NCBI GenBank assembly: GCA_013297875.1
Contig: JAAFIW010000005.1
Location: forward strand, 62,001-126,000
Reading direction: 5' to 3'
Origin: Comamonadaceae bacterium
GTDB taxonomy: Bacteria > Pseudomonadota > Gammaproteobacteria > Burkholderiales > Burkholderiaceae_C
DNA length: 64,000 bases
Shown here piece by piece: positions 1 to 64,000 of the stretch. The notes beneath the pieces are model-generated. The model searched no databases, had not been told where the DNA came from, and was given only the letters and a program-made list of their open reading frames with translations. The first letter of the stretch is position 1; every line of letters begins with the position of its first letter. The position numbers and the translations under genes are program-made.

Positions 1-303
1 CCCGCCGGTGCGCAGCAGCAAATCATGCAAGCCATGATGGAATACAACCACCAACTGATCCAGGCGGGCGTGCTGCTCGCAGCTGGTCAGCTGGCACCCC
101 CCGAGACCGCTCAGCGCGTCTATGCAGAAAAAGGCCGCATCAAAACCCAAGAGGGCTTGGCCTTGGAAGGTGACACGCAAATTGGCGGCTACTACCTGAT
201 CGACGTGCCCGGTGAGCCCGACGCCACCGGCTGGGCCGCCAAGTGCCCGGCTGCGCAGTTTGGTGCGCTGCAAGTGCGCCAAGTGGCTTATTCACCCCTG
301 TAA
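1..303 (+). CDS. YCII-related domain protein, 5' end cut by window
   Basis: The open frame runs in from base 1 without a start, so only the last 100 residues are seen. The order QLIQAGVLLAAGQL, then an ETAQRV turn, then a GGYYLID strand and a closing VRQV strand matches the small ferredoxin-like fold of YCII-related (DGPF-type) proteins, which usually have about 110-140 residues. These proteins are often found near ECF sigma factors or detoxification genes; their reaction is mostly unknown. The GRIKTQEG segment stands where the family often carries a DGPF motif, and here that motif is not kept. Family call is fairly secure, function is not. Confidence 0.7.
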   Translation, partial: PAGAQQQIMQAMMEYNHQLIQAGVLLAAGQLAPPETAQRVYAEKGRIKTQEGLALEGDTQIGGYYLIDVPGEPDATGWAAKCPAAQFGALQVRQVAYSPL

Positions 304-339
304 GCATCTGTGTAAATCTTTTATATTCAAAAGCTCACC

Positions 340-810
340 ATGACCACCACCACCATCAATTCCTCATCAACCACAACCGTAGAAAGCACCAGCGCCATGC
401 AGTTCGAAGCCAAAACCACGATCAACGCCTCCCCCGCCACCATTTTTGCGCTCTATGCGGATGTGGCCAACTGGCCCAGCTGGGACACCGATGTGAAATC
501 GGCCAGCCTGCAAGGCCGCTTTGCCTCCGGCGCGGTGGGTGAGGTGGTGCCACACGGCGGGCCTAAATCAGCGGTTCATTTCGTGGAGGTGGTGGCCAAC
601 AAAAGCGTGCACTCCGAATGCAAGCTGCCGCTGGGCAAGATGCGCTTTGACTACGAACTACAGCAGCAAGGTAACACCACGCTGGTGACGCACCGCACCA
701 CGTTTTCGGGCTTTCTGGCACCGCTGTGGGGCCGTTTGATTGGCTCGGGCATGAAGAAGACGTTGCCAGCGGCGCTGGCGGGGTTGAAAGCTAAGGCGGA
801 GGGCGTCTAG
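340..810 (+). CDS. SRPBCC family protein (polyketide cyclase/START-like)
   Basis: A 156-residue protein with the helix-grip layout of SRPBCC proteins: a first strand (MQFEAKTTINA), the PATIFALYADVANWPSWD helix typical of the family, a run of beta strands and a long closing helix with small residues. Such proteins bind hydrophobic ligands or act as cyclases or dehydrases; no ligand can be named. The first 19 residues are a Thr/Ser-rich tail, so the true start may be the ATG at 397, which begins directly at the domain; neither ATG has a strong ribosome binding site. It follows the YCII gene by 36 bases and may share its transcript. Confidence 0.75.
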   Translation: MTTTTINSSSTTTVESTSAMQFEAKTTINASPATIFALYADVANWPSWDTDVKSASLQGRFASGAVGEVVPHGGPKSAVHFVEVVANKSVHSECKLPLGKMRFDYELQQQGNTTLVTHRTTFSGFLAPLWGRLIGSGMKKTLPAALAGLKAKAEGV

Positions 811-879
811 ACACAGTTGCTACGCCTGTGGTGATATTGGCCACCGAAGACCGACATCACCACCCAAGAGACATCGCCC

Positions 880-1269
880 ATGCATACCGTTTCCCTGACT
901 TTGCTGTTCGCCGGCTGCTGCGCCTTGCTGCAAGTGGCGCTCACCGCACTGGTGATTGCCCGCCGATTGCAAGTCGGCGTGGGCTTTCTGGACGGTGGCG
1001 ACCCCCAACTGCTGCGCCGCATCCGCGCACACGGCAATTTTTCGGAAACCGTGCCCATGGCCTTGCTGCTGATGGGCTTGTTGGAACTGCGCGGCCTGAG
1101 CAGCCACTGGCTCATAGGTTTCGGCGTCGCACTGCTGCTGGGCCGCCTGCTGCATGCCCAAAGCCTGATGACCAACAACGCCACCTGGAGCCGAGCAGGC
1201 GGCATGGTGCTCACGCTGGCTGTCATCAGCATTCAAGGGGTGTTTGCGCTGTGGATTTTCTGGCGATGA
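880..1269 (+). CDS. MAPEG family membrane protein
   Basis: A 129-residue protein with four predicted membrane helices. The cytoplasmic loop RRIRAHGNFSETVP carries the Arg-x-x-x-x-Asn-x-x-Glu pattern that defines MAPEG proteins (membrane-associated proteins in eicosanoid and glutathione metabolism). Bacterial members are often glutathione transferases or peroxidases of the inner membrane. Length and helix layout are normal for the family. The stop codon lies at the edge of a dispersed repeat. The substrate cannot be told from sequence. Confidence 0.85.
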   Translation: MHTVSLTLLFAGCCALLQVALTALVIARRLQVGVGFLDGGDPQLLRRIRAHGNFSETVPMALLLMGLLELRGLSSHWLIGFGVALLLGRLLHAQSLMTNNATWSRAGGMVLTLAVISIQGVFALWIFWR

Positions 1270-1289
1270 ATTCTTTGCTAGCGCTTCTG

Positions 1290-1338
1290 ATTTCATAGCT
1301 GATTGAGCAATGAATACATGGGCTGTTGGCCTAAAAGC
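1290..1338 (+). repeat. Dispersed TAGCTGCTTGAGCAA-type repeat, copy 1
   Basis: This copy reads CATAGCTGATTGAGCAA, then ATACATGGGCTG and a C/A-rich tail. It matches the best copies at 13116 and 39918 over about 50 bases. It sits between the MAPEG stop and the toxin remnant upstream of the XRE gene, and may have removed most of that toxin. Confidence 0.75.
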
Positions 1339-1343
1339 CGTAA

Positions 1344-1403
1344 AAATCTAGATCATTTAGACGCTATCCAGCCATGAAGGAGTGGAAAGATGCTGACGCA
1401 TAA
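1344..1403 (+). pseudogene. Possible 3' remnant of a HigB/RelE-type toxin
   Basis: An open stretch of 19 codons ends with MKEWKDADA and a stop that overlaps the start of the XRE gene. The intact-looking toxin tail at 2943-2972 reads MKEIKDANP with the same overlap onto its antitoxin. The likeness in sequence and geometry suggests that this is what is left of a toxin gene, with the rest replaced by the repeat at 1290. The stretch is short, so chance cannot be excluded. Confidence 0.35.
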
Positions 1404-1737
1404 GCAATTGCGAGCCAAGGCGCTCGGCGACCCCGCGGTAAAGGCTGAATACGAGAAGCTGAGCGACGAATTTGCGCTCTTGGATGAATTCCTGAAAGCC
1501 CGCGCGGCTCAAGGGCTCACCCAAGCGCAGGTAGCAGAGAAAATCGGAACAACGCAGTCGGCCGTGGCCCGGATGGAATCGGGCAGCGGAAAGCACGCAC
1601 CTTCGCTCGCAACCCTGTCCAGGTATGCCGAGGCGCTGGGGTGTAAGTTGGAGCTGAGGTTGGTTCGAAAAGTGCGAGCGGTGAGTATTTCAGCTGGGCG
1701 CTCCAGCAGCCGCGCTTCTCGCGCTGTTGAGCTTTAG
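1390..1737 (+). CDS. XRE-family HTH regulator, orphan HigA-like antitoxin
   Basis: The 115-residue product carries an HTH of XRE type at about residues 38-75 (GLTQAQVAEKIGTTQSAVARME) followed by the LATLSRYAEALG helix found in HigA-type antitoxins. AAGGAG lies 8 bases before the ATG. It is a paralogue of the antitoxin at 2959, with the same order of helices and the same KHxPSLATL segment. The expected upstream toxin is absent except for a possible 3' remnant. The C-terminal 25 residues are Ser/Arg-rich and look unstructured. It may now be an orphan regulator. Confidence 0.85.
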   Translation: MLTHKQLRAKALGDPAVKAEYEKLSDEFALLDEFLKARAAQGLTQAQVAEKIGTTQSAVARMESGSGKHAPSLATLSRYAEALGCKLELRLVRKVRAVSISAGRSSSRASRAVEL

Positions 1738-1739
1738 CG

Positions 1740-2582
1740 TTGAGCGTCGTGGGCACCAGCAGCTACCGCGCCGTAGACCATGTGATGGTTCGCGCGCTAA
1801 ACATTGATCGGCTGCTCTGGCTTTTCAGCAACGTGTTTGAGCTCCCAATTTCATGGCCGAAGGAAAGCAATAGCTTTGCCACATTCGCATGGGTACACGT
1901 CGGAAACACAGATCTGGAACTGTGGGCGTCCACAAACAATAAAGACCTCCCGGTTGATTGCCAACCACCGCTCATACACGGGTTCGCACTGGATCCCATG
2001 CACGATCTGGGCGACAGCATCGCCAAGCTTGCGAAAGTCGGTATTCAATGCAAAGAGCCGAAACCGTACAGAACTCCGAGTGGCGCAGGAACCGTCGTCA
2101 CAAACTTCACCAATTCCGTGGTGCTGGATCTTTCGTCTGAGTCGTGCTGCGTCTTCTTTTGTGCGTGGGATCCAGACGGAACGATCTTTCCTTGGACGGA
2201 AAGGCTTACCTCCCAACAGCGGAGCGCGCGAGATCGAAGAGAATTCCTAAAGCGTGGCGGTGGCGTGCTGGGGCTCGTGGGCCTGGCCGAAATCGAATTG
2301 TCGACGCCAGAACTCTCACACGCCATGGCGAAGTGGGCCGCTTTATCAGGAGAAGGCCCACCGTTTTCGCTTACATCCGATATACAACTGAAACTGCTTT
2401 CGGGTCCTCAGCACGTCATCCAGTCGCTCACTTTCGAAGTCACATCGCTTGAATCCGTCAGGGCATTCCTTTCATCGAAAGGCCTGCTTGGGACATCCCG
2501 CCAGAACGAACTGACACTCGACCCACACGCGACCGACGGACTAAAGTTGAAATTCAGGGAAGCAACGTCAGCCGTCAAGTGA
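1740..2582 (+). CDS. VOC/glyoxalase-like protein of unknown role
   Basis: A 280-residue protein whose first half (AVDHVMVRALNIDRLLWLFSNVF, then FAWVHVGNTDLELW) has the beta-alpha-beta-beta start of VOC-superfamily folds, followed by an FALDPMHDL segment; a second such half is suggested by GLAEIELSTPELSHAMAKWAA near residue 180. The usual metal-binding His and Glu are not clearly all present, so catalytic activity is uncertain. The given start is a TTG two bases after the XRE stop; an ATG at 1785 is the alternative but would cut the first strand. Composition is lower in GC than the flanks, in keeping with acquired DNA. Confidence 0.55.
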   Translation: MSVVGTSSYRAVDHVMVRALNIDRLLWLFSNVFELPISWPKESNSFATFAWVHVGNTDLELWASTNNKDLPVDCQPPLIHGFALDPMHDLGDSIAKLAKVGIQCKEPKPYRTPSGAGTVVTNFTNSVVLDLSSESCCVFFCAWDPDGTIFPWTERLTSQQRSARDRREFLKRGGGVLGLVGLAEIELSTPELSHAMAKWAALSGEGPPFSLTSDIQLKLLSGPQHVIQSLTFEVTSLESVRAFLSSKGLLGTSRQNELTLDPHATDGLKLKFREATSAVK

Positions 2583-2589
2583 CGCCCCC

Positions 2590-2630
2590 AACCCCTGCAT
2601 CACATCCCGAATCTGCTGCAACGCCGCCGG
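2590..2630. repeat. Partial copy of the prpE 3' end, left flank of toxin-antitoxin cassette
   Basis: These 41 bases match 3252-3292, the last codons of the propionyl-CoA synthetase gene, at 39 of 41 positions. Read on the minus strand the copy encodes AALQQIRDV followed by a different tail. The pair brackets the toxin-antitoxin module, as if the module had been inserted next to the gene end while a homologous end was kept on the far side. Confidence 0.85.
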
Positions 2631-2640
2631 GCCTTCGCCA

Positions 2641-2972
2641 ATGGATTTCCGCATCGAGTACTACAGTGAAGCCGTCGAGGAGGAAATCCTGGCGCTTCCT
2701 GACACGCTCGCTGCTCGGTACATTGTTTTGACACGCCAGATGACTGCGGTGGGCGCGAACCTTGGGCAGCCACACACAGACTCGTTTGGCGACGGACTTT
2801 TTGAGCTGCGGCTCAAGGGAGCGGACGGAATTGCCCGAGTCTTCTTTTGCACGCTGATCGGCGCCGCATCATGATGTTGCACGCGTTCATCAAGAAGTCT
2901 CAGAAGACGCCGCTGCGGGAACTCGAAGTCGCGCGCAAGCGCATGAAGGAAATCAAAGATGCAAACCCATGA
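2641..2972 (+). pseudogene. HigB/RelE-like toxin, frameshifted
   Basis: The frame opens with MDFRIEYYSEAVEEEILALP and runs through a GLFELRLKG segment and IARVFFC, the core of phage-derived Gp49-like / HigB toxins. At about 2858 the frame is lost by one base; the next frame then gives MMLHAFIKKSQKTP and a basic helix ending RMKEIKDANP, which is exactly the expected C-terminal half. As written, the product would stop after 77 residues and lack the basic C-terminal residues that RelE-type RNases need. Either the toxin is dead or one base is wrong in the sequence. The stop overlaps the antitoxin by 14 bases, a normal geometry for this class. Confidence 0.8.
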
Positions 2973-3246
2973 TGAGATTGTTTCAAAACTACTCCTACGC
3001 CCCGGCGTGAGGAAAGAGGTCGATCGAATCGAACGCGAGGAAGGCGAGCTGCTTGATTTGCTGCTGAAAGCGAGGCACGAAGCGGGTCTTACCCAAGCAC
3101 AGGTTGCGCAGCGCATGGGAACACAGCCGCCTTCCGTTGCTCGTCTGGAGCGTTCACTTGCAACCGGAAAACACTCGCCGTCCCTGGCTACGCTGAGGCG
3201 ATACGCGCAGGCCTGCGGCAGAGAATTGGTGCTGCAAATCGCATAG
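2959..3246 (+). CDS. HigA-like XRE antitoxin
   Basis: A 95-residue protein with an XRE HTH at about residues 43-65 (GLTQAQVAQRMGTQPPSVARLE) and the SLATLRRYAQACG helix seen in HigA antitoxins that follow their toxin gene. It should bind the toxin and repress the shared promoter. It overlaps the frameshifted toxin, so it may persist as an antitoxin without a functional partner. Its paralogue is at 1390. The short stretch after its stop is the right copy of the prpE end. Confidence 0.85.
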   Translation: MQTHDEIVSKLLLRPGVRKEVDRIEREEGELLDLLLKARHEAGLTQAQVAQRMGTQPPSVARLERSLATGKHSPSLATLRRYAQACGRELVLQIA

Positions 3247-3256
3247 CTCCAAACCC

Positions 3257-5179
3257 CTACACCACATCCCGAATCTGCTGCAACGCCGCCGGATCCTCCA
3301 TCGTCGTCAAATCCCCCGGCTCACGCCCTTCACACACCGCCTGAATCGCCCGGCGCAGCAATTTTCCGCTGCGGGTTTTGGGCAGGGCTGACACAAAGCG
3401 CACCCGCGCTGGGCGGGCCACCGCGCCAAGTTGGCTGTCGACCACTTGCATGATCTCGCCTTCCAGCTTCAGGCACGCCGCCACATCGCCCAGCGCTGAT
3501 GCATCGCGGGCAACCACAAAGGCCATGGCCACCTGGCCTTTGAGGGCGTCGGCCACGCCGACCACGGCCACTTCGGCCACGTTGGGGTGGCTAGAGATGC
3601 TTTCTTCAATTTCGCGGGTGCCCAGGCGGTGGCCGGCGACGTTGATGACGTCGTCGGTACGGCCCAGGATGGTGTAGTAGCCATCTTCGTCGCGGGTGGC
3701 CCAGTCGAAGGTGCTGTAGACCGTGACGTTGGGCACTGATTTCCAGTAGGTGTTGACAAAGCGGGCATCGTCGCGCCACACGGTTTGCATGAAGCCGGGC
3801 GGCGTGGGGCCGTCTACCACCAGCACGCCTTTCTGGTTGGGCGCGGTGAGTTCTGCGCCGGTGTTCTCATCGAGCAGCTTAACGCGCCAGCCGTACATGG
3901 GCAGGCCGGGGCTGCCGAGTTTGGTGGGCTGCTTCTGCACGCCCTGAATCCCATTCGCCAAGGTGAGCAGCGGCCAGCCGGTTTCGGTTTGCCAGTAGTT
4001 GTCGATGATGGGCACGCCCAGGGCATCTTGAATCCAGCGGGCGGTGGGTTCGTCCAGCGGCTCGCCGGCCAGGTAGAGCGCGCGCAGGCTGGAGATGTCG
4101 TGTTTTTTCAGGCAGGCCGGGTCTTGCTTTTTGAGCACCCGCACGGCGGTGGGCGCGCTAAACATGGCGGTGACCTTGTACTTTTCCACCAGGCTCCACC
4201 AGACGGCGGCGTCGGGCCGGATCGGCAGGCCTTCGTACATCACGGTGGCCATGCCGGCGATCAAAGGGCCGTAGACGATGTAGCTGTGGCCCACCACCCA
4301 GCCAATGTCGCTGGTGCAAAAGTAGGTTTCGCCGGGCTTGCAATCAAAAATGTGCCGCATGCTGGCGGCCAGCGCCACGGCATATCCGCCTGTGTCGCGC
4401 TGCACGCCTTTGGGCTTGCCGGTGGTGCCGCTGGTGTAGATGGTGTAGCTGGTCGCCGTGGCATCGAGCCACACGCAGGGAACCTGGGTTTTTAAGTGTT
4501 TTTGGCTGGCAGCCCAGTAATCTATTGCTGGAGCAGCTATGGTTTCAATAGCGGCCAGCTTTCTGTCAACCAGCAGCACAGCCGCCGGTTTGTGGCTGGC
4601 CAGCTCAATGGCGCGGGCCAACAGCGGTGTGTAGGCCACCACCTTGCCACCACGCGAGCCAGCATCGGCGCTGATGATGAGCGTGGGCTGCGCGTCGTCA
4701 ATGCGGCTGGCCAGGCTCACACTGGCAAAGCCGCCAAACACCACCGAATGAATCGCGCCAATGCGCGCGCAAGCCAACATGGCAAACGCCGCCTCGGCCA
4801 CCATGGGCATGTAAATCAGCACGCGGTCGCCCGGCTTCACACCCAGCTCGAGCATCACCGCCGCCATGGTTTGCACCGCCTGGTGCAGCTGGGCGAAGCT
4901 GTAGCTGCGCTCGATGCCGGTTTCGCTGGAGACGTAAATCAAAGCCGGCTGATCGGAGCGGTCTTTCAGGTGCCGGTCGACCGCGTTGTGGCACAGGTTG
5001 GTGGTGCCGCCCTTGAACCAAGTGGTGAAGGGTGGCTTGCTGTAGTCGCACAGCGGCTGGCCGTTTTGGCCGGGCGGGGTTTGCCAATCGATGAGCTGGG
5101 CTTGTTCGGCCCAGAAGGCTTCGCTCTGGTTTATCGAATGGCGGTAGAAATCGGCGTAGGTTTCGGCTTGTTTGGACAT
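3257..5179 (-). CDS. prpE: Propionate--CoA ligase (acyl-CoA synthetase)
   Basis: A 640-residue ANL-superfamily ligase that turns propionate, ATP and CoA into propionyl-CoA, feeding the methylcitrate cycle in the cytoplasm. Seen motifs: YTSGTTGKPKG at about residue 247 (ATP binding), DNYWQTETGWP (A5 region), a GRTDDVINVAGHR hinge and SGKLLRR near the end with the acetylatable Lys. The combination RDTGGYAVAL and TAVRVLKK points to PrpE rather than acetyl-CoA synthetase. A start at 5179 is chosen because GGAGA lies 8 bases upstream; an upstream in-frame start at 5221 lacks one. Codons around 4489-4551 match a dispersed repeat. Its 3' end is duplicated at 2590. No other methylcitrate genes are in view. 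Confidence 0.92.
   Translation of the reverse strand: MSKQAETYADFYRHSINQSEAFWAEQAQLIDWQTPPGQNGQPLCDYSKPPFTTWFKGGTTNLCHNAVDRHLKDRSDQPALIYVSSETGIERSYSFAQLHQAVQTMAAVMLELGVKPGDRVLIYMPMVAEAAFAMLACARIGAIHSVVFGGFASVSLASRIDDAQPTLIISADAGSRGGKVVAYTPLLARAIELASHKPAAVLLVDRKLAAIETIAAPAIDYWAASQKHLKTQVPCVWLDATATSYTIYTSGTTGKPKGVQRDTGGYAVALAASMRHIFDCKPGETYFCTSDIGWVVGHSYIVYGPLIAGMATVMYEGLPIRPDAAVWWSLVEKYKVTAMFSAPTAVRVLKKQDPACLKKHDISSLRALYLAGEPLDEPTARWIQDALGVPIIDNYWQTETGWPLLTLANGIQGVQKQPTKLGSPGLPMYGWRVKLLDENTGAELTAPNQKGVLVVDGPTPPGFMQTVWRDDARFVNTYWKSVPNVTVYSTFDWATRDEDGYYTILGRTDDVINVAGHRLGTREIEESISSHPNVAEVAVVGVADALKGQVAMAFVVARDASALGDVAACLKLEGEIMQVVDSQLGAVARPARVRFVSALPKTRSGKLLRRAIQAVCEGREPGDLTTMEDPAALQQIRDVV
4489..4551 (-). 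repeat. Dispersed repeat copy inside prpE
   Basis: On the minus strand the bases read CATAGCTGCTCCAGCAATAG, then TTACTGGGCTGCCAGC, in step with the intergenic consensus. The encoded segment IAAPAIDYWAASQKHLK lies just before the YTSGTTG loop, where ligase sequences are variable. Protein length seems unchanged, so this looks like replacement rather than insertion. Confidence 0.6.
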
Positions 5180-5258
5180 GGCACTTGTCTCCGTGTTTTT
5201 GTGTGCACCAATTGTGGCCATCGTGCTTGCGAGTAGCTGACGCAGATCAAGCGGGGGC

Positions 5259-5891
5259 TCACTTGATCAGCCCCTGCACCTGTCTGAACAACGGATGCTC
5301 TGCGCTGCGCAGCCACTCAAACACCACCATCTCGGTGGTCACCAGTTCAGCGCCTGCGCCTGCCAGGCGGTCAAATGCGGCGTCGCGGTTGCGCTCGGTG
5401 CGGCTGGCGCAGGCATCTGTGACGACCCACACCTCAAACTCATGCTCAAGTAATTCGAGTGCGGTTTGCATCAGACACACATGGGCTTCGCAGCCTGCCA
5501 CCACCACAGCAGCCCTGCCCTCGTCTTGCGGCGGTACGGCTTTTTGCAGGTGCTTGGGCAGGCTACGCGCATTGCCGCCTTGCGTGGGCCGGGCGGGCGG
5601 GCGCAGCGCGCGCAACAGCTCGTCGGTGCAGGCGCTGAACTGCATTTTGTGCAGCACGCGGGCTTTTGCATCGTGCAGCACGGCTAACAGCGCGGCGTCG
5701 GTCGGCCCGAGTTTGTCGGGGTTTTGCTCGGTGGCCCAGATGGGCACCTGCAGCAGGTGCGCGGCTTGCGCCAGGCGCACGGCGTTGGCGACTGCTTCGG
5801 CACCGGCGGCACCAGCACCAGACAAGGCAGGCATCAGGCGTAGCTGGTAGTCGACCAGCAGCAGTTGGGAGTCGTCGGCGTCAATCAGCAT
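5259..5891 (-). CDS. Isochorismatase-family cysteine hydrolase
   Basis: A 210-residue alpha/beta hydrolase of the isochorismatase fold. The family triad is visible: Asp in LLLVDYQ near residue 13, Lys in VLHKMQFSA, and the nucleophilic Cys in AGCEAHVCLMQTALEL. Relatives are annotated as YcaC-like or nicotinamidase-like hydrolases; the substrate here cannot be assigned. The ATG at 5891 is used because it starts right at the fold (MLIDADDSQLLLVDYQ); the frame stays open upstream to 6005, but that part is Arg-rich and overlaps the divergent MFS gene. No strong ribosome binding site is seen. Confidence 0.85.
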   Translation of the reverse strand: MLIDADDSQLLLVDYQLRLMPALSGAGAAGAEAVANAVRLAQAAHLLQVPIWATEQNPDKLGPTDAALLAVLHDAKARVLHKMQFSACTDELLRALRPPARPTQGGNARSLPKHLQKAVPPQDEGRAAVVVAGCEAHVCLMQTALELLEHEFEVWVVTDACASRTERNRDAAFDRLAGAGAELVTTEMVVFEWLRSAEHPLFRQVQGLIK

Positions 5892-6022
5892 GGTTTTTGT
5901 TTGGTGCGTTGTGGGTACATCAGTTTGCCTGAGGGACCGGCGACGGAGCAACAGCAACTTTTTGACCCGGCGGTGCGGGCGTGGCACCATCATTGCCATA
6001 CACATTCATCAACCGCGCGCTC

Positions 6023-7276
6023 ATGTCCCCTGCACCCGCCCCTGCTGCTTCCGGCTCCCAACGGGTCTCTCAACGGGTTGGCCTGGTCATGGCCGTGATT
6101 CAGCTTTTTTTCACGCTCACCTGGACGGTCTACGTGATTTTTTTGCCCCAACTGGCCGCGCAGGTGGGTTTGAACCAGCAGGCGGTGCTCATTATTTTGA
6201 TGGCCGACCAGCTGATTTTTCTGATCGCCGACACGGCCATGGGCATGGCGGCCGACAAGTCAGCCCAGGTGTTTGGCCGCCTGGGGCGCTGGGTGGTGCT
6301 GCTCACCCTGGTGTCGTGCTTGGCGTTTTTGCTGCTTCCTTTTGTGGCGGCCAGCGGGCCGGGCGCGCTCATCTGGTTTTGGTTGCTCACTGTGATCTGG
6401 TCGGTCACCTCGTCGGCCTTGCGCGCGCCGCCCATGGTGCTGATGGGCAAATATGCCGCCTTGGCCGAGTTGCCCCGGCTGGCCAGCCTGTCGTTTCTGG
6501 GGCTGGGCATTGCGGGTGCGCTGGCACCCTACCTCACCGTGACGCTGCGCGGCGTCGATCCGCGCTGGCCGTTTGCGCTGTCCAGCATTGCGCTGGCGCT
6601 TGCCACGCTGGGCATTGTGTGGGCCGAGCGCAGCTTGAAAGCGGCGGGCGTGTCACTGAAAAAGTCAAAGGCCGAAACGGATGCGCTTGCCGCTCAAAAG
6701 CCACCTGTGGCTCCTTTTTTAATGGCCATTGCGCTGCTGGGCATGGGCTTTCAGATTCACTTTTCACTCAACTCCGCACCGGCTTACCTGCGCTTTGCCC
6801 AACCCGCCGACCTGGAACTGTTGATGCCGATCTTCTGGATCGCCTTTAACGTGATGCTGCTGGCCAACAGCCGTTTGACCGCGAAGTTTGGCAGCGTGTG
6901 GGTGATGAGCACCGCCGCCTGCTTGGGTGCGCTGGCCACTTACCTGACCACCGTGGCGGGCTCACTGAATCTGGTGATCGCCTGCCAGGTGATCGCGGGT
7001 GGCGCCTGGGGCTTGCTGATGCCCGGCGCATTTGCCACCGCGCTGGTGGTGGGCCGCACCGGCCGGGAAGGCTGGATCACAGGCAGCCTGTTTTCGCTGC
7101 TGGCGCTCACGGCCTTGGCACGTATTGCGTTGGTGTCCAGCCAATTGAACACCGACACGCGGATCGGCCCGGTACTGGCCTGGCTGCCCAGCGCGGTCTG
7201 GGTGACAGCGGGGGTGTTGCTGCTGTGGCTGGCTTGGCAAATACGGCAAAAAAGCAATCGTTTGCTACTAACTTAA
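6023..7276 (+). CDS. MFS transporter
   Basis: About 417 residues with roughly twelve hydrophobic segments in two halves joined by a charged loop near residues 205-230 (the region after WAERSLKAAG). MGMAADKSAQVFGRLGRW after the second helix is the loop 2-3 signature of the major facilitator superfamily. Substrate unknown. The ATG at 6023 starts close to the first helix; one at 5981 is also open and would overlap the upstream region of the isochorismatase-like gene. The gene ends inside a dispersed repeat, which supplies its last residues (SNRLLLT). Confidence 0.8.
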   Translation: MSPAPAPAASGSQRVSQRVGLVMAVIQLFFTLTWTVYVIFLPQLAAQVGLNQQAVLIILMADQLIFLIADTAMGMAADKSAQVFGRLGRWVVLLTLVSCLAFLLLPFVAASGPGALIWFWLLTVIWSVTSSALRAPPMVLMGKYAALAELPRLASLSFLGLGIAGALAPYLTVTLRGVDPRWPFALSSIALALATLGIVWAERSLKAAGVSLKKSKAETDALAAQKPPVAPFLMAIALLGMGFQIHFSLNSAPAYLRFAQPADLELLMPIFWIAFNVMLLANSRLTAKFGSVWVMSTAACLGALATYLTTVAGSLNLVIACQVIAGGAWGLLMPGAFATALVVGRTGREGWITGSLFSLLALTALARIALVSSQLNTDTRIGPVLAWLPSAVWVTAGVLLLWLAWQIRQKSNRLLLT

Positions 7277-7312
7277 TAGCTACTTGTGCGCTCTGGGCTT
7301 GCACTAGAAGCA
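7262..7312 (+). repeat. Dispersed repeat copy at the end of the MFS gene
   Basis: AATAGCTACTTGTGCGCTCT followed by GGGCTTGCAC is a degenerate copy of the family. It spans the MFS stop codon, so the last residues of that protein come from the repeat. Confidence 0.6.
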
Positions 7313-7335
7313 TGAGTGGGCATTCGTAGATGTCC

Positions 7336-7442
7336 GTCATTCCCGCGTAGGCGGGAATCCAGGTGCGCGGTATTGCCGTAGCAAGGGATTTGAGTACGCT
7401 AAGCGTGGATTCCCGTCTGCGCGCGCCTGCGCGGGAATGACG
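7336..7442. repeat. Inverted-repeat element GTCATTCCCGCG...CGCGGGAATGAC
   Basis: The outer arms GTCATTCCCGCG and CGCGGGAATGAC are about 80 bases apart; each arm also folds on itself through CCCGCGTAGGCGGG. A second element with the same ends and a different middle lies at 36951-37049. This is a REP-like bacterial repeat. It has no coding capacity. Confidence 0.85.
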
Positions 7443-7524
7443 ATCAGAGGCATGTATCTGATCAGGTGATTTAACTCAAAAATGCCTGCTGAGGCCGTTC
7501 GACCAGGCGTAATCAGGCAGAACA

Positions 7525-7580
7525 AGCCTTACGCCCATGTATTACTTGCTCAAGATGCTATCAATAATGAAGCACTCTCC
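7525..7580 (-). repeat. Dispersed repeat copy upstream of the 75-aa gene
   Basis: Read on the minus strand: TGATAGCATCTTGAGCAAGT, then AATACATGGGCG. It matches the consensus well. With the REP-like element at 7336 it fills nearly all of the 350-base gap between the MFS gene and 7628. Confidence 0.75.
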
Positions 7581-7627
7581 GTCGTCAGCGGGCGTAACAT
7601 CGCTGCCTCTACCCCCTCACACATCCC

Positions 7628-7855
7628 ATGGCACAAAAAAACGACTGGGCCAGCAAAGTGCTGGCGCTTCTCAAAGGCGGTAACGCCAACGCGGCGGTGG
7701 CGCAGATCAAGGTTGCGCCCAGCGTGAAAGACATCAAGGCCCTGCATGCCGCGCTCATCGTGCAGCAGCTCATAGGCCGCTGGCCCGTGGTGGACCAGGC
7801 TGTGGCCGACGCCACGCAGGCCCTGTCGGCTCCCCGCCTGCACCGCTCGCCATGA
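7628..7855 (+). CDS. Small conserved-looking protein upstream of rhlE
   Basis: A 75-residue protein starting MAQKNDWASKVLALLKGGN. It contains amphipathic helices rich in Ala, Val and Lys, no cysteines and no membrane segment. I do not recognise a family. Its stop overlaps the helicase start by four bases (ATGA), so the two are probably translated together. A role with the helicase, for instance as an RNA-binding helper, is only a guess from position. Confidence 0.65.
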   Translation: MAQKNDWASKVLALLKGGNANAAVAQIKVAPSVKDIKALHAALIVQQLIGRWPVVDQAVADATQALSAPRLHRSP

Positions 7856-7908
7856 GCGGCGACGCGAACCACATGAGCGGCGACGCGAACCACATGAGTA
7901 GCGACGCC
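7852..7908 (+). repeat. 21-base tandem repeat carrying the rhlE start codon
   Basis: Two identical 21-base units begin at 7852 and 7873, and a third, partial and slightly changed unit begins at 7894. Each starts with ATGAG and encodes MSGDANH (MSSDAS in the last). Slippage here changes the number of start codons without disturbing the frame. Confidence 0.9.
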
Positions 7909-9159
7909 TCGTTTGCCCAGCTGGGGCTGTCAGAGGTGCTGGTCAGCGCCGCGCTGACACAGGGCTTTTCAACGCCCACACCGGTTCAGCAGCAGGCCAT
8001 TGCCGCCGTGCTGCAAGGCCACGATGTGCAGGCCTGCGCCCAGACGGGCTCCGGAAAAACCGCTGCGTTTGCCTTGCCCTTGCTACAAAAATTGCAGCTG
8101 CTTGAGCAGGATTCACTTGGGCGGCAGCCTGATATGGCACTAATTCTGGTGCCCACCCGCGAATTGGCGGCCCAAGTGGGCCAGGTGCTGCGCGACCTGG
8201 CGCAGGCCCTGCCCCGTCGCTGCAAAGTGGCCATCGTATTCGGTGGCGTGTCGATCAACCCGCAAATGATGCGCTTGCGCGGCGGGGCCGATGTGGTGGT
8301 GGCCACGCCGGGCCGTCTGCTCGACCTGGTGACCCACAACGCCTTGAGCCTGTCTGACGTGCAGACCCTGGTGCTCGACGAAGCCGACCGCCTGCTCGAC
8401 CTGGGCTTTGCCGACGAGCTGAACCGCGTGCTGGCCCTGCTGCCCCCCAAGCGGCAAACCCTGCTGTTTTCGGCCACGTTTCCCCCAGCCGTGCAGGCGC
8501 TGGCAGCCAGCCTGTTGCACCAGCCGCTGCTGATCGAGATTGCCAACACACCGCAAACCCAGCCCGCGATCACCCAGCGCGCCATTGCGGTCGACGCCGC
8601 CCAGCGCACGCAGCTGCTGCGCCACCTGTTTAAAACCAATGGCTGGCAACGCGTGCTGGTGTTTGTGGCCACCCGCTACACCGCCGAAACCGTGGCCGAA
8701 AAACTATACAAAAACGGCATCTTCGCCACCCCATTCCACGGCGAGCTGAGCCAGGGCGCCCGCACCCAGGTGCTTGACGAATTCAAAGCCGAGCGCTGGG
8801 AAGTAGTCGTCACCACCGACCTGGCCAGCCGCGGCATCGACATTGCGCAACTGCCGGTCGTCATCAACTACGACCTGCCCCGCAGCCCCACCGACTACAC
8901 CCACCGCATCGGCCGCACCGGCCGCGCGGGCGAAACCGGCCTGGCGATCAGCTTTGTGACCGCCGACAGCGAGGCGCACTTTGCGTTGATCGAAAAGCGC
9001 AACGGCCTGGCGCTGGTGCGCGAGCAGGTGGAGGGTTTTGAGCCCAAAGAGCTGCCTGTGAAACCGGCGGTGGACTTGGCACCTGTGCCGGGTACGGGTG
9101 GTATCAAGGGAAAGCGGCCCAGCAAGAAGGACAAGCTGCGGGCGGCGGGCTTGCGTTGA
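7852..9159 (+). CDS. rhlE: DEAD-box RNA helicase, RhlE type
   Basis: A 435-residue RNA helicase that unwinds RNA duplexes with ATP, often in ribosome assembly or RNA decay. All motifs are present in order: Q motif TPTPVQQQA, Walker A AQTGSGKT, PTRELA, VATPGR, DEAD in VLDEADRLLD, SAT in LFSATFP, then domain 2 with TDLASRGID and HRIGRTGRAG. The basic tail KGKRPSKKDKLRAAGLR resembles the RhlE C-terminus. The first 19 residues come from a 21-base tandem repeat that offers three in-frame ATG codons (7852, 7873, 7894); the third could be the ancestral start, as the fold begins right after it. Confidence 0.92.
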   Translation: MSGDANHMSGDANHMSSDASFAQLGLSEVLVSAALTQGFSTPTPVQQQAIAAVLQGHDVQACAQTGSGKTAAFALPLLQKLQLLEQDSLGRQPDMALILVPTRELAAQVGQVLRDLAQALPRRCKVAIVFGGVSINPQMMRLRGGADVVVATPGRLLDLVTHNALSLSDVQTLVLDEADRLLDLGFADELNRVLALLPPKRQTLLFSATFPPAVQALAASLLHQPLLIEIANTPQTQPAITQRAIAVDAAQRTQLLRHLFKTNGWQRVLVFVATRYTAETVAEKLYKNGIFATPFHGELSQGARTQVLDEFKAERWEVVVTTDLASRGIDIAQLPVVINYDLPRSPTDYTHRIGRTGRAGETGLAISFVTADSEAHFALIEKRNGLALVREQVEGFEPKELPVKPAVDLAPVPGTGGIKGKRPSKKDKLRAAGLR

Positions 9160-9160
9160 G

Positions 9161-9544
9161 CTATTGATCCGGCCCCATGAAGTGTCAACCGTTCGCCCCC
9201 AGCCTGGCGGCTACGAATTCAGTAGCAAAACAGGGCTTAGTAGTGTGCGTAGATGTCGGGGTCGCCCGACAGCGACTCACTTTTCTTTGCGTCGCCAAAG
9301 AAAAGTCAAGCAAAAGAAAGGCGACCCGCAGTCTGGGCCCTCCGCTTCGCTGCGGGTACCTTGCGGTGCTCAAACCCAGTGGGGTCACGTGCAAACTCGC
9401 CTGCGGCTCACACAAGCACATGCCCTGATCCACTGGGTTTTGCGCTCCTCAGCCCAGCCGGACGGGATTTTCGTGTTTGGCTAGACACCTCTCTCAGCCC
9501 GAACGGAAATTTCAAGCTTTATCGGACCGAATCAATAAGGTTCC
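9161..9544. repeat. Noncoding repeat region with stacked hairpins (structured element copy 1)
   Basis: This 384-base gap between rhlE and the patatin gene holds ordered hairpins: CTTTTCTTTG with CAAAGAAAAG (9280-9305), CCGC with GCGG (9342-9355), and an 11-base stem AAACCCAGTGG with CCACTGGGTTT (9372-9382, 9430-9440) that encloses an inner stem and the apex AACTCGCCTGCGGCTCA (9394-9410). A second copy lies at 26040-26136. The left edge (9161-9180) repeats the patatin 3' end at 18 of 20 positions, and 9522-9537 is an inverted copy that pairs with 9546-9561 as a probable terminator hairpin. No credible reading frame is present. Confidence 0.75.
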
Positions 9545-10240
9545 CTATTGATTCGGCCCGATGAAACCGCCACCCCCACCGCCAGCAAAGCCGCCACCCA
9601 TGGCACCCAGCCCTGCAGCCACCCGCTCGCCACTGGCAATGTCGGTGGCCACCGCGCGAAAGGGAATGGGCAGCTGGTCAAACGTGGCCAGCGCCGCGCC
9701 AACGGGCACCAGGCGCCGCAACTCCAGCATCAGGTTCTGGTCAGACACAGCGCCCTCGGGCGTCGTCAGCGCACCGTCTTCCAGCCCCAGGCCAATCTTG
9801 ACCGGGAAGCTGGTCTCCTGCGCTTTTTGCCGGTAGCGAAGGTCGTCGCGCAGCGGTGCCGCATCAAAAATCGCGTCCCAATCGGTCCCGCTCACCGCCT
9901 TTTCCAGCGCCTGCCCGTCAAGCCCGGAGGCATACAGCCCGCCGACCACCGCGCCCATGGAGGTGCCCACGATCAAGTCAGGCCGTATGCCCAGTTTTTC
10001 CAGCTCTTGAATGGCACCCACATGCGCAATGCCAAAGGCCCCGCCGCCGGACAGCACCAGGTCGATTTTTGGTTTTTTGCGGGTGGGGGTGGGTATTGGC
10101 GTGGGTGTGGTGGGCTGCGCCTGCGCCACCGCAACCCCAGCCCACATGCTGAGCCACAGACAGCAGGCCAGTGCAGACGCTATCCGGACGCGAGGGGAGC
10201 GAAAGCTGGGCGGGTGGGAGTGAGAAGGCATGACGGGCAA
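9545..10240 (-). CDS. Patatin-like phospholipase, C-terminus lost
   Basis: The 231-residue product has a signal peptide (hydrophobic run [18 protein letters not shown], then AQA), a Pro/Thr linker and the patatin N-terminal half: [19 protein letters not shown] (oxyanion loop) and [15 protein letters not shown] with the nucleophilic Ser. Bacterial patatins are lipid acyl hydrolases, here probably periplasmic or surface bound. The family needs a second catalytic residue, Asp in a DG[AG] motif about 150 residues after the Ser; instead the frame ends after [19 protein letters not shown] with a Gly-rich tail and FIGPNQ. The enzyme is therefore probably inactive or a 3' truncation caused by the neighbouring repeat region. 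Confidence 0.75.
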
Positions 10241-10333
10241 TCCGGGTAGGAAAAACGATGCGGGGATTGTGAAGCGTCATGCCGGTGGGGATGCGCTGTG
10301 AGCAGGTTGGGGTTGGCGGATCAGCTGCTTCTT

Positions 10334-10385
10334 TTTACTATGGAATTGGTAGCTGGCTGTGCAGATTGGGTATGGGCTGCGAGGG
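10334..10385 (+). repeat. Dispersed repeat copy, diverged
   Basis: TACTATGGAATTGGTAGCTG, then a stretch ending ATGGGCTGCGAG, follows the consensus with several changes. It lies in the 266-base gap between the patatin and protease genes, where I see nothing else. Confidence 0.55.
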
Positions 10386-10506
10386 AATTTCGCTTGGAGA
10401 AACTCGGAACAGGAACGACTTTAGTCGTGGCGGCGTGTCGACGTCTATCTCGTTTTGGACGCTCCAACGACCTGTTCAGATCGCGGCAAGCGCGATCTAA
10501 CCTTAT

Positions 10507-11427
10507 TCATTGGTCTCCCGTGCTGGTGCCAGAAGCGTGTTGCTTGGCATACATCTCAAGTACAGGCCGGACTGAAGGAAACCCAGCGTGAAGCAGTGTG
10601 GTGACACCATTCCAACGTGTAGCCCTTATGGCTTGGCTTCGGACGTACACCGAGGTCTCGATTCCCACGAGGCGCACTTGGCTCTGCGACCAGCGTTCGA
10701 GTGGTACTCGGAGATCGCCGAGCATCCATACGCTACAGCCGCTGATGCCGGCCAAGTCGCGAGGCATCTGCGCGGAGTGGCCGTTTCTCGTTCGGAATGC
10801 TATCTGCTCGCCTTTGCTATTTAGTAGCAGGTCAGGTGAACAGGCCAAGAGGAAATGCCGATTAGGGTTGTATCCATCCAGGCCGACTTCACTGCCTTGG
10901 TAGGCAAAGGTCCCGTACTGAAGCATCTTGGTCAACAGTGTGGTGTCCGAGGGCCCAAGAGAAGTGGACCAGACCGCTGGAAAGCCGCTGACAACAAAGT
11001 AGGCATGAGACAGGTCTTTTGGGAACTCTGCGTCTGCGACTCTGACAAAAGCCCCGTCGTCGAACCGCCGGGCCTGATCAGGGGCAAGTTCGTATATTGC
11101 GATGTCATGCTCGTCGAAGCTCCGGAAGTCTCGCTCGCCAGTCAGGATCCAGTTTCCGGCTAAAGAGACATATCGACCGTCTGATGCGCCGGAAATGGCT
11201 AGCGTCGCGTCGTTGGTTGTTTCACTGTGAGCAACATGGGCGGCTGTTACGACGAACCGGTGTTCTGCGACCGCCAAAAGCGTGCCGGTCCCAAGGTGAC
11301 GCACATGCTGGTTGACGGACGCCACCACCTGGACCGTGGAGCGCGCCACGAGGGGCGGAACGCATTCGGACATGATTCGGGCAAGCCCCGCTACAACCTT
11401 GGGATCACGATCTGGAATAACGGGCAT
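10507..11427 (-). CDS. Trypsin-like serine protease domain protein
   Basis: A 306-residue protein with the three landmarks of a chymotrypsin fold: GTGTLLAVAEHRFVVTAAHV (His), DEHDIAIYEL (Asp) and DLAGISGCSVWML (Ser, in the variant GISGCS rather than GDSGGP). No signal peptide or membrane helix is seen, so it would act in the cytoplasm; such cytosolic trypsin-like proteins are frequent in mobile and defence islands. It lies 41 bases after the BrnT-like gene on the same strand. Activity against any given target is unknown. Confidence 0.65.
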   Translation of the reverse strand: MPVIPDRDPKVVAGLARIMSECVPPLVARSTVQVVASVNQHVRHLGTGTLLAVAEHRFVVTAAHVAHSETTNDATLAISGASDGRYVSLAGNWILTGERDFRSFDEHDIAIYELAPDQARRFDDGAFVRVADAEFPKDLSHAYFVVSGFPAVWSTSLGPSDTTLLTKMLQYGTFAYQGSEVGLDGYNPNRHFLLACSPDLLLNSKGEQIAFRTRNGHSAQMPRDLAGISGCSVWMLGDLRVPLERWSQSQVRLVGIETSVYVRSQAIRATRWNGVTTLLHAGFPSVRPVLEMYAKQHASGTSTGDQ

Positions 11428-11468
11428 TCGGGAGCTTTAACGTCTGAATTCACCGGCCATGCGCGGCT

Positions 11469-12167
11469 TCATGCGCAAGGTTCGGCGGAATGATGGGTTG
11501 GGCCGAATTTAAGGAGATCTTGCTCAAGTATTTCGCAACAGCGGCGTGTGAAATGCTCCTTCTTATCCGAACTATTCTGGTAGATGCCCTTGAATGATTG
11601 ATACATAGCTTTACGGTAGCTTGCTCGACCGAAAGTTCTAGAGCTAATAAACCTGAAGCCTCCTCCGCGCTTGTGAACGATCGACAGGGCATACATTTCC
11701 TTTGTGAAATCCATGCTATCCAACGGCAATGCCAAGTGATAACCGCAATCGATGGTTAGCTCAGAAAACACTACAAGTCGTTCGGTATCAGTTCCGTCCG
11801 GACAGGGAACCATCAATGTCCCGAAATTTTTCGAAAAGGAGACAACTTCACCAAAGCTGACCCCGTGCTTCATGACGTTCTGGCCGTTCTTCGGTGGATC
11901 AAATTCGTAAAGATCGCATTTCGAGTACGCGTGCTCAATTGCCCGGGCTGCGGAATAATGGGTTGTGAATATCTTCTTCAGGCAAAATAGGTGAATATCC
12001 AAGGCCGTAAAATACCCAACGCTTTTTGTACCATTGATTACGTCAACAAGCACCTCGGTTCGAACCTCTGATAGCTCCAACTTGCTTCGATGTGCTCTGA
12101 CGTCAATCCGGTTGAGTTGTTCAAGCTGTGGCCGAAGTGTTGGCGGTATCTCTGGAAATCTCTCCAT
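11469..12167 (-). CDS. Protein with a BrnT-like (DUF497) C-terminal domain
   Basis: The 232-residue protein contains FDPPKNGQNVMKHGVSFGEVV at about residue 92, followed by strands, then MYALSIVHKRGGGFRFISSR and a closing basic helix. This is the pattern of BrnT ribonuclease toxins (F-D-x-x-K-x-x-N-x-x-KHGVSF ... R-x-ISAR). Ordinary BrnT proteins have about 90-100 residues; here an N-terminal domain of about 90 residues of unknown fold and an insert are added. No BrnA antitoxin gene follows. The domain call is a good pattern match; toxicity is inference. Confidence 0.55.
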   Translation of the reverse strand: MERFPEIPPTLRPQLEQLNRIDVRAHRSKLELSEVRTEVLVDVINGTKSVGYFTALDIHLFCLKKIFTTHYSAARAIEHAYSKCDLYEFDPPKNGQNVMKHGVSFGEVVSFSKNFGTLMVPCPDGTDTERLVVFSELTIDCGYHLALPLDSMDFTKEMYALSIVHKRGGGFRFISSRTFGRASYRKAMYQSFKGIYQNSSDKKEHFTRRCCEILEQDLLKFGPTHHSAEPCA

Positions 12168-12277
12168 TGGTTACTCTAGTCCACAGACCTGTCGCACATA
12201 AGCCCAACGTTTGAATGAACGGGTGCCGCTAGGTCTCCCGCTTGAATGATGGATCGGGCAACAGAGGTCAAACACAT

Positions 12278-12583
12278 TTATACATTACGTGGGAAACCAT
12301 TTTTAGCAAAGCTTGTGAAATCGGATGGGTAACCATAAATTTTAAACAGGCTTCCGTCTTTTGCTTTGAGCCAATCATTTTCGTTTATTGATTTTATGGC
12401 TTCAGTAAACTCTTCGGGAAGCAATCCATCCTTGTCAATATTTTGGTCTACAAACAATTGTGTAAGACTCAACTCTCTTTTGGGGGAGGTTTCTATATTT
12501 ACATTCCAGAACCCAACCACAGCCCAAACTTGCACGTCATCAAATGCAGCACTTATTGCGCCCAAACATTCATCTCTCGTCAT
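12278..12583 (-). CDS. Hypothetical 101-residue protein, low GC
   Basis: A small acidic protein (MTRDECLGAISAAFDDVQVW, then LTQLFVDQNIDKDG) without recognisable domain, signal peptide or membrane helix. Base composition is clearly lower in GC than the core genes, like the two genes after it on the same strand, so the three may have arrived together. The 110-base gap to the BrnT-like gene makes co-transcription possible but not evident. I cannot suggest a function. Confidence 0.5.
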   Translation of the reverse strand: MTRDECLGAISAAFDDVQVWAVVGFWNVNIETSPKRELSLTQLFVDQNIDKDGLLPEEFTEAIKSINENDWLKAKDGSLFKIYGYPSDFTSFAKNGFPRNV

Positions 12584-12735
12584 AAAGTCTCCTTGTATTC
12601 CTACACCAACAAATTATTCTGCCCTAACGTAATATGGATCGTTGGATATTTCGGGACTCCAAGATACCCGACGAAATAAGTTGCTGGCCATATCAGCCGC
12701 GAATTGCTGGGGGGGGCGTGTAGGCTGCCTGTCAG

Positions 12736-13077
12736 CTAGGTTGACTCGCCCGAATCTTCACCCGCAATCCCCTTCTCCCCCGCCTCCGGCACCCCCCGCT
12801 TCGTCCGCACCCCCGGCTTGGCCAGCAGCTCCACATAAAACTGCGTCCCGCCCGCCTTGGAAACCTCGTCCATCAACCCGGTCAGCGCCGTCAAGTGCAC
12901 CACCTGCGCCTCGGCTTCGGTAGCTCCAAACCGGCAATCAAAATCCACAAAATCAACGCCTTCTGCCAGCGGCTTGCCGCGCTCGCGGCGGATGTATTGG
13001 CGGGTTTCGTGTTTGATGGCTTCCAGCACCCGGTCGGGGTGCTTGCCTTCTATGTGGAGTTGGAAAGTTTTCTTCAT
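12736..13077 (-). CDS. DUF6172 family protein
   Basis: A protein of 113 residues starting MKKTFQLHIEGKHPDRVLEA. The following KHETRQYIRRERGKPLAEGV and VDFVDFDCRFG segments are typical of a small conserved proteobacterial family of unknown function (DUF6172). The ATG at 13077 fits the family start; the frame is open upstream to 13167, but that extension is encoded by the dispersed repeat. It is divergent from the exonuclease gene, with the repeat filling the shared upstream region. Confidence 0.7.
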   Translation of the reverse strand: MKKTFQLHIEGKHPDRVLEAIKHETRQYIRRERGKPLAEGVDFVDFDCRFGATEAEAQVVHLTALTGLMDEVSKAGGTQFYVELLAKPGVRTKRGVPEAGEKGIAGEDSGEST

Positions 13078-13115
13078 GCCCGATGGTAGCCTGTTGGTCT
13101 GCACTGACACTTGAA

Positions 13116-13176
13116 TTACTATAATTTTGATAGCTGCTTGAGCAAGTTCTACATGGGCTGCAAGCACTTTTTACCT
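13116..13176 (+). repeat. Dispersed repeat, near-consensus copy
   Basis: The copy reads ACTATAATTTTGATAGCTGC, then TTGAGCAAGTTCTACATGGG, then CTGCAAGCACTTTTTACC. It occupies the intergenic region between two divergent genes, so their promoters must lie in or beside it; ACTATAAT resembles a -10 box. Confidence 0.85.
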
Positions 13177-13182
13177 ATAAAC

Positions 13183-13794
13183 ATGTCCGAACGCCACCCC
13201 ACACCCTCCAAAGAAGACATTGCCCTGTTGCCCGAGTTTGGGCGCTTGGGGCTGGACCGCATTGCCCTGGTGACCACGGGTGAGCAGGCCGCGCGGGCGT
13301 GGGATGAGTTGGTGGGGGCTGGCCAGGCGGTGGCCTGGGGGTTTGATACTGAATCGAAGCCCACCTTCCTGAAAAACGAAGTCTCGCAAGGCCCGCACGT
13401 GGTGCAACTGGCCACGCTGCACAAGGCCTGGGTGTTTCAGCTGCATCAGCCTGAGTGCAGCGCGGTGGTGGCCCGGCTGCTGGCGGTGCCGGGCACGGTG
13501 AAGGCCGGGTTTGGCCTGGGCGACGACAAAAAGCGCATCACCCACAAGCTGGGCATAGAGCCGCAGGATGTGCTCGACTTGAACAACACGTTTCGCGAGC
13601 GCGGCTTTCGCAAAGACATGGGTGTGAAAGGCGCGGTGGCCGTGCTGTTTCACCAGCGCTTCATCAAGTCCCGCAAAGCCACCACCTCCAACTGGGCCAA
13701 CCCGCGGCTGACCGAGGCGCAGCTGATTTATGCGGCCAACGATGCCTATGCCGCCGCGCGGGTGTGGCACGCGCTGCAAGACGCAGCGGCCTGA
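13183..13794 (+). CDS. 3'-5' exonuclease (DEDD family)
   Basis: A 203-residue ribonuclease D/WRN-type exonuclease. AWGFDTESKPTF holds the first D-x-E metal ligands, GLGDDKKRITHKLGI the second Asp region, and LIYAANDAYAAARVW the third with the Tyr/Asp pair of the DEDDy class. It lacks the HRDC domain of RNase D and so resembles stand-alone exonucleases of about 200 residues. The ATG at 13183 is preferred; the frame continues upstream into the repeat and would add 24 residues with no family match. Substrate (RNA or DNA) is not clear. Confidence 0.85.
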   Translation: MSERHPTPSKEDIALLPEFGRLGLDRIALVTTGEQAARAWDELVGAGQAVAWGFDTESKPTFLKNEVSQGPHVVQLATLHKAWVFQLHQPECSAVVARLLAVPGTVKAGFGLGDDKKRITHKLGIEPQDVLDLNNTFRERGFRKDMGVKGAVAVLFHQRFIKSRKATTSNWANPRLTEAQLIYAANDAYAAARVWHALQDAAA

Positions 13795-13804
13795 CAGGGC
13801 CGCC

Positions 13805-15649
13805 TTACTCGTCCAACCTGTCGGCCAGAAACCCACCGCTCTGGTGCGACCACAGCCGCGCATACAGCCCGCCGCTGGCCAGCAACTGCGCATGCGTGCC
13901 CTCTTCCACCACGCGGCCCTGCTCCAGCACCACCAGGCGGTCCATGGCGGCGATGGTGGACAGGCGGTGGGCAATGGCCACCACGGTTTTGCCTTCCATC
14001 AGCTGGTACAGGCTGGCCTGGATGGCGGCTTCCACCTCGGAGTCGAGCGCGCTGGTGGCTTCGTCGAGCAACAAAATGGGCGCGTCTTTCAACATCACGC
14101 GGGCAATGGCAATGCGCTGGCGCTGGCCGCCCGACAGCTTCACGCCGCGCTCGCCCACGTGGGCATCAAAGCCGGTGCGGCCTTTGGCATCGGCCAGCTG
14201 GGCGATGAACTCGGTGGCCTGGGCACGGTTTGCAGCGGCCAGCATGTCGGCATCCGTCGCATCGGGGCGGCCATACAAAATGTTGTCGCGCACCGAGCGG
14301 TGCAAGAGCGACGTGTCTTGCGTGACCATGCCAATCTGCGCGCGCAGGCTGTTTTGCTGCACGGTGGCAATGTCTTGCCCGTCGATGCGAATGCTGCCGC
14401 CTTCCAGGTTGTGAAAGCGCAGCAGCAGGTTCACCAGGGTTGACTTGCCCGCGCCCGAGCGGCCCACCAGGCCGATTTTTTCGCCGGGGCGAATCGTCAG
14501 GCTCAAGCCATCGACCACGACCCTGTCGCCACCGTAGGCAAAGCGCACCTGGTCAAACACCACCTCGCCGCGCGTGACCACCAATGGCTGGGCATTGGGC
14601 ACATCGACCACGCTGTGCGGCTTGGACAGCGTGGTCATGCCGTCTTGCACCGTGCCCATGTGCTCAAACAACGAGGCAAACTCCCACATCACCCAGTGCG
14701 AAATACCGTTCAGGCGCAGCGCCATGGCGGTAGCGGCCGCCACCGCGCCCACGCCCACCTGCCCGTGTGTCCACAGCCACAGCGTCACGCCGGCGGTGCT
14801 CGCAATCAGCAGCATGCTTAAAGAATGGTTGACGATTTCAAAGCCAGTGACCAGCCGCATCTGCCCGTGCACGCTGCGAATGAACTCCTGCATCGCACCC
14901 TTCACATACACGGCCTCGCGCTGGGCGTGCGAAAACAGCTTGACGGTGCTGATGTTGGTGTAAGCATCGGTGATGCGCCCGGTCATCAACGAGCGGGCAT
15001 CGGCCTGGGTTTTGGCCACCTTGCCAATACGCGGCACAAAGAAACACACCGCTGCCAGGTACAGCACCAGCCAGGCCAGAAATGGCACGAGCAGCCACAG
15101 ATCCAGGCTGCCCACCACCGCCACCATGGTCACGAAGTAAATCACCACAAACACCAGAATGTCGGCCACGATGAACCAGCAGTCGCGCACCGCCAGCGCC
15201 GTCTGCATGACCTTGGTGGCCACGCGCCCGGCAAACTCATCGCCATAAAACCCCATGCTCTGGCCCAGCATGCGCCGGTGAAACTGCCAGCGCAGCCGCA
15301 TGGTGAAGTTGCCCGCCAGCGCCTGGTGCTTTAGCAAAGTTTGTAGCGCCACCACCAGCGGGCTGACCGCCAGAATGCCCGCCAGCAGCAGCAAGCTGTT
15401 TTTTTCCTGCGCCCACAGCTGAGCTGGCGGAATCGCTCCCAGCCAGTCCACCAGGCGGCCCAGCATGGCAAACAGCAGGGCTTCAAACGCGGCAATGAGC
15501 CCGGTGCACAGCGTCATGCCCGCAATAAACCAGCGCATGCCCTGCGTGCCAGCCCACAGAAATGCGAGAAAGCTGGCCGGTGGCTGGGGCGGCTCGCCGT
15601 CGGGGTAGGGGTTGACGAGGTTTTCGAAGAAGCGAAGCAGGCGGATCAA
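13805..15649 (-). CDS. ABC exporter, fused permease-ATPase
   Basis: A 614-residue MsbA/HlyB-type half transporter of the inner membrane. Six membrane helices occupy about residues 30-330; the nucleotide-binding domain follows with Walker A GRSGAGKST near residue 400, the signature LSGGQRQRIAIAR near 503, Walker B ILLLDEATSALD, and the H-loop AIAHRLSTI. It should act as a homodimer. Neither a partner nor a substrate gene is nearby, so lipid, peptide or drug export are all possible. It is convergent with the exonuclease gene, 10 bases apart. Confidence 0.9.
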   Translation of the reverse strand: MIRLLRFFENLVNPYPDGEPPQPPASFLAFLWAGTQGMRWFIAGMTLCTGLIAAFEALLFAMLGRLVDWLGAIPPAQLWAQEKNSLLLLAGILAVSPLVVALQTLLKHQALAGNFTMRLRWQFHRRMLGQSMGFYGDEFAGRVATKVMQTALAVRDCWFIVADILVFVVIYFVTMVAVVGSLDLWLLVPFLAWLVLYLAAVCFFVPRIGKVAKTQADARSLMTGRITDAYTNISTVKLFSHAQREAVYVKGAMQEFIRSVHGQMRLVTGFEIVNHSLSMLLIASTAGVTLWLWTHGQVGVGAVAAATAMALRLNGISHWVMWEFASLFEHMGTVQDGMTTLSKPHSVVDVPNAQPLVVTRGEVVFDQVRFAYGGDRVVVDGLSLTIRPGEKIGLVGRSGAGKSTLVNLLLRFHNLEGGSIRIDGQDIATVQQNSLRAQIGMVTQDTSLLHRSVRDNILYGRPDATDADMLAAANRAQATEFIAQLADAKGRTGFDAHVGERGVKLSGGQRQRIAIARVMLKDAPILLLDEATSALDSEVEAAIQASLYQLMEGKTVVAIAHRLSTIAAMDRLVVLEQGRVVEEGTHAQLLASGGLYARLWSHQSGGFLADRLDE

Positions 15650-15675
15650 GGGAGAACTCTCTGGTGTAAAGGGTT

Positions 15676-15795
15676 TTGCTCCTTCCCCTTCCGGGGGAAG
15701 GCTGGGATGGGGGCTCTTGGCCAGACGCGGCCAACAAACATCAGTTCGCGCATGCCCCCATCCCTACCTTCCCCCGGGAGGGGAAGGGGTTAAGC
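15676..15795. repeat. Palindromic repeat CCTTCCCC...GGGGAAGG
   Basis: Two halves, CCTTCCGGGGGAAGG-like and CCTTCCCCCGGGAGGGGAAGG-like, flank a middle of about 55 bases; GGGATGGGGG near 15703 pairs with CCCCCATCCC near 15753. The element fills the gap between the ABC gene and miaB. A related GC-rich palindrome is found in frame in the 5-oxoprolinase gene at 28545. Confidence 0.75.
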
Positions 15796-15799
15796 CATC

Positions 15800-17173
15800 T
15801 CACGCGCCGACCACTTCCCCCCGCAGCGAATGCGAATTCGCCTGCGTGATGCGCACATCCACCATCTGCCCCACCAGCCGCGCATGCCCTTGAAAGTTCA
15901 CCGCCCGCATGCATTCGGTGCGGCCCATGAATTCACTGGGGTCTTTGCGGGCCGGGCCTTCGACCAGGATGCGCTGCACTGTGCCCACGCGCTGCTCGCT
16001 GATGCGGCGCATGTTGCCGTCGATGTTGGCTTGCACCTCTTGCAGGCGCGCCAGCTTCACCGCATGGGGCATGTCGTCGTGCAGGTTGGCGGCTGGCGTG
16101 CCGGGGCGGGGGCTGAAGATGAAGCTGAAGCTGTTGTCAAAGCCCACGTCATCCATCAGCTTCATCAGCTTGGCATGGTCTTCATCGGTCTCGCCGGGAA
16201 AGCCCACGATGAAGTCGCTGCTGATGGCCATGTCGGGGCGAATCGCGCGCAGTTTGCGGATGGTGCTTTTGTATTCGATGGCGGTGTAGCCACGCTTCAT
16301 GGCCATCAAAATCTTGTCGCTGGCGTGCTGCACCGGCAGGTGCAGGTGGCTCACCAGCTTGGGTACGCGGGCATAGACATCGACCAGACGCTGCGTGAAC
16401 TCGTTGGGGTGGCTGGTGGTGTAGCGGATGCGCTGGATGCTGGCGATGTCGGCAATGGTTTCGATCAGCAGCGCAAAGTCGGCGATGTCGGCTGTGTTTC
16501 CCATAATCCCGCGGTAGGCATTGACGTTTTGCCCCAGCAAGGTCACCTCTTTCACGCCCTGCGCGGCCAGGCCATTGACCTCTTTCAACACGTCGTCAAA
16601 CGGGCGCGAAACCTCTTCGCCCCGCGTGTAGGGCACCACGCAGTAGCTGCAGTATTTGCTGCAGCCTTCCATGATGCTCACAAAGGCCGTAGCACCCTCT
16701 ACCCGGGCGGGCGGCAGGTGGTCAAACTTTTCAATTTCGGGGAAGCTGATGTCCACCTGCGGGCGCTGCAGCGCGGCGCGGGCGTCGAGCAACTGCGGCA
16801 GGCGGTGCAGGGTTTGCGGGCCAAACACCACGTCCACATACGGCGCGCGTTTGATGATGTCGGCCCCTTCCTGGCTGGCCACGCAGCCACCCACGCCAAT
16901 GAGCACGCCTTTTTTGGCCAGATGCCGAACCCGGCCCAGGTCGCTGAACACTTTTTCTTGCGCTTTTTCGCGCACGGAGCAGGTGTTGAACAGAATCAAA
17001 TCGGCTTCGTTGACGTCTTGCGTGGCCTCATAGCCTTGAGCGGCATGCAGCACGTCGACCATCTTGTCCGAGTCGTACTCGTTCATCTGGCAGCCAAAGG
17101 TTTTGACGAAAACCTTGGGGGCAGGTTTGCCGCCGACCACACCATCGGACGGGCTTGGGGCGAGCGCGTTCAT
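15800..17173 (-). CDS. miaB: tRNA-2-methylthio-N6-dimethylallyladenosine synthase
   Basis: A 457-residue radical SAM methylthiotransferase that adds a methylthio group to i6A37 of tRNAs reading UNN codons. The N-terminal domain carries the three cluster cysteines ([29 protein letters not shown]); [16 protein letters not shown] at about residue 178 is the CxxxCxxC radical SAM site; a C-terminal TRAM domain ends with [16 protein letters not shown]. Length is normal. The start overlaps the stop of the upstream exported protein gene by four bases (ATGA), so the two are likely co-translated. Confidence 0.96.
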
Positions 17174-17634
17174 TGGTTGCTACCGGGTGTGGCGGCCGGC
17201 TGTGGGGCCGCCTTGCTCGCGCTCGTGGGCGTGTTGCCCGCCAGGCTGTCCGTGATGACGTTGAAGATCGTGCGCTGGCCGCCCGGCAAGGCACGCGCCT
17301 CCTCGGCACTCAAGATCCACACCTCATGCACCAGCCCGGCCCCATCGCGCCGGTAGACCACGGGCAAATCTTGGCCCACCAGGGTGCCTGACAGCACCAT
17401 CAGGTTTTGCGTGTTGCGAATGCGGGCACCGGGTGACAGCTGGTCAGGCTGGCCGTCCAGCGTGATCTGCGGCGGCAGCGTGATCTTCATATCTGCCCGC
17501 TTGACGTTGGCTGGCACCTCCCGGCGCATGGTCTGGGCCTGCAAATCTGAATGAAATAAGCCACCAGCCCATATGAATACTGCTGAAGCAGCTATTAAAA
17601 AGGGAGCGATGGAGTTGGGTTTGCAGCGGTTCAT
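17170..17634 (-). CDS. Predicted exported protein, co-transcribed with miaB
   Basis: A 154-residue protein with an N-terminal hydrophobic run ([19 protein letters not shown]) and a likely signal peptidase site after DLQAQ. The mature part is basic, then [20 protein letters not shown] and a strand-rich region with [13 protein letters not shown], ending in a Ala/Pro-rich tail. Proteins like this are seen upstream of miaB in related bacteria as far as I recall; no function is known. The hydrophobic core of the signal peptide is encoded by a copy of the dispersed repeat (17550-17604), an unusual origin for a targeting sequence. Confidence 0.75.
17550..17604 (-). repeat. Dispersed repeat copy encoding a signal peptide core
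   Basis: On the minus strand: AATAGCTGCTTCAGCAGTAT, then TCATATGGGCTGGTGGC. This matches the consensus closely and is read in frame as [14 protein letters not shown] within the exported protein at 17170. Confidence 0.75.
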
Positions 17635-17829
17635 GGTGTGTATCCAGAGGCTGGTTGAGCGCAGTGCGCGAAGTTCGAGATTTTACCGGGCACCCATGTG
17701 CGCGTTTGACAGGCTGCAAAAGCACCGTCATCTAGCTTTCACAGGCGTGGGCTAGCGTCCAAAGGTTTTACCCGTTGACCCGGGTTTGCTCCCCTTTCAC
17801 GCGTTCGCCTTACTTCTCAAGGATTCTTC

Positions 17830-20800
17830 ATGTCAGCTGTTTACTTCGATTTGTCGACCGGTAACTTCACACAGAACTGGACGGGTGCAACCCTCACAAA
17901 CGACGACTGGTCTCTGGTGCCCTCCATCATGGGCTACCGAGGCGACGACGTGACGACCACGATTGCGGCCGATCCCCAAACCCTGTTGAACGACGGAACC
18001 CTGACGCCGGATGTGAACGTCAACACCGTCGGGCCCAATACCTTCAACACCGGCGGCGTGACCTACTTCACCGGTGCCAATGCGGCCAACAACGATGTGG
18101 TGGCCTTGAGCGGCTCCGCCACCGCCGACGCACCCAATCTGGTGCTGCACTTGAACGCCACGGGTCGGGAAAACGTGACCGTGAACTACCTGCTGCGCGA
18201 CCTGGATGGGTCTGTCGACAATTCGATCCAAGCCGTTGCCCTGCAGTACCGCATTGGCAACAGCGGCACCTGGACCAATGTGCCCGCAGGTTTCGTGGCC
18301 GATGCCAGTGGTGGCCCCAACACCGCAACGCAGACCAACGCCGTCACCGCCGTGCTGCCCGCCGCGGTCAATGGCCAGGCACAGGTTCAGGTGCGCATCA
18401 TCACGGTGAACGCAACCGGTAACGATGAGTGGATTGGCATTGACGACATCGTTGTGAGCAGCGCACCCGCCGCCGTCGCCAACCCCACCGTCAACCTCTC
18501 TGTCAGCACCAACACCGGTAGCGAAGCGGGCACCACCGTCATCACCGTTACCGCCACCGCATCTGCCGCCGTCACCGGCGCACAAACCGTCAACCTGGGC
18601 GTCACCGGTACCAACGTCACTGCGGGTGACTATTCGCTGTCCAACACGGTCATCACCATTGCCAACGGTGCCACCACCGGCAGCGTGACTTTCACGGTGG
18701 TGGACGACGCGGTAGCCGAGGCGCTGGAAACCGCTGTGCTCACCATCAGCAGCCCCAGCGCGGGCCTCACCTTGGGCACCACGCTCACGCAAAACATCAA
18801 CATCACCGACAACGATACGCCCGCTGCGGGCCTGACCTACGCAAACCCCACGCTGAACGAAGCCAATCCCTTCAACGGCAGCATCAGCGGCAAAACCGTC
18901 ATCACGCTCACCGGCGACACCTTCACCGGTGCCAATGGTGAAAACCTCGTCACCACCAGCAAAGTCACCGTCACCAACGTGCCCGCAGGCCTGACCGCCG
19001 TGCTGGTGCGCACCAGCGCCACCACCGCCGAGCTGAGCTACACCGGCACAGCCACCGCGAATGCCAACGCCAATGACGTGGCCAATGTCACCGTGGCGTT
19101 CGCCAACACCGCCTTCACCGGCAACAACGCGGCCGGCGTCACCGCCTCCACCAAGGTCGACCTGGGGCTGAACTTTGCTGACATCGGCATCACAGGCACT
19201 GTGCAGACCTTCACGCCCAACGCGGGCACCACCACGGGCAGCTCCGACGCGTCCACCGCCATTGCGCTGGACGCCAATTTCATGGTGGTGGCCGACGACG
19301 AAGCCAGCGTGTTGCGCGTGTATGACCGCGCCGGTGGCCCCGCGGTGCTGGAGTGGAGCTACTCGGCCGCTTTAGGCAACGGCGGCGAGCTGGACCTGGA
19401 AGCCGGCACCCGCATTGGCGACACGCTGTATTTCTTCGGCTCGCATAGCAATACCCGGGCTGGCGCTGATGCCAACAGCCGTGAGTTTGTGTTCACCGTA
19501 ACCGTATCGGGCTCAGGTGCCAACACGGTATTCACCTTCGGCAACAAGGCCAGTGGCCTGGAAGCGGCCCTTGCCACCTGGGACAGCAGCAATGTCCACG
19601 GCAAAGGTGCCAACTACTTTGGCTTCACGGCTTCGTCGGCCGCTGGGGTTGCGCCCGAGTTGGTCAACGGCTTTTCCATCGAGGGCTTGACCGCTTCCCA
19701 AGGCGGCAGCAACCTGTTTATCGCCTTCCGCGCACCGCAAACCACCACGACCGGCCGCAACATGGCCGTCATCGTGCCGGTGACCGTGGCCAGCGTGCTC
19801 ACTGCAACACCTGTGTTTGGTGCGCCGATTGAATTGAACCTGGGCGGGCGCGGCATTCGCTCCATCGAAAAATCGTCCAACGGCACGGATTATTTGATCC
19901 TAGCGGGCCCTTCTGGCGGCGCCAGCACCGAGGTCACCAACGATTTCCGCCTGTTCCGCTGGGATGGCGTGAGCACCAGCCCGGTGGAGCTGAACGTAAA
20001 CCTGGATGCGCTGCGCGACGGCACGGGTGGCAGCTTTGAGAGCATCGTGGACGTGCAAAGCACTGCGCAGGGCACGCTGGTGCAACTGCTGCAAGACAAC
20101 GGCGACACCATTTGGCCCGGACAATCGGTGGCTTCCAAAGACTTGGCACCCGGCTTGCAACAGTTTCAGGGCAACTGGGTGTCGCTGGGTGCCAATGTGG
20201 CGGCCGACACCGCAGCCCCCACCCTGGTCAGCGCCACCCCCGCCGACGACGCCACCGGTGTCGCACCCAACGCCAACCTGATCCTGCGCTTCAGCGAAGG
20301 CGTAAAGGCTGGCACCGGCAACTTCGTCATCAGAAAAGTCAGCGACAACTCGGTGGTGGAGACCATTGCGGTGGGCGACGCGACCAAAGTCAGCATCGCC
20401 TTCAACACCGTCACCATCAACCCTGCAACCAACCTGGACCCCAGCACCGCGTATTACGTGGAAGCGGTTGCCGGCACCTTGACCGACACCGCCACGGTGC
20501 CCAACAACTGGGCCGGTTTGACAGGCGCGACGGCCTACAACTTCACCACCAGTGCTCCGTTTGTGGCTCCCAAGCTGCTCATTACCGAAGTCAACTCCAA
20601 CGCTGCGCCCGCCGACTTTTTCGAGCTGTACAACTACGGCACCACAGCCATCGACCTGTCGGGCTGGAGGTGGGACGACGACTCGGCCAACTTCAACGAT
20701 GCCGCCGCAGTGACCTTTGCTGCGGGCACCTCGATTGCCCCCGGCGAAAGAATCATCGTCATCAACACCACCGATGCCGCAGCCTTTCGCGCCGCTTGGG

Positions 20801-23800
20801 GCAACCTGCCCAACAGCGTGCAAGTGATTGCACTGGGCGGCCCTGGCGTTGGCAGCCCAGACGCCATCGCTGTTTTTGATGCCGCAGGCAACCTGGCCAC
20901 ATCGCTGAACCTGACCACGGCTTCCATCACCTCCAGTGCCACCACCGTCATCACGTCTGCCACCCGCGCCGACACCCTCCCCATCGTGGCCGGTCACGCC
21001 GGAGCCGCAGTCGGCGGCACAGCAACGACCTCGGCGGTGTGGGACGGGCTGTCAACCACCGCACCGACCTACACCTTTGCCAAGGTGGGGGAATTTGGCG
21101 GGTTTGCACAAACCACGGTCACCAACATCGGCTCCCCCGGTGCCATTCCCACCCCTGGCGTTGGTGCCAGCATCACAACCCCCGTGCTGCGCCCCTTCAC
21201 CGCCACCTTGGGCGACTTCACCATCTTCAGTGTCGATACCGACACCACCAACACCTGGTTTCGCAACACCACCGGTCTGGGCGCGGAAGTCAACGGCTTT
21301 GCCGACACCGCACCGGCCAACGACTGGCTGATCACACGCGGCTTCAACCTGAACCTGACCGATGCCGAGTACCTGAGCTTCACCACCTGGACGCGCTTTG
21401 TCGACTCGGTGACCGTGAACCCGGAAGTCAAAATCAAGTACTCGCTGAACTACAGCGGCAGCGGAGACCCGACCACCGCCACCTGGACTGATTTGAGCTA
21501 TGTGCCCTCCCCAGAAAACAGCCAGGTCATCACGCCATCGGGCCTGATTGACCTGTCTGCTATCGGCGGCACCAACGTGTACTTTGCCTTCCAGTACACC
21601 GCCACCAGCGGCAGCAATGCGGCGCAATGGCGCGTGGACGATGTGAAAATTGAGGGCTATGTGGGCTCAGTGGTGTCGGTTGCTGCGACCACGACGAATC
21701 TGCTGGAAGGCTCGGTTGGCACCGTGGCCCACACCTTCACTGTGACCCGTAGCGGCAACACCACGGGCACGTCCACGGTCAACTGGGCGGTGACCGGCCC
21801 CACAGTGGATGCCACCGACTTTGGTGGCACCTTGCCGTCAGGCACGGTCAACTTTGCGGCCAACCAGACCACGGCGACCATCACGGTCAATGCCTCGGGC
21901 GACACCACACCCGAAATCAACGAGAACTTCACAGTCACGCTGTCAACGCCCAGCGTGGGCACGTCCATCGTCGTAGCTACAGCCACCGGCAGCATCGTGT
22001 CAGACGATGCGCCCATCACCAAAATCAACGTCATTCAGGGTTCCGGTTTGGCAACCACGCTGACGGGTGCCGCCGCCACCGGCCTTACCATTCAGGGCGT
22101 CGTGACCGCCTTCAAGCCCAACCTGCAAGGCTTCTACATTCAGGAGGAAACGGCCGATCAAGACGCTGATGCAACCACGTCTGAAGGCATATTCGTTTTC
22201 TACGGCACGACGCTGCCCGCTGGTTTGAACGCCAACAGCGTAGGCGACATCGTGCAGGTCACCGGTAACGTGGTCGAAACCAACGGCATGACGCGCCTGA
22301 CCACCCTCAGCGGCTTTCAGACCATCATCGACAACGCCGCGCAAACCCTGCCTGCACCCGTCGCCATCACCCTGCCAGTAGCCGCCCTGGCCAACTGGGA
22401 AGCGGTTGAGGGCATGCTGGTGACCGTCTCGTCTGGCACCACCGTGGGCGGAAAACTGGTGGTGACCGACAGCCAAAACTACGGCCAATTCGGCCAGTTG
22501 ACCCTGACCTCGGACGACCTGCTGGTCAACTTCACCGAAACCAACACGCCCAGCACAGCCGGCTATACCGCCTACATCGCCTCCACCGTCAGAGACCAGA
22601 TCGTGGTGGACGACAGCACCACCGCGCAAAACACCGACGTGCTGGGTGCCAACGGCGCACCGCTGTCAGCCAGCAACACCCTGCGCGCCGGCAGCTCCGT
22701 TGCCAGCGTGACAGGGGTTCTGGATCAGTCAACCACTAACCCTTCATCAGCCCCGTACGAAACCACTTACCGCATTCAAACCACCGAAAACGTGGTCTAC
22801 ACCGCAGCGCCCCGGCCCACCGCTGCCAGCCTGCCCGCCAATGTGACCAATGCGGAAATCAAAGTCGCTTCAGTCAACGTGCTGAACTACTTCACGGACC
22901 TGGCAGACGGCAACGACAACACCACCGAATTCACCAACCCCCTAGGCACCGCTTTCTCTTCACGTGGTGCCAACTCAGCCGCTGAATTCACCCGCCAGAA
23001 AGACAAACTGGTGGCCAACATCCTGGGGCTGAATGCCGATGTGGTGGGCCTGATGGAAATGCAGAACAACGGCTTTGGCGACGGCACCAGCGGCATTGAC
23101 TCGCTGGTGGACGCGCTGAACCTGGTGGCTGGTGCAGGTACCTACGCCTACGTTTCAGGCCCTTACCCCGACGGGAATGGCGCACCTGCCGCAACGGCGG
23201 GCGGCGACGCCATCATGGTGGCGTTTTTATACAAGCCAGCCAAAGTTACCCTGGTGGGGCAAGCCGCCACGCCCGATTTAAGCAATGCGGCCTATGACGC
23301 TTTCACCTCCACTTACGGTAGCCGTGCACCCGTCGCCCAAACCTTTAAGGCTGTTGGCGACAACGAAGTGTTCACCGTGGTGGCCAACCACTTCAAATCC
23401 AAAGGCAGCGCAACGGCCACTCAGGGCCTGGATGCAAACGATGGTGCGGGTAACGCCAATTTGGCTCGCGACCGCGCTTCCACCCAACTCCTCAGCTGGT
23501 TGGCCACCAACCCCACCGGCAGCACCGATACCGACATCCTGCTGATTGGCGACTTCAATGCTTACAGCAACGAGCAGCCCATCACCACCCTGACCAATGC
23601 GGGCTACACCAAGGTGTCCACCGGCTTGTCATACGTGTTTGACGGCCTGTGGGGTTCACTGGATCACGCCATCAGCAGCACCTCGCTGACCAGCCAGGTC
23701 ACCGGGGCCGTTAAGTGGGGCATCAACGCCGAAGAGCCCACCGTGCTGGACTACAACATCGAGTTCAAGAGCACCGGCCAGCAAACCTCGTTTTACGCGC

Positions 23801-24858
23801 CCGATGCCTACCGCTCCAGCGACCACAACCCGGTGTTGATTGGCCTGAACCTGGATTCGCCTGCCGTGAACCTGAGCGTCAGCACCGCTGCTGCATCTGA
23901 AGCAGGCGCTACGGTGGTCACCGTCACTGCCACCGCATCGAGCGCTGTCGCAGGCCCGCAAACCCTTGCGCTGGCTGTTAGTGGCACCGGCATCACCATC
24001 ACCGACTACAACTTGAGCGGCACCACCATCACCATTGCCAACGGTGCCACCACTGGCACCGTGACCTTCACCGTACTGGACGACACCGTGTTTGAAGGCA
24101 CCGAGGTGGCCACGCTGACCATCAGCACCGCCAGTTCGGGCATCAAGCTGGGTGCCACCACCGCGCAAAACATCACCATTGCCGACAACGACCTGGCACC
24201 ACCAGCCCCACCCTCGCCTGCGCCTGTACCGGCCCCCGCATCGCCAGAGGACAACGCACCGGCCCTGGTTCTGTCGGCCACCTCGCCGGGTCAGCTGGGC
24301 GACGGCAACGGCGATGGCATTGCCGATTCGTTGCAAAACAATGTGCAGTCGTCACCCATCCGGTCACCTTCGGCCCCGGCCAGCGCACCGTCCAGCTTTG
24401 TGACCCTGGTAGCCGATTCACTGAACGGCAAAACCGACAACACCGATGGCAACAGCGCGCAGATCACCAGCTTTGGGCAACCGGGCACGCCGCTGCGCAC
24501 GCCCACATCGCTCACGACGCCGGTGGGCCAGATCAACTTTACGGCCAACCTGGGCCAAAACGGCATCACCGAGTCGTTCAGCTTGTACGTGGATCCATCG
24601 CTGGGCGTGAACGGTTACTGGGCGCAGGACAAGTCTGGCACCTGGGTCAACCTGGCCAGCGCACCCTACGGTGGCCAGATCGTGACCGAAGGCAACAAAA
24701 TCCGTCTGGACTTCAAGATCACCGATGGCGGTGTGTTTGACACCGATGGACTGGCCAATGGCAGCGTCAGCCACACCGGCGTGGCAGGCAATATGCCCCT
24801 TTCCATCGTCGGCCAGCCAGCAGACCTTCCACCGGGTGGGGCATTTTTCTTCGGGTGA
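17830..24858 (+). CDS. Giant extracellular nuclease, ExeM/NucH-like, multidomain
   Basis: A 2342-residue protein of low charge, rich in Thr, Ala, Asn and Gly. Domains in order: unknown N-terminal strand domain (1-215), Calx-beta (about 217-325), a propeller-like DUF3616-type region (450-790), Ig-like Big_5 (792-906), lamin-tail domain starting LLITEVNSN (912-1100), a jelly-roll (1117-1277), Calx-beta (1280-1393), an OB-like ExeM domain (1395-1600), endonuclease/exonuclease/phosphatase nuclease (1675-2008) with NVLNYF, LMEMQNNG, ANHFKSKG, GDFNAY and SDHNPVL, a third Calx-beta, and a C-terminal domain ending GGAFFFG. No Sec signal peptide is seen; type I secretion is possible, but no exporter adjoins. 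AAGGA lies 6 bases before the ATG. Role: extracellular or surface DNA breakdown. Confidence 0.88.
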   Translation: MSAVYFDLSTGNFTQNWTGATLTNDDWSLVPSIMGYRGDDVTTTIAADPQTLLNDGTLTPDVNVNTVGPNTFNTGGVTYFTGANAANNDVVALSGSATADAPNLVLHLNATGRENVTVNYLLRDLDGSVDNSIQAVALQYRIGNSGTWTNVPAGFVADASGGPNTATQTNAVTAVLPAAVNGQAQVQVRIITVNATGNDEWIGIDDIVVSSAPAAVANPTVNLSVSTNTGSEAGTTVITVTATASAAVTGAQTVNLGVTGTNVTAGDYSLSNTVITIANGATTGSVTFTVVDDAVAEALETAVLTISSPSAGLTLGTTLTQNINITDNDTPAAGLTYANPTLNEANPFNGSISGKTVITLTGDTFTGANGENLVTTSKVTVTNVPAGLTAVLVRTSATTAELSYTGTATANANANDVANVTVAFANTAFTGNNAAGVTASTKVDLGLNFADIGITGTVQTFTPNAGTTTGSSDASTAIALDANFMVVADDEASVLRVYDRAGGPAVLEWSYSAALGNGGELDLEAGTRIGDTLYFFGSHSNTRAGADANSREFVFTVTVSGSGANTVFTFGNKASGLEAALATWDSSNVHGKGANYFGFTASSAAGVAPELVNGFSIEGLTASQGGSNLFIAFRAPQTTTTGRNMAVIVPVTVASVLTATPVFGAPIELNLGGRGIRSIEKSSNGTDYLILAGPSGGASTEVTNDFRLFRWDGVSTSPVELNVNLDALRDGTGGSFESIVDVQSTAQGTLVQLLQDNGDTIWPGQSVASKDLAPGLQQFQGNWVSLGANVAADTAAPTLVSATPADDATGVAPNANLILRFSEGVKAGTGNFVIRKVSDNSVVETIAVGDATKVSIAFNTVTINPATNLDPSTAYYVEAVAGTLTDTATVPNNWAGLTGATAYNFTTSAPFVAPKLLITEVNSNAAPADFFELYNYGTTAIDLSGWRWDDDSANFNDAAAVTFAAGTSIAPGERIIVINTTDAAAFRAAWGNLPNSVQVIALGGPGVGSPDAIAVFDAAGNLATSLNLTTASITSSATTVITSATRADTLPIVAGHAGAAVGGTATTSAVWDGLSTTAPTYTFAKVGEFGGFAQTTVTNIGSPGAIPTPGVGASITTPVLRPFTATLGDFTIFSVDTDTTNTWFRNTTGLGAEVNGFADTAPANDWLITRGFNLNLTDAEYLSFTTWTRFVDSVTVNPEVKIKYSLNYSGSGDPTTATWTDLSYVPSPENSQVITPSGLIDLSAIGGTNVYFAFQYTATSGSNAAQWRVDDVKIEGYVGSVVSVAATTTNLLEGSVGTVAHTFTVTRSGNTTGTSTVNWAVTGPTVDATDFGGTLPSGTVNFAANQTTATITVNASGDTTPEINENFTVTLSTPSVGTSIVVATATGSIVSDDAPITKINVIQGSGLATTLTGAAATGLTIQGVVTAFKPNLQGFYIQEETADQDADATTSEGIFVFYGTTLPAGLNANSVGDIVQVTGNVVETNGMTRLTTLSGFQTIIDNAAQTLPAPVAITLPVAALANWEAVEGMLVTVSSGTTVGGKLVVTDSQNYGQFGQLTLTSDDLLVNFTETNTPSTAGYTAYIASTVRDQIVVDDSTTAQNTDVLGANGAPLSASNTLRAGSSVASVTGVLDQSTTNPSSAPYETTYRIQTTENVVYTAAPRPTAASLPANVTNAEIKVASVNVLNYFTDLADGNDNTTEFTNPLGTAFSSRGANSAAEFTRQKDKLVANILGLNADVVGLMEMQNNGFGDGTSGIDSLVDALNLVAGAGTYAYVSGPYPDGNGAPAATAGGDAIMVAFLYKPAKVTLVGQAATPDLSNAAYDAFTSTYGSRAPVAQTFKAVGDNEVFTVVANHFKSKGSATATQGLDANDGAGNANLARDRASTQLLSWLATNPTGSTDTDILLIGDFNAYSNEQPITTLTNAGYTKVSTGLSYVFDGLWGSLDHAISSTSLTSQVTGAVKWGINAEEPTVLDYNIEFKSTGQQTSFYAPDAYRSSDHNPVLIGLNLDSPAVNLSVSTAAASEAGATVVTVTATASSAVAGPQTLALAVSGTGITITDYNLSGTTITIANGATTGTVTFTVLDDTVFEGTEVATLTISTASSGIKLGATTAQNITIADNDLAPPAPPSPAPVPAPASPEDNAPALVLSATSPGQLGDGNGDGIADSLQNNVQSSPIRSPSAPASAPSSFVTLVADSLNGKTDNTDGNSAQITSFGQPGTPLRTPTSLTTPVGQINFTANLGQNGITESFSLYVDPSLGVNGYWAQDKSGTWVNLASAPYGGQIVTEGNKIRLDFKITDGGVFDTDGLANGSVSHTGVAGNMPLSIVGQPADLPPGGAFFFG

Positions 24859-24937
24859 CCGGCTGGGTAGCTGCTTTTGCGCTGAACACACCCGCTATGC
24901 CTGTCTGCCGTTGACCGCTTATCCCGGCAGCACCAAT

Positions 24938-24970
24938 AAAAAAGGCCAACCGGAACCGGTTGGCCTTTTT
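24938..24970. terminator. Rho-independent terminator, works both ways
   Basis: AAAAAAGGCCAACCGG and CCGGTTGGCCTTTTT form a near-perfect stem with a two-base loop, with A and T runs on both sides. It ends the nuclease transcript on the plus strand and could end the tRNA transcript on the minus strand. Confidence 0.95.
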
Positions 24971-24980
24971 GCGTGTTGGG

Positions 24981-25057
24981 TGGTGGTGATAGGTGGATTT
25001 GAACCACCGACATCAGCATTATGAATGCTGCGCTCTAACCAACTGAGCTATATCACC
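24981..25057 (-). tRNA. tRNA-Met (anticodon CAT)
   Basis: Read on the minus strand, GGTGATATAGCTCAGTTGGT opens a standard cloverleaf: acceptor GGTGATA pairs with TATCACC, the anticodon arm GCATTCATAATGC carries CAT at 25021-25023, and the T arm reads GGTGGTTCAAATCCACC. CCA is encoded. The D loop with GTTGGTTA and the lack of a C1-A72 mismatch fit the elongator Met tRNA rather than the initiator. A CAT tRNA for Ile (lysidine-modified) is the less likely alternative. Confidence 0.93.
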
Positions 25058-25267
25058 GAACCGGGCAACATTATAGCTGGGCCAACTCGTCACTCACCAA
25101 GGGCACGATCTCAACGTGGCACGGCAAATAAGCCGCAGGCTGGCCAGAACCGTAGACGCGAGCGCGCTAGCCAAGGGTTCTTCGGGGCAGATTCGCTCGG
25201 GCGGAGGGAAAGTTACACGAAGCGCCGGGCTGCGGCACCCAGAGACAGCGGCAGCTCTAGACAAAAC

Positions 25268-25319
25268 AGCCAGCAGCCCATGTATTCATTGCTCAAGCAG
25301 CTATCACTATAATAGCAAC
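25268..25319 (-). repeat. Dispersed repeat copy
   Basis: On the minus strand: TTATAGTGATAGCTGCTTGA, then GCAATGAATACATGGGCTGC. It ends five bases before the dinB-family stop codon. The rest of the 267 bases from the tRNA to the DinB gene shows no gene. Confidence 0.8.
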
Positions 25320-25324
25320 CAGCA

Positions 25325-25858
25325 TCAGATCATCGCGATCAAATCAGTCGTGCCCACGTCCACACCCAGCTGGCTGAGCAAGGTGGTCACCTGGCCGCGG
25401 TGGTGGGTCTGGTGGTTGAAAAAATGGGTGAGTGCCTGCCACGCCGGGTGCTCGCGCGCCACGCCGTTCGTGGTGCTGTAGCGCATGGTCGATGGCAGGA
25501 AGTCAGCGGGCAGGTCGGCCAGCCAGGCTTGAATGGCAGCATCCAGCTCGCTGCGGGCCGCGCGCATGGCCGAAAAATCGTCAAATAGCGGCGTGGCAAA
25601 GCTGGCACCGGCGGGCAGCGCCAGCACCTCAGGTTTCAACGCTGGAAAGAAGTGGCCCTGCCCGGCAAAGCGGGCCAACCACCGGCGGTCGGCCCACACC
25701 AGGTGGGTCAAGGTGCTGTCAACCGAGCCGAAAAATGCCCCCAAATCACGCTGGCGCTCGTCTGCACTCAGGCTGCTGCAGGCGGTGTACAGGCGCTCGT
25801 TGAACCAGGCGTTGTAGCGGGCGAGAAATTGGTAGTTGGCAAGGGCTGGGTCTAACAT
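25325..25858 (-). CDS. DinB family protein
   Basis: A 177-residue four-helix bundle protein. The metal-binding histidines are in place: one in LTHLVWADRRW and two in FFNHQTHHRGQV, the usual DinB pattern. ANYQFLARYNAWFNERL opens the first helix. Despite the name, DinB proteins are not the polymerase; several are thiol-dependent (bacillithiol or mycothiol type) transferases or hydrolases, and the function of this one is open. Single gene, with a repeat directly after its stop. Confidence 0.88.
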   Translation of the reverse strand: MLDPALANYQFLARYNAWFNERLYTACSSLSADERQRDLGAFFGSVDSTLTHLVWADRRWLARFAGQGHFFPALKPEVLALPAGASFATPLFDDFSAMRAARSELDAAIQAWLADLPADFLPSTMRYSTTNGVAREHPAWQALTHFFNHQTHHRGQVTTLLSQLGVDVGTTDLIAMI

Positions 25859-26410
25859 GGATGGAGCCTTTCACAGAATGTTCATTTCATTATTCCCGCG
25901 CAGGTGGCAATACCACCGACCGAGAGCTGCGCGACTTTCTGGCACAAAAACCGGCCGACGGCAAGGTGCCGAAAAAATCCTGCTCGTGCATCGCGCGGCG
26001 GCACATCGCTTGCCCAGTGCCCGCAACCCCGTGCGCCGGCCCGCTTCGCGGGGAGCCTCTGCAGTACTCAGAATGTGGGGAAAGCGCTCGAACTCGCCTG
26101 CGGCTCAAACAATCGCGCTTTCTGATCCCACATTCTTCCGTGCTTCGAGCCCGGCACTCTGATTGGGTTTTGCGGGCAGTGGGCAGGCGCTGTGACTTGG
26201 GGGTGGTGTTGGTGGGGGTGAGTGCCTAGAATCCGTTGCGGGGTATGGTGGCTCAATTTATAACTGTCTTTATGTACAAAACATTCGCCGGAAACCCAAT
26301 ACACAAGCCACTTCTGGAGGATTTTCATGCCCAGTTTATTCCGCAGCCGCCGTTTTAATCCGCAGGTTTTGCGGTCGAAACTACCTTAGGGTGTCGCAAG
26401 GAGTCGCCGA
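25859..26410. repeat. Noncoding stretch with structured element copy 2
   Basis: This 552-base gap holds no credible gene. At 26040-26136 it contains a second copy of the element at 9342-9440: hairpin CCCGC/GCGGG (26040-26052), outer stem AGAATGTGGG/CCCACATTCT (26070-26079, 26127-26136), inner stem GAAAGCGC/GCGCTTTC, and the apex AACTCGCCTGCGGCTCA (26091-26107). The stems differ in bases from copy 1 yet still pair. Near 25890 is a fragment like the TTCCCGCGCAGG repeats. Reading frames here are Arg/Cys-rich and unlike real proteins. Confidence 0.7.
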
Positions 26411-27151
26411 TTGAACGACTACGCCACTTTCCAAACGGAAGTCGTCCGTTTGCTCACTCAAGCTGAATTGCAGGGAGCTAAGTACTTCACCGTTACCCTT
26501 CTCGCCGATGAATCGGGCAACCTTCAGTGGGGTGTTCAAACACTGTGGTGTGGATACACAGACTCCATGCCAAGAAGAGAGATTCGAACGGGTCGCCTCT
26601 ACCGCGGAGAAGCGCAGCGCGCGTTCTACTTGGAAATCGGCGAACCAGCCTTACTCGTGAACGACGACAGGGACCTTTCCATATGGCGGGCCTTCGGCGG
26701 GCACGCTGTGATACTTGAGCAGATTGGCCTTGAGCACTTCCCAGACCTCGTTGGAGCACATGTTTCTGCGCAAGACTCGGGAGGGCTTGGGTTTCGTCAT
26801 ATTGATGGATTGCCAGCTGGAAAACTTCAGCACGCCCCATCCAAAGCCTTGCGCATGCAGGTGCTAAATCGCGACGGTCGTCGCTGCTTGATTTGCGGCC
26901 GTTCCGCGGCCTTCTACGTTGATGTCGAGCTTCATGTCCATCACGCAGTCCCTTGGGGGCACGGTGGTCTCACGGAAATGGAGAACCTCATCACCCTGTG
27001 CAAGACATGTCACGATGGTCTCGATCCCCATTACGACCTTCCTCTGACTAAACTTCTCGGCGAGAAGTATCCAAAGCCAAAGCCGAAATACCTCGATGAG
27101 CTTTCAAACTATCAGCAGTGGCTCAAGGCGCGAGGCGAAAGCGGCACCTAA
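26411..27151 (+). CDS. HNH endonuclease domain protein
   Basis: A 246-residue protein. The C-terminal part is a zinc-supported HNH nuclease: RDGRRCLICGR (first Cys pair), VELHVHHAVPWGHGG (His-His), MENLITLCKTCHDGLDPH (Asn, second Cys pair, His). The N-terminal 130 residues are of unknown fold (QTLWCGYTDSMPRREIR), perhaps a target-binding domain. The start is TTG with AAGGAG 8 bases upstream; no ATG is available near. Stand-alone HNH proteins of this type are found in phage, restriction or defence settings, but no partner gene is next to it. Confidence 0.8.
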   Translation: MNDYATFQTEVVRLLTQAELQGAKYFTVTLLADESGNLQWGVQTLWCGYTDSMPRREIRTGRLYRGEAQRAFYLEIGEPALLVNDDRDLSIWRAFGGHAVILEQIGLEHFPDLVGAHVSAQDSGGLGFRHIDGLPAGKLQHAPSKALRMQVLNRDGRRCLICGRSAAFYVDVELHVHHAVPWGHGGLTEMENLITLCKTCHDGLDPHYDLPLTKLLGEKYPKPKPKYLDELSNYQQWLKARGESGT

Positions 27152-27214
27152 CTCAAACGTTGAACTGCCAATCTCCAGGCGCTAGCAAATGCCCAAATTT
27201 GTTCAATTTCAAGC

Positions 27215-27275
27215 CAAAAGTGCCAACCGAGTAGTCTGGCAGAGCTCAACCAGCTATCACTTAGATAGCAAATTC
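27215..27275 (-). repeat. Degenerate dispersed repeat copy
   Basis: On the minus strand TAAGTGATAGCTGGTTGAGC matches the core of the repeat; the rest is weak. It lies in the 170-base gap after the HNH gene. Confidence 0.4.
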
Positions 27276-27321
27276 AGTACTACAGAAGCCCTTCGAATAC
27301 CCAAAGCCCGCTGTGGGAGCC

Positions 27322-30300
27322 CTAAACAGGCCCCCAGCCCCCACCACCCGGCGTGTGAATCTCAAACACATCGCCCGGCCGCATCTCGGCCTGCCCAATA
27401 TGCCCCAGCTCTTCAACACGCCCGTCGGCGCGCACCACCCGGTTGATGCCCACAGCCCCCGCCTGCCCGCCGTGCAGGCCAAAAGCACCATGGATGCGGC
27501 CGTTGGACAGGATGCTGGCGGTCATGTCTTCCAGAAAGCGCACGCGGCGAATGCCGCCGTTGCCGCCTGTGTGCTGGCCTGCGCCGCCCGAGCCGTGGCG
27601 GATTTCGTAGCTGTCCAGGCGCACCGGGAAGCGCCATTCCAGCACCTCGGGGTCGGTCAGGCGGGAGTTGGTCATGTGGGTTTGGACCACGCTGGTGCCA
27701 CTGTGCGTGGCCCCAGCGCCGCTACCACCCGAGATGGTTTCGTAGTACTGATGGGCGGCGTTGCCAAAGGTGAAGTTGTTCATGGTGCACTGGCTGGCCG
27801 CCAGCAGGCCCAAAGCGCCGTAGAGCGCATTGGTGATGCAGCTGGAGGTTTCCACATTGCCCGCGACCACCGAAGCCGGTGGGTTGGGGTTGAGCATGGA
27901 GCCTGGGGGGATGATGACTTTCAGCGGTTTCAGGCAGCCGGCGTTCAGCGGAATGTCGTCATCAACCAGCGTTCTGAACACATACAAAACGGCTGCCATG
28001 CAGACTGCCGTGGGCGCGTTGAAGTTGTTGATTTGCTGCGGCGATGTGCCAGAAAAATCAATCTCGGCGCTTCGTTCTTTCGCATACACACGAATCGCCA
28101 CTTGGATCTGCGCGCCGTTGTCCAGCGGCAGGGTGAAGCTGCCGTCTTTCAACTGCGTGATGACGCGGCGCACCGACTCTTCGGCGTTGTCTTGCACGTG
28201 GCGCATGTAGGCCTGCACCACGTCAAGCCCAAACTGGTCGACCATCTTGCGCAGCTCTTGCACGCCTTTTTCGTTGGCGGCGATCTGGGCGCGCAGGTCG
28301 GCCATGTTTTGGGCGGGGTTGCGGCTGGGGTATTCCCCGCTTTTGAGTAACGCGACCATTTCGGCTTCGCGCAGCAGGCCTTTTTCAACCAGCTTGAAGT
28401 TGTTGATCTGCACGCCTTCTTCTTCGATGCGGGTGGAGAAAGGGGGCATGGAGCCGGGGGTGGTGCCGCCGATGTCGGCGTGGTGGCCTCGGGAGCCGAC
28501 GTAGAAGATGGGTTTCACGTAGTCTGAGGTTTCGTCGCGCGTGCCCCCACCCCTGCCCTCCCCCAGAGGGGGAGGGGGTACTGATACTTCCTCCCCCGGA
28601 AGGGGAGGGAGTTCTGACATGGGGGAAGTCGTCAAGTAAACCGGGGTGATCACCGTCACATCTGGCAAATGCGTCCCCCCGTGGTACGGGTCATTCAACG
28701 CATACACATCGCCCGGCTGCACCGTGGCACTGTTCTCCCGAATGACGGTTTTGATGCTTTCGCCCATGGAGCCCAGATGCACCGGCATGTGCGGCGCATT
28801 CGCAATCAAATTGCCTTGCGCATCAAACAGCGCACACGAAAAGTCCAGCCGTTCCTTGATGTTCACCGAGTACGCGGTGTTTTGCAGTTGCAGGCCCATT
28901 TGCTCGGCGATGTTCATGAACAGGTTGTTGAACACTTCCAGCAGCACCGGGTCTGCGGTGGTGCCTGCTGCGTATTTGATAGCGCGTTGGGCACGTCTTT
29001 CAAGCACCAGGTGGTCAAAAGTCGTCAAAGTGGCTTCCCAGCCGGGCTCTACCACGGTGGTGGCGTTTTTCTCTGCAATGATGGCCGGGCCGGCCAGCAC
29101 GTCGCCAGGGCGCAGGTCTTCGCGCACCACCAGGGCGGCGTCGTGCCACTGGCTGGTGCCGTCTTGCCCCACGGTGTACATGCGCACGGTTTCGCGGCGG
29201 GGCACCTCGCGCTGCGGGTGCACGGCATGCACGGGCTCGGCGGCGGCGTCGCCTGCCAGCACGGCCTCAACCGACACGGCCTCCACCACCAAGCCCTTGC
29301 CTTGCATCAAAAAGGCAAAGCGCTGGCGGTAGGCAGTTTCAAAAGCGGTTTGAATCTGCGCCAAGTCACCGAACGGAACGATCAGCGCCGAGTCGCTGCC
29401 CTCGTAGCGCACGTGCACGCGGTGGTGCACGGTGAGCGCGCCAGCGTTGGCTTGCTGGCGCTCCAACTCCGTTTGGGCAGCTTGGCCCAGCGCTTCCAGT
29501 TTTTCAGCAATCAGCGGCAGGCTGGCCGCGCTCAAAGGCAGCTCGATGGCTTGTTCACGAATCACGTTCTGGTCGGCCAGACCCATGCCGTAAGCGCTGA
29601 GCACACCGGCCAGCGGGTGCACAAACACGCGCGTCATGCCCAGCGCATCGGCCACCAGGCAGGCGTGCTGGCCGCCTGCGCCGCCGAAGCACTGCAGGGT
29701 GTAGCGGGTCACGTCGTAGCCGCGGGCCACCGAGATTTTCTTGATGGCGTTGGCCATTTGCTGCACGGCGATGCTGATGAAGCCCTCGGCGATGCTCTCG
29801 GCATTACGACCCGTTTTACCTGCCAGCTCGTTGAACTTGGCTTCCACCGCGGTTACGCTTAAGGGCTCATCGGCCTTGGGGCCAAACAGCTTGGGAAAGT
29901 AGCGCGGCTGAATCTTGCCGACCATCACGTTGGCATCGGTCACGGCCAGCGGGCCACCACGCCGGTAGCTGGCGGGGCCGGGGTTGGCCCCGGCACTCTC
30001 GGGGCCCACGCGGAAACGCGCGCCGTCGAACTGCAAGATGGAACCACCACCGGCCGCCACCGTATGAATGCTCATCATCGGTGCACGCATGCGCACACCG
30101 GCCACCTGGGTTTCAAACTCGCGCTCGAACTGGCCGGCGTAGTGCGACACGTCGGTGGAAGTGCCGCCCATGTCGAAGCCGATCACCTTGTCGAATTGGC
30201 CAATCGCGGCTGTCCGGGCCATGCCCACAATGCCGCCCGCCGGGCCCGACAGGATGGCGTCTTTACCCTGGAACGAATGCGCATCGGTCAGCCCGCCGGA

Positions 30301-31044
30301 CGACTGCATGAAAAACAGCTTCACACCCGGCATCTCGCCAGCCACCTGCTGCACGTAGCGACCCAGGATCGGCGACAGGTAGGCATCGACCACCGTGGTG
30401 TCGCCCCGGCTCACGAACTTCATCATCGGGCTGGTTTCATGCGAGGTGCTGATCTGCGTGAAGCCCACTTCAGCCGCAATGCGCTTGGCTGCCTGCTCAT
30501 GCGCGGTGTAGCGGTAACCGTGCATAAAAACAATGGAAACACTGCGCAGGCCTTTTGAATACTGCTGGAGCAGCTCTATTTTTAATAGCGTTTCATTCAA
30601 GGGCTCAATCATGTCACCGTGCGCACCCACCCGCTCTTGGGCCTCCACCACGGCGCTGTACAGCAGCTCGGGCAACACGATGCGCCGGTCAAACAAACGC
30701 GGGCGGTTTTGGTAGGCAATGCGCAACGCGTCTTTGAAACCTCGCGTGGTCACCAGCAAGGTGGGCTCGCCCTTGCGCTCCAACAGCGCGTTGGTGGCGA
30801 CCGTGGTGCCCATCTTCACGCACGCCACCTGGGCTGGCGTAACCGGCTCGCCCGGCTTCAGACCCAGCAGGTGGCGAATGCCGGCCACGGCGGCGTCTTT
30901 GTATTGCTCGGGGTTTTCAGAAAGCAGCTTGTGCGTGACCAGGCTGCCATCGGGGCGCTTGCCCACGATGTCGGTGAAGGTGCCGCCCCGGTCGATCCAG
31001 AATTGCCAACGGGGGGCCTCGGGGGAAGTCGTTGTCTCGTTCAT
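27322..31044 (-). CDS. oplAH: 5-oxoprolinase (ATP-hydrolysing), HyuA-HyuB fusion
   Basis: A 1240-residue fused enzyme that opens 5-oxo-L-proline to glutamate with ATP. The HyuA half opens with [19 protein letters not shown] (nucleotide-binding actin-like fold) and includes [11 protein letters not shown] and MQSSGGL; the HyuB half has [22 protein letters not shown] and [14 protein letters not shown]. Fusion and length are those of OPLAH-type enzymes; hydantoinase-like activity on related cyclic amides is possible. The ATG at 31044 starts at the family N-terminus. Two repeats lie in the coding sequence: an in-frame GC-rich palindrome (28545-28625) adding about 30 residues, and a dispersed repeat (30545-30598). 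It follows a TRAP binding protein by 14 bases. Confidence 0.9.
28545..28625 (-). repeat. GC-rich palindromic repeat in frame inside oplAH
   Basis: CCCTCCCCCAGAGGGGGAGGG and CCTCCCCCGGAAGGGGAGGG are two hairpins in tandem, set between CCCCCACC and a closing GGGGG. The bases are read in frame as a Pro/Gly-rich insert ([20 protein letters not shown]) between a PVYL strand and the [12 protein letters not shown] active-site segment, where relatives have only a short turn. Confidence 0.85.
30545..30598 (-). repeat. Dispersed repeat copy inside oplAH
   Basis: On the minus strand: AAAAATAGAGCTGCTCCAGC, then AGTATTCAAAAGGCCTGC. Encoded as [17 protein letters not shown], at a place where relatives have an ordinary helix of about equal length. 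Confidence 0.55.
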
Positions 31045-31058
31045 ATGCTGAGCGTGTT

Positions 31059-32054
31059 TTAACGTTGTGTGTGATAGGGGATAAAAACTTCGTTGGCGGC
31101 GTTTCCGACGGACGTGACCCATTCGCGGGAAAACTTCTCACCCATGCGCTTTAAGTCCCGGTTGAGCTCAAAGGGCACAGATTCGACCTTCATGCCATTT
31201 TTGCGCAACTCGTCGGTCGCACTCGATGCTGCCGCCTGGCTCAGCGCAAAGCCACGGGTTTCGGCGCGGCTGGCGCTGCGCAATACAGCCTGTTGAACAT
31301 CGGTTGGCAGCGCGGCAAAGGCTTTGGCGTTCACAAAAACAATGTTTTTGGGAAACCAGGCATTCAGCTCGTAGTAATGCTTCAAGCCAGACCACACCTT
31401 GTTTTCAACGCCCGTCACGGCGGAGGTCATCATGGCGTCCATCCGGCCCTCGGCCAGCGCAGCACCCACCTGCACCATGGGCACGTCAACCGGTGTTGCG
31501 CCCAGCAGTTGCGCAATGCGAACCGTGGTGGGGTTGTAGGTGCGCATTTTCAAACCGGCCAGGTCTTTGGTTTCCTTGATGGGCTTGGTGGTGTACAGGC
31601 CTTGCGGTGGCCACGGCACGGCATACAGCGGCTTGAGGCCACGGGCGGCAAACTCTTTTTCAATACCCGGGCGTTGCAGCTTCCACAAGCGCTGCACATC
31701 GGCGTAGGTAGACACCACAAAGGGCACGCCGTCGGCCCCGGCCAACGGTACTTCCTTGATGCCAGACATGATGGCCTCGCCCGCCTGCACCTTGCCGTCA
31801 GACACCGCCGCCGGAATCTCCGCCAGCTTGACCAAGGTGTTGTTGGGGCTGACCTCAATCGTCAGGCGGCCTTGGGTGGCGTCTTTCACCTCGATGGCGA
31901 ATGCTTCGATGTTTTGCGTGTGAAACGACTCAGCCCGGTAGCCGGTCGCCAGCTTCCACGTGGTCACTGTGCCTTGGTTCTGGGCCTGGGCGCTGCTCAA
32001 CAGGCAAAGCGCGGCCGTGGCTGCCAGGCATGCAGCCTTAAGGTGAGTTGCCAT
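31059..32054 (-). CDS. TRAP transporter substrate-binding protein (DctP type)
   Basis: A 331-residue periplasmic binding protein with a signal peptide ([16 protein letters not shown]). [20 protein letters not shown] and the later [21 protein letters not shown], with the Arg that anchors a ligand carboxylate, are DctP hallmarks. AGGAGA precedes the ATG. It sits between the DctM permease gene and oplAH in one minus-strand operon, so an oxoproline-like or amino-acid-derived acid is a fair guess for the ligand. It resembles the other two binding proteins here, at 33994 and 37117. Confidence 0.9.
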
Positions 32055-32090
32055 GGGTATCTCCTGGGGGTGATTGGGAAAGGGGTTCGA

Positions 32091-33392
32091 TCAGCCTGAC
32101 GCCATTTGCCGCGGTAGCCACAGCACGATGTCTTGAAAGAAATAGGTGGCCAGCACGGCAACCAGCATCAGAAAAAACATGGGCATGGCGGTGCGGGCGA
32201 TGTAGGTGATCTCGCGCCGGGTAAGACCCTGCAACACAAACAAATTGAAGCCCACCGGTGGCGTGATTTGCGCCATCTCCACCACCAGCACGATGAAGAT
32301 GCCAAACCAGATCAAGTCCAGGCCGGCCGCTTGCACCGTGGGCAGCAGCACCGCCATGGTGAGCACCACCATGCTGATGCCGTCCAGAAAGCAGCCCAGC
32401 ACAATGAAGAAGCCAGTGAGCAGCAAAATCAGGCCGAAGGGCGAGAGGTTCAAGCTGCCAATGAATTGCGCCAGCTCGCGCGGCAGGCCAATGAAGCCCA
32501 TGGCCAGCGTGAGAAAGGCGGCACCGGCCAGGATCAAACCGATCATGCAATACACCCGGCATGCGGCCACCAGGCCTTCCTTGAACTTGTCCCAGCTGAG
32601 CGAGCGCTCAATCGCCGAAAGCACCAAGGAACCGGCCACGCCAAACGCTGCCGCCTCGGTGGCGGTGGCGATACCGGAGTAGATGGAGCCCAGCACCAGG
32701 CCAATTAAGGACACCACGGGTATCAAATGGCGCGAGGCATACAGCTTTTGCACAAAACTCATACCCTCATCTGCAGCGGGCACTTTGTCTTTGTTCATCA
32801 ACGACCAGACGATGATGTAACCCGAAAACAGCGAGGCTAACAACAGGCCTGGAATCACGCCTGCAATGAACAACTTGGCAATCGACACGTTGGCTGCCAC
32901 GCCATACACAATCATGATGATGGACGGCGGAATGAGCAGCCCCAAGGTGCTGGCACCGGCCAGCGTGCCGATGGAAATGTCGTCGGGGTAGCCCCGCTTT
33001 TTCAATTCGGGCAGGCTGATTTTTCCAATCGTGGCGCAGGTGGCGGCCGACGAACCGGAGACCGCTGCAAAAATCGTGCAGCCAATCACGTTCACATGTA
33101 GCAGGCGGCCCGGCAGCCGGTTCAGCCACGGTGCCAGGCCCTTGAACATGTCTTCGCTGAGCTTGGAGCGAAACAGGATTTCACCCATCCACAAAAATAG
33201 CGGCAAAGCGGTCAGCGTCCAGCTGGAGGTGCTGCCCCAGATGGTCAGCACCATGCTGTCGCCCACCGGCCGGCTGGAGAAAACCTCCATCGCAAACACC
33301 GCCACGCCCAACAGCGACAGACCAATCCACAAACCCGAACCCAGCACCACAAACAGCAGCACGATCAACAACAACGCAATGAGTGTTCCCAT
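32091..33392 (-). CDS. TRAP transporter large permease (DctM type)
   Basis: A 433-residue inner-membrane protein with about twelve hydrophobic helices. SGSSAATCATIGKISLPELK and PPSIIMIVYGVAANVSI are diagnostic of the DctM/SiaM family, which couples sodium entry to uptake of an organic acid. GGAG lies in the end of the small-permease gene just upstream; the genes are 3 bases apart. It shares most of its motifs with the second large permease at 38615, so the two transporters are paralogous. Confidence 0.95.
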   Translation of the reverse strand: MGTLIALLLIVLLFVVLGSGLWIGLSLLGVAVFAMEVFSSRPVGDSMVLTIWGSTSSWTLTALPLFLWMGEILFRSKLSEDMFKGLAPWLNRLPGRLLHVNVIGCTIFAAVSGSSAATCATIGKISLPELKKRGYPDDISIGTLAGASTLGLLIPPSIIMIVYGVAANVSIAKLFIAGVIPGLLLASLFSGYIIVWSLMNKDKVPAADEGMSFVQKLYASRHLIPVVSLIGLVLGSIYSGIATATEAAAFGVAGSLVLSAIERSLSWDKFKEGLVAACRVYCMIGLILAGAAFLTLAMGFIGLPRELAQFIGSLNLSPFGLILLLTGFFIVLGCFLDGISMVVLTMAVLLPTVQAAGLDLIWFGIFIVLVVEMAQITPPVGFNLFVLQGLTRREITYIARTAMPMFFLMLVAVLATYFFQDIVLWLPRQMASG

Positions 33393-33395
33393 GAT

Positions 33396-33902
33396 TTACT
33401 CCATGTTCGCCGAAGCGCCTTGAACGATGAACTCAACGTTTTGAATCCGCGACCACAGGGCCTCGGCAAACGCAAGGGCCAGACCGATACAACCCAGCGC
33501 CATGCTCAGTTGCGGAATCCACAGCGGCGAGGCATCAGCCGCAGGCGACACGTCATGGGTGACATAGCTGATCCACACCAGGCGGCAGGCGTACCAGGCC
33601 AAAAACAGGGACAGCGCCAAGGCCGCGCCCAGGCTCCAGTACTCCAGCACGTTGCGGCCTTTTTCGCCCAGCTTTTGCATCAGCAGCGTGACGCGGATGT
33701 GATCGCCATTGCGCAGCGTGCCGGGCAAAGCCAGAAACAGCGCCGCGGCAATCGAGTAGCCCGCATAGGCATCCAGCCCCTGAATGTTCCAGGCAAATTC
33801 ACGCACGGCAATGCCCAGCATGATGGTGATGAACGCGGCCAACATGGACAGGCAGGCCAGAAACATCATGCTGTCGTACAGCTTTTTGGTGTAGTTTTTC
33901 AT
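33396..33902 (-). CDS. TRAP transporter small permease (DctQ type)
   Basis: A 168-residue protein with four membrane helices. LDAYAGYSIAAALFLALPGTLRNGDHIRVTLL contains the G-x-HIRV motif of DctQ proteins, the small partner that binds DctM. The ATG at 33902 has AAGGA 8 bases upstream and is preferred to an upstream one that would add twelve hydrophilic residues. Cotranscribed with the DctM gene downstream and preceded by a binding-protein gene. Confidence 0.9.
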   Translation of the reverse strand: MKNYTKKLYDSMMFLACLSMLAAFITIMLGIAVREFAWNIQGLDAYAGYSIAAALFLALPGTLRNGDHIRVTLLMQKLGEKGRNVLEYWSLGAALALSLFLAWYACRLVWISYVTHDVSPAADASPLWIPQLSMALGCIGLALAFAEALWSRIQNVEFIVQGASANME

Positions 33903-33993
33903 GTGCGTATTCCTTGGGGGTTCGGGTGATGCAGACAAAGCTCTCCCCCGCCTGGCGGGCCGCCAGGCTCGTGGGGATGTGGTTGCGCGCCTG

Positions 33994-34959
33994 TTAGCGC
34001 TTCATGTAGGTGTCGACCACGGCCTGGCCTTCGGGGCCCACAGCCTTGATCCAGTCTGCGGTCATGGCCTCGCCAATCACCAGCAGCTCTTTCTTCAAGG
34101 CATCTGACGGGGGTGCCACGCGCATGCCTTTTGCGGCCAGCTCTTTGACAAACTCAGCGTCTTTTTGCTCACTCAGCTGCCAGCCGCGCGCTTCGGCGGT
34201 GGCTGCGGACTTGAGCACGGCTTCCTGCGTGGGTTTGTCCAGCGCATCAAACGCTTTCTGGCTCACCACGGTGGCATTGCGGGGCAGCCAGGCGGCCACG
34301 GTGTAGAAAAACTTGGTTTGCTCAAACAGCTTGTTTTCAACGCCGCTGGCGCTGGATGTCAAAAAGTTCTCCACCGTGCCAGTAGCCAGAGCCTGGCCCA
34401 ATTCGGCCAGTTGAATGGTGGTGGGCTGGGCCTTGAGCATTTGCGCAATGCGGGTGGTGGCCGGGTTGTAGGCGCGCATTTTGGTGCCTCGCAAGTCTTC
34501 TGGCCCGTTGATGGCTTTGACCGAATACAGCGACTGCGGTGGCCATGGCACGGAGAACAGCAGCTTCATGCCCTGCGTGGCCAGCAACTTGTCCAGCCCC
34601 GGCTTCTGCGCGGTGTACAGGCGGCGGGCATCGGCGTAGCTGGTGGCCAGGAAGGGAATGGAGTCCAGGCCAAACAAGGCGTTTTCATTGGATGCACCCG
34701 ACAGGATGAACTCGCCGGCTGGGGTTTGCCCGGTCTGCACGGCACGCTTGATTTCGTTGGCTTTGTACAAGGAGCCATTGGGGTGCAGCGTGATTTTCAA
34801 TTTGCCGGCGGTGGCTTTGTCCACATCGTTGGCAAACGCCTGCACGTTTTCAGTCTGGAAGCTGTTGACGGCATAGCCTGTGGGCAGGTCCCACTTGGTT
34901 TGGGCAAAGGCACCAGAAACCGCGCAGCTGGCGGCGAGCATGGCAAACAGTTTTTTCAT
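33994..34959 (-). CDS. TRAP transporter substrate-binding protein, second copy
   Basis: A 321-residue DctP-type binding protein with a signal peptide ending in SGAFAQ. TKWDLPTGYAVNSFQTENVQ and TKMRAYNPATTRIAQMLKAQP (ligand Arg) are family features. AGGAG precedes the ATG at 34959. Its mature start TKWDLPTGY is almost the same as that of the divergent protein at 37117 (TKWDLPAGY), so it is closer to that one than to its operon neighbour at 31059. Thus one DctQM pair is flanked by two different binding proteins, which may widen its ligand range. Confidence 0.9.
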   Translation of the reverse strand: MKKLFAMLAASCAVSGAFAQTKWDLPTGYAVNSFQTENVQAFANDVDKATAGKLKITLHPNGSLYKANEIKRAVQTGQTPAGEFILSGASNENALFGLDSIPFLATSYADARRLYTAQKPGLDKLLATQGMKLLFSVPWPPQSLYSVKAINGPEDLRGTKMRAYNPATTRIAQMLKAQPTTIQLAELGQALATGTVENFLTSSASGVENKLFEQTKFFYTVAAWLPRNATVVSQKAFDALDKPTQEAVLKSAATAEARGWQLSEQKDAEFVKELAAKGMRVAPPSDALKKELLVIGEAMTADWIKAVGPEGQAVVDTYMKR

Positions 34960-35004
34960 GGGAACACTCCTGGGGTTAAAACAAATCAAAGAAAAAAAGC
35001 AGAG

Positions 35005-35823
35005 CTAAAAAGCAGCCAGTTGGTTGTTCAACAAGTCGGTGATCAACATGCACCCCGGTGAATGGGTGATGCAAAACGCCGGCTTGGCTTGCAACAAAGC
35101 GGCTTGCGGCGTGACGCCACAAGCCCAGAACACGGGCAATTCATCGGCCATCACCTCTACCGCGTCGCCATAGTCCGGCTGACTCAGGTCTGCGATGCCG
35201 ATCAGTGCGGGGTCGCCAATGTGTACGGGCGCGCCGTGCACATCAGGGAAGCGCGAGGTCACTTGCACCGCGCGAATGGCGGCGGCTGGCTTCATGGGGC
35301 GCATGGACACCACCATGGGCCCGCCAAAGGGGCCAGCCGGTTGAGTGGCCACATTGGTGCGGTACATCGCCACGTTTTTGCCCTGGTCGATGTGCCGCAG
35401 CGGCAGGCCGGCCGCAATCAAGGCCTCTTCAAACGAGAACGAACAGCCCAGCACAAAGCTGACCAGGTCGCCCTGCCATAGCGCGGTGATGTCGGTGGGC
35501 TCCTGCACCACCACGCCATCGCGCCACACGCGGTAGCGGGGCACGTCGCTGCAGATGTTGATGTCGTGCCCCAAGGTGGGCAACAGCGGGCTGCCGGGCT
35601 CGCCCACGGCCAGCACGGGGCAGGGTTTGGGGTTGCGCTGGCAGTAGCGTAAAAAATCGCCAGCCAGGGCCTGCGGCAGGATCACCACGTTGCCCTGCAC
35701 ATGGCCATCAGCCAGCCCGCTGGTGTGCGCTGTCCACTGGCCACTGCGAATCTTGCGCCGGGCTGCTGCAGCCATGCTTTCCGGGGGACAGGGGCTGTCG
35801 GGTGTTGAACGAACGGTACTCAT
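35005..35823 (-). CDS. DUF1445 putative hydro-lyase / D-glutamate cyclase-like
   Basis: A 272-residue protein of the YcsI/DUF1445 family, with [36 protein letters not shown] and a closing [15 protein letters not shown]. The vertebrate D-glutamate cyclase has a domain of this family, which makes 5-oxo-D-proline from D-glutamate, and other members are annotated as hydro-lyases. Together with the downstream 5-oxoprolinase this suggests a joint route through 5-oxoproline, though standard 5-oxoprolinases act on the L form. GGAG lies 6 bases before the ATG at 35823. It is the first gene of the minus-strand operon. Confidence 0.8.
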
Positions 35824-35912
35824 CAGGACTCCAGCCATCGCTTACAAGTTGTAATGGAGTGGATTCTGGAAGTACCTCCCACGCACAGCAAACGCAAAAT
35901 TTTTCGATTAAC

Positions 35913-35931
35913 TCATCGATTTATTCGATGA
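35913..35931. promoter_or_regulatory. Inverted repeat, candidate LysR-type operator
   Basis: TCATCGA and TCGATGA, 7 bases each, are separated by TTTAT. Another TTCGATTA lies just left. The site is about 90 bases upstream of the DUF1445 start and directly after the LysR gene, an apt place for activation of the operon. Confidence 0.5.
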
Positions 35932-35963
35932 CTCGAAGCAAGACAAGGGTTTCACCTTAGAGT

Positions 35964-36842
35964 TCAAAAACCTGCGACAAAGCTCATTGCCGATTTGAGT
36001 ACCAGTTCTGCATGCCCCGACGAAGGATCGAAACGGTAGTTGGCATGAATGGGCAGCGGCGACAAGGGCGTGTCGCAGCGAAGAATCTTCAGGCCGGCCG
36101 TGTCTGGCAGGCGCTTGGCAGCGGCCAAAGGCAAGGTTGCCACGCCGAACCCGCTTTGCACCAGCTGCACCATGGCAGAGATAGATGAAATGGCATGCAC
36201 CTTTTTGGGCTGCACCTGCGCGGCTTTCAGTTGATCCATCAGCGCCAGATGCGGGTGCGAGCCGCGCTGAAAGGTCATCAGCTCCATCTCGGCAAAGTCG
36301 CTCATGCGGTACACCCGTTTGCGGTGCAGCCGTGCATTGCCCAAAAAGGCCATCTCCATGGGAGGCAGGGTTTTGGTGCGCACGCCTTCGGCGTTGGCAG
36401 GCGATGCGGTGAACACAATGTCCAGCGCGCCCCGGCGCACCAACTCGATCAGCACTGGCGTGGTTTCGACTGACAACTCCATCTCCAGCGCCGGGTACTC
36501 ACCCCGCAGTTGCTCGACCCAGGGAATCAACCAGGAGTGCAGCACCGATTCAATGGCACCGATGCGCATTTGCACATCCACCGGCACGTCACCGCCCATC
36601 TCCAGCTTGATCTCGCGCTGCAACTCCAGCAGACGCGTGGCGTGCTTCAAAAAGCGCTGGCCGGCAAACGTGAGGCGAAACTGCTTGTCGCGCCGGTCCA
36701 GCAGCACGGTGCCCAGCTCGTCTTCCAGTGCCGCAATGCGCGCCGACATGGCCGACTGGGTGATGAACAATTTTTCAGCCGCCCGCGAGACAGATTGCAA
36801 GGTGGCGACCCAATAGAAGGCTTCAACAAATCGAAGGTTCAT
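35964..36842 (-). CDS. LysR-family transcriptional regulator
   Basis: A 292-residue LTTR. The winged HTH is at residues 1-60 (MNLRFVEAFYWVATLQSVSR, then FITQSAMSARIAALEDELG), followed by the linker helix and a two-lobed effector domain from about residue 90. It is upstream of, and on the same strand as, the DUF1445-TRAP-oplAH operon and divergent from the second TRAP set, so it may control both, with a transported acid or oxoproline as effector. The position fits; the effector is a guess. Confidence 0.92.
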   Translation of the reverse strand: MNLRFVEAFYWVATLQSVSRAAEKLFITQSAMSARIAALEDELGTVLLDRRDKQFRLTFAGQRFLKHATRLLELQREIKLEMGGDVPVDVQMRIGAIESVLHSWLIPWVEQLRGEYPALEMELSVETTPVLIELVRRGALDIVFTASPANAEGVRTKTLPPMEMAFLGNARLHRKRVYRMSDFAEMELMTFQRGSHPHLALMDQLKAAQVQPKKVHAISSISAMVQLVQSGFGVATLPLAAAKRLPDTAGLKILRCDTPLSPLPIHANYRFDPSSGHAELVLKSAMSFVAGF

Positions 36843-36950
36843 GGCGTGTGATGACCTGTTTCGTGGCTGGCGTCGTGGGGGAATATCCGGGTTGGTTGGC
36901 CCGGCTTTTGCAGCTACGCTGTCCTGGCTGGTTTTTGTTTATCTCAATCC

Positions 36951-37049
36951 CGTCATTCCCGCGCAGGCGGGAATCCACGCCTGAGAACCGCAAAACCCAT
37001 TGGCCTCGCAGCCTTCGCGCCTGGATCCCCGCCTGCGCGGGGATGACAG
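36951..37049. repeat. Inverted-repeat element, second copy of the 7336 type
   Basis: GTCATTCCCGCGCAGGCGGG opens the element and CCCGCCTGCGCGGGGATGAC closes it. The ends match those at 7336-7442 while the middle differs. It lies in the divergent promoter region between the LysR gene and the second TRAP set and could act as a barrier or bidirectional terminator. Confidence 0.85.
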
Positions 37050-37116
37050 CAAATGGCGTTTTGTGGGCCTGCTTTAATCCTATATCTGTGAATTTCATTG
37101 TTCTGGAGTGTCTATC

Positions 37117-38085
37117 GTGAAATACAAGTTTGCGCTTTCTTTTGTGGCCCTTGCCTTGTCTGCGGGTGCCAGTGCCCAAACCAAGTGGGACTTGCCGGCT
37201 GGCTATGCGGCCAATAACTTTCACACCGAAAACTTGGTGCAGTTTGCCAACGACGTGGACAAAGCCACCAGCGGCAAGTTGAAAATCACGGTGCACGCCA
37301 ACGGTGCACTGTTCAAAGCACCCGAGATCAAACGGGCGGTGCAAGGCGGTCAGGCGCAGATTGGCGAAATCCTGATGGCGAACTTTCAGAACGAGTGGCA
37401 GATGTGGGGCGTGGACGGCATTCCGTTTCTGGCCGACAGCTATGACGAGTCGGCCAAGCTGTACAAGGTCAGCAAGCCCACAGTCGAGAAAAAACTGGGT
37501 GAGCAGGGCATGATGTTGCTCTACAGCGTGCCCTGGCCGCCGCAAGGCATTTACGTCAAAAAGCCCATTGCGTCGGCTGCTGATTTAAAGGGCGTGAAGT
37601 GGCGTGCCTACAGCCCGGCAACAGCCCGCATCGCCGAATTGGTGGGCGCGCAACCCGTGACGGTGCAAGCGGCCGAGCTGTCGCAAGCCATGGCCACGGG
37701 CGTGGTCGAGTCCTATATGTCGTCGGGCTCCACAGGCGTGAACACCAAGACCTATGAGCACATCAAGTATTGGTACGACACCCAGGCCTGGTTGCCCAAA
37801 AATGCGGTGCTGGTGAACAAGGCGGCGTTTGATGCGCTGGATGCCCCCAGCAAGGCGGCCTTGCTTAAAGCTGGGGCCGATGCCGAAACCCGCGGTTGGG
37901 CCGCGTCTAAAAAAGAGAACATCGACTCCATCGAGACGCTGAAGAAAAATGGCGTCAACATCCTTCCGCCGCCACCGGCATTGACCGCCGACATGAAAAA
38001 AGTCGGCGAGACGCTGCTGAAGGAATGGCTGGAAAAAGCGGGGCCCGAAGGCAAGGCGGTAGTTGACGCCTTTTACAAGCCCTGA
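37117..38085 (+). CDS. TRAP transporter substrate-binding protein, third copy
   Basis: A 322-residue DctP-type binding protein with signal peptide LSFVALALSAGASAQ. NFHTENLVQFANDVDKATSG and VKWRAYSPATARIAELVGAQP are family segments, the latter with the ligand Arg. The GTG at 37117 is chosen over the GTG at 37108 because GGAG lies 8 bases upstream of it. First gene of a three-gene TRAP operon, with permease genes following at 11 and 8 bases. Confidence 0.92.
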   Translation: MKYKFALSFVALALSAGASAQTKWDLPAGYAANNFHTENLVQFANDVDKATSGKLKITVHANGALFKAPEIKRAVQGGQAQIGEILMANFQNEWQMWGVDGIPFLADSYDESAKLYKVSKPTVEKKLGEQGMMLLYSVPWPPQGIYVKKPIASAADLKGVKWRAYSPATARIAELVGAQPVTVQAAELSQAMATGVVESYMSSGSTGVNTKTYEHIKYWYDTQAWLPKNAVLVNKAAFDALDAPSKAALLKAGADAETRGWAASKKENIDSIETLKKNGVNILPPPPALTADMKKVGETLLKEWLEKAGPEGKAVVDAFYKP

Positions 38086-38096
38086 TCCACCACCAG

Positions 38097-38606
38097 ATGC
38101 GAAAAGCACTTGACTGGCTGTACGACAGTACAGCCTGGTTGGCCGCGCTGGCCATGGTGGCCTTGTTGATCTCGGTGTTGCTCTCGGTGGCCGGGCGTCA
38201 GTTTCACTTTCACATTTCGGGCACCGATGCGTATGCGGGCTATTTCATGGCGGCTGCGGGCTTTCTGGCACTGGCCCATACCTTGAAGCGTGGTGAACAC
38301 ATCCGCGTGACCTTGCTGTCTTCGCGCCTGACCGGTGGCTACAAGCGCGCGCTGGAGATTTGGGCGCTGGGGGTGGCGGTGTTTTTGTCGGGCCTGTTTG
38401 CCGTGTATTCGCTGCGCCTGGCCTGGCAATCGCACACCATGAATGACATTTCCACCAGCAACGATGCCACACCGCTGTGGATTCCGCAGATTGCCATGGC
38501 CTTGGGCACGGTGGTGCTGCTGATTGCATTCGTCGATGAGCTGGTGCAAGAGATTCGCGGCAGCCGGCAGCAGGCCGAATCGGCCGAAGCCCTGCATAAC
38601 GAGTAG
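38097..38606 (+). CDS. TRAP transporter small permease (DctQ type), second set
   Basis: A 169-residue four-helix membrane protein. GTDAYAGYFMAAAGFLALAH and LKRGEHIRVTLL match the small permease at 33396 segment by segment, including the HIRV motif and the C-terminal DATPLWIPQIAMALG. It should form the membrane unit with the large permease 8 bases downstream. Confidence 0.92.
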   Translation: MRKALDWLYDSTAWLAALAMVALLISVLLSVAGRQFHFHISGTDAYAGYFMAAAGFLALAHTLKRGEHIRVTLLSSRLTGGYKRALEIWALGVAVFLSGLFAVYSLRLAWQSHTMNDISTSNDATPLWIPQIAMALGTVVLLIAFVDELVQEIRGSRQQAESAEALHNE

Positions 38607-38614
38607 CCCTGCCC

Positions 38615-39916
38615 ATGAATGACTTGTACATCACCAGCGCCTTGATCGTGGCGCTGTTTCTGATTTTGGGCAGCGGCGTGTGGATTGGTTTGACGCTGTC
38701 GGGCGTGGCCTGGATTGCCATGCAATTGTTCACCTCGCGCAGCGCGGGTGACGCCATGGCGGTGACGATTTGGGGCGCTTCGAGCAGTTGGACCTTGACG
38801 GCGCTGCCGCTGTTTGTGTGGATGGGTGAAATTCTCTTTCGAACCCGCTTGAGCCAGGACATGTTCAAGGGCCTGGCCCCGTGGATGCAAAGCCTGCCGG
38901 GCCGCTTGCTGCACACCAATGTGGCGGGCTGCACGCTGTTTGCCGCCGTGTCGGGGTCGAGTGCGGCCACCTGCGCAACGATTGGCAAGATGACCTTGCC
39001 TGAGCTCAAGAAACGCGGTTATCCGGACGACATTGTAATCGGCACATTGGCTGGGGCCGGCACGCTGGGCCTGTTGATTCCGCCGTCCATCATCATGATC
39101 GTCTACGGTGTCACGGCAGACGTGTCGATTGCCAAGCTGTTTATTGCGGGTGTCATCCCCGGCATCATGCTGGCCTGCCTGTTCTCGGGCTACATCATTT
39201 ATTGGGCTTTGCGCAACCCGCACCTGGTGCCACCGGCCGATGCGGCCATGAGCTTTGGCGAGAAGCTGAAAGCCTCGGGCAGCCTGATTCCCGTGATTTT
39301 GCTGATCGTGGCGGTGCTCGGCTCGATTTACGCCGGCATTGCCACCGCAACGGAGGCCGCTGCCGTCGGCGTGGTCGGTGCGTTGGTCTTGTCGGCGCTG
39401 CAAGGCTCGCTGAACTGGGCCAACTTCCGCGATTCGCTGATGGGTGCCACGCGGCTGTATTGCATGATTGCCCTGATCCTGGCGGGCGCGTCGTTTCTGA
39501 CGCTCAGCATGGGCTACATCGGCTTGCCGCGACACCTGGCCGAATGGATCGCCAGCCTGGGACTCACACCGCTGGGTCTGATTGGCATGCTCACGGTTTT
39601 CTACATTGTGCTGGGCTGTTTTCTGGATGGCATCAGCATGGTGGTTCTGACCATGGGCGTGATCATGCCCACGGTGCTGAAAGCGGGCATTGATCCGATC
39701 TGGTTTGGCATTTTCATTGTGCTGGTGGTGGAAATGGCACAAATCACGCCGCCAGTGGGCTTTAACCTGTTTGTGCTGCAAGGCATGACCGGCAAACAGC
39801 TGACCTACATCGCGCGGGTCACTCTGCCCATGTTTTTCTTGATGGTGGTGGCCGTGCTGCTGGTGTATTTTTTCCCAGGCCTGGTGACCTGGCTGCCGCA
39901 GCAGATGAAGCTCTAA
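38615..39916 (+). CDS. TRAP transporter large permease (DctM type), second set
   Basis: A 433-residue protein of the same length as the one at 32091 and similar throughout: SGSSAATCATIGKMTLPELK, PPSIIMIVYGVTADVSI, and the closing EMAQITPPVGFNLFVLQGMT. About twelve membrane helices. The identical length and layout point to a duplicated transporter, with the binding protein giving the specificity. The gene ends just before a dispersed repeat that separates it from the convergent pseudouridine synthase gene. Confidence 0.95.
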   Translation: MNDLYITSALIVALFLILGSGVWIGLTLSGVAWIAMQLFTSRSAGDAMAVTIWGASSSWTLTALPLFVWMGEILFRTRLSQDMFKGLAPWMQSLPGRLLHTNVAGCTLFAAVSGSSAATCATIGKMTLPELKKRGYPDDIVIGTLAGAGTLGLLIPPSIIMIVYGVTADVSIAKLFIAGVIPGIMLACLFSGYIIYWALRNPHLVPPADAAMSFGEKLKASGSLIPVILLIVAVLGSIYAGIATATEAAAVGVVGALVLSALQGSLNWANFRDSLMGATRLYCMIALILAGASFLTLSMGYIGLPRHLAEWIASLGLTPLGLIGMLTVFYIVLGCFLDGISMVVLTMGVIMPTVLKAGIDPIWFGIFIVLVVEMAQITPPVGFNLFVLQGMTGKQLTYIARVTLPMFFLMVVAVLLVYFFPGLVTWLPQQMKL

Positions 39917-39917
39917 C

Positions 39918-39978
39918 GATGCTATAAAAATAGTAGCTGCTTGAGCAAGTTATACCTGGGCTGTCAGCTCTTTTTGCT
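39918..39978 (+). repeat. Dispersed repeat, near-consensus copy
   Basis: It reads GCTATAAAAATAGTAGCTGC, then TTGAGCAAGTTATACCTGGG, then CTGTCAGCTCTTTTT. It lies between two convergent genes and ends in a T run, so it might also serve as terminator. Confidence 0.85.
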
Positions 39979-40000
39979 TCCTGCGCCTTTGCCCCGCGCC

Positions 40001-40906
40001 CTACGCAAACGACAGCGTTTGCCCGCTGCGAAACACCCGCTGCTCGTGGCTGTAAGGGTCGGTGAACGCCAGGCCTTGGGCCAGCAGGCGCAAGGGATTG
40101 GCCAGGTCTTCGTGCTCGCGGCCAAGCAACTGGGGGTAGATCTGGTCACCGACGATGGGCAAACCCAGCGCCGCCATTTGCACGCGCAGCTGATGGCGTC
40201 GCCCGGTGGTCGGTAGCAGCCGGTAGCGGGCGAGCGACCCTTGCGTTTCCAGCAGCTCAATGGTGGTGTGGGCGTTGGGTGCGGCCGGCCCGCACGGGTC
40301 TTGCTGGCGCATCTGCATGAAGTGCTCGCCTGCCTGCAGATGGCTGCTGCAATTCATGGGGAAATGCAAGGTCGACTGGTGGGGCGGTGCCAGCGCAATC
40401 GCCTCATACACCTTGTGCACCGCGCGCTGCGCAAACAGCTGTTGGTAGGCCTTTCGGTGCTCAACCTGCTTGCAAAACAGCACCAGGCCGGCGGTTTCCC
40501 GGTCAATGCGGTGCGCGGGCACCAGATCGTCCAGGCCCAGCCTGCGCTTCAGGCGAACCAGCAGGGTTTCCTGCAGATACTGGCCTGCGGGCATCACCGC
40601 CAGAAAATGCGGCTTGTCGGCCACCACAATGCGCTCGTCTTCAAACAGCACCTGCTCCGGCCCCGCCACCACCGGCTCCGCTGGCAGGCTGCGGTAATAA
40701 AACAGCTTGGTGTGCGGCTGGTGCGGGTCTTGCGCCGCCACCGCCTGCCCGCTGCTGGTGACCACGTGGCCAAGCGCCATGCGCTGCAACCACTCGTCTG
40801 CCGGTATCGCGGGAAAGCGCCAGCGCAAAAACGCCAGCACGTCTGGCCAGGGGCCGGGTGGCAAGGCTACGCAGCTGGGGCTCACGCCGTTCAGGGTGGG
40901 TAGCAT
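40001..40906 (-). CDS. RNA pseudouridine synthase, RluA family
   Basis: A 301-residue enzyme that isomerises uridine in rRNA or tRNA. The catalytic Asp is in VPAHRIDRETAGLVLFCK, the RluA-family motif; HFLAVMPAGQYLQETLL precedes it, and TGRRHQLRVQMAALGLPIVGD is the usual C-terminal core. No S4 domain is present, as in RluA-type short members and TruC. The target base cannot be told. Convergent with the TRAP operon; the tRNA hydroxylase gene lies upstream on the same strand with an 18-base gap. Confidence 0.88.
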   Translation of the reverse strand: MLPTLNGVSPSCVALPPGPWPDVLAFLRWRFPAIPADEWLQRMALGHVVTSSGQAVAAQDPHQPHTKLFYYRSLPAEPVVAGPEQVLFEDERIVVADKPHFLAVMPAGQYLQETLLVRLKRRLGLDDLVPAHRIDRETAGLVLFCKQVEHRKAYQQLFAQRAVHKVYEAIALAPPHQSTLHFPMNCSSHLQAGEHFMQMRQQDPCGPAAPNAHTTIELLETQGSLARYRLLPTTGRRHQLRVQMAALGLPIVGDQIYPQLLGREHEDLANPLRLLAQGLAFTDPYSHEQRVFRSGQTLSFA

Positions 40907-40924
40907 GTCTGGTGCGTGTTGGCC

Positions 40925-41767
40925 CTACGCGCCACCACGGGCCAGGCGTTTCGCCCTGGCCAGACGCCAGGCAGCATCCAGGTCGCCGGTGTATACCGCG
41001 TCCAGCTCGGTGGGTGTTTCCTGTAGTTTCGTGTCCAGCGCCACCCGGTTGTCAAACACAAAGCACTCGCCTTGCCAGTCTTTTTCAGCGTCGGGCGTTT
41101 CCTTGAAGTAATTCAGGATGCCGCCTTCCAGCTGGTACACCGGCACATCCATGTCCCGCATCCAGGCGCTGGTTTTTTCGCATCGAATGCCGCCGGTGCA
41201 GTACATGGCCACCTTTTTGCCTTGGGCTTTCCATTCGTCAACGTGCGCCAGCACGTAGTTGGGAAAGTCGCGAAAGTTCGCCACCACCGGGTCTACCGCG
41301 TTGGTAAAGTGGCCCAGCCGGTATTCAAAGCTGTTGCGGTTGTCCAGCACCACCACATCGGGTTGCGCAATCAGCTCGCGCCAGTCCTGCGGGCTCACGT
41401 TGATGCCGGTTTGTGTGGCATCCACGCCTGCGATGCCCAGCGGCACGATTTCGGCCTTCAAATGCACCTTCATTTTGAAAAATGGCCGCGTTTTGCACGC
41501 GCTGCGCTTGAACACCATGCCGGCAAAGTAGCCGTTCAGACGCGGCTCGCTCACCAGGGTGTTTTCAATGGCATCCAGCACCTCGGCCGTGCCCGCCAAC
41601 ATGCCGTTGATGCCCTCTGGCGCGATCAGGATGCTTCCGGTCAACGCCAGGCCGTGCTGCGCGGTCATCTCGCGCAACAGGCTCACCACCTCGTCGGGCT
41701 GGGCCAGGTGAACGAATTGGTAGAAGGCTGTGTGCAGCAGAGGTTTATCGCAAAGCGGCGCGGTCAT
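40925..41767 (-). CDS. trhO: tRNA uridine(34) hydroxylase, rhodanese type
   Basis: A 280-residue protein of the YceA/TrhO family, which makes 5-hydroxyuridine at position 34 of tRNAs on the way to cmo5U. The N-terminal domain includes LTGSILIAPEGINGMLAGT; the rhodanese domain holds VVVLDNRNSFEYRLGHF and the active Cys in YCTGGIRCEKTSAWM. Length is slightly under the E. coli protein because the C-terminal tail is short. Likely one transcription unit with the downstream pseudouridine synthase. Confidence 0.92.
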   Translation of the reverse strand: MTAPLCDKPLLHTAFYQFVHLAQPDEVVSLLREMTAQHGLALTGSILIAPEGINGMLAGTAEVLDAIENTLVSEPRLNGYFAGMVFKRSACKTRPFFKMKVHLKAEIVPLGIAGVDATQTGINVSPQDWRELIAQPDVVVLDNRNSFEYRLGHFTNAVDPVVANFRDFPNYVLAHVDEWKAQGKKVAMYCTGGIRCEKTSAWMRDMDVPVYQLEGGILNYFKETPDAEKDWQGECFVFDNRVALDTKLQETPTELDAVYTGDLDAAWRLARAKRLARGGA

Positions 41768-41845
41768 GGTGAAAGGCGTTGGAAGCAGAGATGCTTAATT
41801 TTCCCACGCACCCCGCGTCGGCGCGCCGCGCGGGATAATTGCGGC

Positions 41846-42649
41846 ATGACGATTACCTACAAAGACGACAGCGGCGTGCAGGGCATGCGCACAGCGGGGC
41901 GCCTGGCCTCCGAGGTGCTGGATCACATCACGCCGCATATCCAGCCCGGCATCACCACCAACCAGATCGACCAGCTGGCGGCTGATTTCATGAAGCTGCA
42001 AGGCACCACGTCTGCCACCCTGGGCTACCAGCCGCAGGGCTACCCGCCCTACCCCAAATCGCTGTGCACCTCGGTCAACCATGTGGTGTGCCACGGCATT
42101 CCCAACGACAAGGCCCTGAAAAAGGGCGACATCGTGAACGTGGACGTGACCGTGATCAAGGATGGCTGGTTTGGCGACACCAGCCGCATGTTCATGGTGG
42201 GCGACGTGTCGATTCAAGCCAAGCGCCTGTGCGCCCTCACCTTTGACGCCATGTGGCACGGCATCGTGCGGGTCAAACCCGGCGTGCGGCTGGGCGACAT
42301 CGGCTTTGCCATTCAACGCTTTGCCGAAGGCCAGGGCTTTTCCATCGTGCGCGAGTTTTGCGGCCATGGCATCGGCCAGAAGTTTCACGAAGAGCCGCAA
42401 GTGCTGCACTACGGCAAACCCGGCACGCTGGAAGAGCTCAAGCCCGGCATGACCTTCACCATCGAGCCCATGATCAACGCCGGCCGGCGCGACATCAAGG
42501 AGTTTGGCAACGACGGCTGGACCATCGTCACCAAGGACCATTCCCTGTCGGCGCAGTGGGAGCACACCGTGCTGGTGACGGAGACCGGCTACGAAGTGCT
42601 GACGCTGTCGGCCGGTGCGCCCAGGCCACCAGCGTTTGTGGGCGGATGA
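41846..42649 (+). CDS. map: Methionine aminopeptidase, type I
   Basis: A 267-residue metalloprotease that removes the initiator Met. The five metal ligands are seen in order: Asp in VNVDVTVIKDGWFGDTSRMF (two), His in EFCGHGIGQ, Glu in TIEPM and Glu in WEHTVLV. The substrate-loop His is in SVNHVVCHG. Start at 41846 (MTITYKDDSGVQGMR); the frame is open far upstream, but that part is antisense to trhO. A map-glnD pair is the usual order in Burkholderiales. Confidence 0.96.
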   Translation: MTITYKDDSGVQGMRTAGRLASEVLDHITPHIQPGITTNQIDQLAADFMKLQGTTSATLGYQPQGYPPYPKSLCTSVNHVVCHGIPNDKALKKGDIVNVDVTVIKDGWFGDTSRMFMVGDVSIQAKRLCALTFDAMWHGIVRVKPGVRLGDIGFAIQRFAEGQGFSIVREFCGHGIGQKFHEEPQVLHYGKPGTLEELKPGMTFTIEPMINAGRRDIKEFGNDGWTIVTKDHSLSAQWEHTVLVTETGYEVLTLSAGAPRPPAFVGG

Positions 42650-42785
42650 AGATAGCGGCGCTGGGCGCCATCACTTCGCTGCGCTTTGATGACCGCGCTT
42701 GGAACATGAGGCATTCGTCTGCACCGTCATTTGTCATGTCTGCGGCACAGCCGCTACGTCATCTTTCATTGGGTCGCCCTCGCAC

Positions 42786-45500
42786 ATGCTCGCATTGAAC
42801 ACCCTGCGCCAGGCGCACAAAGCCCGCACCGCTCAGTTGTTTGCCGCCGTGCAAACCAGCGGCACGTCCACGCGCGGCATTCGCTCCAGCCTGCAGGCGC
42901 TGGCCGCTTCGGCTGACGAAACGCTCACCGCCCTGTGGCAGCGCGCAGACATGCCGCCTGGCATGGTGCTGGCGGGTGTGGGCGGCTATGGGCGCGGTGA
43001 GCTGTTTCCATATTCCGATGTGGACGTGCTGCTGCTCATGCCCGACGGCACGCAGGCCGAGGACGACCCACAGCTCAAACAAAAACTCGAGGTCTTCATC
43101 AGCAGTTGCTGGGATGCGGGGCTGGAGATTGGCTCCAGCGTGCGCACGCTGGCCGACTGCGTGGCAGAGGCCGCGGGCGACATCACCATCCAGACCTCGT
43201 TGCTGGAGGCACGGCTGGTCACCGGCAGCAAGGCGCTGTTCAAGCAGTTTCAAACCGCCTTTCGCGCGGGCCTGGATGCCAAGGCCTTTCTGGTGGCCAA
43301 AACCCTGGAGATGCGCCAGCGCCACAACAAGTTTGAAAACACGCCGTATGCGCTGGAGCCTAACTGCAAAGAGTCGCCCGGTGGCCTGCGCGACCTGCAG
43401 GTGGTGCTGTGGGTGGCCAAAGCTGCGGGCCTGGGCAAAAGCTGGGACGAGCTGGCCCGCAAGGGCCTGGTCACGCCGCTGGAGGTCAAGCAGATCAAGC
43501 GCAACGAGGCGCTGCTCAGCCTGATTCGCGCGCGCCTGCACCTGACGGCGCAGCGGCGTGAAGACCGGTTGGTGTTTGACTTGCAGACGGCGGTGGCGGA
43601 ATCATTCGGCTACAAGGCTGCCCCCACGCTCGGCACTGGCGTGTCCTCGCTGCCCCCAGCCGGGGAAGGGGCACCGGCTTTGCCGTTGCGTGGGGCGCAT
43701 TCTGCCTTGGGGCGGCCCGGCGGCAGAACCACAGGTGGTAAAGATGGCAAGAGTTTGGTTCGCGCCAGCGAAGCACTAATGAAACACTACTACTGGGCCG
43801 CCAAAGCCGTCACCCAGCTCAACCAGATCTTGCTGCTCAATATCGAAGAGCGCCTGAACCCGCAAACCCACGAGCTACGCCCCATCAACGAACGCTTTTT
43901 TGACAAGGCCGGCATGCTGGAAGTCGCGCGCGACGACCTGTATTTCAAGCACCCGCACGCCATTTTGGAAACCTTTTTGCTCTACCAGACCACGGTGGGC
44001 ATCAAAGGCTTGTCGGCCAGCACCCTGCGCGCGCTGTACAACGCCCGCAAGCTGATGGATGGCAAATTTCGCAACGACCCGGTGAACCGCGCCACGTTCA
44101 GCGCCATGCTGCACTGCGGCTCGGGCATTACCCGCGCCATGCGGCTGATGAACCAGACCTCGGTGCTGGGCCGCTACCTGTGGGTGTTTCGCAAGATCGT
44201 GGGGCAGATGCAGCACGACCTGTTTCATGTCTACACGGTGGACCAGCACATCCTGATGGTGCTGCGCAATGTGCGGCGGTTTTTCATTGCCGAGCATGCC
44301 CACGAATACCCCTTTTGCTCGCAGCTGGCCGCTGGCTGGGACAAGCCCTGGGTGCTGGTGGTGGCCGCGCTGTTTCACGACATTGCCAAAGGCCGTGGCG
44401 GCGACCATTCCGAGCTGGGTGCGCGCGACGTGCGCAAGTTTTGCCGCGATCACGGCATCAACCGCGAAGACGCCAAGCTGATTGAGTTCCTGGTGCACGA
44501 GCACCTCTCCATGAGCCGCATCGCCCAGAAAGAAGACCTGAGCGACCCCGAGGTGATTGCCGCGTTTGCCAGGCGCGTGGGCAACGAGCGCTACCTGACG
44601 GCCCTGTACCTGCTGACCGTGGCCGACATTCGCGGCACCAGCCCCAAGGTGTGGAATGCATGGAAAGGCAAGCTGCTGGAAGACCTGTACCGCTACACCC
44701 TGCGCCACCTGGGTGGCCGCGCGCCCGACCCCGACGCCGAGGTAGAAGCCACCAAGCGCGATGCCCTGGTGTTAATGGCCCTGCACGCCCTGCCCTTTGA
44801 GGCGCATTTGCCGCTGTGGAACACGCTGGACGTGCGCTACTTCATGCGCCACGACGCAGGCGACATCGCCTGGCACACCCGCGTGCTCTCGCGCCACACG
44901 GGCACAGCCCACGCCATCGTGCGCGCCCGCCAGTCGCCCATCGGCGAAGGCCTGCAAGTCGTGGTCTACACGCCCGACCAGCCCGACCTGTTTGCCCGCA
45001 TCTGCGGCTTTTTCGACCAGCACGGTTTTTCGATTCTTGACGCCAAGGTGCACACCGCCAACAACGGCTATGCGCTGGACACCTTCCAGGTGGTCAATGC
45101 CCTGATGCCCGAGCACGACCGCGAGCTGATCAGCATGGTGGAGGTCGATCTGGACAACACCCTGGAATCCCCCGGCCCCCTGCCAGAGCCCGCCAGCCTG
45201 CAGCAACGCGGCCGCATCTCACGCCGCGTGAAAAGCTTCCCCATCGCACCCCGTGTCGACCTGCGCCCCGACGAAAAAGCCCAGCGCTGGCTGCTCACCA
45301 TCTCGGCCAGCGACCGCGTCGGCCTACTCTACAGCGTGGCCCGCGTGCTGGCCCGCCACAAACTCAATTTGCAACTGGCCAAAGTCACCACCCTGGGCGA
45401 GCGCGTGGAAGACACGTTTTTGATCGATGGGCCGGAACTGCAGCACAACCGCAAGCAGATCGAGATTGAGACGGAGTTGCTGGAGACGCTGGGGGCGTGA
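42786..45500 (+). CDS. glnD: Bifunctional [protein-PII] uridylyltransferase / uridylyl-removing enzyme
   Basis: A 904-residue nitrogen sensor that uridylylates PII when glutamine is low and removes UMP when it is high. The nucleotidyltransferase site is [19 protein letters not shown] near residue 65; the HD hydrolase site is [19 protein letters not shown] near residue 525; two ACT domains close the protein from about residue 720 and 820. The ATG at 42786 matches the family start. A GC-rich repeat (43627-43755) adds about 43 in-frame residues between [10 protein letters not shown] and [12 protein letters not shown], a spot where family members run on directly. Confidence 0.96.
43627..43755 (+). 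repeat. GC-rich repeat inserted in frame in glnD
   Basis: CTGCCCCCAGCCGGGGAAGG and GCATTCTGCCTTGGGGCGGC are the halves of a Comamonadaceae-type palindromic repeat. It keeps the reading frame and encodes a Gly/Pro/Arg-rich loop. Its length is near a multiple of three codons by need; edges are estimated from where family similarity stops and resumes. Confidence 0.75.
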
Positions 45501-45711
45501 ACCCTACCAATAGCGGCAGATTGGCCCGCTCAATCGACTCAACTACTATTCATGGGTTCCTCCGTGACCTGCCAAGGAAGAGGCGTGTCAAAAATCAGCT
45601 AAGAGGCTGCAAAGGAAGCAAAACAATTCGCAAAAGCGCTAAATTTGAACAATTTCACATTACCTAAGTTTCACGCCCTAGCTGATAAAAAGTGCCTTGT
45701 TAAGAGGCTCC

Positions 45712-47901
45712 CTAGGTAACTTGTACAGTTTGCACAAATTCTCTCATCCGGGGTTTATTACCGGTAATAAAGTGAAGGTCAACTACGGTTACTAATCGTA
45801 CGAAGCCTTTCGCAACATTTCCTGATTTTGTGAACTGTCCAGACAAACCCACCCCTCCTATATACTTAACACCAGGAGTGTAAAAGAGCAATGGTTCACC
45901 TTGGAATCCAACTCTAAAGCCACCAGTATATGAACTAGAAGCATCTTCATTTGCAATAGCAAACCGAAGCGGTGAAAATTCAAATGTAGCGTACGATGCG
46001 CCATTCGTTTTTACAAAATTGGCTAGCCACTGGATTGCAGCAAACCCAATCCACCCAATAGCGTAAGCATAAGGAAACCCCTTGAATCCATTAACTATCC
46101 CCGAATCGACTGAACTGCTAACCTTTGTCACAAGCGTGTCGTAATCAGGAACCCTATCTGAAAAGAAACCATCTAGTCTATTATGTATTTTTTCAAGTAA
46201 CCACTGTACAATAGTTCCTCTCGGAAAATCGAAAACTACATCGATAGTGACACCTTGAACTCGACGTTTCAACTTTCCATCAATACGCTTGTAAAATACA
46301 TCAGTTGTAATTTCAACTTCCCACAAAAATCCACCATTTTTAATAAAAGTTTCCGCTCTTTTTAGCACCGCAGGCTCTTTAGCGATGTCGTTATTGGGAT
46401 TCAAAAAATTTCTAAAGACGTTGGTTATTTCTTCATCAATGGTTAACCTACCGAAAATACCAACAAAACCCACTTTCATTCCTTCAGTTTTGTAGTTTTT
46501 AATTCTATATTTTTTCTCAACCCTCTGAAGTTTACCGTCGACTATAAGTTTTATTAACGATACTTTTACAATCGGTATCGAAACTCGACAAGCAAGTACT
46601 TTTTGAGCCTCGACAAATTCAATTTTTCCTTGTGCCTGTGCCGTGCACGTAACTGAAACTCCGCGTCCTAAGCCCGGCTTAACTGCCGGGCTCACGTCCG
46701 CTTGATCATCGTCTTCAAGCTGCCTTACTCCACCAGTAACCTGGGCGTCTAAATCGGTAGTGTCATATCCAACAAATTGATCGGCAAAGTCATCAAAACC
46801 GTCGTCATTCAGATCTGCAGTTGAACTAGCGTTAGCTAAGGCCTTATCAACAAGCTTCTGGATAGCATCACTTCTTATGAACCCTATTTGACTGCAGCGT
46901 GTCTCTTCAGCGAGGATTTTGTATCCACTCTCGCCAGTGTGTGTTGCAGCGACTCGTTGAAGGTGGCGCAAAACTCTTCTCGCCCGATACTTATTGAAAA
47001 TTTCAGAATCAACCCCGCCTTTGCATGGCAGGAGCAATGGATGAAATTTTTCATAGTGACCGAAAGTTCTGTGCGAGAGCAACAATATCGATTCACCAGC
47101 ATCTGCGACTCTGGATTGGGAAAAGTTTCCGGATCTGTAAGAGTTGGCATCTCCATCCGAAACGTCAAGTACTTGGAAATCTCTCGAATGCTGTACGTTA
47201 CTAATCAAAGCCGCTTTGCGTGAACCGCGTTCAGCTTGCGGGAGTTCAAAAAACCGAACTGCTATATTCCAATTGGTCGGCGATACGTCACCGGATATTG
47301 CAAATAACCACTCCACCTCATTATTACCATAGTAATTGTAGATGTATCGTTTGGCGCGCGGATCGGGGAGATTTGAAAAACCACAATAGATGTAGTCCCC
47401 GTTCTTAAATGCTGCAAGATACATCCTTTCCATAATCGATGCTCTGTCGCCAGGCTTATCAGAAACATATGTAGGGGTATTGTCAAAAATTGCATAGACT
47501 ATATGCGAAAATTGGGATGACTCACCACTAGCTTGTGGTGTCACGGGTGTAAGATTAAGGCCACCCACGTTCCATCCAGGTGCATTTTTGGATACTATCT
47601 CTACTTGGTAAACTCTTCGAGTACTCGTTTCGTACGGTATGATACGCATCCCGAGTTGCTGACTGGCCTTGGCATTCTCTCGATCAAAAGCCAATTCAGC
47701 CGCCTTTGAGGCCTCTTCTCCACCAGTCATACCATCATCACTGACAATATTATCTTGAATAATTGCTTCTGGGCTAATTGGGTCAACTGTATCACCACCA
47801 CATCCGGCCAGCATACTGAATAGTCCCGCGGCGCTACCCTTCAAGCAGTCGCGACGCGAAAATAGTTTACTGTTTGTGTGCTCGTTTTTATCCGTACTCA
47901 T
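45712..47901 (-). CDS. Large Tat-type lipoprotein of unknown function
   Basis: A 729-residue protein, third gene of an AT-rich three-gene cassette. The N-terminus FSRRDCLKGSAAGLFSMLAG has the twin-arginine motif and ends with a lipobox-like MLAGC at about residue 34, so it should be folded in the cytoplasm, exported by Tat and lipid-anchored. I recognise no domain. Visible parts: an EF-hand-like TADLNDDGFDDFADQFVG stretch near residue 370, a strand-rich middle, and a C-terminal half with VVFDFPRGTIVQWLLEKIHN and many aromatic strands. Base composition is far lower in GC than glnD next to it. The gene follows its upstream partner by 15 bases. Confidence 0.75.
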   Translation of the reverse strand: MSTDKNEHTNSKLFSRRDCLKGSAAGLFSMLAGCGGDTVDPISPEAIIQDNIVSDDGMTGGEEASKAAELAFDRENAKASQQLGMRIIPYETSTRRVYQVEIVSKNAPGWNVGGLNLTPVTPQASGESSQFSHIVYAIFDNTPTYVSDKPGDRASIMERMYLAAFKNGDYIYCGFSNLPDPRAKRYIYNYYGNNEVEWLFAISGDVSPTNWNIAVRFFELPQAERGSRKAALISNVQHSRDFQVLDVSDGDANSYRSGNFSQSRVADAGESILLLSHRTFGHYEKFHPLLLPCKGGVDSEIFNKYRARRVLRHLQRVAATHTGESGYKILAEETRCSQIGFIRSDAIQKLVDKALANASSTADLNDDGFDDFADQFVGYDTTDLDAQVTGGVRQLEDDDQADVSPAVKPGLGRGVSVTCTAQAQGKIEFVEAQKVLACRVSIPIVKVSLIKLIVDGKLQRVEKKYRIKNYKTEGMKVGFVGIFGRLTIDEEITNVFRNFLNPNNDIAKEPAVLKRAETFIKNGGFLWEVEITTDVFYKRIDGKLKRRVQGVTIDVVFDFPRGTIVQWLLEKIHNRLDGFFSDRVPDYDTLVTKVSSSVDSGIVNGFKGFPYAYAIGWIGFAAIQWLANFVKTNGASYATFEFSPLRFAIANEDASSSYTGGFRVGFQGEPLLFYTPGVKYIGGVGLSGQFTKSGNVAKGFVRLVTVVDLHFITGNKPRMREFVQTVQVT

Positions 47902-47916
47902 AATAAACTTTCAAAG

Positions 47917-48567
47917 TCAATGTTTAGCGATATGCTTTAAAGACACTAAAAGCGCACTAGCCTCATCGGTTCGTGTATGCATTCGATTTAGCAGATCAAC
48001 TGCTTCGCGCCTAGCTTCTTCAGTATTTTCCATGGACACAACTTGCGCTAAGGAAAACAAGGCATTTGGATCACTACGGTTAGCTGCCCGCTTAAGAACC
48101 AACCGCGCCTTATCACTTAGAGATTTGAGCTCTTCGCAACGGTTGGCCTCTTTTGCAGAGGTATCGCAATATCGCGACAATACAATCGCATCATGAGCCT
48201 GGTCAATGTCACCCTGCAAAATTCCGCCTGTCATTTGCTCCAACTGTTGCAATCGGCTAGCACTGTATGCTAGTTGCTGAGTAGCTTCAACCGGCTGAAT
48301 GGCGCCAACCGCTTGCACATTGGCATTCCCAAATTCCCTGTTAACAGGTGCATCCCCTGTTTTGGCGACTTGCGTGCCCATACTTTTTTCTTGATCTGCG
48401 AATGCCTCAGGGCGACTTCTATCAGAAAGTGAAGCTCCGCCTGGGTGTGCAGAGTATCGGACAATAGCATCTGGCGTAACACCCCGAAATGTTGTCGGAT
48501 TAGCCAAATAATATGCAAATACTATCGCACAGGATACTAGGCCAATACGAAAAAAATACTTGGTCAT
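47917..48567 (-). CDS. Single-pass membrane protein with helical C-terminus
   Basis: A 216-residue protein with one N-terminal membrane helix (YFFRIGLVSCAIVFAYYLA) and a periplasmic part. Residues 60-110 are polar and likely disordered; from about 120 on the chain is helical with two cysteines (SRYCDT, NRCEEL) and SDPNALFSLAQVVSMENTEEA, which looks like a Sel1/TPR-type helix pair. The ATG at 48567 is chosen because earlier in-frame starts overlap the upstream gene. It lies 22 bases after the lectin gene and 15 before the lipoprotein gene, so all three are probably one operon. Function unknown. Confidence 0.7.
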   Translation of the reverse strand: MTKYFFRIGLVSCAIVFAYYLANPTTFRGVTPDAIVRYSAHPGGASLSDRSRPEAFADQEKSMGTQVAKTGDAPVNREFGNANVQAVGAIQPVEATQQLAYSASRLQQLEQMTGGILQGDIDQAHDAIVLSRYCDTSAKEANRCEELKSLSDKARLVLKRAANRSDPNALFSLAQVVSMENTEEARREAVDLLNRMHTRTDEASALLVSLKHIAKH

Positions 48568-48589
48568 GATTAGTGAAAACCGGCGAAAT

Positions 48590-50332
48590 TCAACGCTGAG
48601 TCCATTTTTGATTCGCGCCATTGTGACATGGGGATGCGCCAACCGCGATTCCATCCTGTGTATTGCCACCGTATACATCTACACAAAGGCCGGGATAATT
48701 GCCACTTGCGAGTTGCCCGTTTTGCCTGGCATACCAATGGGTCGCGAGGTTGTCATTCTCACATTTTCTAATGTACAGAGAATTCCAACCACTAGGGTTA
48801 ACCGAATTCGACATTGCCAAACAATAATTATCAAATGATTTTAATTGCCTACCGTCAAAAACCCATTGCTGCGACCTTAAAAGTTGCCCTTTGTCTATTG
48901 GGATACACTCTCTCAAGATAACATCAGCGTCCTGGGCGACTGCGACATTGCCTTGAACAATACCCGTATTTGCGGTTAAGCACTTACCGAGCGCTTCATA
49001 CTTGACCCCGTAAGCTGCAACCCATTTTTGCCGCACAGATTTCCAACATGGCTCTACTACTAATTGCACACCATGCACTCTACGCCCCCCAGCAGTGGCA
49101 ATACACATGTCTGGGTTGTCTTCGTTTACTAAGTTACCATCTCCGTCCATTGTCCACCTCTGCTCTGGGCGGTCGGCACTACAGCGCCACATAAAAAGCT
49201 GGGTTCCACGCTCTAACGAAAAGCTATTAGGTGTTATGCAGCTTACCCCTCCAAATCCGACAATTTGTCCCTTTGCATTAAAACTCCAATACTGTTCTAC
49301 TGCATAGCCGTGCATACATTCCCGCAATACAATTGGTGTACCTAATTGGCTATTTTGAGAGTCTGCACATTTATTTCCGAAAAGTACTAGTTTTACAGAG
49401 CCTGCAATCGACCACCGCTGGTTTACCACCTCATAGCAGTGATACACCATTAATTTCGATCCACTGGCTCCATTGGTGGTAGAGTTAATGTCTATGCATT
49501 TACCTGGATCGTCTTTACTTGCAATTGCCCCGTTTTCCCGAACCTCCCATCGCTGGGTCTTATGCTCAGTACATGGCCAAGAAATTAGTTCCGTTCCGCT
49601 ATTTAGAGAGTAATTAACAGGAGTAATACACCTGTTTTCCGAAGTAGGTGAAGTCTGCAATATTTGCCCCTTGTCATCAAATCGCCATTGCTGTGGCAAC
49701 AACAAGTCTTTACAATTATCCAACACTAAATTGGGAAGACTGCCACTTGTCGCCAAAATACACATTCCAGCCTTCCACTGACTTACAATCAGCCCCCCCT
49801 CCGACAACCGTATTTTACGCCCTTCGTAACGACCGAAATCATGGTAATGAAAACAGGCGCTCAACAAATCACCATCGAATGCTCTTTGCACATCAGGATT
49901 CGCCATCATATATTCATAGCTATTAAATCTGACTTGATCGTTCTGCTTTGAGCCAGCCACGATGTAGTGCCTTGTAGCCCACACCAAATCTTTTTTAAAG
50001 TAGTCTAGGTAATACGGGTGTGAGGCGATATAATTACATGCATTAAACGTAAATTCTCGCTTTTCGCCCCGCCCAAAAGATTCGTAGTGATCCCGACCCA
50101 TATTCCAGTTAGTGCCAAAAGCGTTTATTAAATCTGGATGACTGGCAATGTACTGAAGCCAAAGCAATTGATCCGACGTATCTTCCTGCTGTGCTTGCGA
50201 CGGCGATATGTACACTGACGAAAATATTAAAACTGCGCAAAAAAATCTGGCAATTAGTGTTAATTTTGAGAGCCAGTTCAGGAAATATTTAACTGATAAA
50301 CCCGGATCACTACGCCTGTGTAGAATTTTCAT
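48590..50332 (-). CDS. Secreted protein with three ricin-B lectin domains
   Basis: A 580-residue secreted protein, first gene of the cassette. After a signal peptide (ending SPSQAQ) come three repeats of about 40 residues, YIASHPDLINAFG, YIASHPYYLDYFK and YMMANPDVQRAFD, each closing with HY and an FG-x-x-EGR-like turn. Then follow three beta-trefoils at about 185-300, 300-425 and 430-580, with QxW-type motifs QQWRF, QRWEV, QRWSI, QYWSF, QRWTM, QKWVA, QQWVF, THWYA and QKWTQ: three per trefoil. Ricin-B domains bind sugars, so the protein should bind glycans outside the cell. No catalytic or toxin domain is seen. AT-rich codon use marks it as acquired. Confidence 0.85.
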   Translation of the reverse strand: MKILHRRSDPGLSVKYFLNWLSKLTLIARFFCAVLIFSSVYISPSQAQQEDTSDQLLWLQYIASHPDLINAFGTNWNMGRDHYESFGRGEKREFTFNACNYIASHPYYLDYFKKDLVWATRHYIVAGSKQNDQVRFNSYEYMMANPDVQRAFDGDLLSACFHYHDFGRYEGRKIRLSEGGLIVSQWKAGMCILATSGSLPNLVLDNCKDLLLPQQWRFDDKGQILQTSPTSENRCITPVNYSLNSGTELISWPCTEHKTQRWEVRENGAIASKDDPGKCIDINSTTNGASGSKLMVYHCYEVVNQRWSIAGSVKLVLFGNKCADSQNSQLGTPIVLRECMHGYAVEQYWSFNAKGQIVGFGGVSCITPNSFSLERGTQLFMWRCSADRPEQRWTMDGDGNLVNEDNPDMCIATAGGRRVHGVQLVVEPCWKSVRQKWVAAYGVKYEALGKCLTANTGIVQGNVAVAQDADVILRECIPIDKGQLLRSQQWVFDGRQLKSFDNYCLAMSNSVNPSGWNSLYIRKCENDNLATHWYARQNGQLASGNYPGLCVDVYGGNTQDGIAVGASPCHNGANQKWTQR

Positions 50333-50718
50333 AGTTAACCTTTTTGACAGAAATTTTGCACCGATTATTCACAGGCTTTAATGCCTATTTGGTAAAGACC
50401 GCGTTTCTTTTGAAGCGATAGAAAAGCCCGAAGCGAATTTACCAGTATGTTTCGTCGCGTATCGAGCCTTCGTCAGCGTAAACTGATGATACAAATTGCG
50501 TTTGTAACAAAATTGCACCCACACCACAAAGCCGGTTCTTCATCTGAAACCTTTAAAAGTAGTTTTCACACATTTCATCTCGCTACATGCGCTATGCCGC
50601 TTCATCGTGGGGTTATATTAGCATCCACCACCAAACTGTTGTTACATGACCCGATTTTTTTGGTAGGTGTTTGCACTATGTTTGGGTACCCATAGCGTAG
50701 TCACCCAGCACATTCACA
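50333..50718. promoter_or_regulatory. AT-rich upstream region of the lectin operon
   Basis: The 386 bases between the lectin gene and the IS630 remnant hold no credible gene. AAGG lies about 8 bases before the lectin ATG on the minus strand, with A/T-rich stretches upstream that could hold a promoter, such as TTTGTTACAAACGC-like bases near 50495. I see no clear operator. Confidence 0.35.
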
Positions 50719-51269
50719 TCACGTACAACGATTTTTCTGCGATGAATCGAGATCACTTGCACCAGTTGCAACCGCTCCAAAGCTACGTGAGCAAAGTCGG
50801 TGGAGCTTTTCGAGGATTGAGTCGGCAGTGGCCGTCCATCGAAATGGTTGGCAATTCTTGTTATGCGCAGCGACGAAGTGGTCTATGCGTTGAACGAGTT
50901 GCTTGACGCTGGTGAACGAACCTCGGCGGATTGCCTTGTCGGTGATTAGCGCGAAGAATCGCTCGACCGGATTCAACCAGGAGCTGTAGGTCGGGATGAA
51001 GTGCATGTGCCAGCGCGGCCGACAGGGGCCAGTTAGGCCTTGATCTTTGGATGGCTGTGGGTGGCGTAGTTGTCCACGATGCAGTGGATGTCCAACTCAG
51101 GCGGCACGGCCGCGTCGATTTCGCGCAGAAACGACAGGAACTCCTGGTGCCTGTGGCGCGGCTTGCAACTGGCCAGCACCTCACCGGTGAGCACGTTCAG
51201 TGCCGCAAACAGCGTGGTCGTGCCATGACGTTTGTAGTCGTGGGTGACTCCTTGGACGTACCCGAACCC
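50719..51269 (-). pseudogene. IS630 transposase, C-terminal part
   Basis: Contains FGYVQGVTHDYKRHGTTTLF, then DIHCIVDNYATHSHPKIKA (second catalytic Asp) and, in another frame after about 51030, MHFIPTYSSWLNPVERFF (catalytic Glu) and WTATADSILEKLHRLC. The frame break lies between KIKA and the RWHMHF segment. The first residues continue from the block at 52929. Confidence 0.85.
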
Positions 51270-52928
51270 GGCGCGTGTCAAGCTACTTGTCGCCTCGCTC
51301 ATGCGGCCAACCGCTGAATATCGTTGCAACCCGAATGCGCCTTGATGACGCAGTCACGTTCCGGGTTGAGAGTGACCGCCCCAATGGGCGACCAGTTGCG
51401 GGTGTCGCCTGACCAGCGCGCCGGATTCTTGTCTCGTGCTTGCAAGTACAGCGCGTGGCGGGCTGCCAGGATGGCCTGATCTTGGCCTTCGTGGCGCTGC
51501 GACGGGCTCACGTACTGGATGCCGCTGTGACGGTGATCCACGTTGTACCAGTGCACGAAGTCGGCGGCCCAAGCTCGCGCTGTCTGAAGGTCGGCGAAGC
51601 CCTTGGCGGGAAACTCCGGGCGGTATTTGGCGGTGCGAAACAGCGCCTCGGCGTAGGCGTTGTCATCACTGACGCGAGGACGTGAATACGAGGGTTTGAC
51701 ACCCAGCCAGTTGAGCATCGAGAGCACCGTCGTCGCCTTCAGCGTGGAGCCGTTGTCACCATGCAATACCGGTTTGTCAGCCAGGGCGGCAATGCCCTCG
51801 GCCAGCGCGGTGCGTCGCACCAGATGAGCGGCATGACCGGAGTGGTCGCTATCGTGCACCTCCCAGCCCACGACCTTTCGGCTGTACAGATCCAGAATCA
51901 AGTACAGGTGAAACCACAATCCCATCACGACTGCTGGCAAATAGGTCATGTCCCAGCACCAGACCTGGCGCGGGCCAATTGCAATGTGCGTGGTGGGCGG
52001 GCGAACCGCCTTGGGCGCTTTGGCGCGTCCCCGGTGTGCGTTTTGCCCCGCAGCGCGCAGCACCCGGGCAAAGCTCGATTCGCTTGCGAGGTACACGCCC
52101 TCATCGGCCAGCGTGGGCACGATGCGAGCGGGCGGCACGCAGGCAAAGCGCGGCTCGTTGGCCACGCTCAGCAGGTGCGCGCGCTCATCCGCACTCAGGG
52201 CATGGCCAGGTGTCGCTCGCACCGCCTGCGGCCTGCCATCGCCTTGTACGAGGCCCTCATGGGCTTTCCAGCGCTGTAGGGTGCGCGCGTCTATGCCTGC
52301 AATGTCACAGGCCAGACGCAGCCGCGCGCCGGCCTTATGGGCGATGTCGATGTCGTGGGCCAGGCTGCAGCGATCTTTGAGGACGATCATTCGTCCTCTG
52401 CCCGGTGAAAGATCGCCGATACTTTTTTTGATAGCACCAGCAGTGCCGCAGTCTCGGCCAATGCGCGGTCTTTGCGCAGCAGCTGGCGCTCCAGTTCCTT
52501 GATGCGTTTGCGATCCTGGCGGGTTGCCTGTGGGCTGGCACGGGCGTCCTGCGGGTCGACCAACGCTGCCGTTGCGCTGCAGCACCATTTGTCCAGATCG
52601 CCGGGGTAGATGCCCTGCTCGCGACACCAGGCGTTCTTACCGGTTACTGGCAGCGCCACCGTGGTGACCACGGCCTGTAGCCGCGCCGCCGCAGACCAAG
52701 CCCGCCCTAGGGCGGGCTTGGTCTGTGCATCTTCTCGCCAGCGCTGTAGCGTTCCTGGGCCGATGCCCACCTCCCGGGCCACCAACTCCAGCGCCGCGCT
52801 TTCAGGCGGCAACAACCGAGCTACCGCCCGATCCTTGAATGTTTGTCCGTATCGTGCCACTTATGTCCTTCTTTGCCGCCACAGGGTTCTTGGTTCTATA
52901 GAGGCGACAAGTATTCTGACGCGGAGGG
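51270..52928 (-). mobile_element. IS3-family element A inside the IS630 element
   Basis: The 1659-base element is bounded by GAACCC on both sides (51264-51269 and 52929-52934). Terminal inverted repeats are imperfect at the outermost bases and exact over TACTTGTCGCCTC (51284-51296 with its complement at 52901-52913). Removing it joins the IS630 frame as LPMG-FGYVQGV, which is the expected sequence, so the boundaries are well supported. Confidence 0.9.
51299..52860 (-). CDS. IS3-family transposase OrfAB, made by -1 frameshift
   Basis: OrfA (52860 to 52387) has the HTH start ARYGQTFKDRAVARLLPPES and a leucine-zipper-like helix KELERQLLRKDRALAETAAL. OrfB (to 51299) carries the integrase core: WCWDMTYLPAV (first Asp), VLHGDNGSTLKATTV (second Asp) and the DDNAYAEALFRTAKYRPEF region with Glu, ending in a HRHSGIQYVSP segment. 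The frames meet at a run of seven A on the minus strand (52423-52429 as T on plus), a standard slippery site; OrfA alone stops at 52387. Both frames are open, so this IS may still be active. Confidence 0.9.
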
Positions 52929-53077
52929 GAACCCCATGGGCAGCATGGGCTGGGTGCGCTCCAGCGCCTGGCATTGGCTCTTCTCGTCCACGCAGATAAC
53001 CAGTGCGTTCTGGGGTGGGCTCAGGTACAGACCAACGACATCACGTAACTTCTCGATAAAAAACGGATCGCTGGGAC
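52929..53077 (-). pseudogene. IS630 transposase, middle part
   Basis: Encodes [20 protein letters not shown], then [20 protein letters not shown] with the first catalytic Asp of the DDE triad. It is cut on both sides by IS3 elements: element A at 52928 and element B at 53078. A G run next to the second junction seems to have gained one base, shifting the frame relative to the block at 55342. Confidence 0.85.
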
Positions 53078-53360
53078 TGACCTGCCCCCCAATTGCGTAC
53101 CACGCATAAATCCGAAACGCGGGGTTGATGATATCGATGGATTGGTTTTTAAACATCTTCAAACTGGTGGGGCAAGCGGCGTGTGGGTGGTAGCCGCAGG
53201 CGTTAAACCATCCACACAGAGCGCGTCAGCCTCAAGTGGGGTCAACGCAGGCAGCGGCTGCGCCGCTTGTTCACAGCCTTGTGCTGTGGGCAACTGCGTT
53301 GTCCCCACGAGGTGCTCTGTTGCGCTTTTATTCATTGGTAAAAGTTACCGGGACGAGCGG

Positions 53361-54306
53361 TCAACTGCTGTTTCTAGGTTTATCGCAACGCTTGCGCCGG
53401 GCGAACTCAGCTGGCGGGATACGCCCCAGGCTGCTGTGCGGGCGGATCTGGTTGTAGTCGGTTTGCCAGCGCGCCAGCGCCTGGCGTGCCTGGTGCAGTG
53501 TCAGGAACACCTCCTGGCTCAGGCACTCGTCGCGTAGCGTGTCGTTCAGGCTTTCCACATAGCCGTTTTGCATCGGCCGCCCAGGCTGGATCAGGATGTG
53601 TTTGATCTTGTGTTTTTGACACCAAGCCATAAAGGCTTTGGCGGTGAACTCCGGGCCGTTGTCGGTGCGCACAGCCTGCGGGTAGCCACGAAAGCGCGCC
53701 GCATCGTCCAGCAGCCGCGTGACATAGCTGGCACCCATGCCAAAGTCAGCGGCCAGTTGGACACACTCACGTGTGTAGTCATCGGCCACCACCAGACTTT
53801 TGATGCGCCTGGCGCTGTCCAGCGCGTCGCTGATGAAGTCCATGCTCCAGGTTTGGTTGGGCGCTGTGGCCGCTACCAGGGGTACGCGCACGTTGCCCGA
53901 TTTCTTCTTGCGCCGCTTGCGCACTTGCAGGCCCAGGCTTTTGTAGATGCGCCAGATGCGTTTGTGGTTGGCTCCGTGTTGGGGGCGCAGGTAGTCGCCG
54001 ATGAGGCGGTAGCCAGCGGCGTCGTTCATGGGCCACTTGCGCGATGTCAGCGGCCAGCGTTTGGTTGGCAGCGCTGGTGTGCGGCGGGTTTAGATAGCGG
54101 TCTCGGCTTAGCCCCACCAGGGCGCAGGCGCGGCGTTCAGACATCTTGGGCATTTGCTCAAGAATGATCTGCACGGCGGCGCTGCGCTCGGATGGGGCTG
54201 CTACTTTGAGCCCAGCACGAGCTTCAAGGCGTCTATGTCCAGCATGGCATCGGCCAGCAGCCGTTTGAGTTTGCCGTTCTCGCCTTCCAGCTCGCGCAGG
54301 CGGCAC
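53361..54306 (-). pseudogene. IS3-family OrfB of element B, frameshifted
   Basis: The first part reads SERRACALVGLSRDRYLNPP in one frame and the rest GYRLIGDYLRPQHGANHKRI in another, breaking near 54035 where HERRR should run into GYRL. The second part is a complete integrase core: WSMDFISDALDSARR, RTDNGPEFTAKAFMAWCQ and GYVESLNDTLRDECL (DDE), ending in RPHSSLGRIPPAEFA. The break is not at the usual OrfA/OrfB slippery site, so it is more likely decay. Confidence 0.85.
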
Positions 54307-54464
54307 GCTTCATCGACGTTCATGCCACCAAACTTGGCGCGCCACTTGTAAAACGACGCGTCACTGAAGCCGTGTTTACGGCCAAGCTCCTTGATGGGGA
54401 TGCCTGATTCGGCCTGTTTCAAGAATCCGATGATCTGCTCTTCGGTGTATCTGCTTTTTCTCAT
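54201..54464 (-). CDS. IS3-family OrfA of element B
   Basis: An 87-residue HTH protein, MRKSRYTEEQIIGFLKQAES followed by KELGRKHGFSDASFYKWRAK and a leucine-rich helix with LRELEGENGKLKRLLADAML. This is the classic OrfA of IS407-type elements, which binds the inverted repeats. It overlaps OrfB and is intact. Confidence 0.92.
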   Translation of the reverse strand: MRKSRYTEEQIIGFLKQAESGIPIKELGRKHGFSDASFYKWRAKFGGMNVDEACRLRELEGENGKLKRLLADAMLDIDALKLVLGSK

Positions 54465-54526
54465 GCCTCAATTCTCCTGGCGTTGGTGCGCTTTGGAAAA
54501 ATGGGTGGTACGGTGGGAGGGGGCTA

Positions 54527-55331
54527 GTGTCATGTCACGAATAATATGTCGCCTAAACTGGTGCATTCCGGCACAATTTGCCGATGGAAAAATTCATCGT
54601 CACCCTCACGCCCACAGAACGCCTTCAACTTGAGGCCTGCGTTGCCAAAGGCACCCACAGCGCGGCCAAGCTCATCAACGCTTTGATCCTGCTCAACTGC
54701 GATGTGGTTGCAGTTGATCGCGGCGAGCGACGCAGCAGCGAGGACATTGCGCAGGTTTTGCACATCAGTGCGAGAAAAATTGATCGCATCAAGCGCCGCT
54801 TCGTTGAAGAAGGCTTTGCTGCTGCGCTTGAGCGCAAGCCCAGCACGCGTGAGTACGAACGCGTTGCCGATGGCGAAGTTGAAGCTCACTTGGTGGCGCT
54901 GAGTTGTTCGCCGCCGCCGCAGGGTCACGCACAGTGGTCGCTCAGGCTCAATTCGTGGACGACATCGCCAAGCAGTATCCACTGGCCAAACGCATAACGC
55001 TCGTGATGGACAACCTGAACACCCACACGCCTGCGGCTCTGTACGAGGCGTTTGAGCCCAAGCGGGCAAAGCAACTGTGGGATCGCTTTGAATTCGTCTA
55101 CACGCCAAAGCACGGCAGTTGGCTGAACATGGCCGAGATTGAGTTGAACGTCCTGATAGGCCAGTGCCTGAGCCGACGCATTGAAAGCATCGAGATGATG
55201 ACTAGCGAAGTTGCCGCGTGGCAGCGCTCACGCGATCAAGTCCAGGCCAAGATCAACTGGCAGTTCACCGCTGACGGAGCGCGCATCAAGCTCAAGCGCC
55301 TTTATTCGACATTTGATTCGTGACACGACAC
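54527..55331 (+). mobile_element. IS630 derivative with an internal deletion
   Basis: The 805-base element is flanked by TA at 54525 and 55332. The ends, both read inward, are GTGTCATGTCACGAATAATA and GTGTCGTGTCACGAATCAAA, extended by TGTCG. Both ends being present with most of the transposase middle missing makes it a non-autonomous derivative that a full-length relative could move. Confidence 0.9.
54584..55323 (+). pseudogene. IS630 transposase with deleted middle
   Basis: The N-terminal half (KFIVTLTPTERLQLEACVAK, then SARKIDRIKRRFVEEGFAAA) holds the HTH. At about 54950 it jumps, with change of frame, to VDDIAKQYPLAKRITLVMDN, the second-Asp strand, and goes on with YTPKHGSWLNMAEIELNVLI, the Glu segment. 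Roughly 170 residues, including the first catalytic Asp, are missing, so no active enzyme can be made. Confidence 0.88.
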
Positions 55332-55341
55332 TAGTAGGTCA

Positions 55342-55791
55342 GGACAGCTTGAAGCCCTCGCTGCGATGCGGCTGCAGGCCAAACAACTGCAAGTACCGGT
55401 GAACGCTGGTCTTGGAGATGCCGGTTTCGCCAGCGACGGCGCGCACGCTCCAATGCGTCGAGCCGTCGGCTGGCGTGGTGTGCAGCGTGGTCTTGATCAG
55501 ATGCGCGACTTTCTCGTCGTCGATCGTTCGTGCAGCGCCGGGGCGCACGCCGTCGTACAGGCCGACGATTCGTCGCTGCACAAAGCTGCGACGCCACTTA
55601 CCCACTGTGGCCTTGTGCAGCTTCAGCCGCGCGGCAATGGTCTAGTTGTCCTCGCCATCGGCACTGCGCAGGATGATGCGCGCTCGCAGCGCCAGCGCCG
55701 CTGGCAACGAGCGGCTGCGTACGAACGCCTCCAACTGCGAGCGCTCCGGCGCACTAAATTCCAACTGCGCCTTGGGTCTGCCTGTTCTCAT
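55342..55791 (-). pseudogene. IS630 transposase, N-terminal part
   Basis: Starts MRTGRPKAQLEFSAPERSQL and reads to RSADGEDN, where a TAG stop (near 55643) interrupts; the frame goes on as TIAARLKLHKATVGKWRRSF and the second HTH GISKTSVHRYLQLFGLQPHR. It ends FKLS at the element B junction and continues in the block at 52929. Sequence and order fit one transposase gene of about 340 residues. Confidence 0.85.
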
Positions 55792-55861
55792 TGCGATATC
55801 TCCATCAAAAGATACCGCACTGACACGCATGATTAATGCCAGTTTTCAGCGGGACAGGACA

Positions 55862-57163
55862 CTAGCCTTGCAAGCTACTCACCGGCTCTACAGCAGCAGC
55901 CCGGTGCGCAGGATAAGCCCCCGAGACGATGCCGCAACCAACAGCCAGCAAGCTGGCCTTCACAATCACCGATGCCGACAGCACCGCATCAAAGCCCCCC
56001 AGACCGAGTGCGATCTTCGCGACCACCCAGCCCAAGAGCAGGCCCAGCGCTGCGCCCACCAGGCAGATCAGCACCCCTTCACACAGAAACTGCACCACAA
56101 TATCCGCCCGCTTGGCGCCTATAGCCATGCGCAGCCCAATCTCCGCGCGCCGCTCCGACACGCTGACCAGCATCATGTTGGCAATGCCCAGCGCCCCCAC
56201 CAGCAAAGACACACTGCCCAGCACCGCCAAGAAGCGCGCATACAGTGCCGCCTGCTCCTGGCGCAGCTTGATGAACTCCCAGGCCCCCGTGGCCTGCACC
56301 GAATAGCCCGGTAGCAAGCGCTGGGCGCGCTCGGTCAGCTCCTTGGCAAAAGCCTGCGCGGGTGTGCCAGGGTGCAGCCGGACCAGCAAAGATCTGGTGG
56401 GGTTTGAACCCCTGGTATCGGCATCGGTTGTGTGGCTGGCCACCATGGCAGAAGAATTGATTTGCAAGGCCTGCACAAAGTCACTGCCCGGGTGCGGCTG
56501 CAGCAGGCCCACGATGCGATAGCTGCGCCCGCAAGCCTGTATCTGTGAGCCGATGCCCGCGCCAGGCCTTTGGCTGCGCAAGGTTTCCAATGCCTCAGAT
56601 CCCAGCAGCATATTGGGCTGGCCCAAGTCTCCAGGATGCAAAAGGCGGCCACTGCCCAGTTGAAACGAAAGCAAGGGCTGCACCGCCAACGGCACTTGCA
56701 GCGTCTGCAAGCCCTGCACATCATCAGCGGAGACAGAGCATGATTGCCCTCCTTGATTGACCCAGGCTGTGCCATCCACCTGGGGCATGGCGCTGATCAG
56801 TTGGCCCAGCGAGCCCAGATCCAGCGCAGCCGCATCGCCTTGGGGCATGGGCGCAGGGCGTCTAAACATGGCTCGCCTGCTCATGAAGGGATCCAGCTTG
56901 TCTTCGTCGCGCGCTGCCGTGACACTCAGCGTCACGATGTCGCCACCCAGGCTGTCCAGAGAAGACTGGATGCGCGCCTGCACGCTGGAGCCAATGATGA
57001 GCATGGAGTCGATCGCGCCAAAGCCAATCGCTGCGCCCAGCACCACCAGCCACATGCGCCGGCGCGCACTCCACAGGCTTTGCAGGGCAAACTCCAGCGC
57101 CACGAAAGCGCGCTGCGCACTGTGGCGTGCTCTGGCGATGCAGGCCCGCGCATGCTGGCTCAT
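55862..57163 (-). CDS. MacB-type ABC transporter permease
   Basis: A 433-residue membrane protein: one N-terminal helix (MWLVVLGAAIGFGAIDSMLI), a periplasmic MacB_PCD domain of about 220 residues, then three helices of the FtsX fold (LAVLGSVSLLVGALGIANMM, with SVSERRAEIGLRMAIGAKR between). Unlike E. coli MacB, the ATPase is a separate gene. It is the last gene of the operon, overlapping the ATPase by four bases. Its stop codon TAG is formed at the TA target of the IS630 element, so the end (EPVSSLQG) may have been cut or changed compared with the usual P-x-EALR end. Confidence 0.88.
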   Translation of the reverse strand: MSQHARACIARARHSAQRAFVALEFALQSLWSARRRMWLVVLGAAIGFGAIDSMLIIGSSVQARIQSSLDSLGGDIVTLSVTAARDEDKLDPFMSRRAMFRRPAPMPQGDAAALDLGSLGQLISAMPQVDGTAWVNQGGQSCSVSADDVQGLQTLQVPLAVQPLLSFQLGSGRLLHPGDLGQPNMLLGSEALETLRSQRPGAGIGSQIQACGRSYRIVGLLQPHPGSDFVQALQINSSAMVASHTTDADTRGSNPTRSLLVRLHPGTPAQAFAKELTERAQRLLPGYSVQATGAWEFIKLRQEQAALYARFLAVLGSVSLLVGALGIANMMLVSVSERRAEIGLRMAIGAKRADIVVQFLCEGVLICLVGAALGLLLGWVVAKIALGLGGFDAVLSASVIVKASLLAVGCGIVSGAYPAHRAAAVEPVSSLQG

Positions 57164-57930
57164 GCGTGGCCTGCTGCGGTGTTTGTCGTGTTGGCAGTTG
57201 TCTGGGCTGTTGTGAGGGAATCGCTTTCAATGCGCCCATCCAGCAGCCTTACGCAGCGCGGCAGCCGCTCGGCCAGCACGGGGTCGTGGGTGATCAGCAG
57301 CAAGGTCACGCCCATCTGGGTGGACAGGCTGAGCATCAGCTCCAGCACAGCTTGGCCGTTGGCAGAATCCAGCGCCCCGGTGGGTTCGTCGGCCAGAATC
57401 AGCTTGGGGCGTGTGACCAAGGCGCGCGCTATGGCCACGCGCTGGCGCTCACCGCCTGAGAGCTGATGAGGCCGATGATGCAGCCGATGCACCAGCCCCA
57501 CGGCTTGCAGGCTGGCGAGCACGCGTGCGGCCCGCTCCTGTGCGCTGACGGATTGGTAGCGCAGGGGCAGCTCCACGTTTTGTGCCGCGCTCAGGTGGGC
57601 GATCAGGTGAAATTGCTGGAACACAAAGCCGACCGATTGGCTGCGGATCTCGGCTTTTTGGTTGGGCGTCAAGTGGCTTACGCAGGCACCGTCAAAGTAG
57701 TAGTCGCCTTCGCTGGGGCGCTCGAGCAGGCCCACGATGTTCATCAGGGTGGATTTGCCAGAGCCAGATGGCCCCACGATGGCCACTTGCTCGCCGTTGG
57801 CGATCTGCAGGTTCACCCCGGCCATCGCGCGCACCTCGGTCTGGCCCACATGGTAGCTACGGCTGGTGTTGCGCAGGCTGATCAGGCTGTGGCTTGCGGC
57901 TGCCGTGGTTGGTGTCAGGGGCAGTGTCAT
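57160..57930 (-). CDS. MacB/LolD-type ABC transporter ATPase
   Basis: A 256-residue ATPase. Walker A GPSGSGKSTLMNIVG near residue 53, Q-loop FVFQQFHLIAHLSAAQNVEL, signature LSGGERQRVAIARAL, Walker B LILADEPTGALD and H-loop LLLITHDP are all intact. It powers the permease whose gene overlaps its stop, in a MacAB-TolC type machine that works from the periplasm outwards. The C-terminal 20 residues are Thr/Ala-rich and probably unstructured. Confidence 0.93.
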   Translation of the reverse strand: MTLPLTPTTAAASHSLISLRNTSRSYHVGQTEVRAMAGVNLQIANGEQVAIVGPSGSGKSTLMNIVGLLERPSEGDYYFDGACVSHLTPNQKAEIRSQSVGFVFQQFHLIAHLSAAQNVELPLRYQSVSAQERAARVLASLQAVGLVHRLHHRPHQLSGGERQRVAIARALVTRPKLILADEPTGALDSANGQAVLELMLSLSTQMGVTLLLITHDPVLAERLPRCVRLLDGRIESDSLTTAQTTANTTNTAAGHA

Positions 57931-57935
57931 GAGGG

Positions 57936-59279
57936 CTATTCCTCAAGCCCGAACATGCGCTTGAAGCTGGAGGCGGCCTCGGGCGCCTTGTTTTGCTGGG
58001 CACTGGGCACCCATACTTCCCCGGCAAGGGCATCGCGCACCAGCACATCGCCTGGGCCTGAGCGCAGGATGCGGATGGGCTTGATCTGCGGCGCATCTGC
58101 CGCAGAAGCACGCCAGCGCACTTGGGCCGCGCCGTCAGGAGCCCATTGCACGGCCGCCAGGGGAATGGAGGTTTGGGGCGCGCTGCTGGCTTGGCTGACT
58201 TTGAGTTTGACGCTACTGCCCACGCGCAGCTTGCGCCGCTGCGCCTCGGGCAGATCGGGTGTAGCAAAGGCCACTTGGAATTCATAGGCAGTCTCATCGC
58301 CAAAGCCACCGCCTCTGCGCGAGCGGGCCTGCCCCAGCACCTTGCTCACTTTGGCGCTGAAGCTGTGCTCGGGCAGCGCGCCCGAGGTGATCTGCACATC
58401 AGCGCCCACTTCCAGCCAGGCATATTCGGCCTCGGTGCAGTAAGCGCGAATCAGGAATGAGGAGGTGTCGCCAATGGCCATCAGGGCTTCGCCAGCAGTC
58501 ACGCGGCCACCCACCGCCAGCTCGCGCGGGGGCTGTTCGTTGCGGGATTCTTGCGTCTGCGGGTACAGCACCACGCCGGCCAGGGGGGCAGTGAGGGTCA
58601 GTTGTTTTTGGCGCTCGTACATTTGGGCTAATTCGGCCTGTTTGTTGGCAGCCTCCAGTTTGAGCGCTTGCAGCTGATCGGGGGCGTATTTGCGGGCGGC
58701 GGCTTTGAGCTCTTCTTGCGCCAGGGTCACTTGCTGCTCGGCGTTGACCACTTCGGCTTTGGCCGCTTCATCGTCATTGCGTGAGACAAAGCCTTTGCTG
58801 TACAGGGCGCTGGATTCTTGTTGGCGGGTTTGCGCGGTTTTGAGGGTGGTTTGGGCGGTGAGCAAGCGGCGTCTGGCATTGAGCACATCGGCAGGCTCCT
58901 CACCAGCGAGCACTGCGCCGTCTTGCAGTTGGCTGCGCAGCTGGGCCGCTTGCGCCGTGCGCAGCTGCGTGGCAAGCTCGGGGCTGTCGATGCGCCCCAG
59001 CACCTGGCCTTTGCTCACGCTGTCGCCAAAGCTGACGCCCAGAGCTGCCAGGCTGCCCGCCACGGGGCTGGTGATCTCGATCATCTGCGCAGGCAGGAGC
59101 TTGCCCGAGGAGAGCAGTTCTTGAGTTGTGCTCTGCGCTGACACGCTTTGCCATTGGCCCGCATCCTGGGGCAAGGCGCTGCCGCCACGCTCTGTTATCA
59201 GTGCTGCGGCCAAACCAACACCGAGCGTGAGCACGGCGGCAAAGATCAGGCTGATCTGCCAGCGGCTGAGTTTGTTCAT
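57936..59279 (-). CDS. MacA-like membrane fusion protein (HlyD family)
   Basis: A 447-residue periplasmic adaptor with one N-terminal membrane helix (ISLIFAAVLTLGVGLAAALI). IEITSPVAGSLAALGVSFGD and LTLTAPLAGVVLYPQTQ are the two halves of the lipoyl domain; between them lies a long coiled coil (about residues 105-210, with LLTAQTTLKTAQTRQQESSA). A beta-barrel follows with VQITSGALPEHSFSAKVSKV. The start at 59279 has AGGAA upstream and overlaps the TolC-like stop by four bases. It should link the ATPase/permease to the outer-membrane channel. Confidence 0.9.
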   Translation of the reverse strand: MNKLSRWQISLIFAAVLTLGVGLAAALITERGGSALPQDAGQWQSVSAQSTTQELLSSGKLLPAQMIEITSPVAGSLAALGVSFGDSVSKGQVLGRIDSPELATQLRTAQAAQLRSQLQDGAVLAGEEPADVLNARRRLLTAQTTLKTAQTRQQESSALYSKGFVSRNDDEAAKAEVVNAEQQVTLAQEELKAAARKYAPDQLQALKLEAANKQAELAQMYERQKQLTLTAPLAGVVLYPQTQESRNEQPPRELAVGGRVTAGEALMAIGDTSSFLIRAYCTEAEYAWLEVGADVQITSGALPEHSFSAKVSKVLGQARSRRGGGFGDETAYEFQVAFATPDLPEAQRRKLRVGSSVKLKVSQASSAPQTSIPLAAVQWAPDGAAQVRWRASAADAPQIKPIRILRSGPGDVLVRDALAGEVWVPSAQQNKAPEAASSFKRMFGLEE

Positions 59280-60955
59280 GGGTTCAATTCCTGTTGGGCT
59301 TGCGCCAGCCAGCTGTCCAGCAGGCTCTGCGCCCCCCATTTTTGTAGCAAGGTGCCATCGATCTGCGCCAGATCATTGCGGGCGCGAAAGACCTGGCGCG
59401 CTGTGTCCAGCAGCTGGCGGTTGGCTGCTGCCAGGGATTGCTGTGCATTGGTCAGCTCCAGCTGGCCGGAGCGGCCCAGGCTTTGGCGGGTCACCTCAGC
59501 GTCCAGTTGCCGGTTGGCCAAGGCAAGAGCGTTGCGCGCCAGGCCCTGCTGAGCACGTGCAAAGCTGAGGTTGCGCAGAGCGTCAATCGCACCGTCGCGC
59601 ACGCGCTGCTCTGCTTCCTGAAGCTGGGCGCGTGCGGTCTCCAGGTTGAGTTGAGCGGTGTTTTTTTCAATTTGCAAGGGCGCGCGGTCAAAGCTGTATT
59701 CCAGGCTCAGGCCTATGCTGTTGTTTCTGTTGCTGGCTACGCCCGCCGTGCCGGGGGTGTTTCCTGATGCGATGGTGCTGCCTGCCGACACGGCCAGTGA
59801 GGGCAACAGGCCGTTATTGGCCAAGGCCAGCGCCAGCTCGGCCTGCGCCACAGCTTCGCGCGCAGCCAGCAGCTCTGTGGAAGCTTGCAAGGCTTGGCCG
59901 ATCAGGGTGGTTTCGTCGGTGGCAGGATCATTGTCATGCTCGAAGCTGTCGGTCAGCAGCAGTTCCACGCCATCAAACAGATTGCTGCGGCCCATGGCCT
60001 GGGCCAGGCTGCGCACGGCCTGGCGCTGGGCGTTTTGTGCTTGGGCAATGCCCAGGCGTGCTGCCGCCACGTCAGATTCGCTTTGCAGCAGCACATTGCG
60101 TGGGCTGCGCCCTGCGCTCACGAGGGCGGTGTTGAGCTCATAGACGCGCTGCGCCAGATCGAAGGCCACTTGCGCCTGTTTGGTGGCTTCTTGCGCTTGC
60201 TGCACGGCAATATAAGCATTGAGGGCTTGGGCAAGCAGGGTCTGGGCGGTTTGGCCCAGAGTTTTGGCGGCGACGCGGTACGCTGATTCTGCGCCCGTTA
60301 AGCTCGCTTCGGTGACCACGCGGCCTGCGCCTTTGAGCAGGGGCTGGCTGATGGAGATGCCTATTTGCTGGGTGTTGTTGGCCTGCTGCCCCGGTTGGGC
60401 GTTGCGGCCAAGGCTGTTGCTGAGTTTGATGTTGGCCCCGCTTCGAAGGCGCCAGTTCAAGTCGAGCGCAGCCTGGGCTTGGGCGCTCAGTTGCGACGCG
60501 CCTGAGGCGATGGAGCTGCTGCGCTGGGTGCTGGCGCTGGTGCTCAGCTTGGGGCTGAATTCTGCGCGGGCTACGCGACCCAAGCGCTGCGCCTGGAGCA
60601 GCAGATTGCTCACCGCTGTGCGCATGGCCAGGTTATCGGTGAACGTGGTTTGCACGACTTCAGCGGTGCCCAAGGGCTTGGGACGAATGCTTGTTTCAAG
60701 CGCATCAGGCCCCTCTGAGCTCAGCACAGAGGCTGCAGATAAGGCTGTGGTCATCCTCAGCCGCGCGGCTGTTGATGCCGCCTCTGCCCAAGGAAATTCA
60801 GCTGCTAGACAGGGGCTGCTGATCAGAGGCAAGGCGCTGATCGCTAGCAAAGCAAGCCCAAGAGCCGCATGTATTGAATGAGACTGAATAGTTGAACTAT
60901 GGACAGAGACATTACAAACAATAGTGCCTTGCGCAGACATAAATCGGGATTTCAT
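59276..60955 (-). CDS. TolC-family outer membrane channel
   Basis: About 559 residues, first gene of the exporter operon. A signal peptide (ALGLALLAISALPLISSPCL) is preceded by an unusually long polar start, and the ATG at 60955 is uncertain; 60940 is an alternative. The rest has two OEP repeats of long helices with strand pairs: ISISQPLLKGAGRVVTEASL is the typical first-repeat strand, and LSLEYSFDRAPLQIEKNTAQ the second. It would form a trimeric duct across the outer membrane. Ser/Ala-rich composition is normal for the family. Confidence 0.88.
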   Translation of the reverse strand: MKSRFMSAQGTIVCNVSVHSSTIQSHSIHAALGLALLAISALPLISSPCLAAEFPWAEAASTAARLRMTTALSAASVLSSEGPDALETSIRPKPLGTAEVVQTTFTDNLAMRTAVSNLLLQAQRLGRVARAEFSPKLSTSASTQRSSSIASGASQLSAQAQAALDLNWRLRSGANIKLSNSLGRNAQPGQQANNTQQIGISISQPLLKGAGRVVTEASLTGAESAYRVAAKTLGQTAQTLLAQALNAYIAVQQAQEATKQAQVAFDLAQRVYELNTALVSAGRSPRNVLLQSESDVAAARLGIAQAQNAQRQAVRSLAQAMGRSNLFDGVELLLTDSFEHDNDPATDETTLIGQALQASTELLAAREAVAQAELALALANNGLLPSLAVSAGSTIASGNTPGTAGVASNRNNSIGLSLEYSFDRAPLQIEKNTAQLNLETARAQLQEAEQRVRDGAIDALRNLSFARAQQGLARNALALANRQLDAEVTRQSLGRSGQLELTNAQQSLAAANRQLLDTARQVFRARNDLAQIDGTLLQKWGAQSLLDSWLAQAQQELNP

Positions 60956-61016
60956 TTCCTGCGTATCAGTTTCAGAAGCCCAACTTTCATCGTAAATATC
61001 CAAAATATAGCATTTA

Positions 61017-61180
61017 GGGAACCTCTGCAAAACCCCTGACGGCCAGCCCGAACGCAGCCTCGGGCGCGTCGCGTTGTTGAAAAACTCACCAATAGCAACA
61101 CTATTGGTTTCATTTTTCGTCTAGTGCTGCATCCCGATCTGCATTCGTTCTGGCTCATCATGGGTTTTGCAGAGGTTCCC
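61017..61180. mobile_element. MITE with 19-base perfect inverted repeats
   Basis: GGGAACCTCTGCAAAACCC at 61017-61035 is matched by its exact complement at 61162-61180, flanked by TA on both sides. The 164-base element has no coding capacity. Ends of this kind belong to IS5-family elements. It lies upstream of the exporter operon and downstream of the first small secreted protein copy, so it may have brought a promoter or terminator. Confidence 0.9.
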
Positions 61181-61215
61181 TAGCTATTAACGGACTAAAC
61201 GCTACCTAAAATTGT

Positions 61216-61604
61216 TTAGATAGCTATTTGAGCGATTGTTTCGCCTAGATTAGCATTATAGCTACGGACGTTCACACGGTAATTGTTAGTCTGGTTGGTG
61301 AACCAAGTCATCCAGGGGGTGGCATGGGTCAAGGTGCCAGTCGTCGACGCTAGGATCGTCGATATTCCATATTGCTCTCTAGTTAACGTAACATAACCAC
61401 TATTACTAGCAGTACTGTTCCATCCTGTAGCAACTCCCCGCCAAAAGATGGTCGTCCCTTTAGGAATACCGCCAATCCCGGCTGAACAATTGTCGCGTCC
61501 CTGAAGGTAACATATATGATATTCAGCCTGCGCACCCGAAGCAGCGCACACAAGGGCAGCCAGACCTAAAAGCTTGGCGATTGATTTTTGGTCAATGATT
61601 TCAT
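61216..61604 (-). pseudogene. Small secreted two-cysteine protein, copy 1, frameshifted signal peptide
   Basis: The mature part (AEYHICYLQGRDNCSAGIGG ... GETIAQIAI) is intact and about 100 residues long, but the signal peptide frame is broken: its A run has five A where copy 2 (62821) has six, so translation from the ATG at 61604 would stop after 12 residues. A downstream GTG at 61551 is open but lacks most of the signal peptide. The C-terminal LTHATPWMTWF and GETIAQIA segments are shared with copy 2, the middle is not. No known family. Confidence 0.75.
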
Positions 61605-61682
61605 GATAATCCTATTCAAGTTAGGTTGATAACAAAAATTGAGGCTTTTGCCCCCACATAAATGATTGCCCTTAATGGCAGA

Positions 61683-62609
61683 TCACTTATTCGTTTGTTG
61701 ACACAACAAGTATTCCTGCATTGTCAAACTGAAACGAACCATTTGCATGACAGCGACTTGGCGCACTTCGGCATCTGTGTCTTTACCGGCAATCAGCCTG
61801 AGCAGACCTGATTTGACTTCATTTGAAGTTAAGGAGGCAATCGCTGTCGCGCCTACCGCTGCCAACTGGGGCAGCTGCGCTTTGTCATTGAACATGCTAA
61901 GGATATCGCTTTCAAGGTATTTCCTGGCTTTGTCCCAGCGTGCCAGCTGCTGAATACTGCTTGCACGCACGTCAGGATCGGCGTGTGAAGTCAAGCCATG
62001 CAAAACGGGCGCAACGGCTTCGCTTTGGGCTGGAGACAGCAGCTGTGGTGCTTGCAAAGCATTGATGGCGGCTAGCACCACTTTTGGATTTTTCTCGGTT
62101 GTCAGGGTCAGCAGTGTCGGCTTGATCAATGATTCTTGCACTTCTTGCATGCCCAGCAGCCTGTATCCATTGATCCGCTTTTGCGCATCTTGCTGATTTG
62201 TCCACTCCACAGCCTGCTGCAAAAGCCGTGGCGACCTTGAAAGCCCAAAGGCTTGCAGGATGTTAAATCTGGCTGTATCATTGGTTTGTAGATCCAATGT
62301 ACGCAGTAGATAGTCCAGCATTCCTTCATTGTCGGCCATTGCCTTGATGACATCGACGCCCAAAACCATATTTTCTTTAGACCAATCGATTTGCTGCAAT
62401 TGCGCCTGGGTGATGGTTGCGGTTTCACTGCGCCCGTGAGCGCTCTGTGCAGTGGGGGGCAGGCTTAAAGCGCTGTGGTTGGCGCTTGGGTACAGATTTT
62501 GGTATGTGGGGGTGGAGCCCACATAGCAGCCGATGAAGAATACAGCGGCAATCAACACCGACCAGAACGCGTAACGCATCAATTTGCTTTGAAATATGGC
62601 GGTATTCAT
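61683..62609 (-). CDS. Membrane-anchored HEAT-repeat protein
   Basis: About 308 residues. One N-terminal helix (YAFWSVLIAAVFFIGCYVG) anchors the protein, and a periplasmic part of paired helices follows, with HEAT-like units VLAAINALQAPQLLSPAQSE, DPDVRASSIQQLARWDKARK and DAEVRQVAVMQMVRFSLTMQ. Such arrays usually bind other proteins. The start is uncertain among ATGs at 62666, 62609 and 62579. It lies 78 bases before small secreted protein copy 1, and a fragment of its 3' end precedes copy 2, so the two genes form a duplicated unit. Function unknown. Confidence 0.7.
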   Translation of the reverse strand: MNTAIFQSKLMRYAFWSVLIAAVFFIGCYVGSTPTYQNLYPSANHSALSLPPTAQSAHGRSETATITQAQLQQIDWSKENMVLGVDVIKAMADNEGMLDYLLRTLDLQTNDTARFNILQAFGLSRSPRLLQQAVEWTNQQDAQKRINGYRLLGMQEVQESLIKPTLLTLTTEKNPKVVLAAINALQAPQLLSPAQSEAVAPVLHGLTSHADPDVRASSIQQLARWDKARKYLESDILSMFNDKAQLPQLAAVGATAIASLTSNEVKSGLLRLIAGKDTDAEVRQVAVMQMVRFSLTMQEYLLCQQTNK

Positions 62610-62820
62610 GAAGGTCATCAGTTTTAAGGTTAAAAAAACAGCCGCAGTACTAAGCGTATTGATCACAGCGCCATCGTGCTCGTCGCTGCTAACTGATATA
62701 TGTTATGGATGATCGCGCTGGGTACCGAGAAACTGGTAGCCCTAGCGCAACCATTTGGGTTAAATCTGCCTTGGCGCTGGCACGCCAAGAGCATCTACAG
62801 TTAACGCTACCTAAAATTGT

Positions 62821-63216
62821 TTAGAATGCTATTTGAGCGATTGTTTCGCCTTTATTAGCATTAAAGTTGAAGGTGAACGCAATGTAACGGGCATTGACGC
62901 TACCGTTCACCCAAGACATCCAGGGGGTGGCATGGGTGAAGGTGCCATAGTCCTGCGCCATAGTGAACCATATCCCTGGACTACCTTCTCTAAGTAAGCC
63001 AACGTTACCACTATTGCTAGCGGTACTGCTCCATCCTGTAGCAACTCCCCGATAAAAGACGGTCTTCCTTGCAGCAACAAGTTGAGCCTTGGTACCACAG
63101 TAATCGGTTTGCTGCTTGTAACATATATGATATTCAGCCTGCGCACCCGAAGCAGCACACACAAGGGCAGCCAGACCTAAAAGCTTGGCGATTGATTTTT
63201 TGGTCAATGATTTCAT
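62821..63216 (-). CDS. Small secreted two-cysteine protein, copy 2
   Basis: A 131-residue protein with a clear signal peptide (KLLGLAALVCAASGAQA, cleavage before EYHICY). The mature chain of about 104 residues begins EYHICYKQQTDYCGTK, whose two Cys could form a small disulphide loop, and goes on with VFYRGVATGWSSTASNSG and THATPWMSW. AGGA lies 6 bases before the ATG at 63216. It pairs with copy 1, sharing both ends nearly base for base but differing in the middle. I do not know the family. Nearness to a TolC-MacAB exporter may be chance, since the signal peptide already gives export. Confidence 0.75.
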   Translation of the reverse strand: MKSLTKKSIAKLLGLAALVCAASGAQAEYHICYKQQTDYCGTKAQLVAARKTVFYRGVATGWSSTASNSGNVGLLREGSPGIWFTMAQDYGTFTHATPWMSWVNGSVNARYIAFTFNFNANKGETIAQIAF

Positions 63217-63371
63217 GATAATCCTATTCAAGTTAGGTTGATAACAAAAATTGAGGCTTTTGCCCCCACATAAATGATTGCCCTCAATGGCAGATCACTT
63301 ATTCGCTTGTTGACACAACAGGTATTCCTGCATTGTCAAACTGAAACGATGCATTTGCATGACAGCGACTG
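63217..63371 (-). repeat. Duplicated block: upstream region and 3' fragment of the HEAT gene
   Basis: These bases match 61605-61758 with only a few differences, including the last 25 codons of the HEAT-repeat gene (63296-63371 against 61683-61758). Similarity ends at ATGACAGCGACT, after which new sequence leads to the IS256 gene. The rest of the second HEAT gene copy has been lost. Confidence 0.9.
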
Positions 63372-63437
63372 ATAAAGCAACTTCTTTTCTGTAATTTTCG
63401 TTTTAGCAATTGATCAGTGTTGCCAAACTGCGCCAAT

Positions 63438-64000
63438 TCAAGGCTTCATAGTCAGATAGATTTTGCTGCTCATCCACTCCTCATCTTGTTCGGCCAGTAT
63501 CGCACTGACTAAGCGCAGGCAACTGGCGCTGTTTGGAAACAGCGTGGCTACCCGGGTTCTTCTCTTGATCTCCTTGTTTAGCCGCTCCAACCCGTTGGTC
63601 GTGCGCATTCTGATTCTGTGCTCAGGCGGCAAACCAAACACCGCAAAGCCCTCTGCCAGATTGTCTTGCGCCCAGGCGGCCAGTTTGGGATGGCTTTGCC
63701 CCCAATCCTTGATCGCCGCGGCAAGCTGGCGGTTGGCCTCGTTGATATCCGGCGCGTTGAAGATATTTCTGATCTGACGCGCCACGGTTTGGCGCTGGTC
63801 GAGCTTTGAGACATAGCCCTGCGCGTTGTGCTGCAAGTGAAACTGGCAGCGCTGCCAAGGCACGCCTGCAAACATGGCCTTGCGAGCCGCCTTCAAGCCC
63901 GCATGATCATCGCTGGCGATCATCTTGACCCCACGCAAGCCGCGTTGGATCAGACTGTCCAGGAATGCTCTCCAATGCACCTCGGCTTCACTAAGCGCCA
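63438..64000 (-). CDS. IS256-family transposase, 5' end beyond window
   Basis: The last 187 residues of a Mutator/IS256-type transposase. ALSEAEVHWRAFLDSLIQRG enters from the window edge, then MIASDDHAGLKAARKAMFAG (second catalytic Asp), WQRCQFHLQHNAQGYV (the C-x2-H signature) and TNGLERLNKEIKRRTRVATL (catalytic Glu). The frame is open to the edge and the C-terminus is complete. Its insertion probably removed the second HEAT gene copy. The element's inverted repeat could not be paired, as the other end is outside. Confidence 0.93.
   Translation of the reverse strand, partial: ALSEAEVHWRAFLDSLIQRGLRGVKMIASDDHAGLKAARKAMFAGVPWQRCQFHLQHNAQGYVSKLDQRQTVARQIRNIFNAPDINEANRQLAAAIKDWGQSHPKLAAWAQDNLAEGFAVFGLPPEHRIRMRTTNGLERLNKEIKRRTRVATLFPNSASCLRLVSAILAEQDEEWMSSKIYLTMKP

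Follow-up and report, generated by a model that had tools for sequence, protein, structure and literature searches.

The window, that is, the whole stretch of 64,000 nucleotides analysed here (positions 62,001 to 126,000 of contig JAAFIW010000005.1, from the Comamonadaceae assembly GCA_013297875.1), contains two copies of a structured element, the features of which are given below in window coordinates and are all assigned to the minus strand. The core of copy 1 spans approximately 9247..9472, and in most copies it runs from GCGTAGATGTCGG to ...ACGGGGTTTC. These edges were set from flanks of the same genome printed side by side (22 on the left and 26 on the right); at the right edge, similarity ends in two copies (L017 and L024) and continues for 60-80 bp in most of the others. 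Within the core, a small pseudoknot occupies 9255..9275, with its stem formed by 9255-9259/9266-9270 and its loop TCGC (9262-9265) pairing with GCGA (9272-9275). Beyond it lie a pyrimidine/purine hairpin with an 8-nt loop at 9280..9305 (CTTTTCTTTG/CAAAGAAAAG, arms 9280-9289/9296-9305), a pseudoknot pairing within 9291..9325 that joins GTCGCC of the loop (9291-9296) to GGCGAC (9320-9325), and what appears to be the third strand of a triple helix at 9312..9319, which reads AAAAGAAA on the plus strand and TTTCTTTT on the minus strand and is parallel to the purine strand of the hairpin. A CCGC/GCGG hairpin that can be read directly (9342-9345/9352-9355) then precedes the apex domain at 9372..9440, which consists of an outer stem (9372-9382/9430-9440), an inner stem (9386-9392/9416-9422), and an apical hairpin with a conserved AACTC / TCAnACA internal loop (9394-9414, the apex itself being 9394-9410).

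In copy 2, a CCCGC/GCGGG hairpin at 26040..26052, also read directly, precedes an apex domain at 26070..26136 with an outer stem at 26070-26079/26127-26136, an inner stem at 26080-26087/26115-26122, the arms of which form a perfect helix of 8 bp, and an apex at 26091-26107. No triple-helix module adjoins this copy, which is absent from the 22 matches that our covariance model (R1, see below) finds in the same genome. An earlier note on this DNA had drawn attention to the layout shared by the two loci (stems, apex, spacer, and preceding hairpin), and every piece that it named lies where it had been placed; the additional perfect hairpin that it saw upstream of the apex domain in copy 1 is present as well, at 9280-9289/9296-9305, and belongs to a second domain. 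The mismatch that it reported in the inner stem of copy 1 (C9388/A9420) is real on the plus strand, but on the minus strand it becomes a G.U pair, and other copies show both end states of this position, CACGTGC/GCACGTG and CATGTGC/GCACATG. Elsewhere in the window, an open reading frame of 2342 codons (17830-24858) lies between the two copies, and a tRNA-Met gene (24981-25057, minus strand) is found about 1 kb from copy 2; at gathering score, Rfam 15 matches only a tRNA in the window. The fold z-scores of the single copies are modest (for copies 1 and 2, respectively, -1.46 and -2.01 on the plus strand and -3.61 and -2.12 on the minus strand), so the case for folding rests on comparison and not on folding energy.

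With up to three mismatches allowed, the apex occurs three times in the window against 0.37 expected from shuffles, a number reached by 1 of 100 shuffles, and in the whole genome there are 26 copies, of which 22 are exact, three have one mismatch, and one has two. The fixed apex of the earlier note is constant within this genome, but elsewhere the inner hairpin of the apex varies while keeping its pairing. The two copies in the window represent different subfamilies. That of copy 1 comprises 24 similar members, some of them partial, most of which carry the triple-helix module (the 22 matches of R1), while copy 2 has a single sister (L021), and R1 matches the flanks of neither. The outer stem of this sister (AGAGTTTGGG/CCCAAACTCT vs AGAATGTGGG/CCCACATTCT) differs by compensated changes, and such compensated variants recur in the genome, in the outer stem of L020, in that of L021 relative to L009, and in the inner stem of L002, L020, and L024.

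Beyond the host, a relaxed apex pattern (AACTCG-n-GCTCAnACA) matched in 19 of 40 genomes comprising this one and its relatives, and a tighter pattern matched in 58 of 200 genomes of the order; both figures are upper bounds, since 19 of the fetched loci were judged to be chance matches and were dropped. In the flanks of the remaining loci the layout is kept and the letters differ in the outer, inner, and apical stems. The apical hairpin, for instance, takes 56 distinct forms among 171 elements, and its stems hold 104 extra pairs beyond GC, compared with a mean of 29 and a maximum of 55 after shuffling. When arms were swapped between elements and scored by RNA duplex energy, the outer arms were not separated (the proper partner beat all swaps in 1 of 85 elements on the plus strand and 3 of 85 on the minus strand), and for the inner arms the test was partly informative (22 and 23 of 85). 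A test based on the longest exact helix was substituted, in which a helix of at least 7 bp was formed by 31 of 85 proper outer arms vs 8.2% of swapped pairs, and by 33 of 85 proper inner arms vs 4.6% of swaps. The selection on a folded strand that had been suggested from two copies is thus borne out in a far larger data set, in which the stems keep pairing while their letters change. Overall the arms do not vary independently, with two caveats: the outer-arm energy test failed, and one C.C mismatch in the outer stem is common to 11 of the 24 copies in the host genome with readable outer arms.

The domain that precedes the apex domain on the plus strand provides a second source of comparison. 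The bases after the next purine run are paired with the loop of its hairpin, and as this joins a hairpin loop to a distant strand, the result is an H-type pseudoknot. Among 88 distinct modules, derived from 210 overlapping apex matches after exclusion of those without a hairpin with an 8-nt loop, 61 form this pairing at 5/5 pairs, against 4.9% in a control with swapped loops; in a later set, 366 of 386 modules had such a hairpin and were retained. In an alignment of 42 sequences (two of the 44 available were left out), four helices, two pseudoknots among them, contribute 27 pairs, and 89.8% of the cells are paired. The covariation that the earlier note had named as a check is found here: the changes that affect both sides of a pair number 137, vs 37 after shuffling and no more than 49 in slid controls. 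In the same 42 sequences, the hairpin helix of the triple-helix module shows such changes in 11 of 13 pairs, and the pseudoknot pairing shows them in three of five, with 97.6% of its cells paired. The second, small pseudoknot lies outside the first, and its loop pairing and stem are paired in 85% and 80% of cells, respectively; in one copy from the host genome (L017), TTGC/GCAA replaces TCGC/GCGA. Model searches were run on sets of 96, 80, 55, 20, and 1 loci, which are part of all the loci collected.

Between the hairpin and the pseudoknot strand lies a run that, read on the folded strand, corresponds to a third strand of pyrimidine type, in parallel orientation to the purine arm of the hairpin. 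A first comparison of mirror and direct readings, loosely anchored, gave 49 mirror, 28 direct, and 19 tied cases, an ambiguous outcome, since the G residues at the ends of the run fit both readings; the test was then re-anchored on the pseudoknot, which is independent of the mirror property. With this anchor alone, and with modules of fewer than four of five pseudoknot pairs removed, 327 of the 343 modules left fit all six tested triples (T on A, C on G, and G on T). One group of loci (L236-L355) had been fetched by a pattern that itself spells one such triple, and once it is excluded, 166 of 181 modules fit. In those modules with asymmetric third-strand codes, the polarity is parallel in 259, antiparallel in 2, and tied in 6. 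When each distinct strand pair is counted only once, 23 of 35 fit all six triples, against a mean of 5.3 and a maximum of 12 after shuffling, and an earlier, smaller set gave 20 of 24 against 4.0 and 11; for ten different seven-letter codes, the third strand fits throughout. In 19 modules there is a T among the first six letters of the purine strand, and 17 of these have the matching G, within two unrelated codes (AAAATAAA and AATAGAAA). For a T.A pair in the parallel motif, G is reportedly the classical choice, as described by Griffin and Dervan. A third strand that matches the duplex in the right polarity across differing sequences is, as read from these letters, the code of a T.A-T / C.G-C triple helix. 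Telomerase RNA, the MALAT1/PAN elements, and the preQ1-II and SAM-II riboswitches contain pseudoknots in which a U.A-U triple helix occupies the major groove, and the modules resemble these in their H-type topology and in the placement of a pyrimidine loop in the groove of a pyrimidine/purine stem. Unlike these RNAs, however, the modules lie at the ends of repeats and not in a host RNA gene, their third-strand code varies from copy to copy and is matched each time, and G faces T at inverted pairs.

These observations also bear on the idea that the compensating arms are a mutational by-product, in which one arm of a hairpin is rewritten from the other by template switching, with the fold under no selection. 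Some outer stems are indeed long and perfect (up to 23 bp in L085), with very different sequences, as would be expected from such a process. Nevertheless, template switching yields inverted repeats and not a mirror third strand with G facing T, and it gives neither pairings between a loop and a distant strand nor strand-specific loops. It is thus contradicted for the triple-helix module, and we regard it as very improbable as a general explanation, although it may have contributed to the outer stem.

Which of the two strands folds can be judged from the pairs that only one of them tolerates. Without recourse to an alignment, 119 distinct hairpins were parsed, and they contain 74 G.T vs 13 A.C pairs when the folded strand (minus in the window) is read; the same count on a MAFFT alignment showed no bias (29 G.T vs 26 A.C). 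The wobble pairs indicate that the minus strand is the one that folds. The loops are also strand-specific. Three kinds of hairpin on the folded strand have GNA or GNYA loops in 127 of 295, 80 of 243, and 134 of 171 cases, vs 9 of 402 in control windows, and GNA triloops alone account for 115 of 295 (the best hairpins preceding the apex domain in other modules), 39 of 243, and 121 of 171, vs 6 of 402 in the controls. Their reverse complement, TNC, is rare in the same hairpins (3, 6, and 0). Many loops are of other kinds, and the tetraloops on the folded strand are GNYA in 66 cases and GNRA in 15 in all.

The nature of these loops is relevant to whether the strand folds as DNA or as RNA. The GNRA loop is the norm in RNA, while GNA loops and d(cGNNAg) are stable loops of DNA; a paper by Nakano et al. 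from 2002 is said to concern the d(cGNNAg) loop in its title. Against such a distinction, a passage in another source mentions minihairpins of extra stability for DNA or RNA alike (PMC10527192). As the loops are often GNA or GNYA and seldom GNRA, single-stranded DNA is favoured over RNA, short of proof, and the folded strand most likely acts as single-stranded DNA. The main rival to this reading is that the fold works as RNA: transcripts that enter the unit from one side or the other would end in the triple-helix pseudoknot, which would protect or process their 3' ends or would be the feature by which a reverse transcriptase recognises the unit and copies it. Covariation and wobble pairs are typical of RNA, as is a pyrimidine triple helix in the major groove, triple helices protect or process the 3' ends of some eukaryotic RNAs, and the inverted pairs described below would give each direction of transcription one functional module near the 3' end. 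The tolerance of G.T pairs and the triple helix are thus compatible with RNA as well, but the frequent GNA triloops and the excess of GNYA over GNRA tetraloops speak for DNA. Furthermore, a 3' hairpin is found in 262 of 387 modules, with a T run behind it on the folded strand in only 7, so that we rejected a function as intrinsic terminator, and by crude ORF calls single modules show no preference for the sense strand downstream of genes (9 sense and 18 antisense in tandem contexts). Among 74 elements with ORFs on both sides, again crudely called, 6 lie between divergent and 30 between convergent genes. Rfam gave no match to the element at gathering score; at E values up to 10, a search of 20 element loci returned the tRNA and ten matches below the cut-offs, one of which, in L085, lies mid-unit with 23.7 bits against a cut-off of 100, and none of which falls on a recognisable end module. 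On balance we find the RNA reading somewhat doubtful, and less probable than that of single-stranded DNA.

The covariance model R1 has matches at E 0.001 in 90 of 369 genomes of the class, and among the matches listed for one module pattern, the carriers include Polaromonas, Acidovorax, Thiobacillus, Methylomonas, Vogesella, Azonexus, and Dechloromonas. One module pattern also matched two viral contigs. In four cases (L177, L181, L182, and L183), draft contigs end inside or near elements, and thus copy numbers in drafts may be too low. We found no published description of such elements in the literature searched by topic, the excerpted text of one candidate source (PMC3733652) is without relevant terms, and a search of papers for sequence words gave one match, which was unrelated. 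Thus, this is apparently an undescribed, large family of repeats in beta- and gammaproteobacteria, with ends that fold as single strands.

The arrangement of the modules suggests that they delimit larger units. Neighbouring modules less than 900 bp apart are divergent ('-+') in 86 of 96 cases, and those separated by 900-5000 bp in 14 of 16, with a median spacing of 501 bp for divergent pairs (n=75). The wider pairs enclose one or two small ORFs. In the host genome itself the elements are single, and only one divergent pair less than 5 kb apart was seen (contig C32, L466:562-4657), with a separation of about 3.9 kb and two ORFs (399 and 323 aa) in between. A set of 20 cargo proteins, one of which (L113) is not between two scored modules, and 10 further genes from arrays were compared with Pfam. 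Of 19 cargo proteins, 6 matched (an ion channel, NYN, DUF5677, DUF3800, NA37, and a DpnII/MboI-type nuclease), and the other 13 were without a match; the NYN protein (L269) has an OST-HTH match only below the cut-off. When 10 cargo proteins were searched with PADLOC, there was one clear match, to the Aga helical nuclease (L360). No larger unit with its own enzyme was recognised in the ORFs of L339 (3.8 kb), L358 (9.9 kb), or L356 (repeated segments). One unit (L114) has no match in plasmids or phages, and units differ from one another in sequence.

Evidence that the elements multiply comes from the host genome, where one nested insertion of about 165-180 bp is found at the same point just after the apex in five copies (L001, L002, L003, L018, and L019) that sit in different surroundings, which indicates that the element multiplied after receiving the insertion. 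The insertion has terminal repeats (GGGAACCTCTGCACAAGTCCTTG / CAAGGACTTGTGCAGAGGTTCCC) and resembles a MITE in its own right. In genus g289, 10 of 11 genomes have modules, with 5-25 each, and the same chromosomal places hold different genes beside the units in different species. Behind another conserved gene, the DNA is not the same across the 8 genomes that were compared, and in the clearest comparison of the same site, one locus in three species has a unit that is common to all and a neighbour that is variable. These same-site comparisons gave no clean empty site or target duplication. By eye, two species have different small gene pairs resembling toxin-antitoxin systems between a stray unit-end motif (GTTTCGCACGC) and the unit (L401:866-1677 and L412:870-1457), and in a third species there is nothing between the motif and the unit.

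Also by eye, the terminal repeats in this genus extend outward as inverted repeats (GGTGGATCG..TTTC in L402, L410, and L413). Together with the inverted pairs and the multiplied nested insertion, they would suit an inert repeat of the MITE or REP kind, in which an ordinary transposase reads double-stranded terminal repeats and the folds only limit problems in replication or transcription. Recognition of a double strand would not be expected to produce three-strand coding or strand-specific loops, and we consider this explanation improbable. The likeness to MITEs and to cargo-bearing non-autonomous transposons is nevertheless real, as these too have inverted ends, are present in multiple copies, and come without an own enzyme that we could find; the difference is that the present ends are under single-strand structural constraint. 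REP sequences and REPINs are moved by RAYT transposases, which are HUH enzymes of the Y1 type, and are thought to be recognised as single-stranded DNA hairpins. They are small intergenic units with two inverted folded modules and many copies, as here, and the copies in our host genome carry GTAG before the first palindrome, as REP sequences do (4 of 4 host modules in the set scanned for such tags). Outside this genome, however, GTAG and CGTC lie within 37 nt of 20 and 23 of 381 modules, respectively, which is not above chance. Moreover, the present units are much larger, have two pseudoknots and a triple helix, and can enclose genes. A Y1 transposase (PF01797 at E 1e-8) is matched in 64 of 90 carriers and in 144 of 279 non-carriers; dependence on RAYTs was rejected, as 26 of the 90 carriers are without a match, some of which are incomplete genomes and one of which (G582) is a single contig.

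Building on the folds and the strand that forms them, on a multi-copy family with paired modules and cargo, and on the multiplication of an insertion-bearing copy, we propose, with a probability of roughly one half, that copy 1 forms an end of a cassette-like mobile unit that is chromosomal and non-autonomous and whose ends act as folded single strands. The functional end would be the folded strand (minus in this window), with its apex domain, its triple-helix pseudoknot, and its small second pseudoknot. In other genomes, where complete units are seen, each has two such ends, inverted and divergent, an arrangement that leaves a fold close to the 3' end of either single strand of the unit, and some units have one or two small accessory genes inside. 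The fold might then be recognised as single-stranded DNA by an enzyme acting in trans, which would move, insert, or copy the unit. The letters of the stems would be free to drift because the shape, the conserved internal loop, and the triple helix are read and not the stem sequence. If this is true, a natural triple helix with three-strand covariation, in about ten codes and hundreds of modules, at the ends of mobile units would represent a new principle of recognition. It could also account for the accumulation of small accessory genes at hotspots where the genome has no integron integrase.

A broader version of this proposal, which we put forward only tentatively, is that the units form a widespread gene-cassette system of beta- and gammaproteobacteria, with two inverted ends of triple-helical single-stranded DNA, a cargo that is in part defence-like, and a recombinase acting in trans, that is, with a logic like that of integrons and without an integrase of a known kind. 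To our knowledge, no pseudoknot or triple helix occurs in attC sites. Excerpts of two sources describe attC as a site that acts as a folded single strand, with the use of one defined strand, stems that vary, and unpaired features that are conserved (PMC2727003, PMC3053210). The present modules share these properties, as well as the small accessory cargo, but they differ in that each unit has two inverted ends, whereas attC cassettes have one site. Integron integrases (TIGR02249 at E 1e-40) are matched in 147 of the 369 genomes of the class, namely in 46 of 90 carriers and 101 of 279 non-carriers. Dependence of the units on such an integrase was rejected, as 44 of the 90 carriers, the single-contig genome G582 included, are without a match. 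The host genome of the window (G000) has two integron-integrase-like genes, located at C5:62489-63433 and C35:94798-95766.
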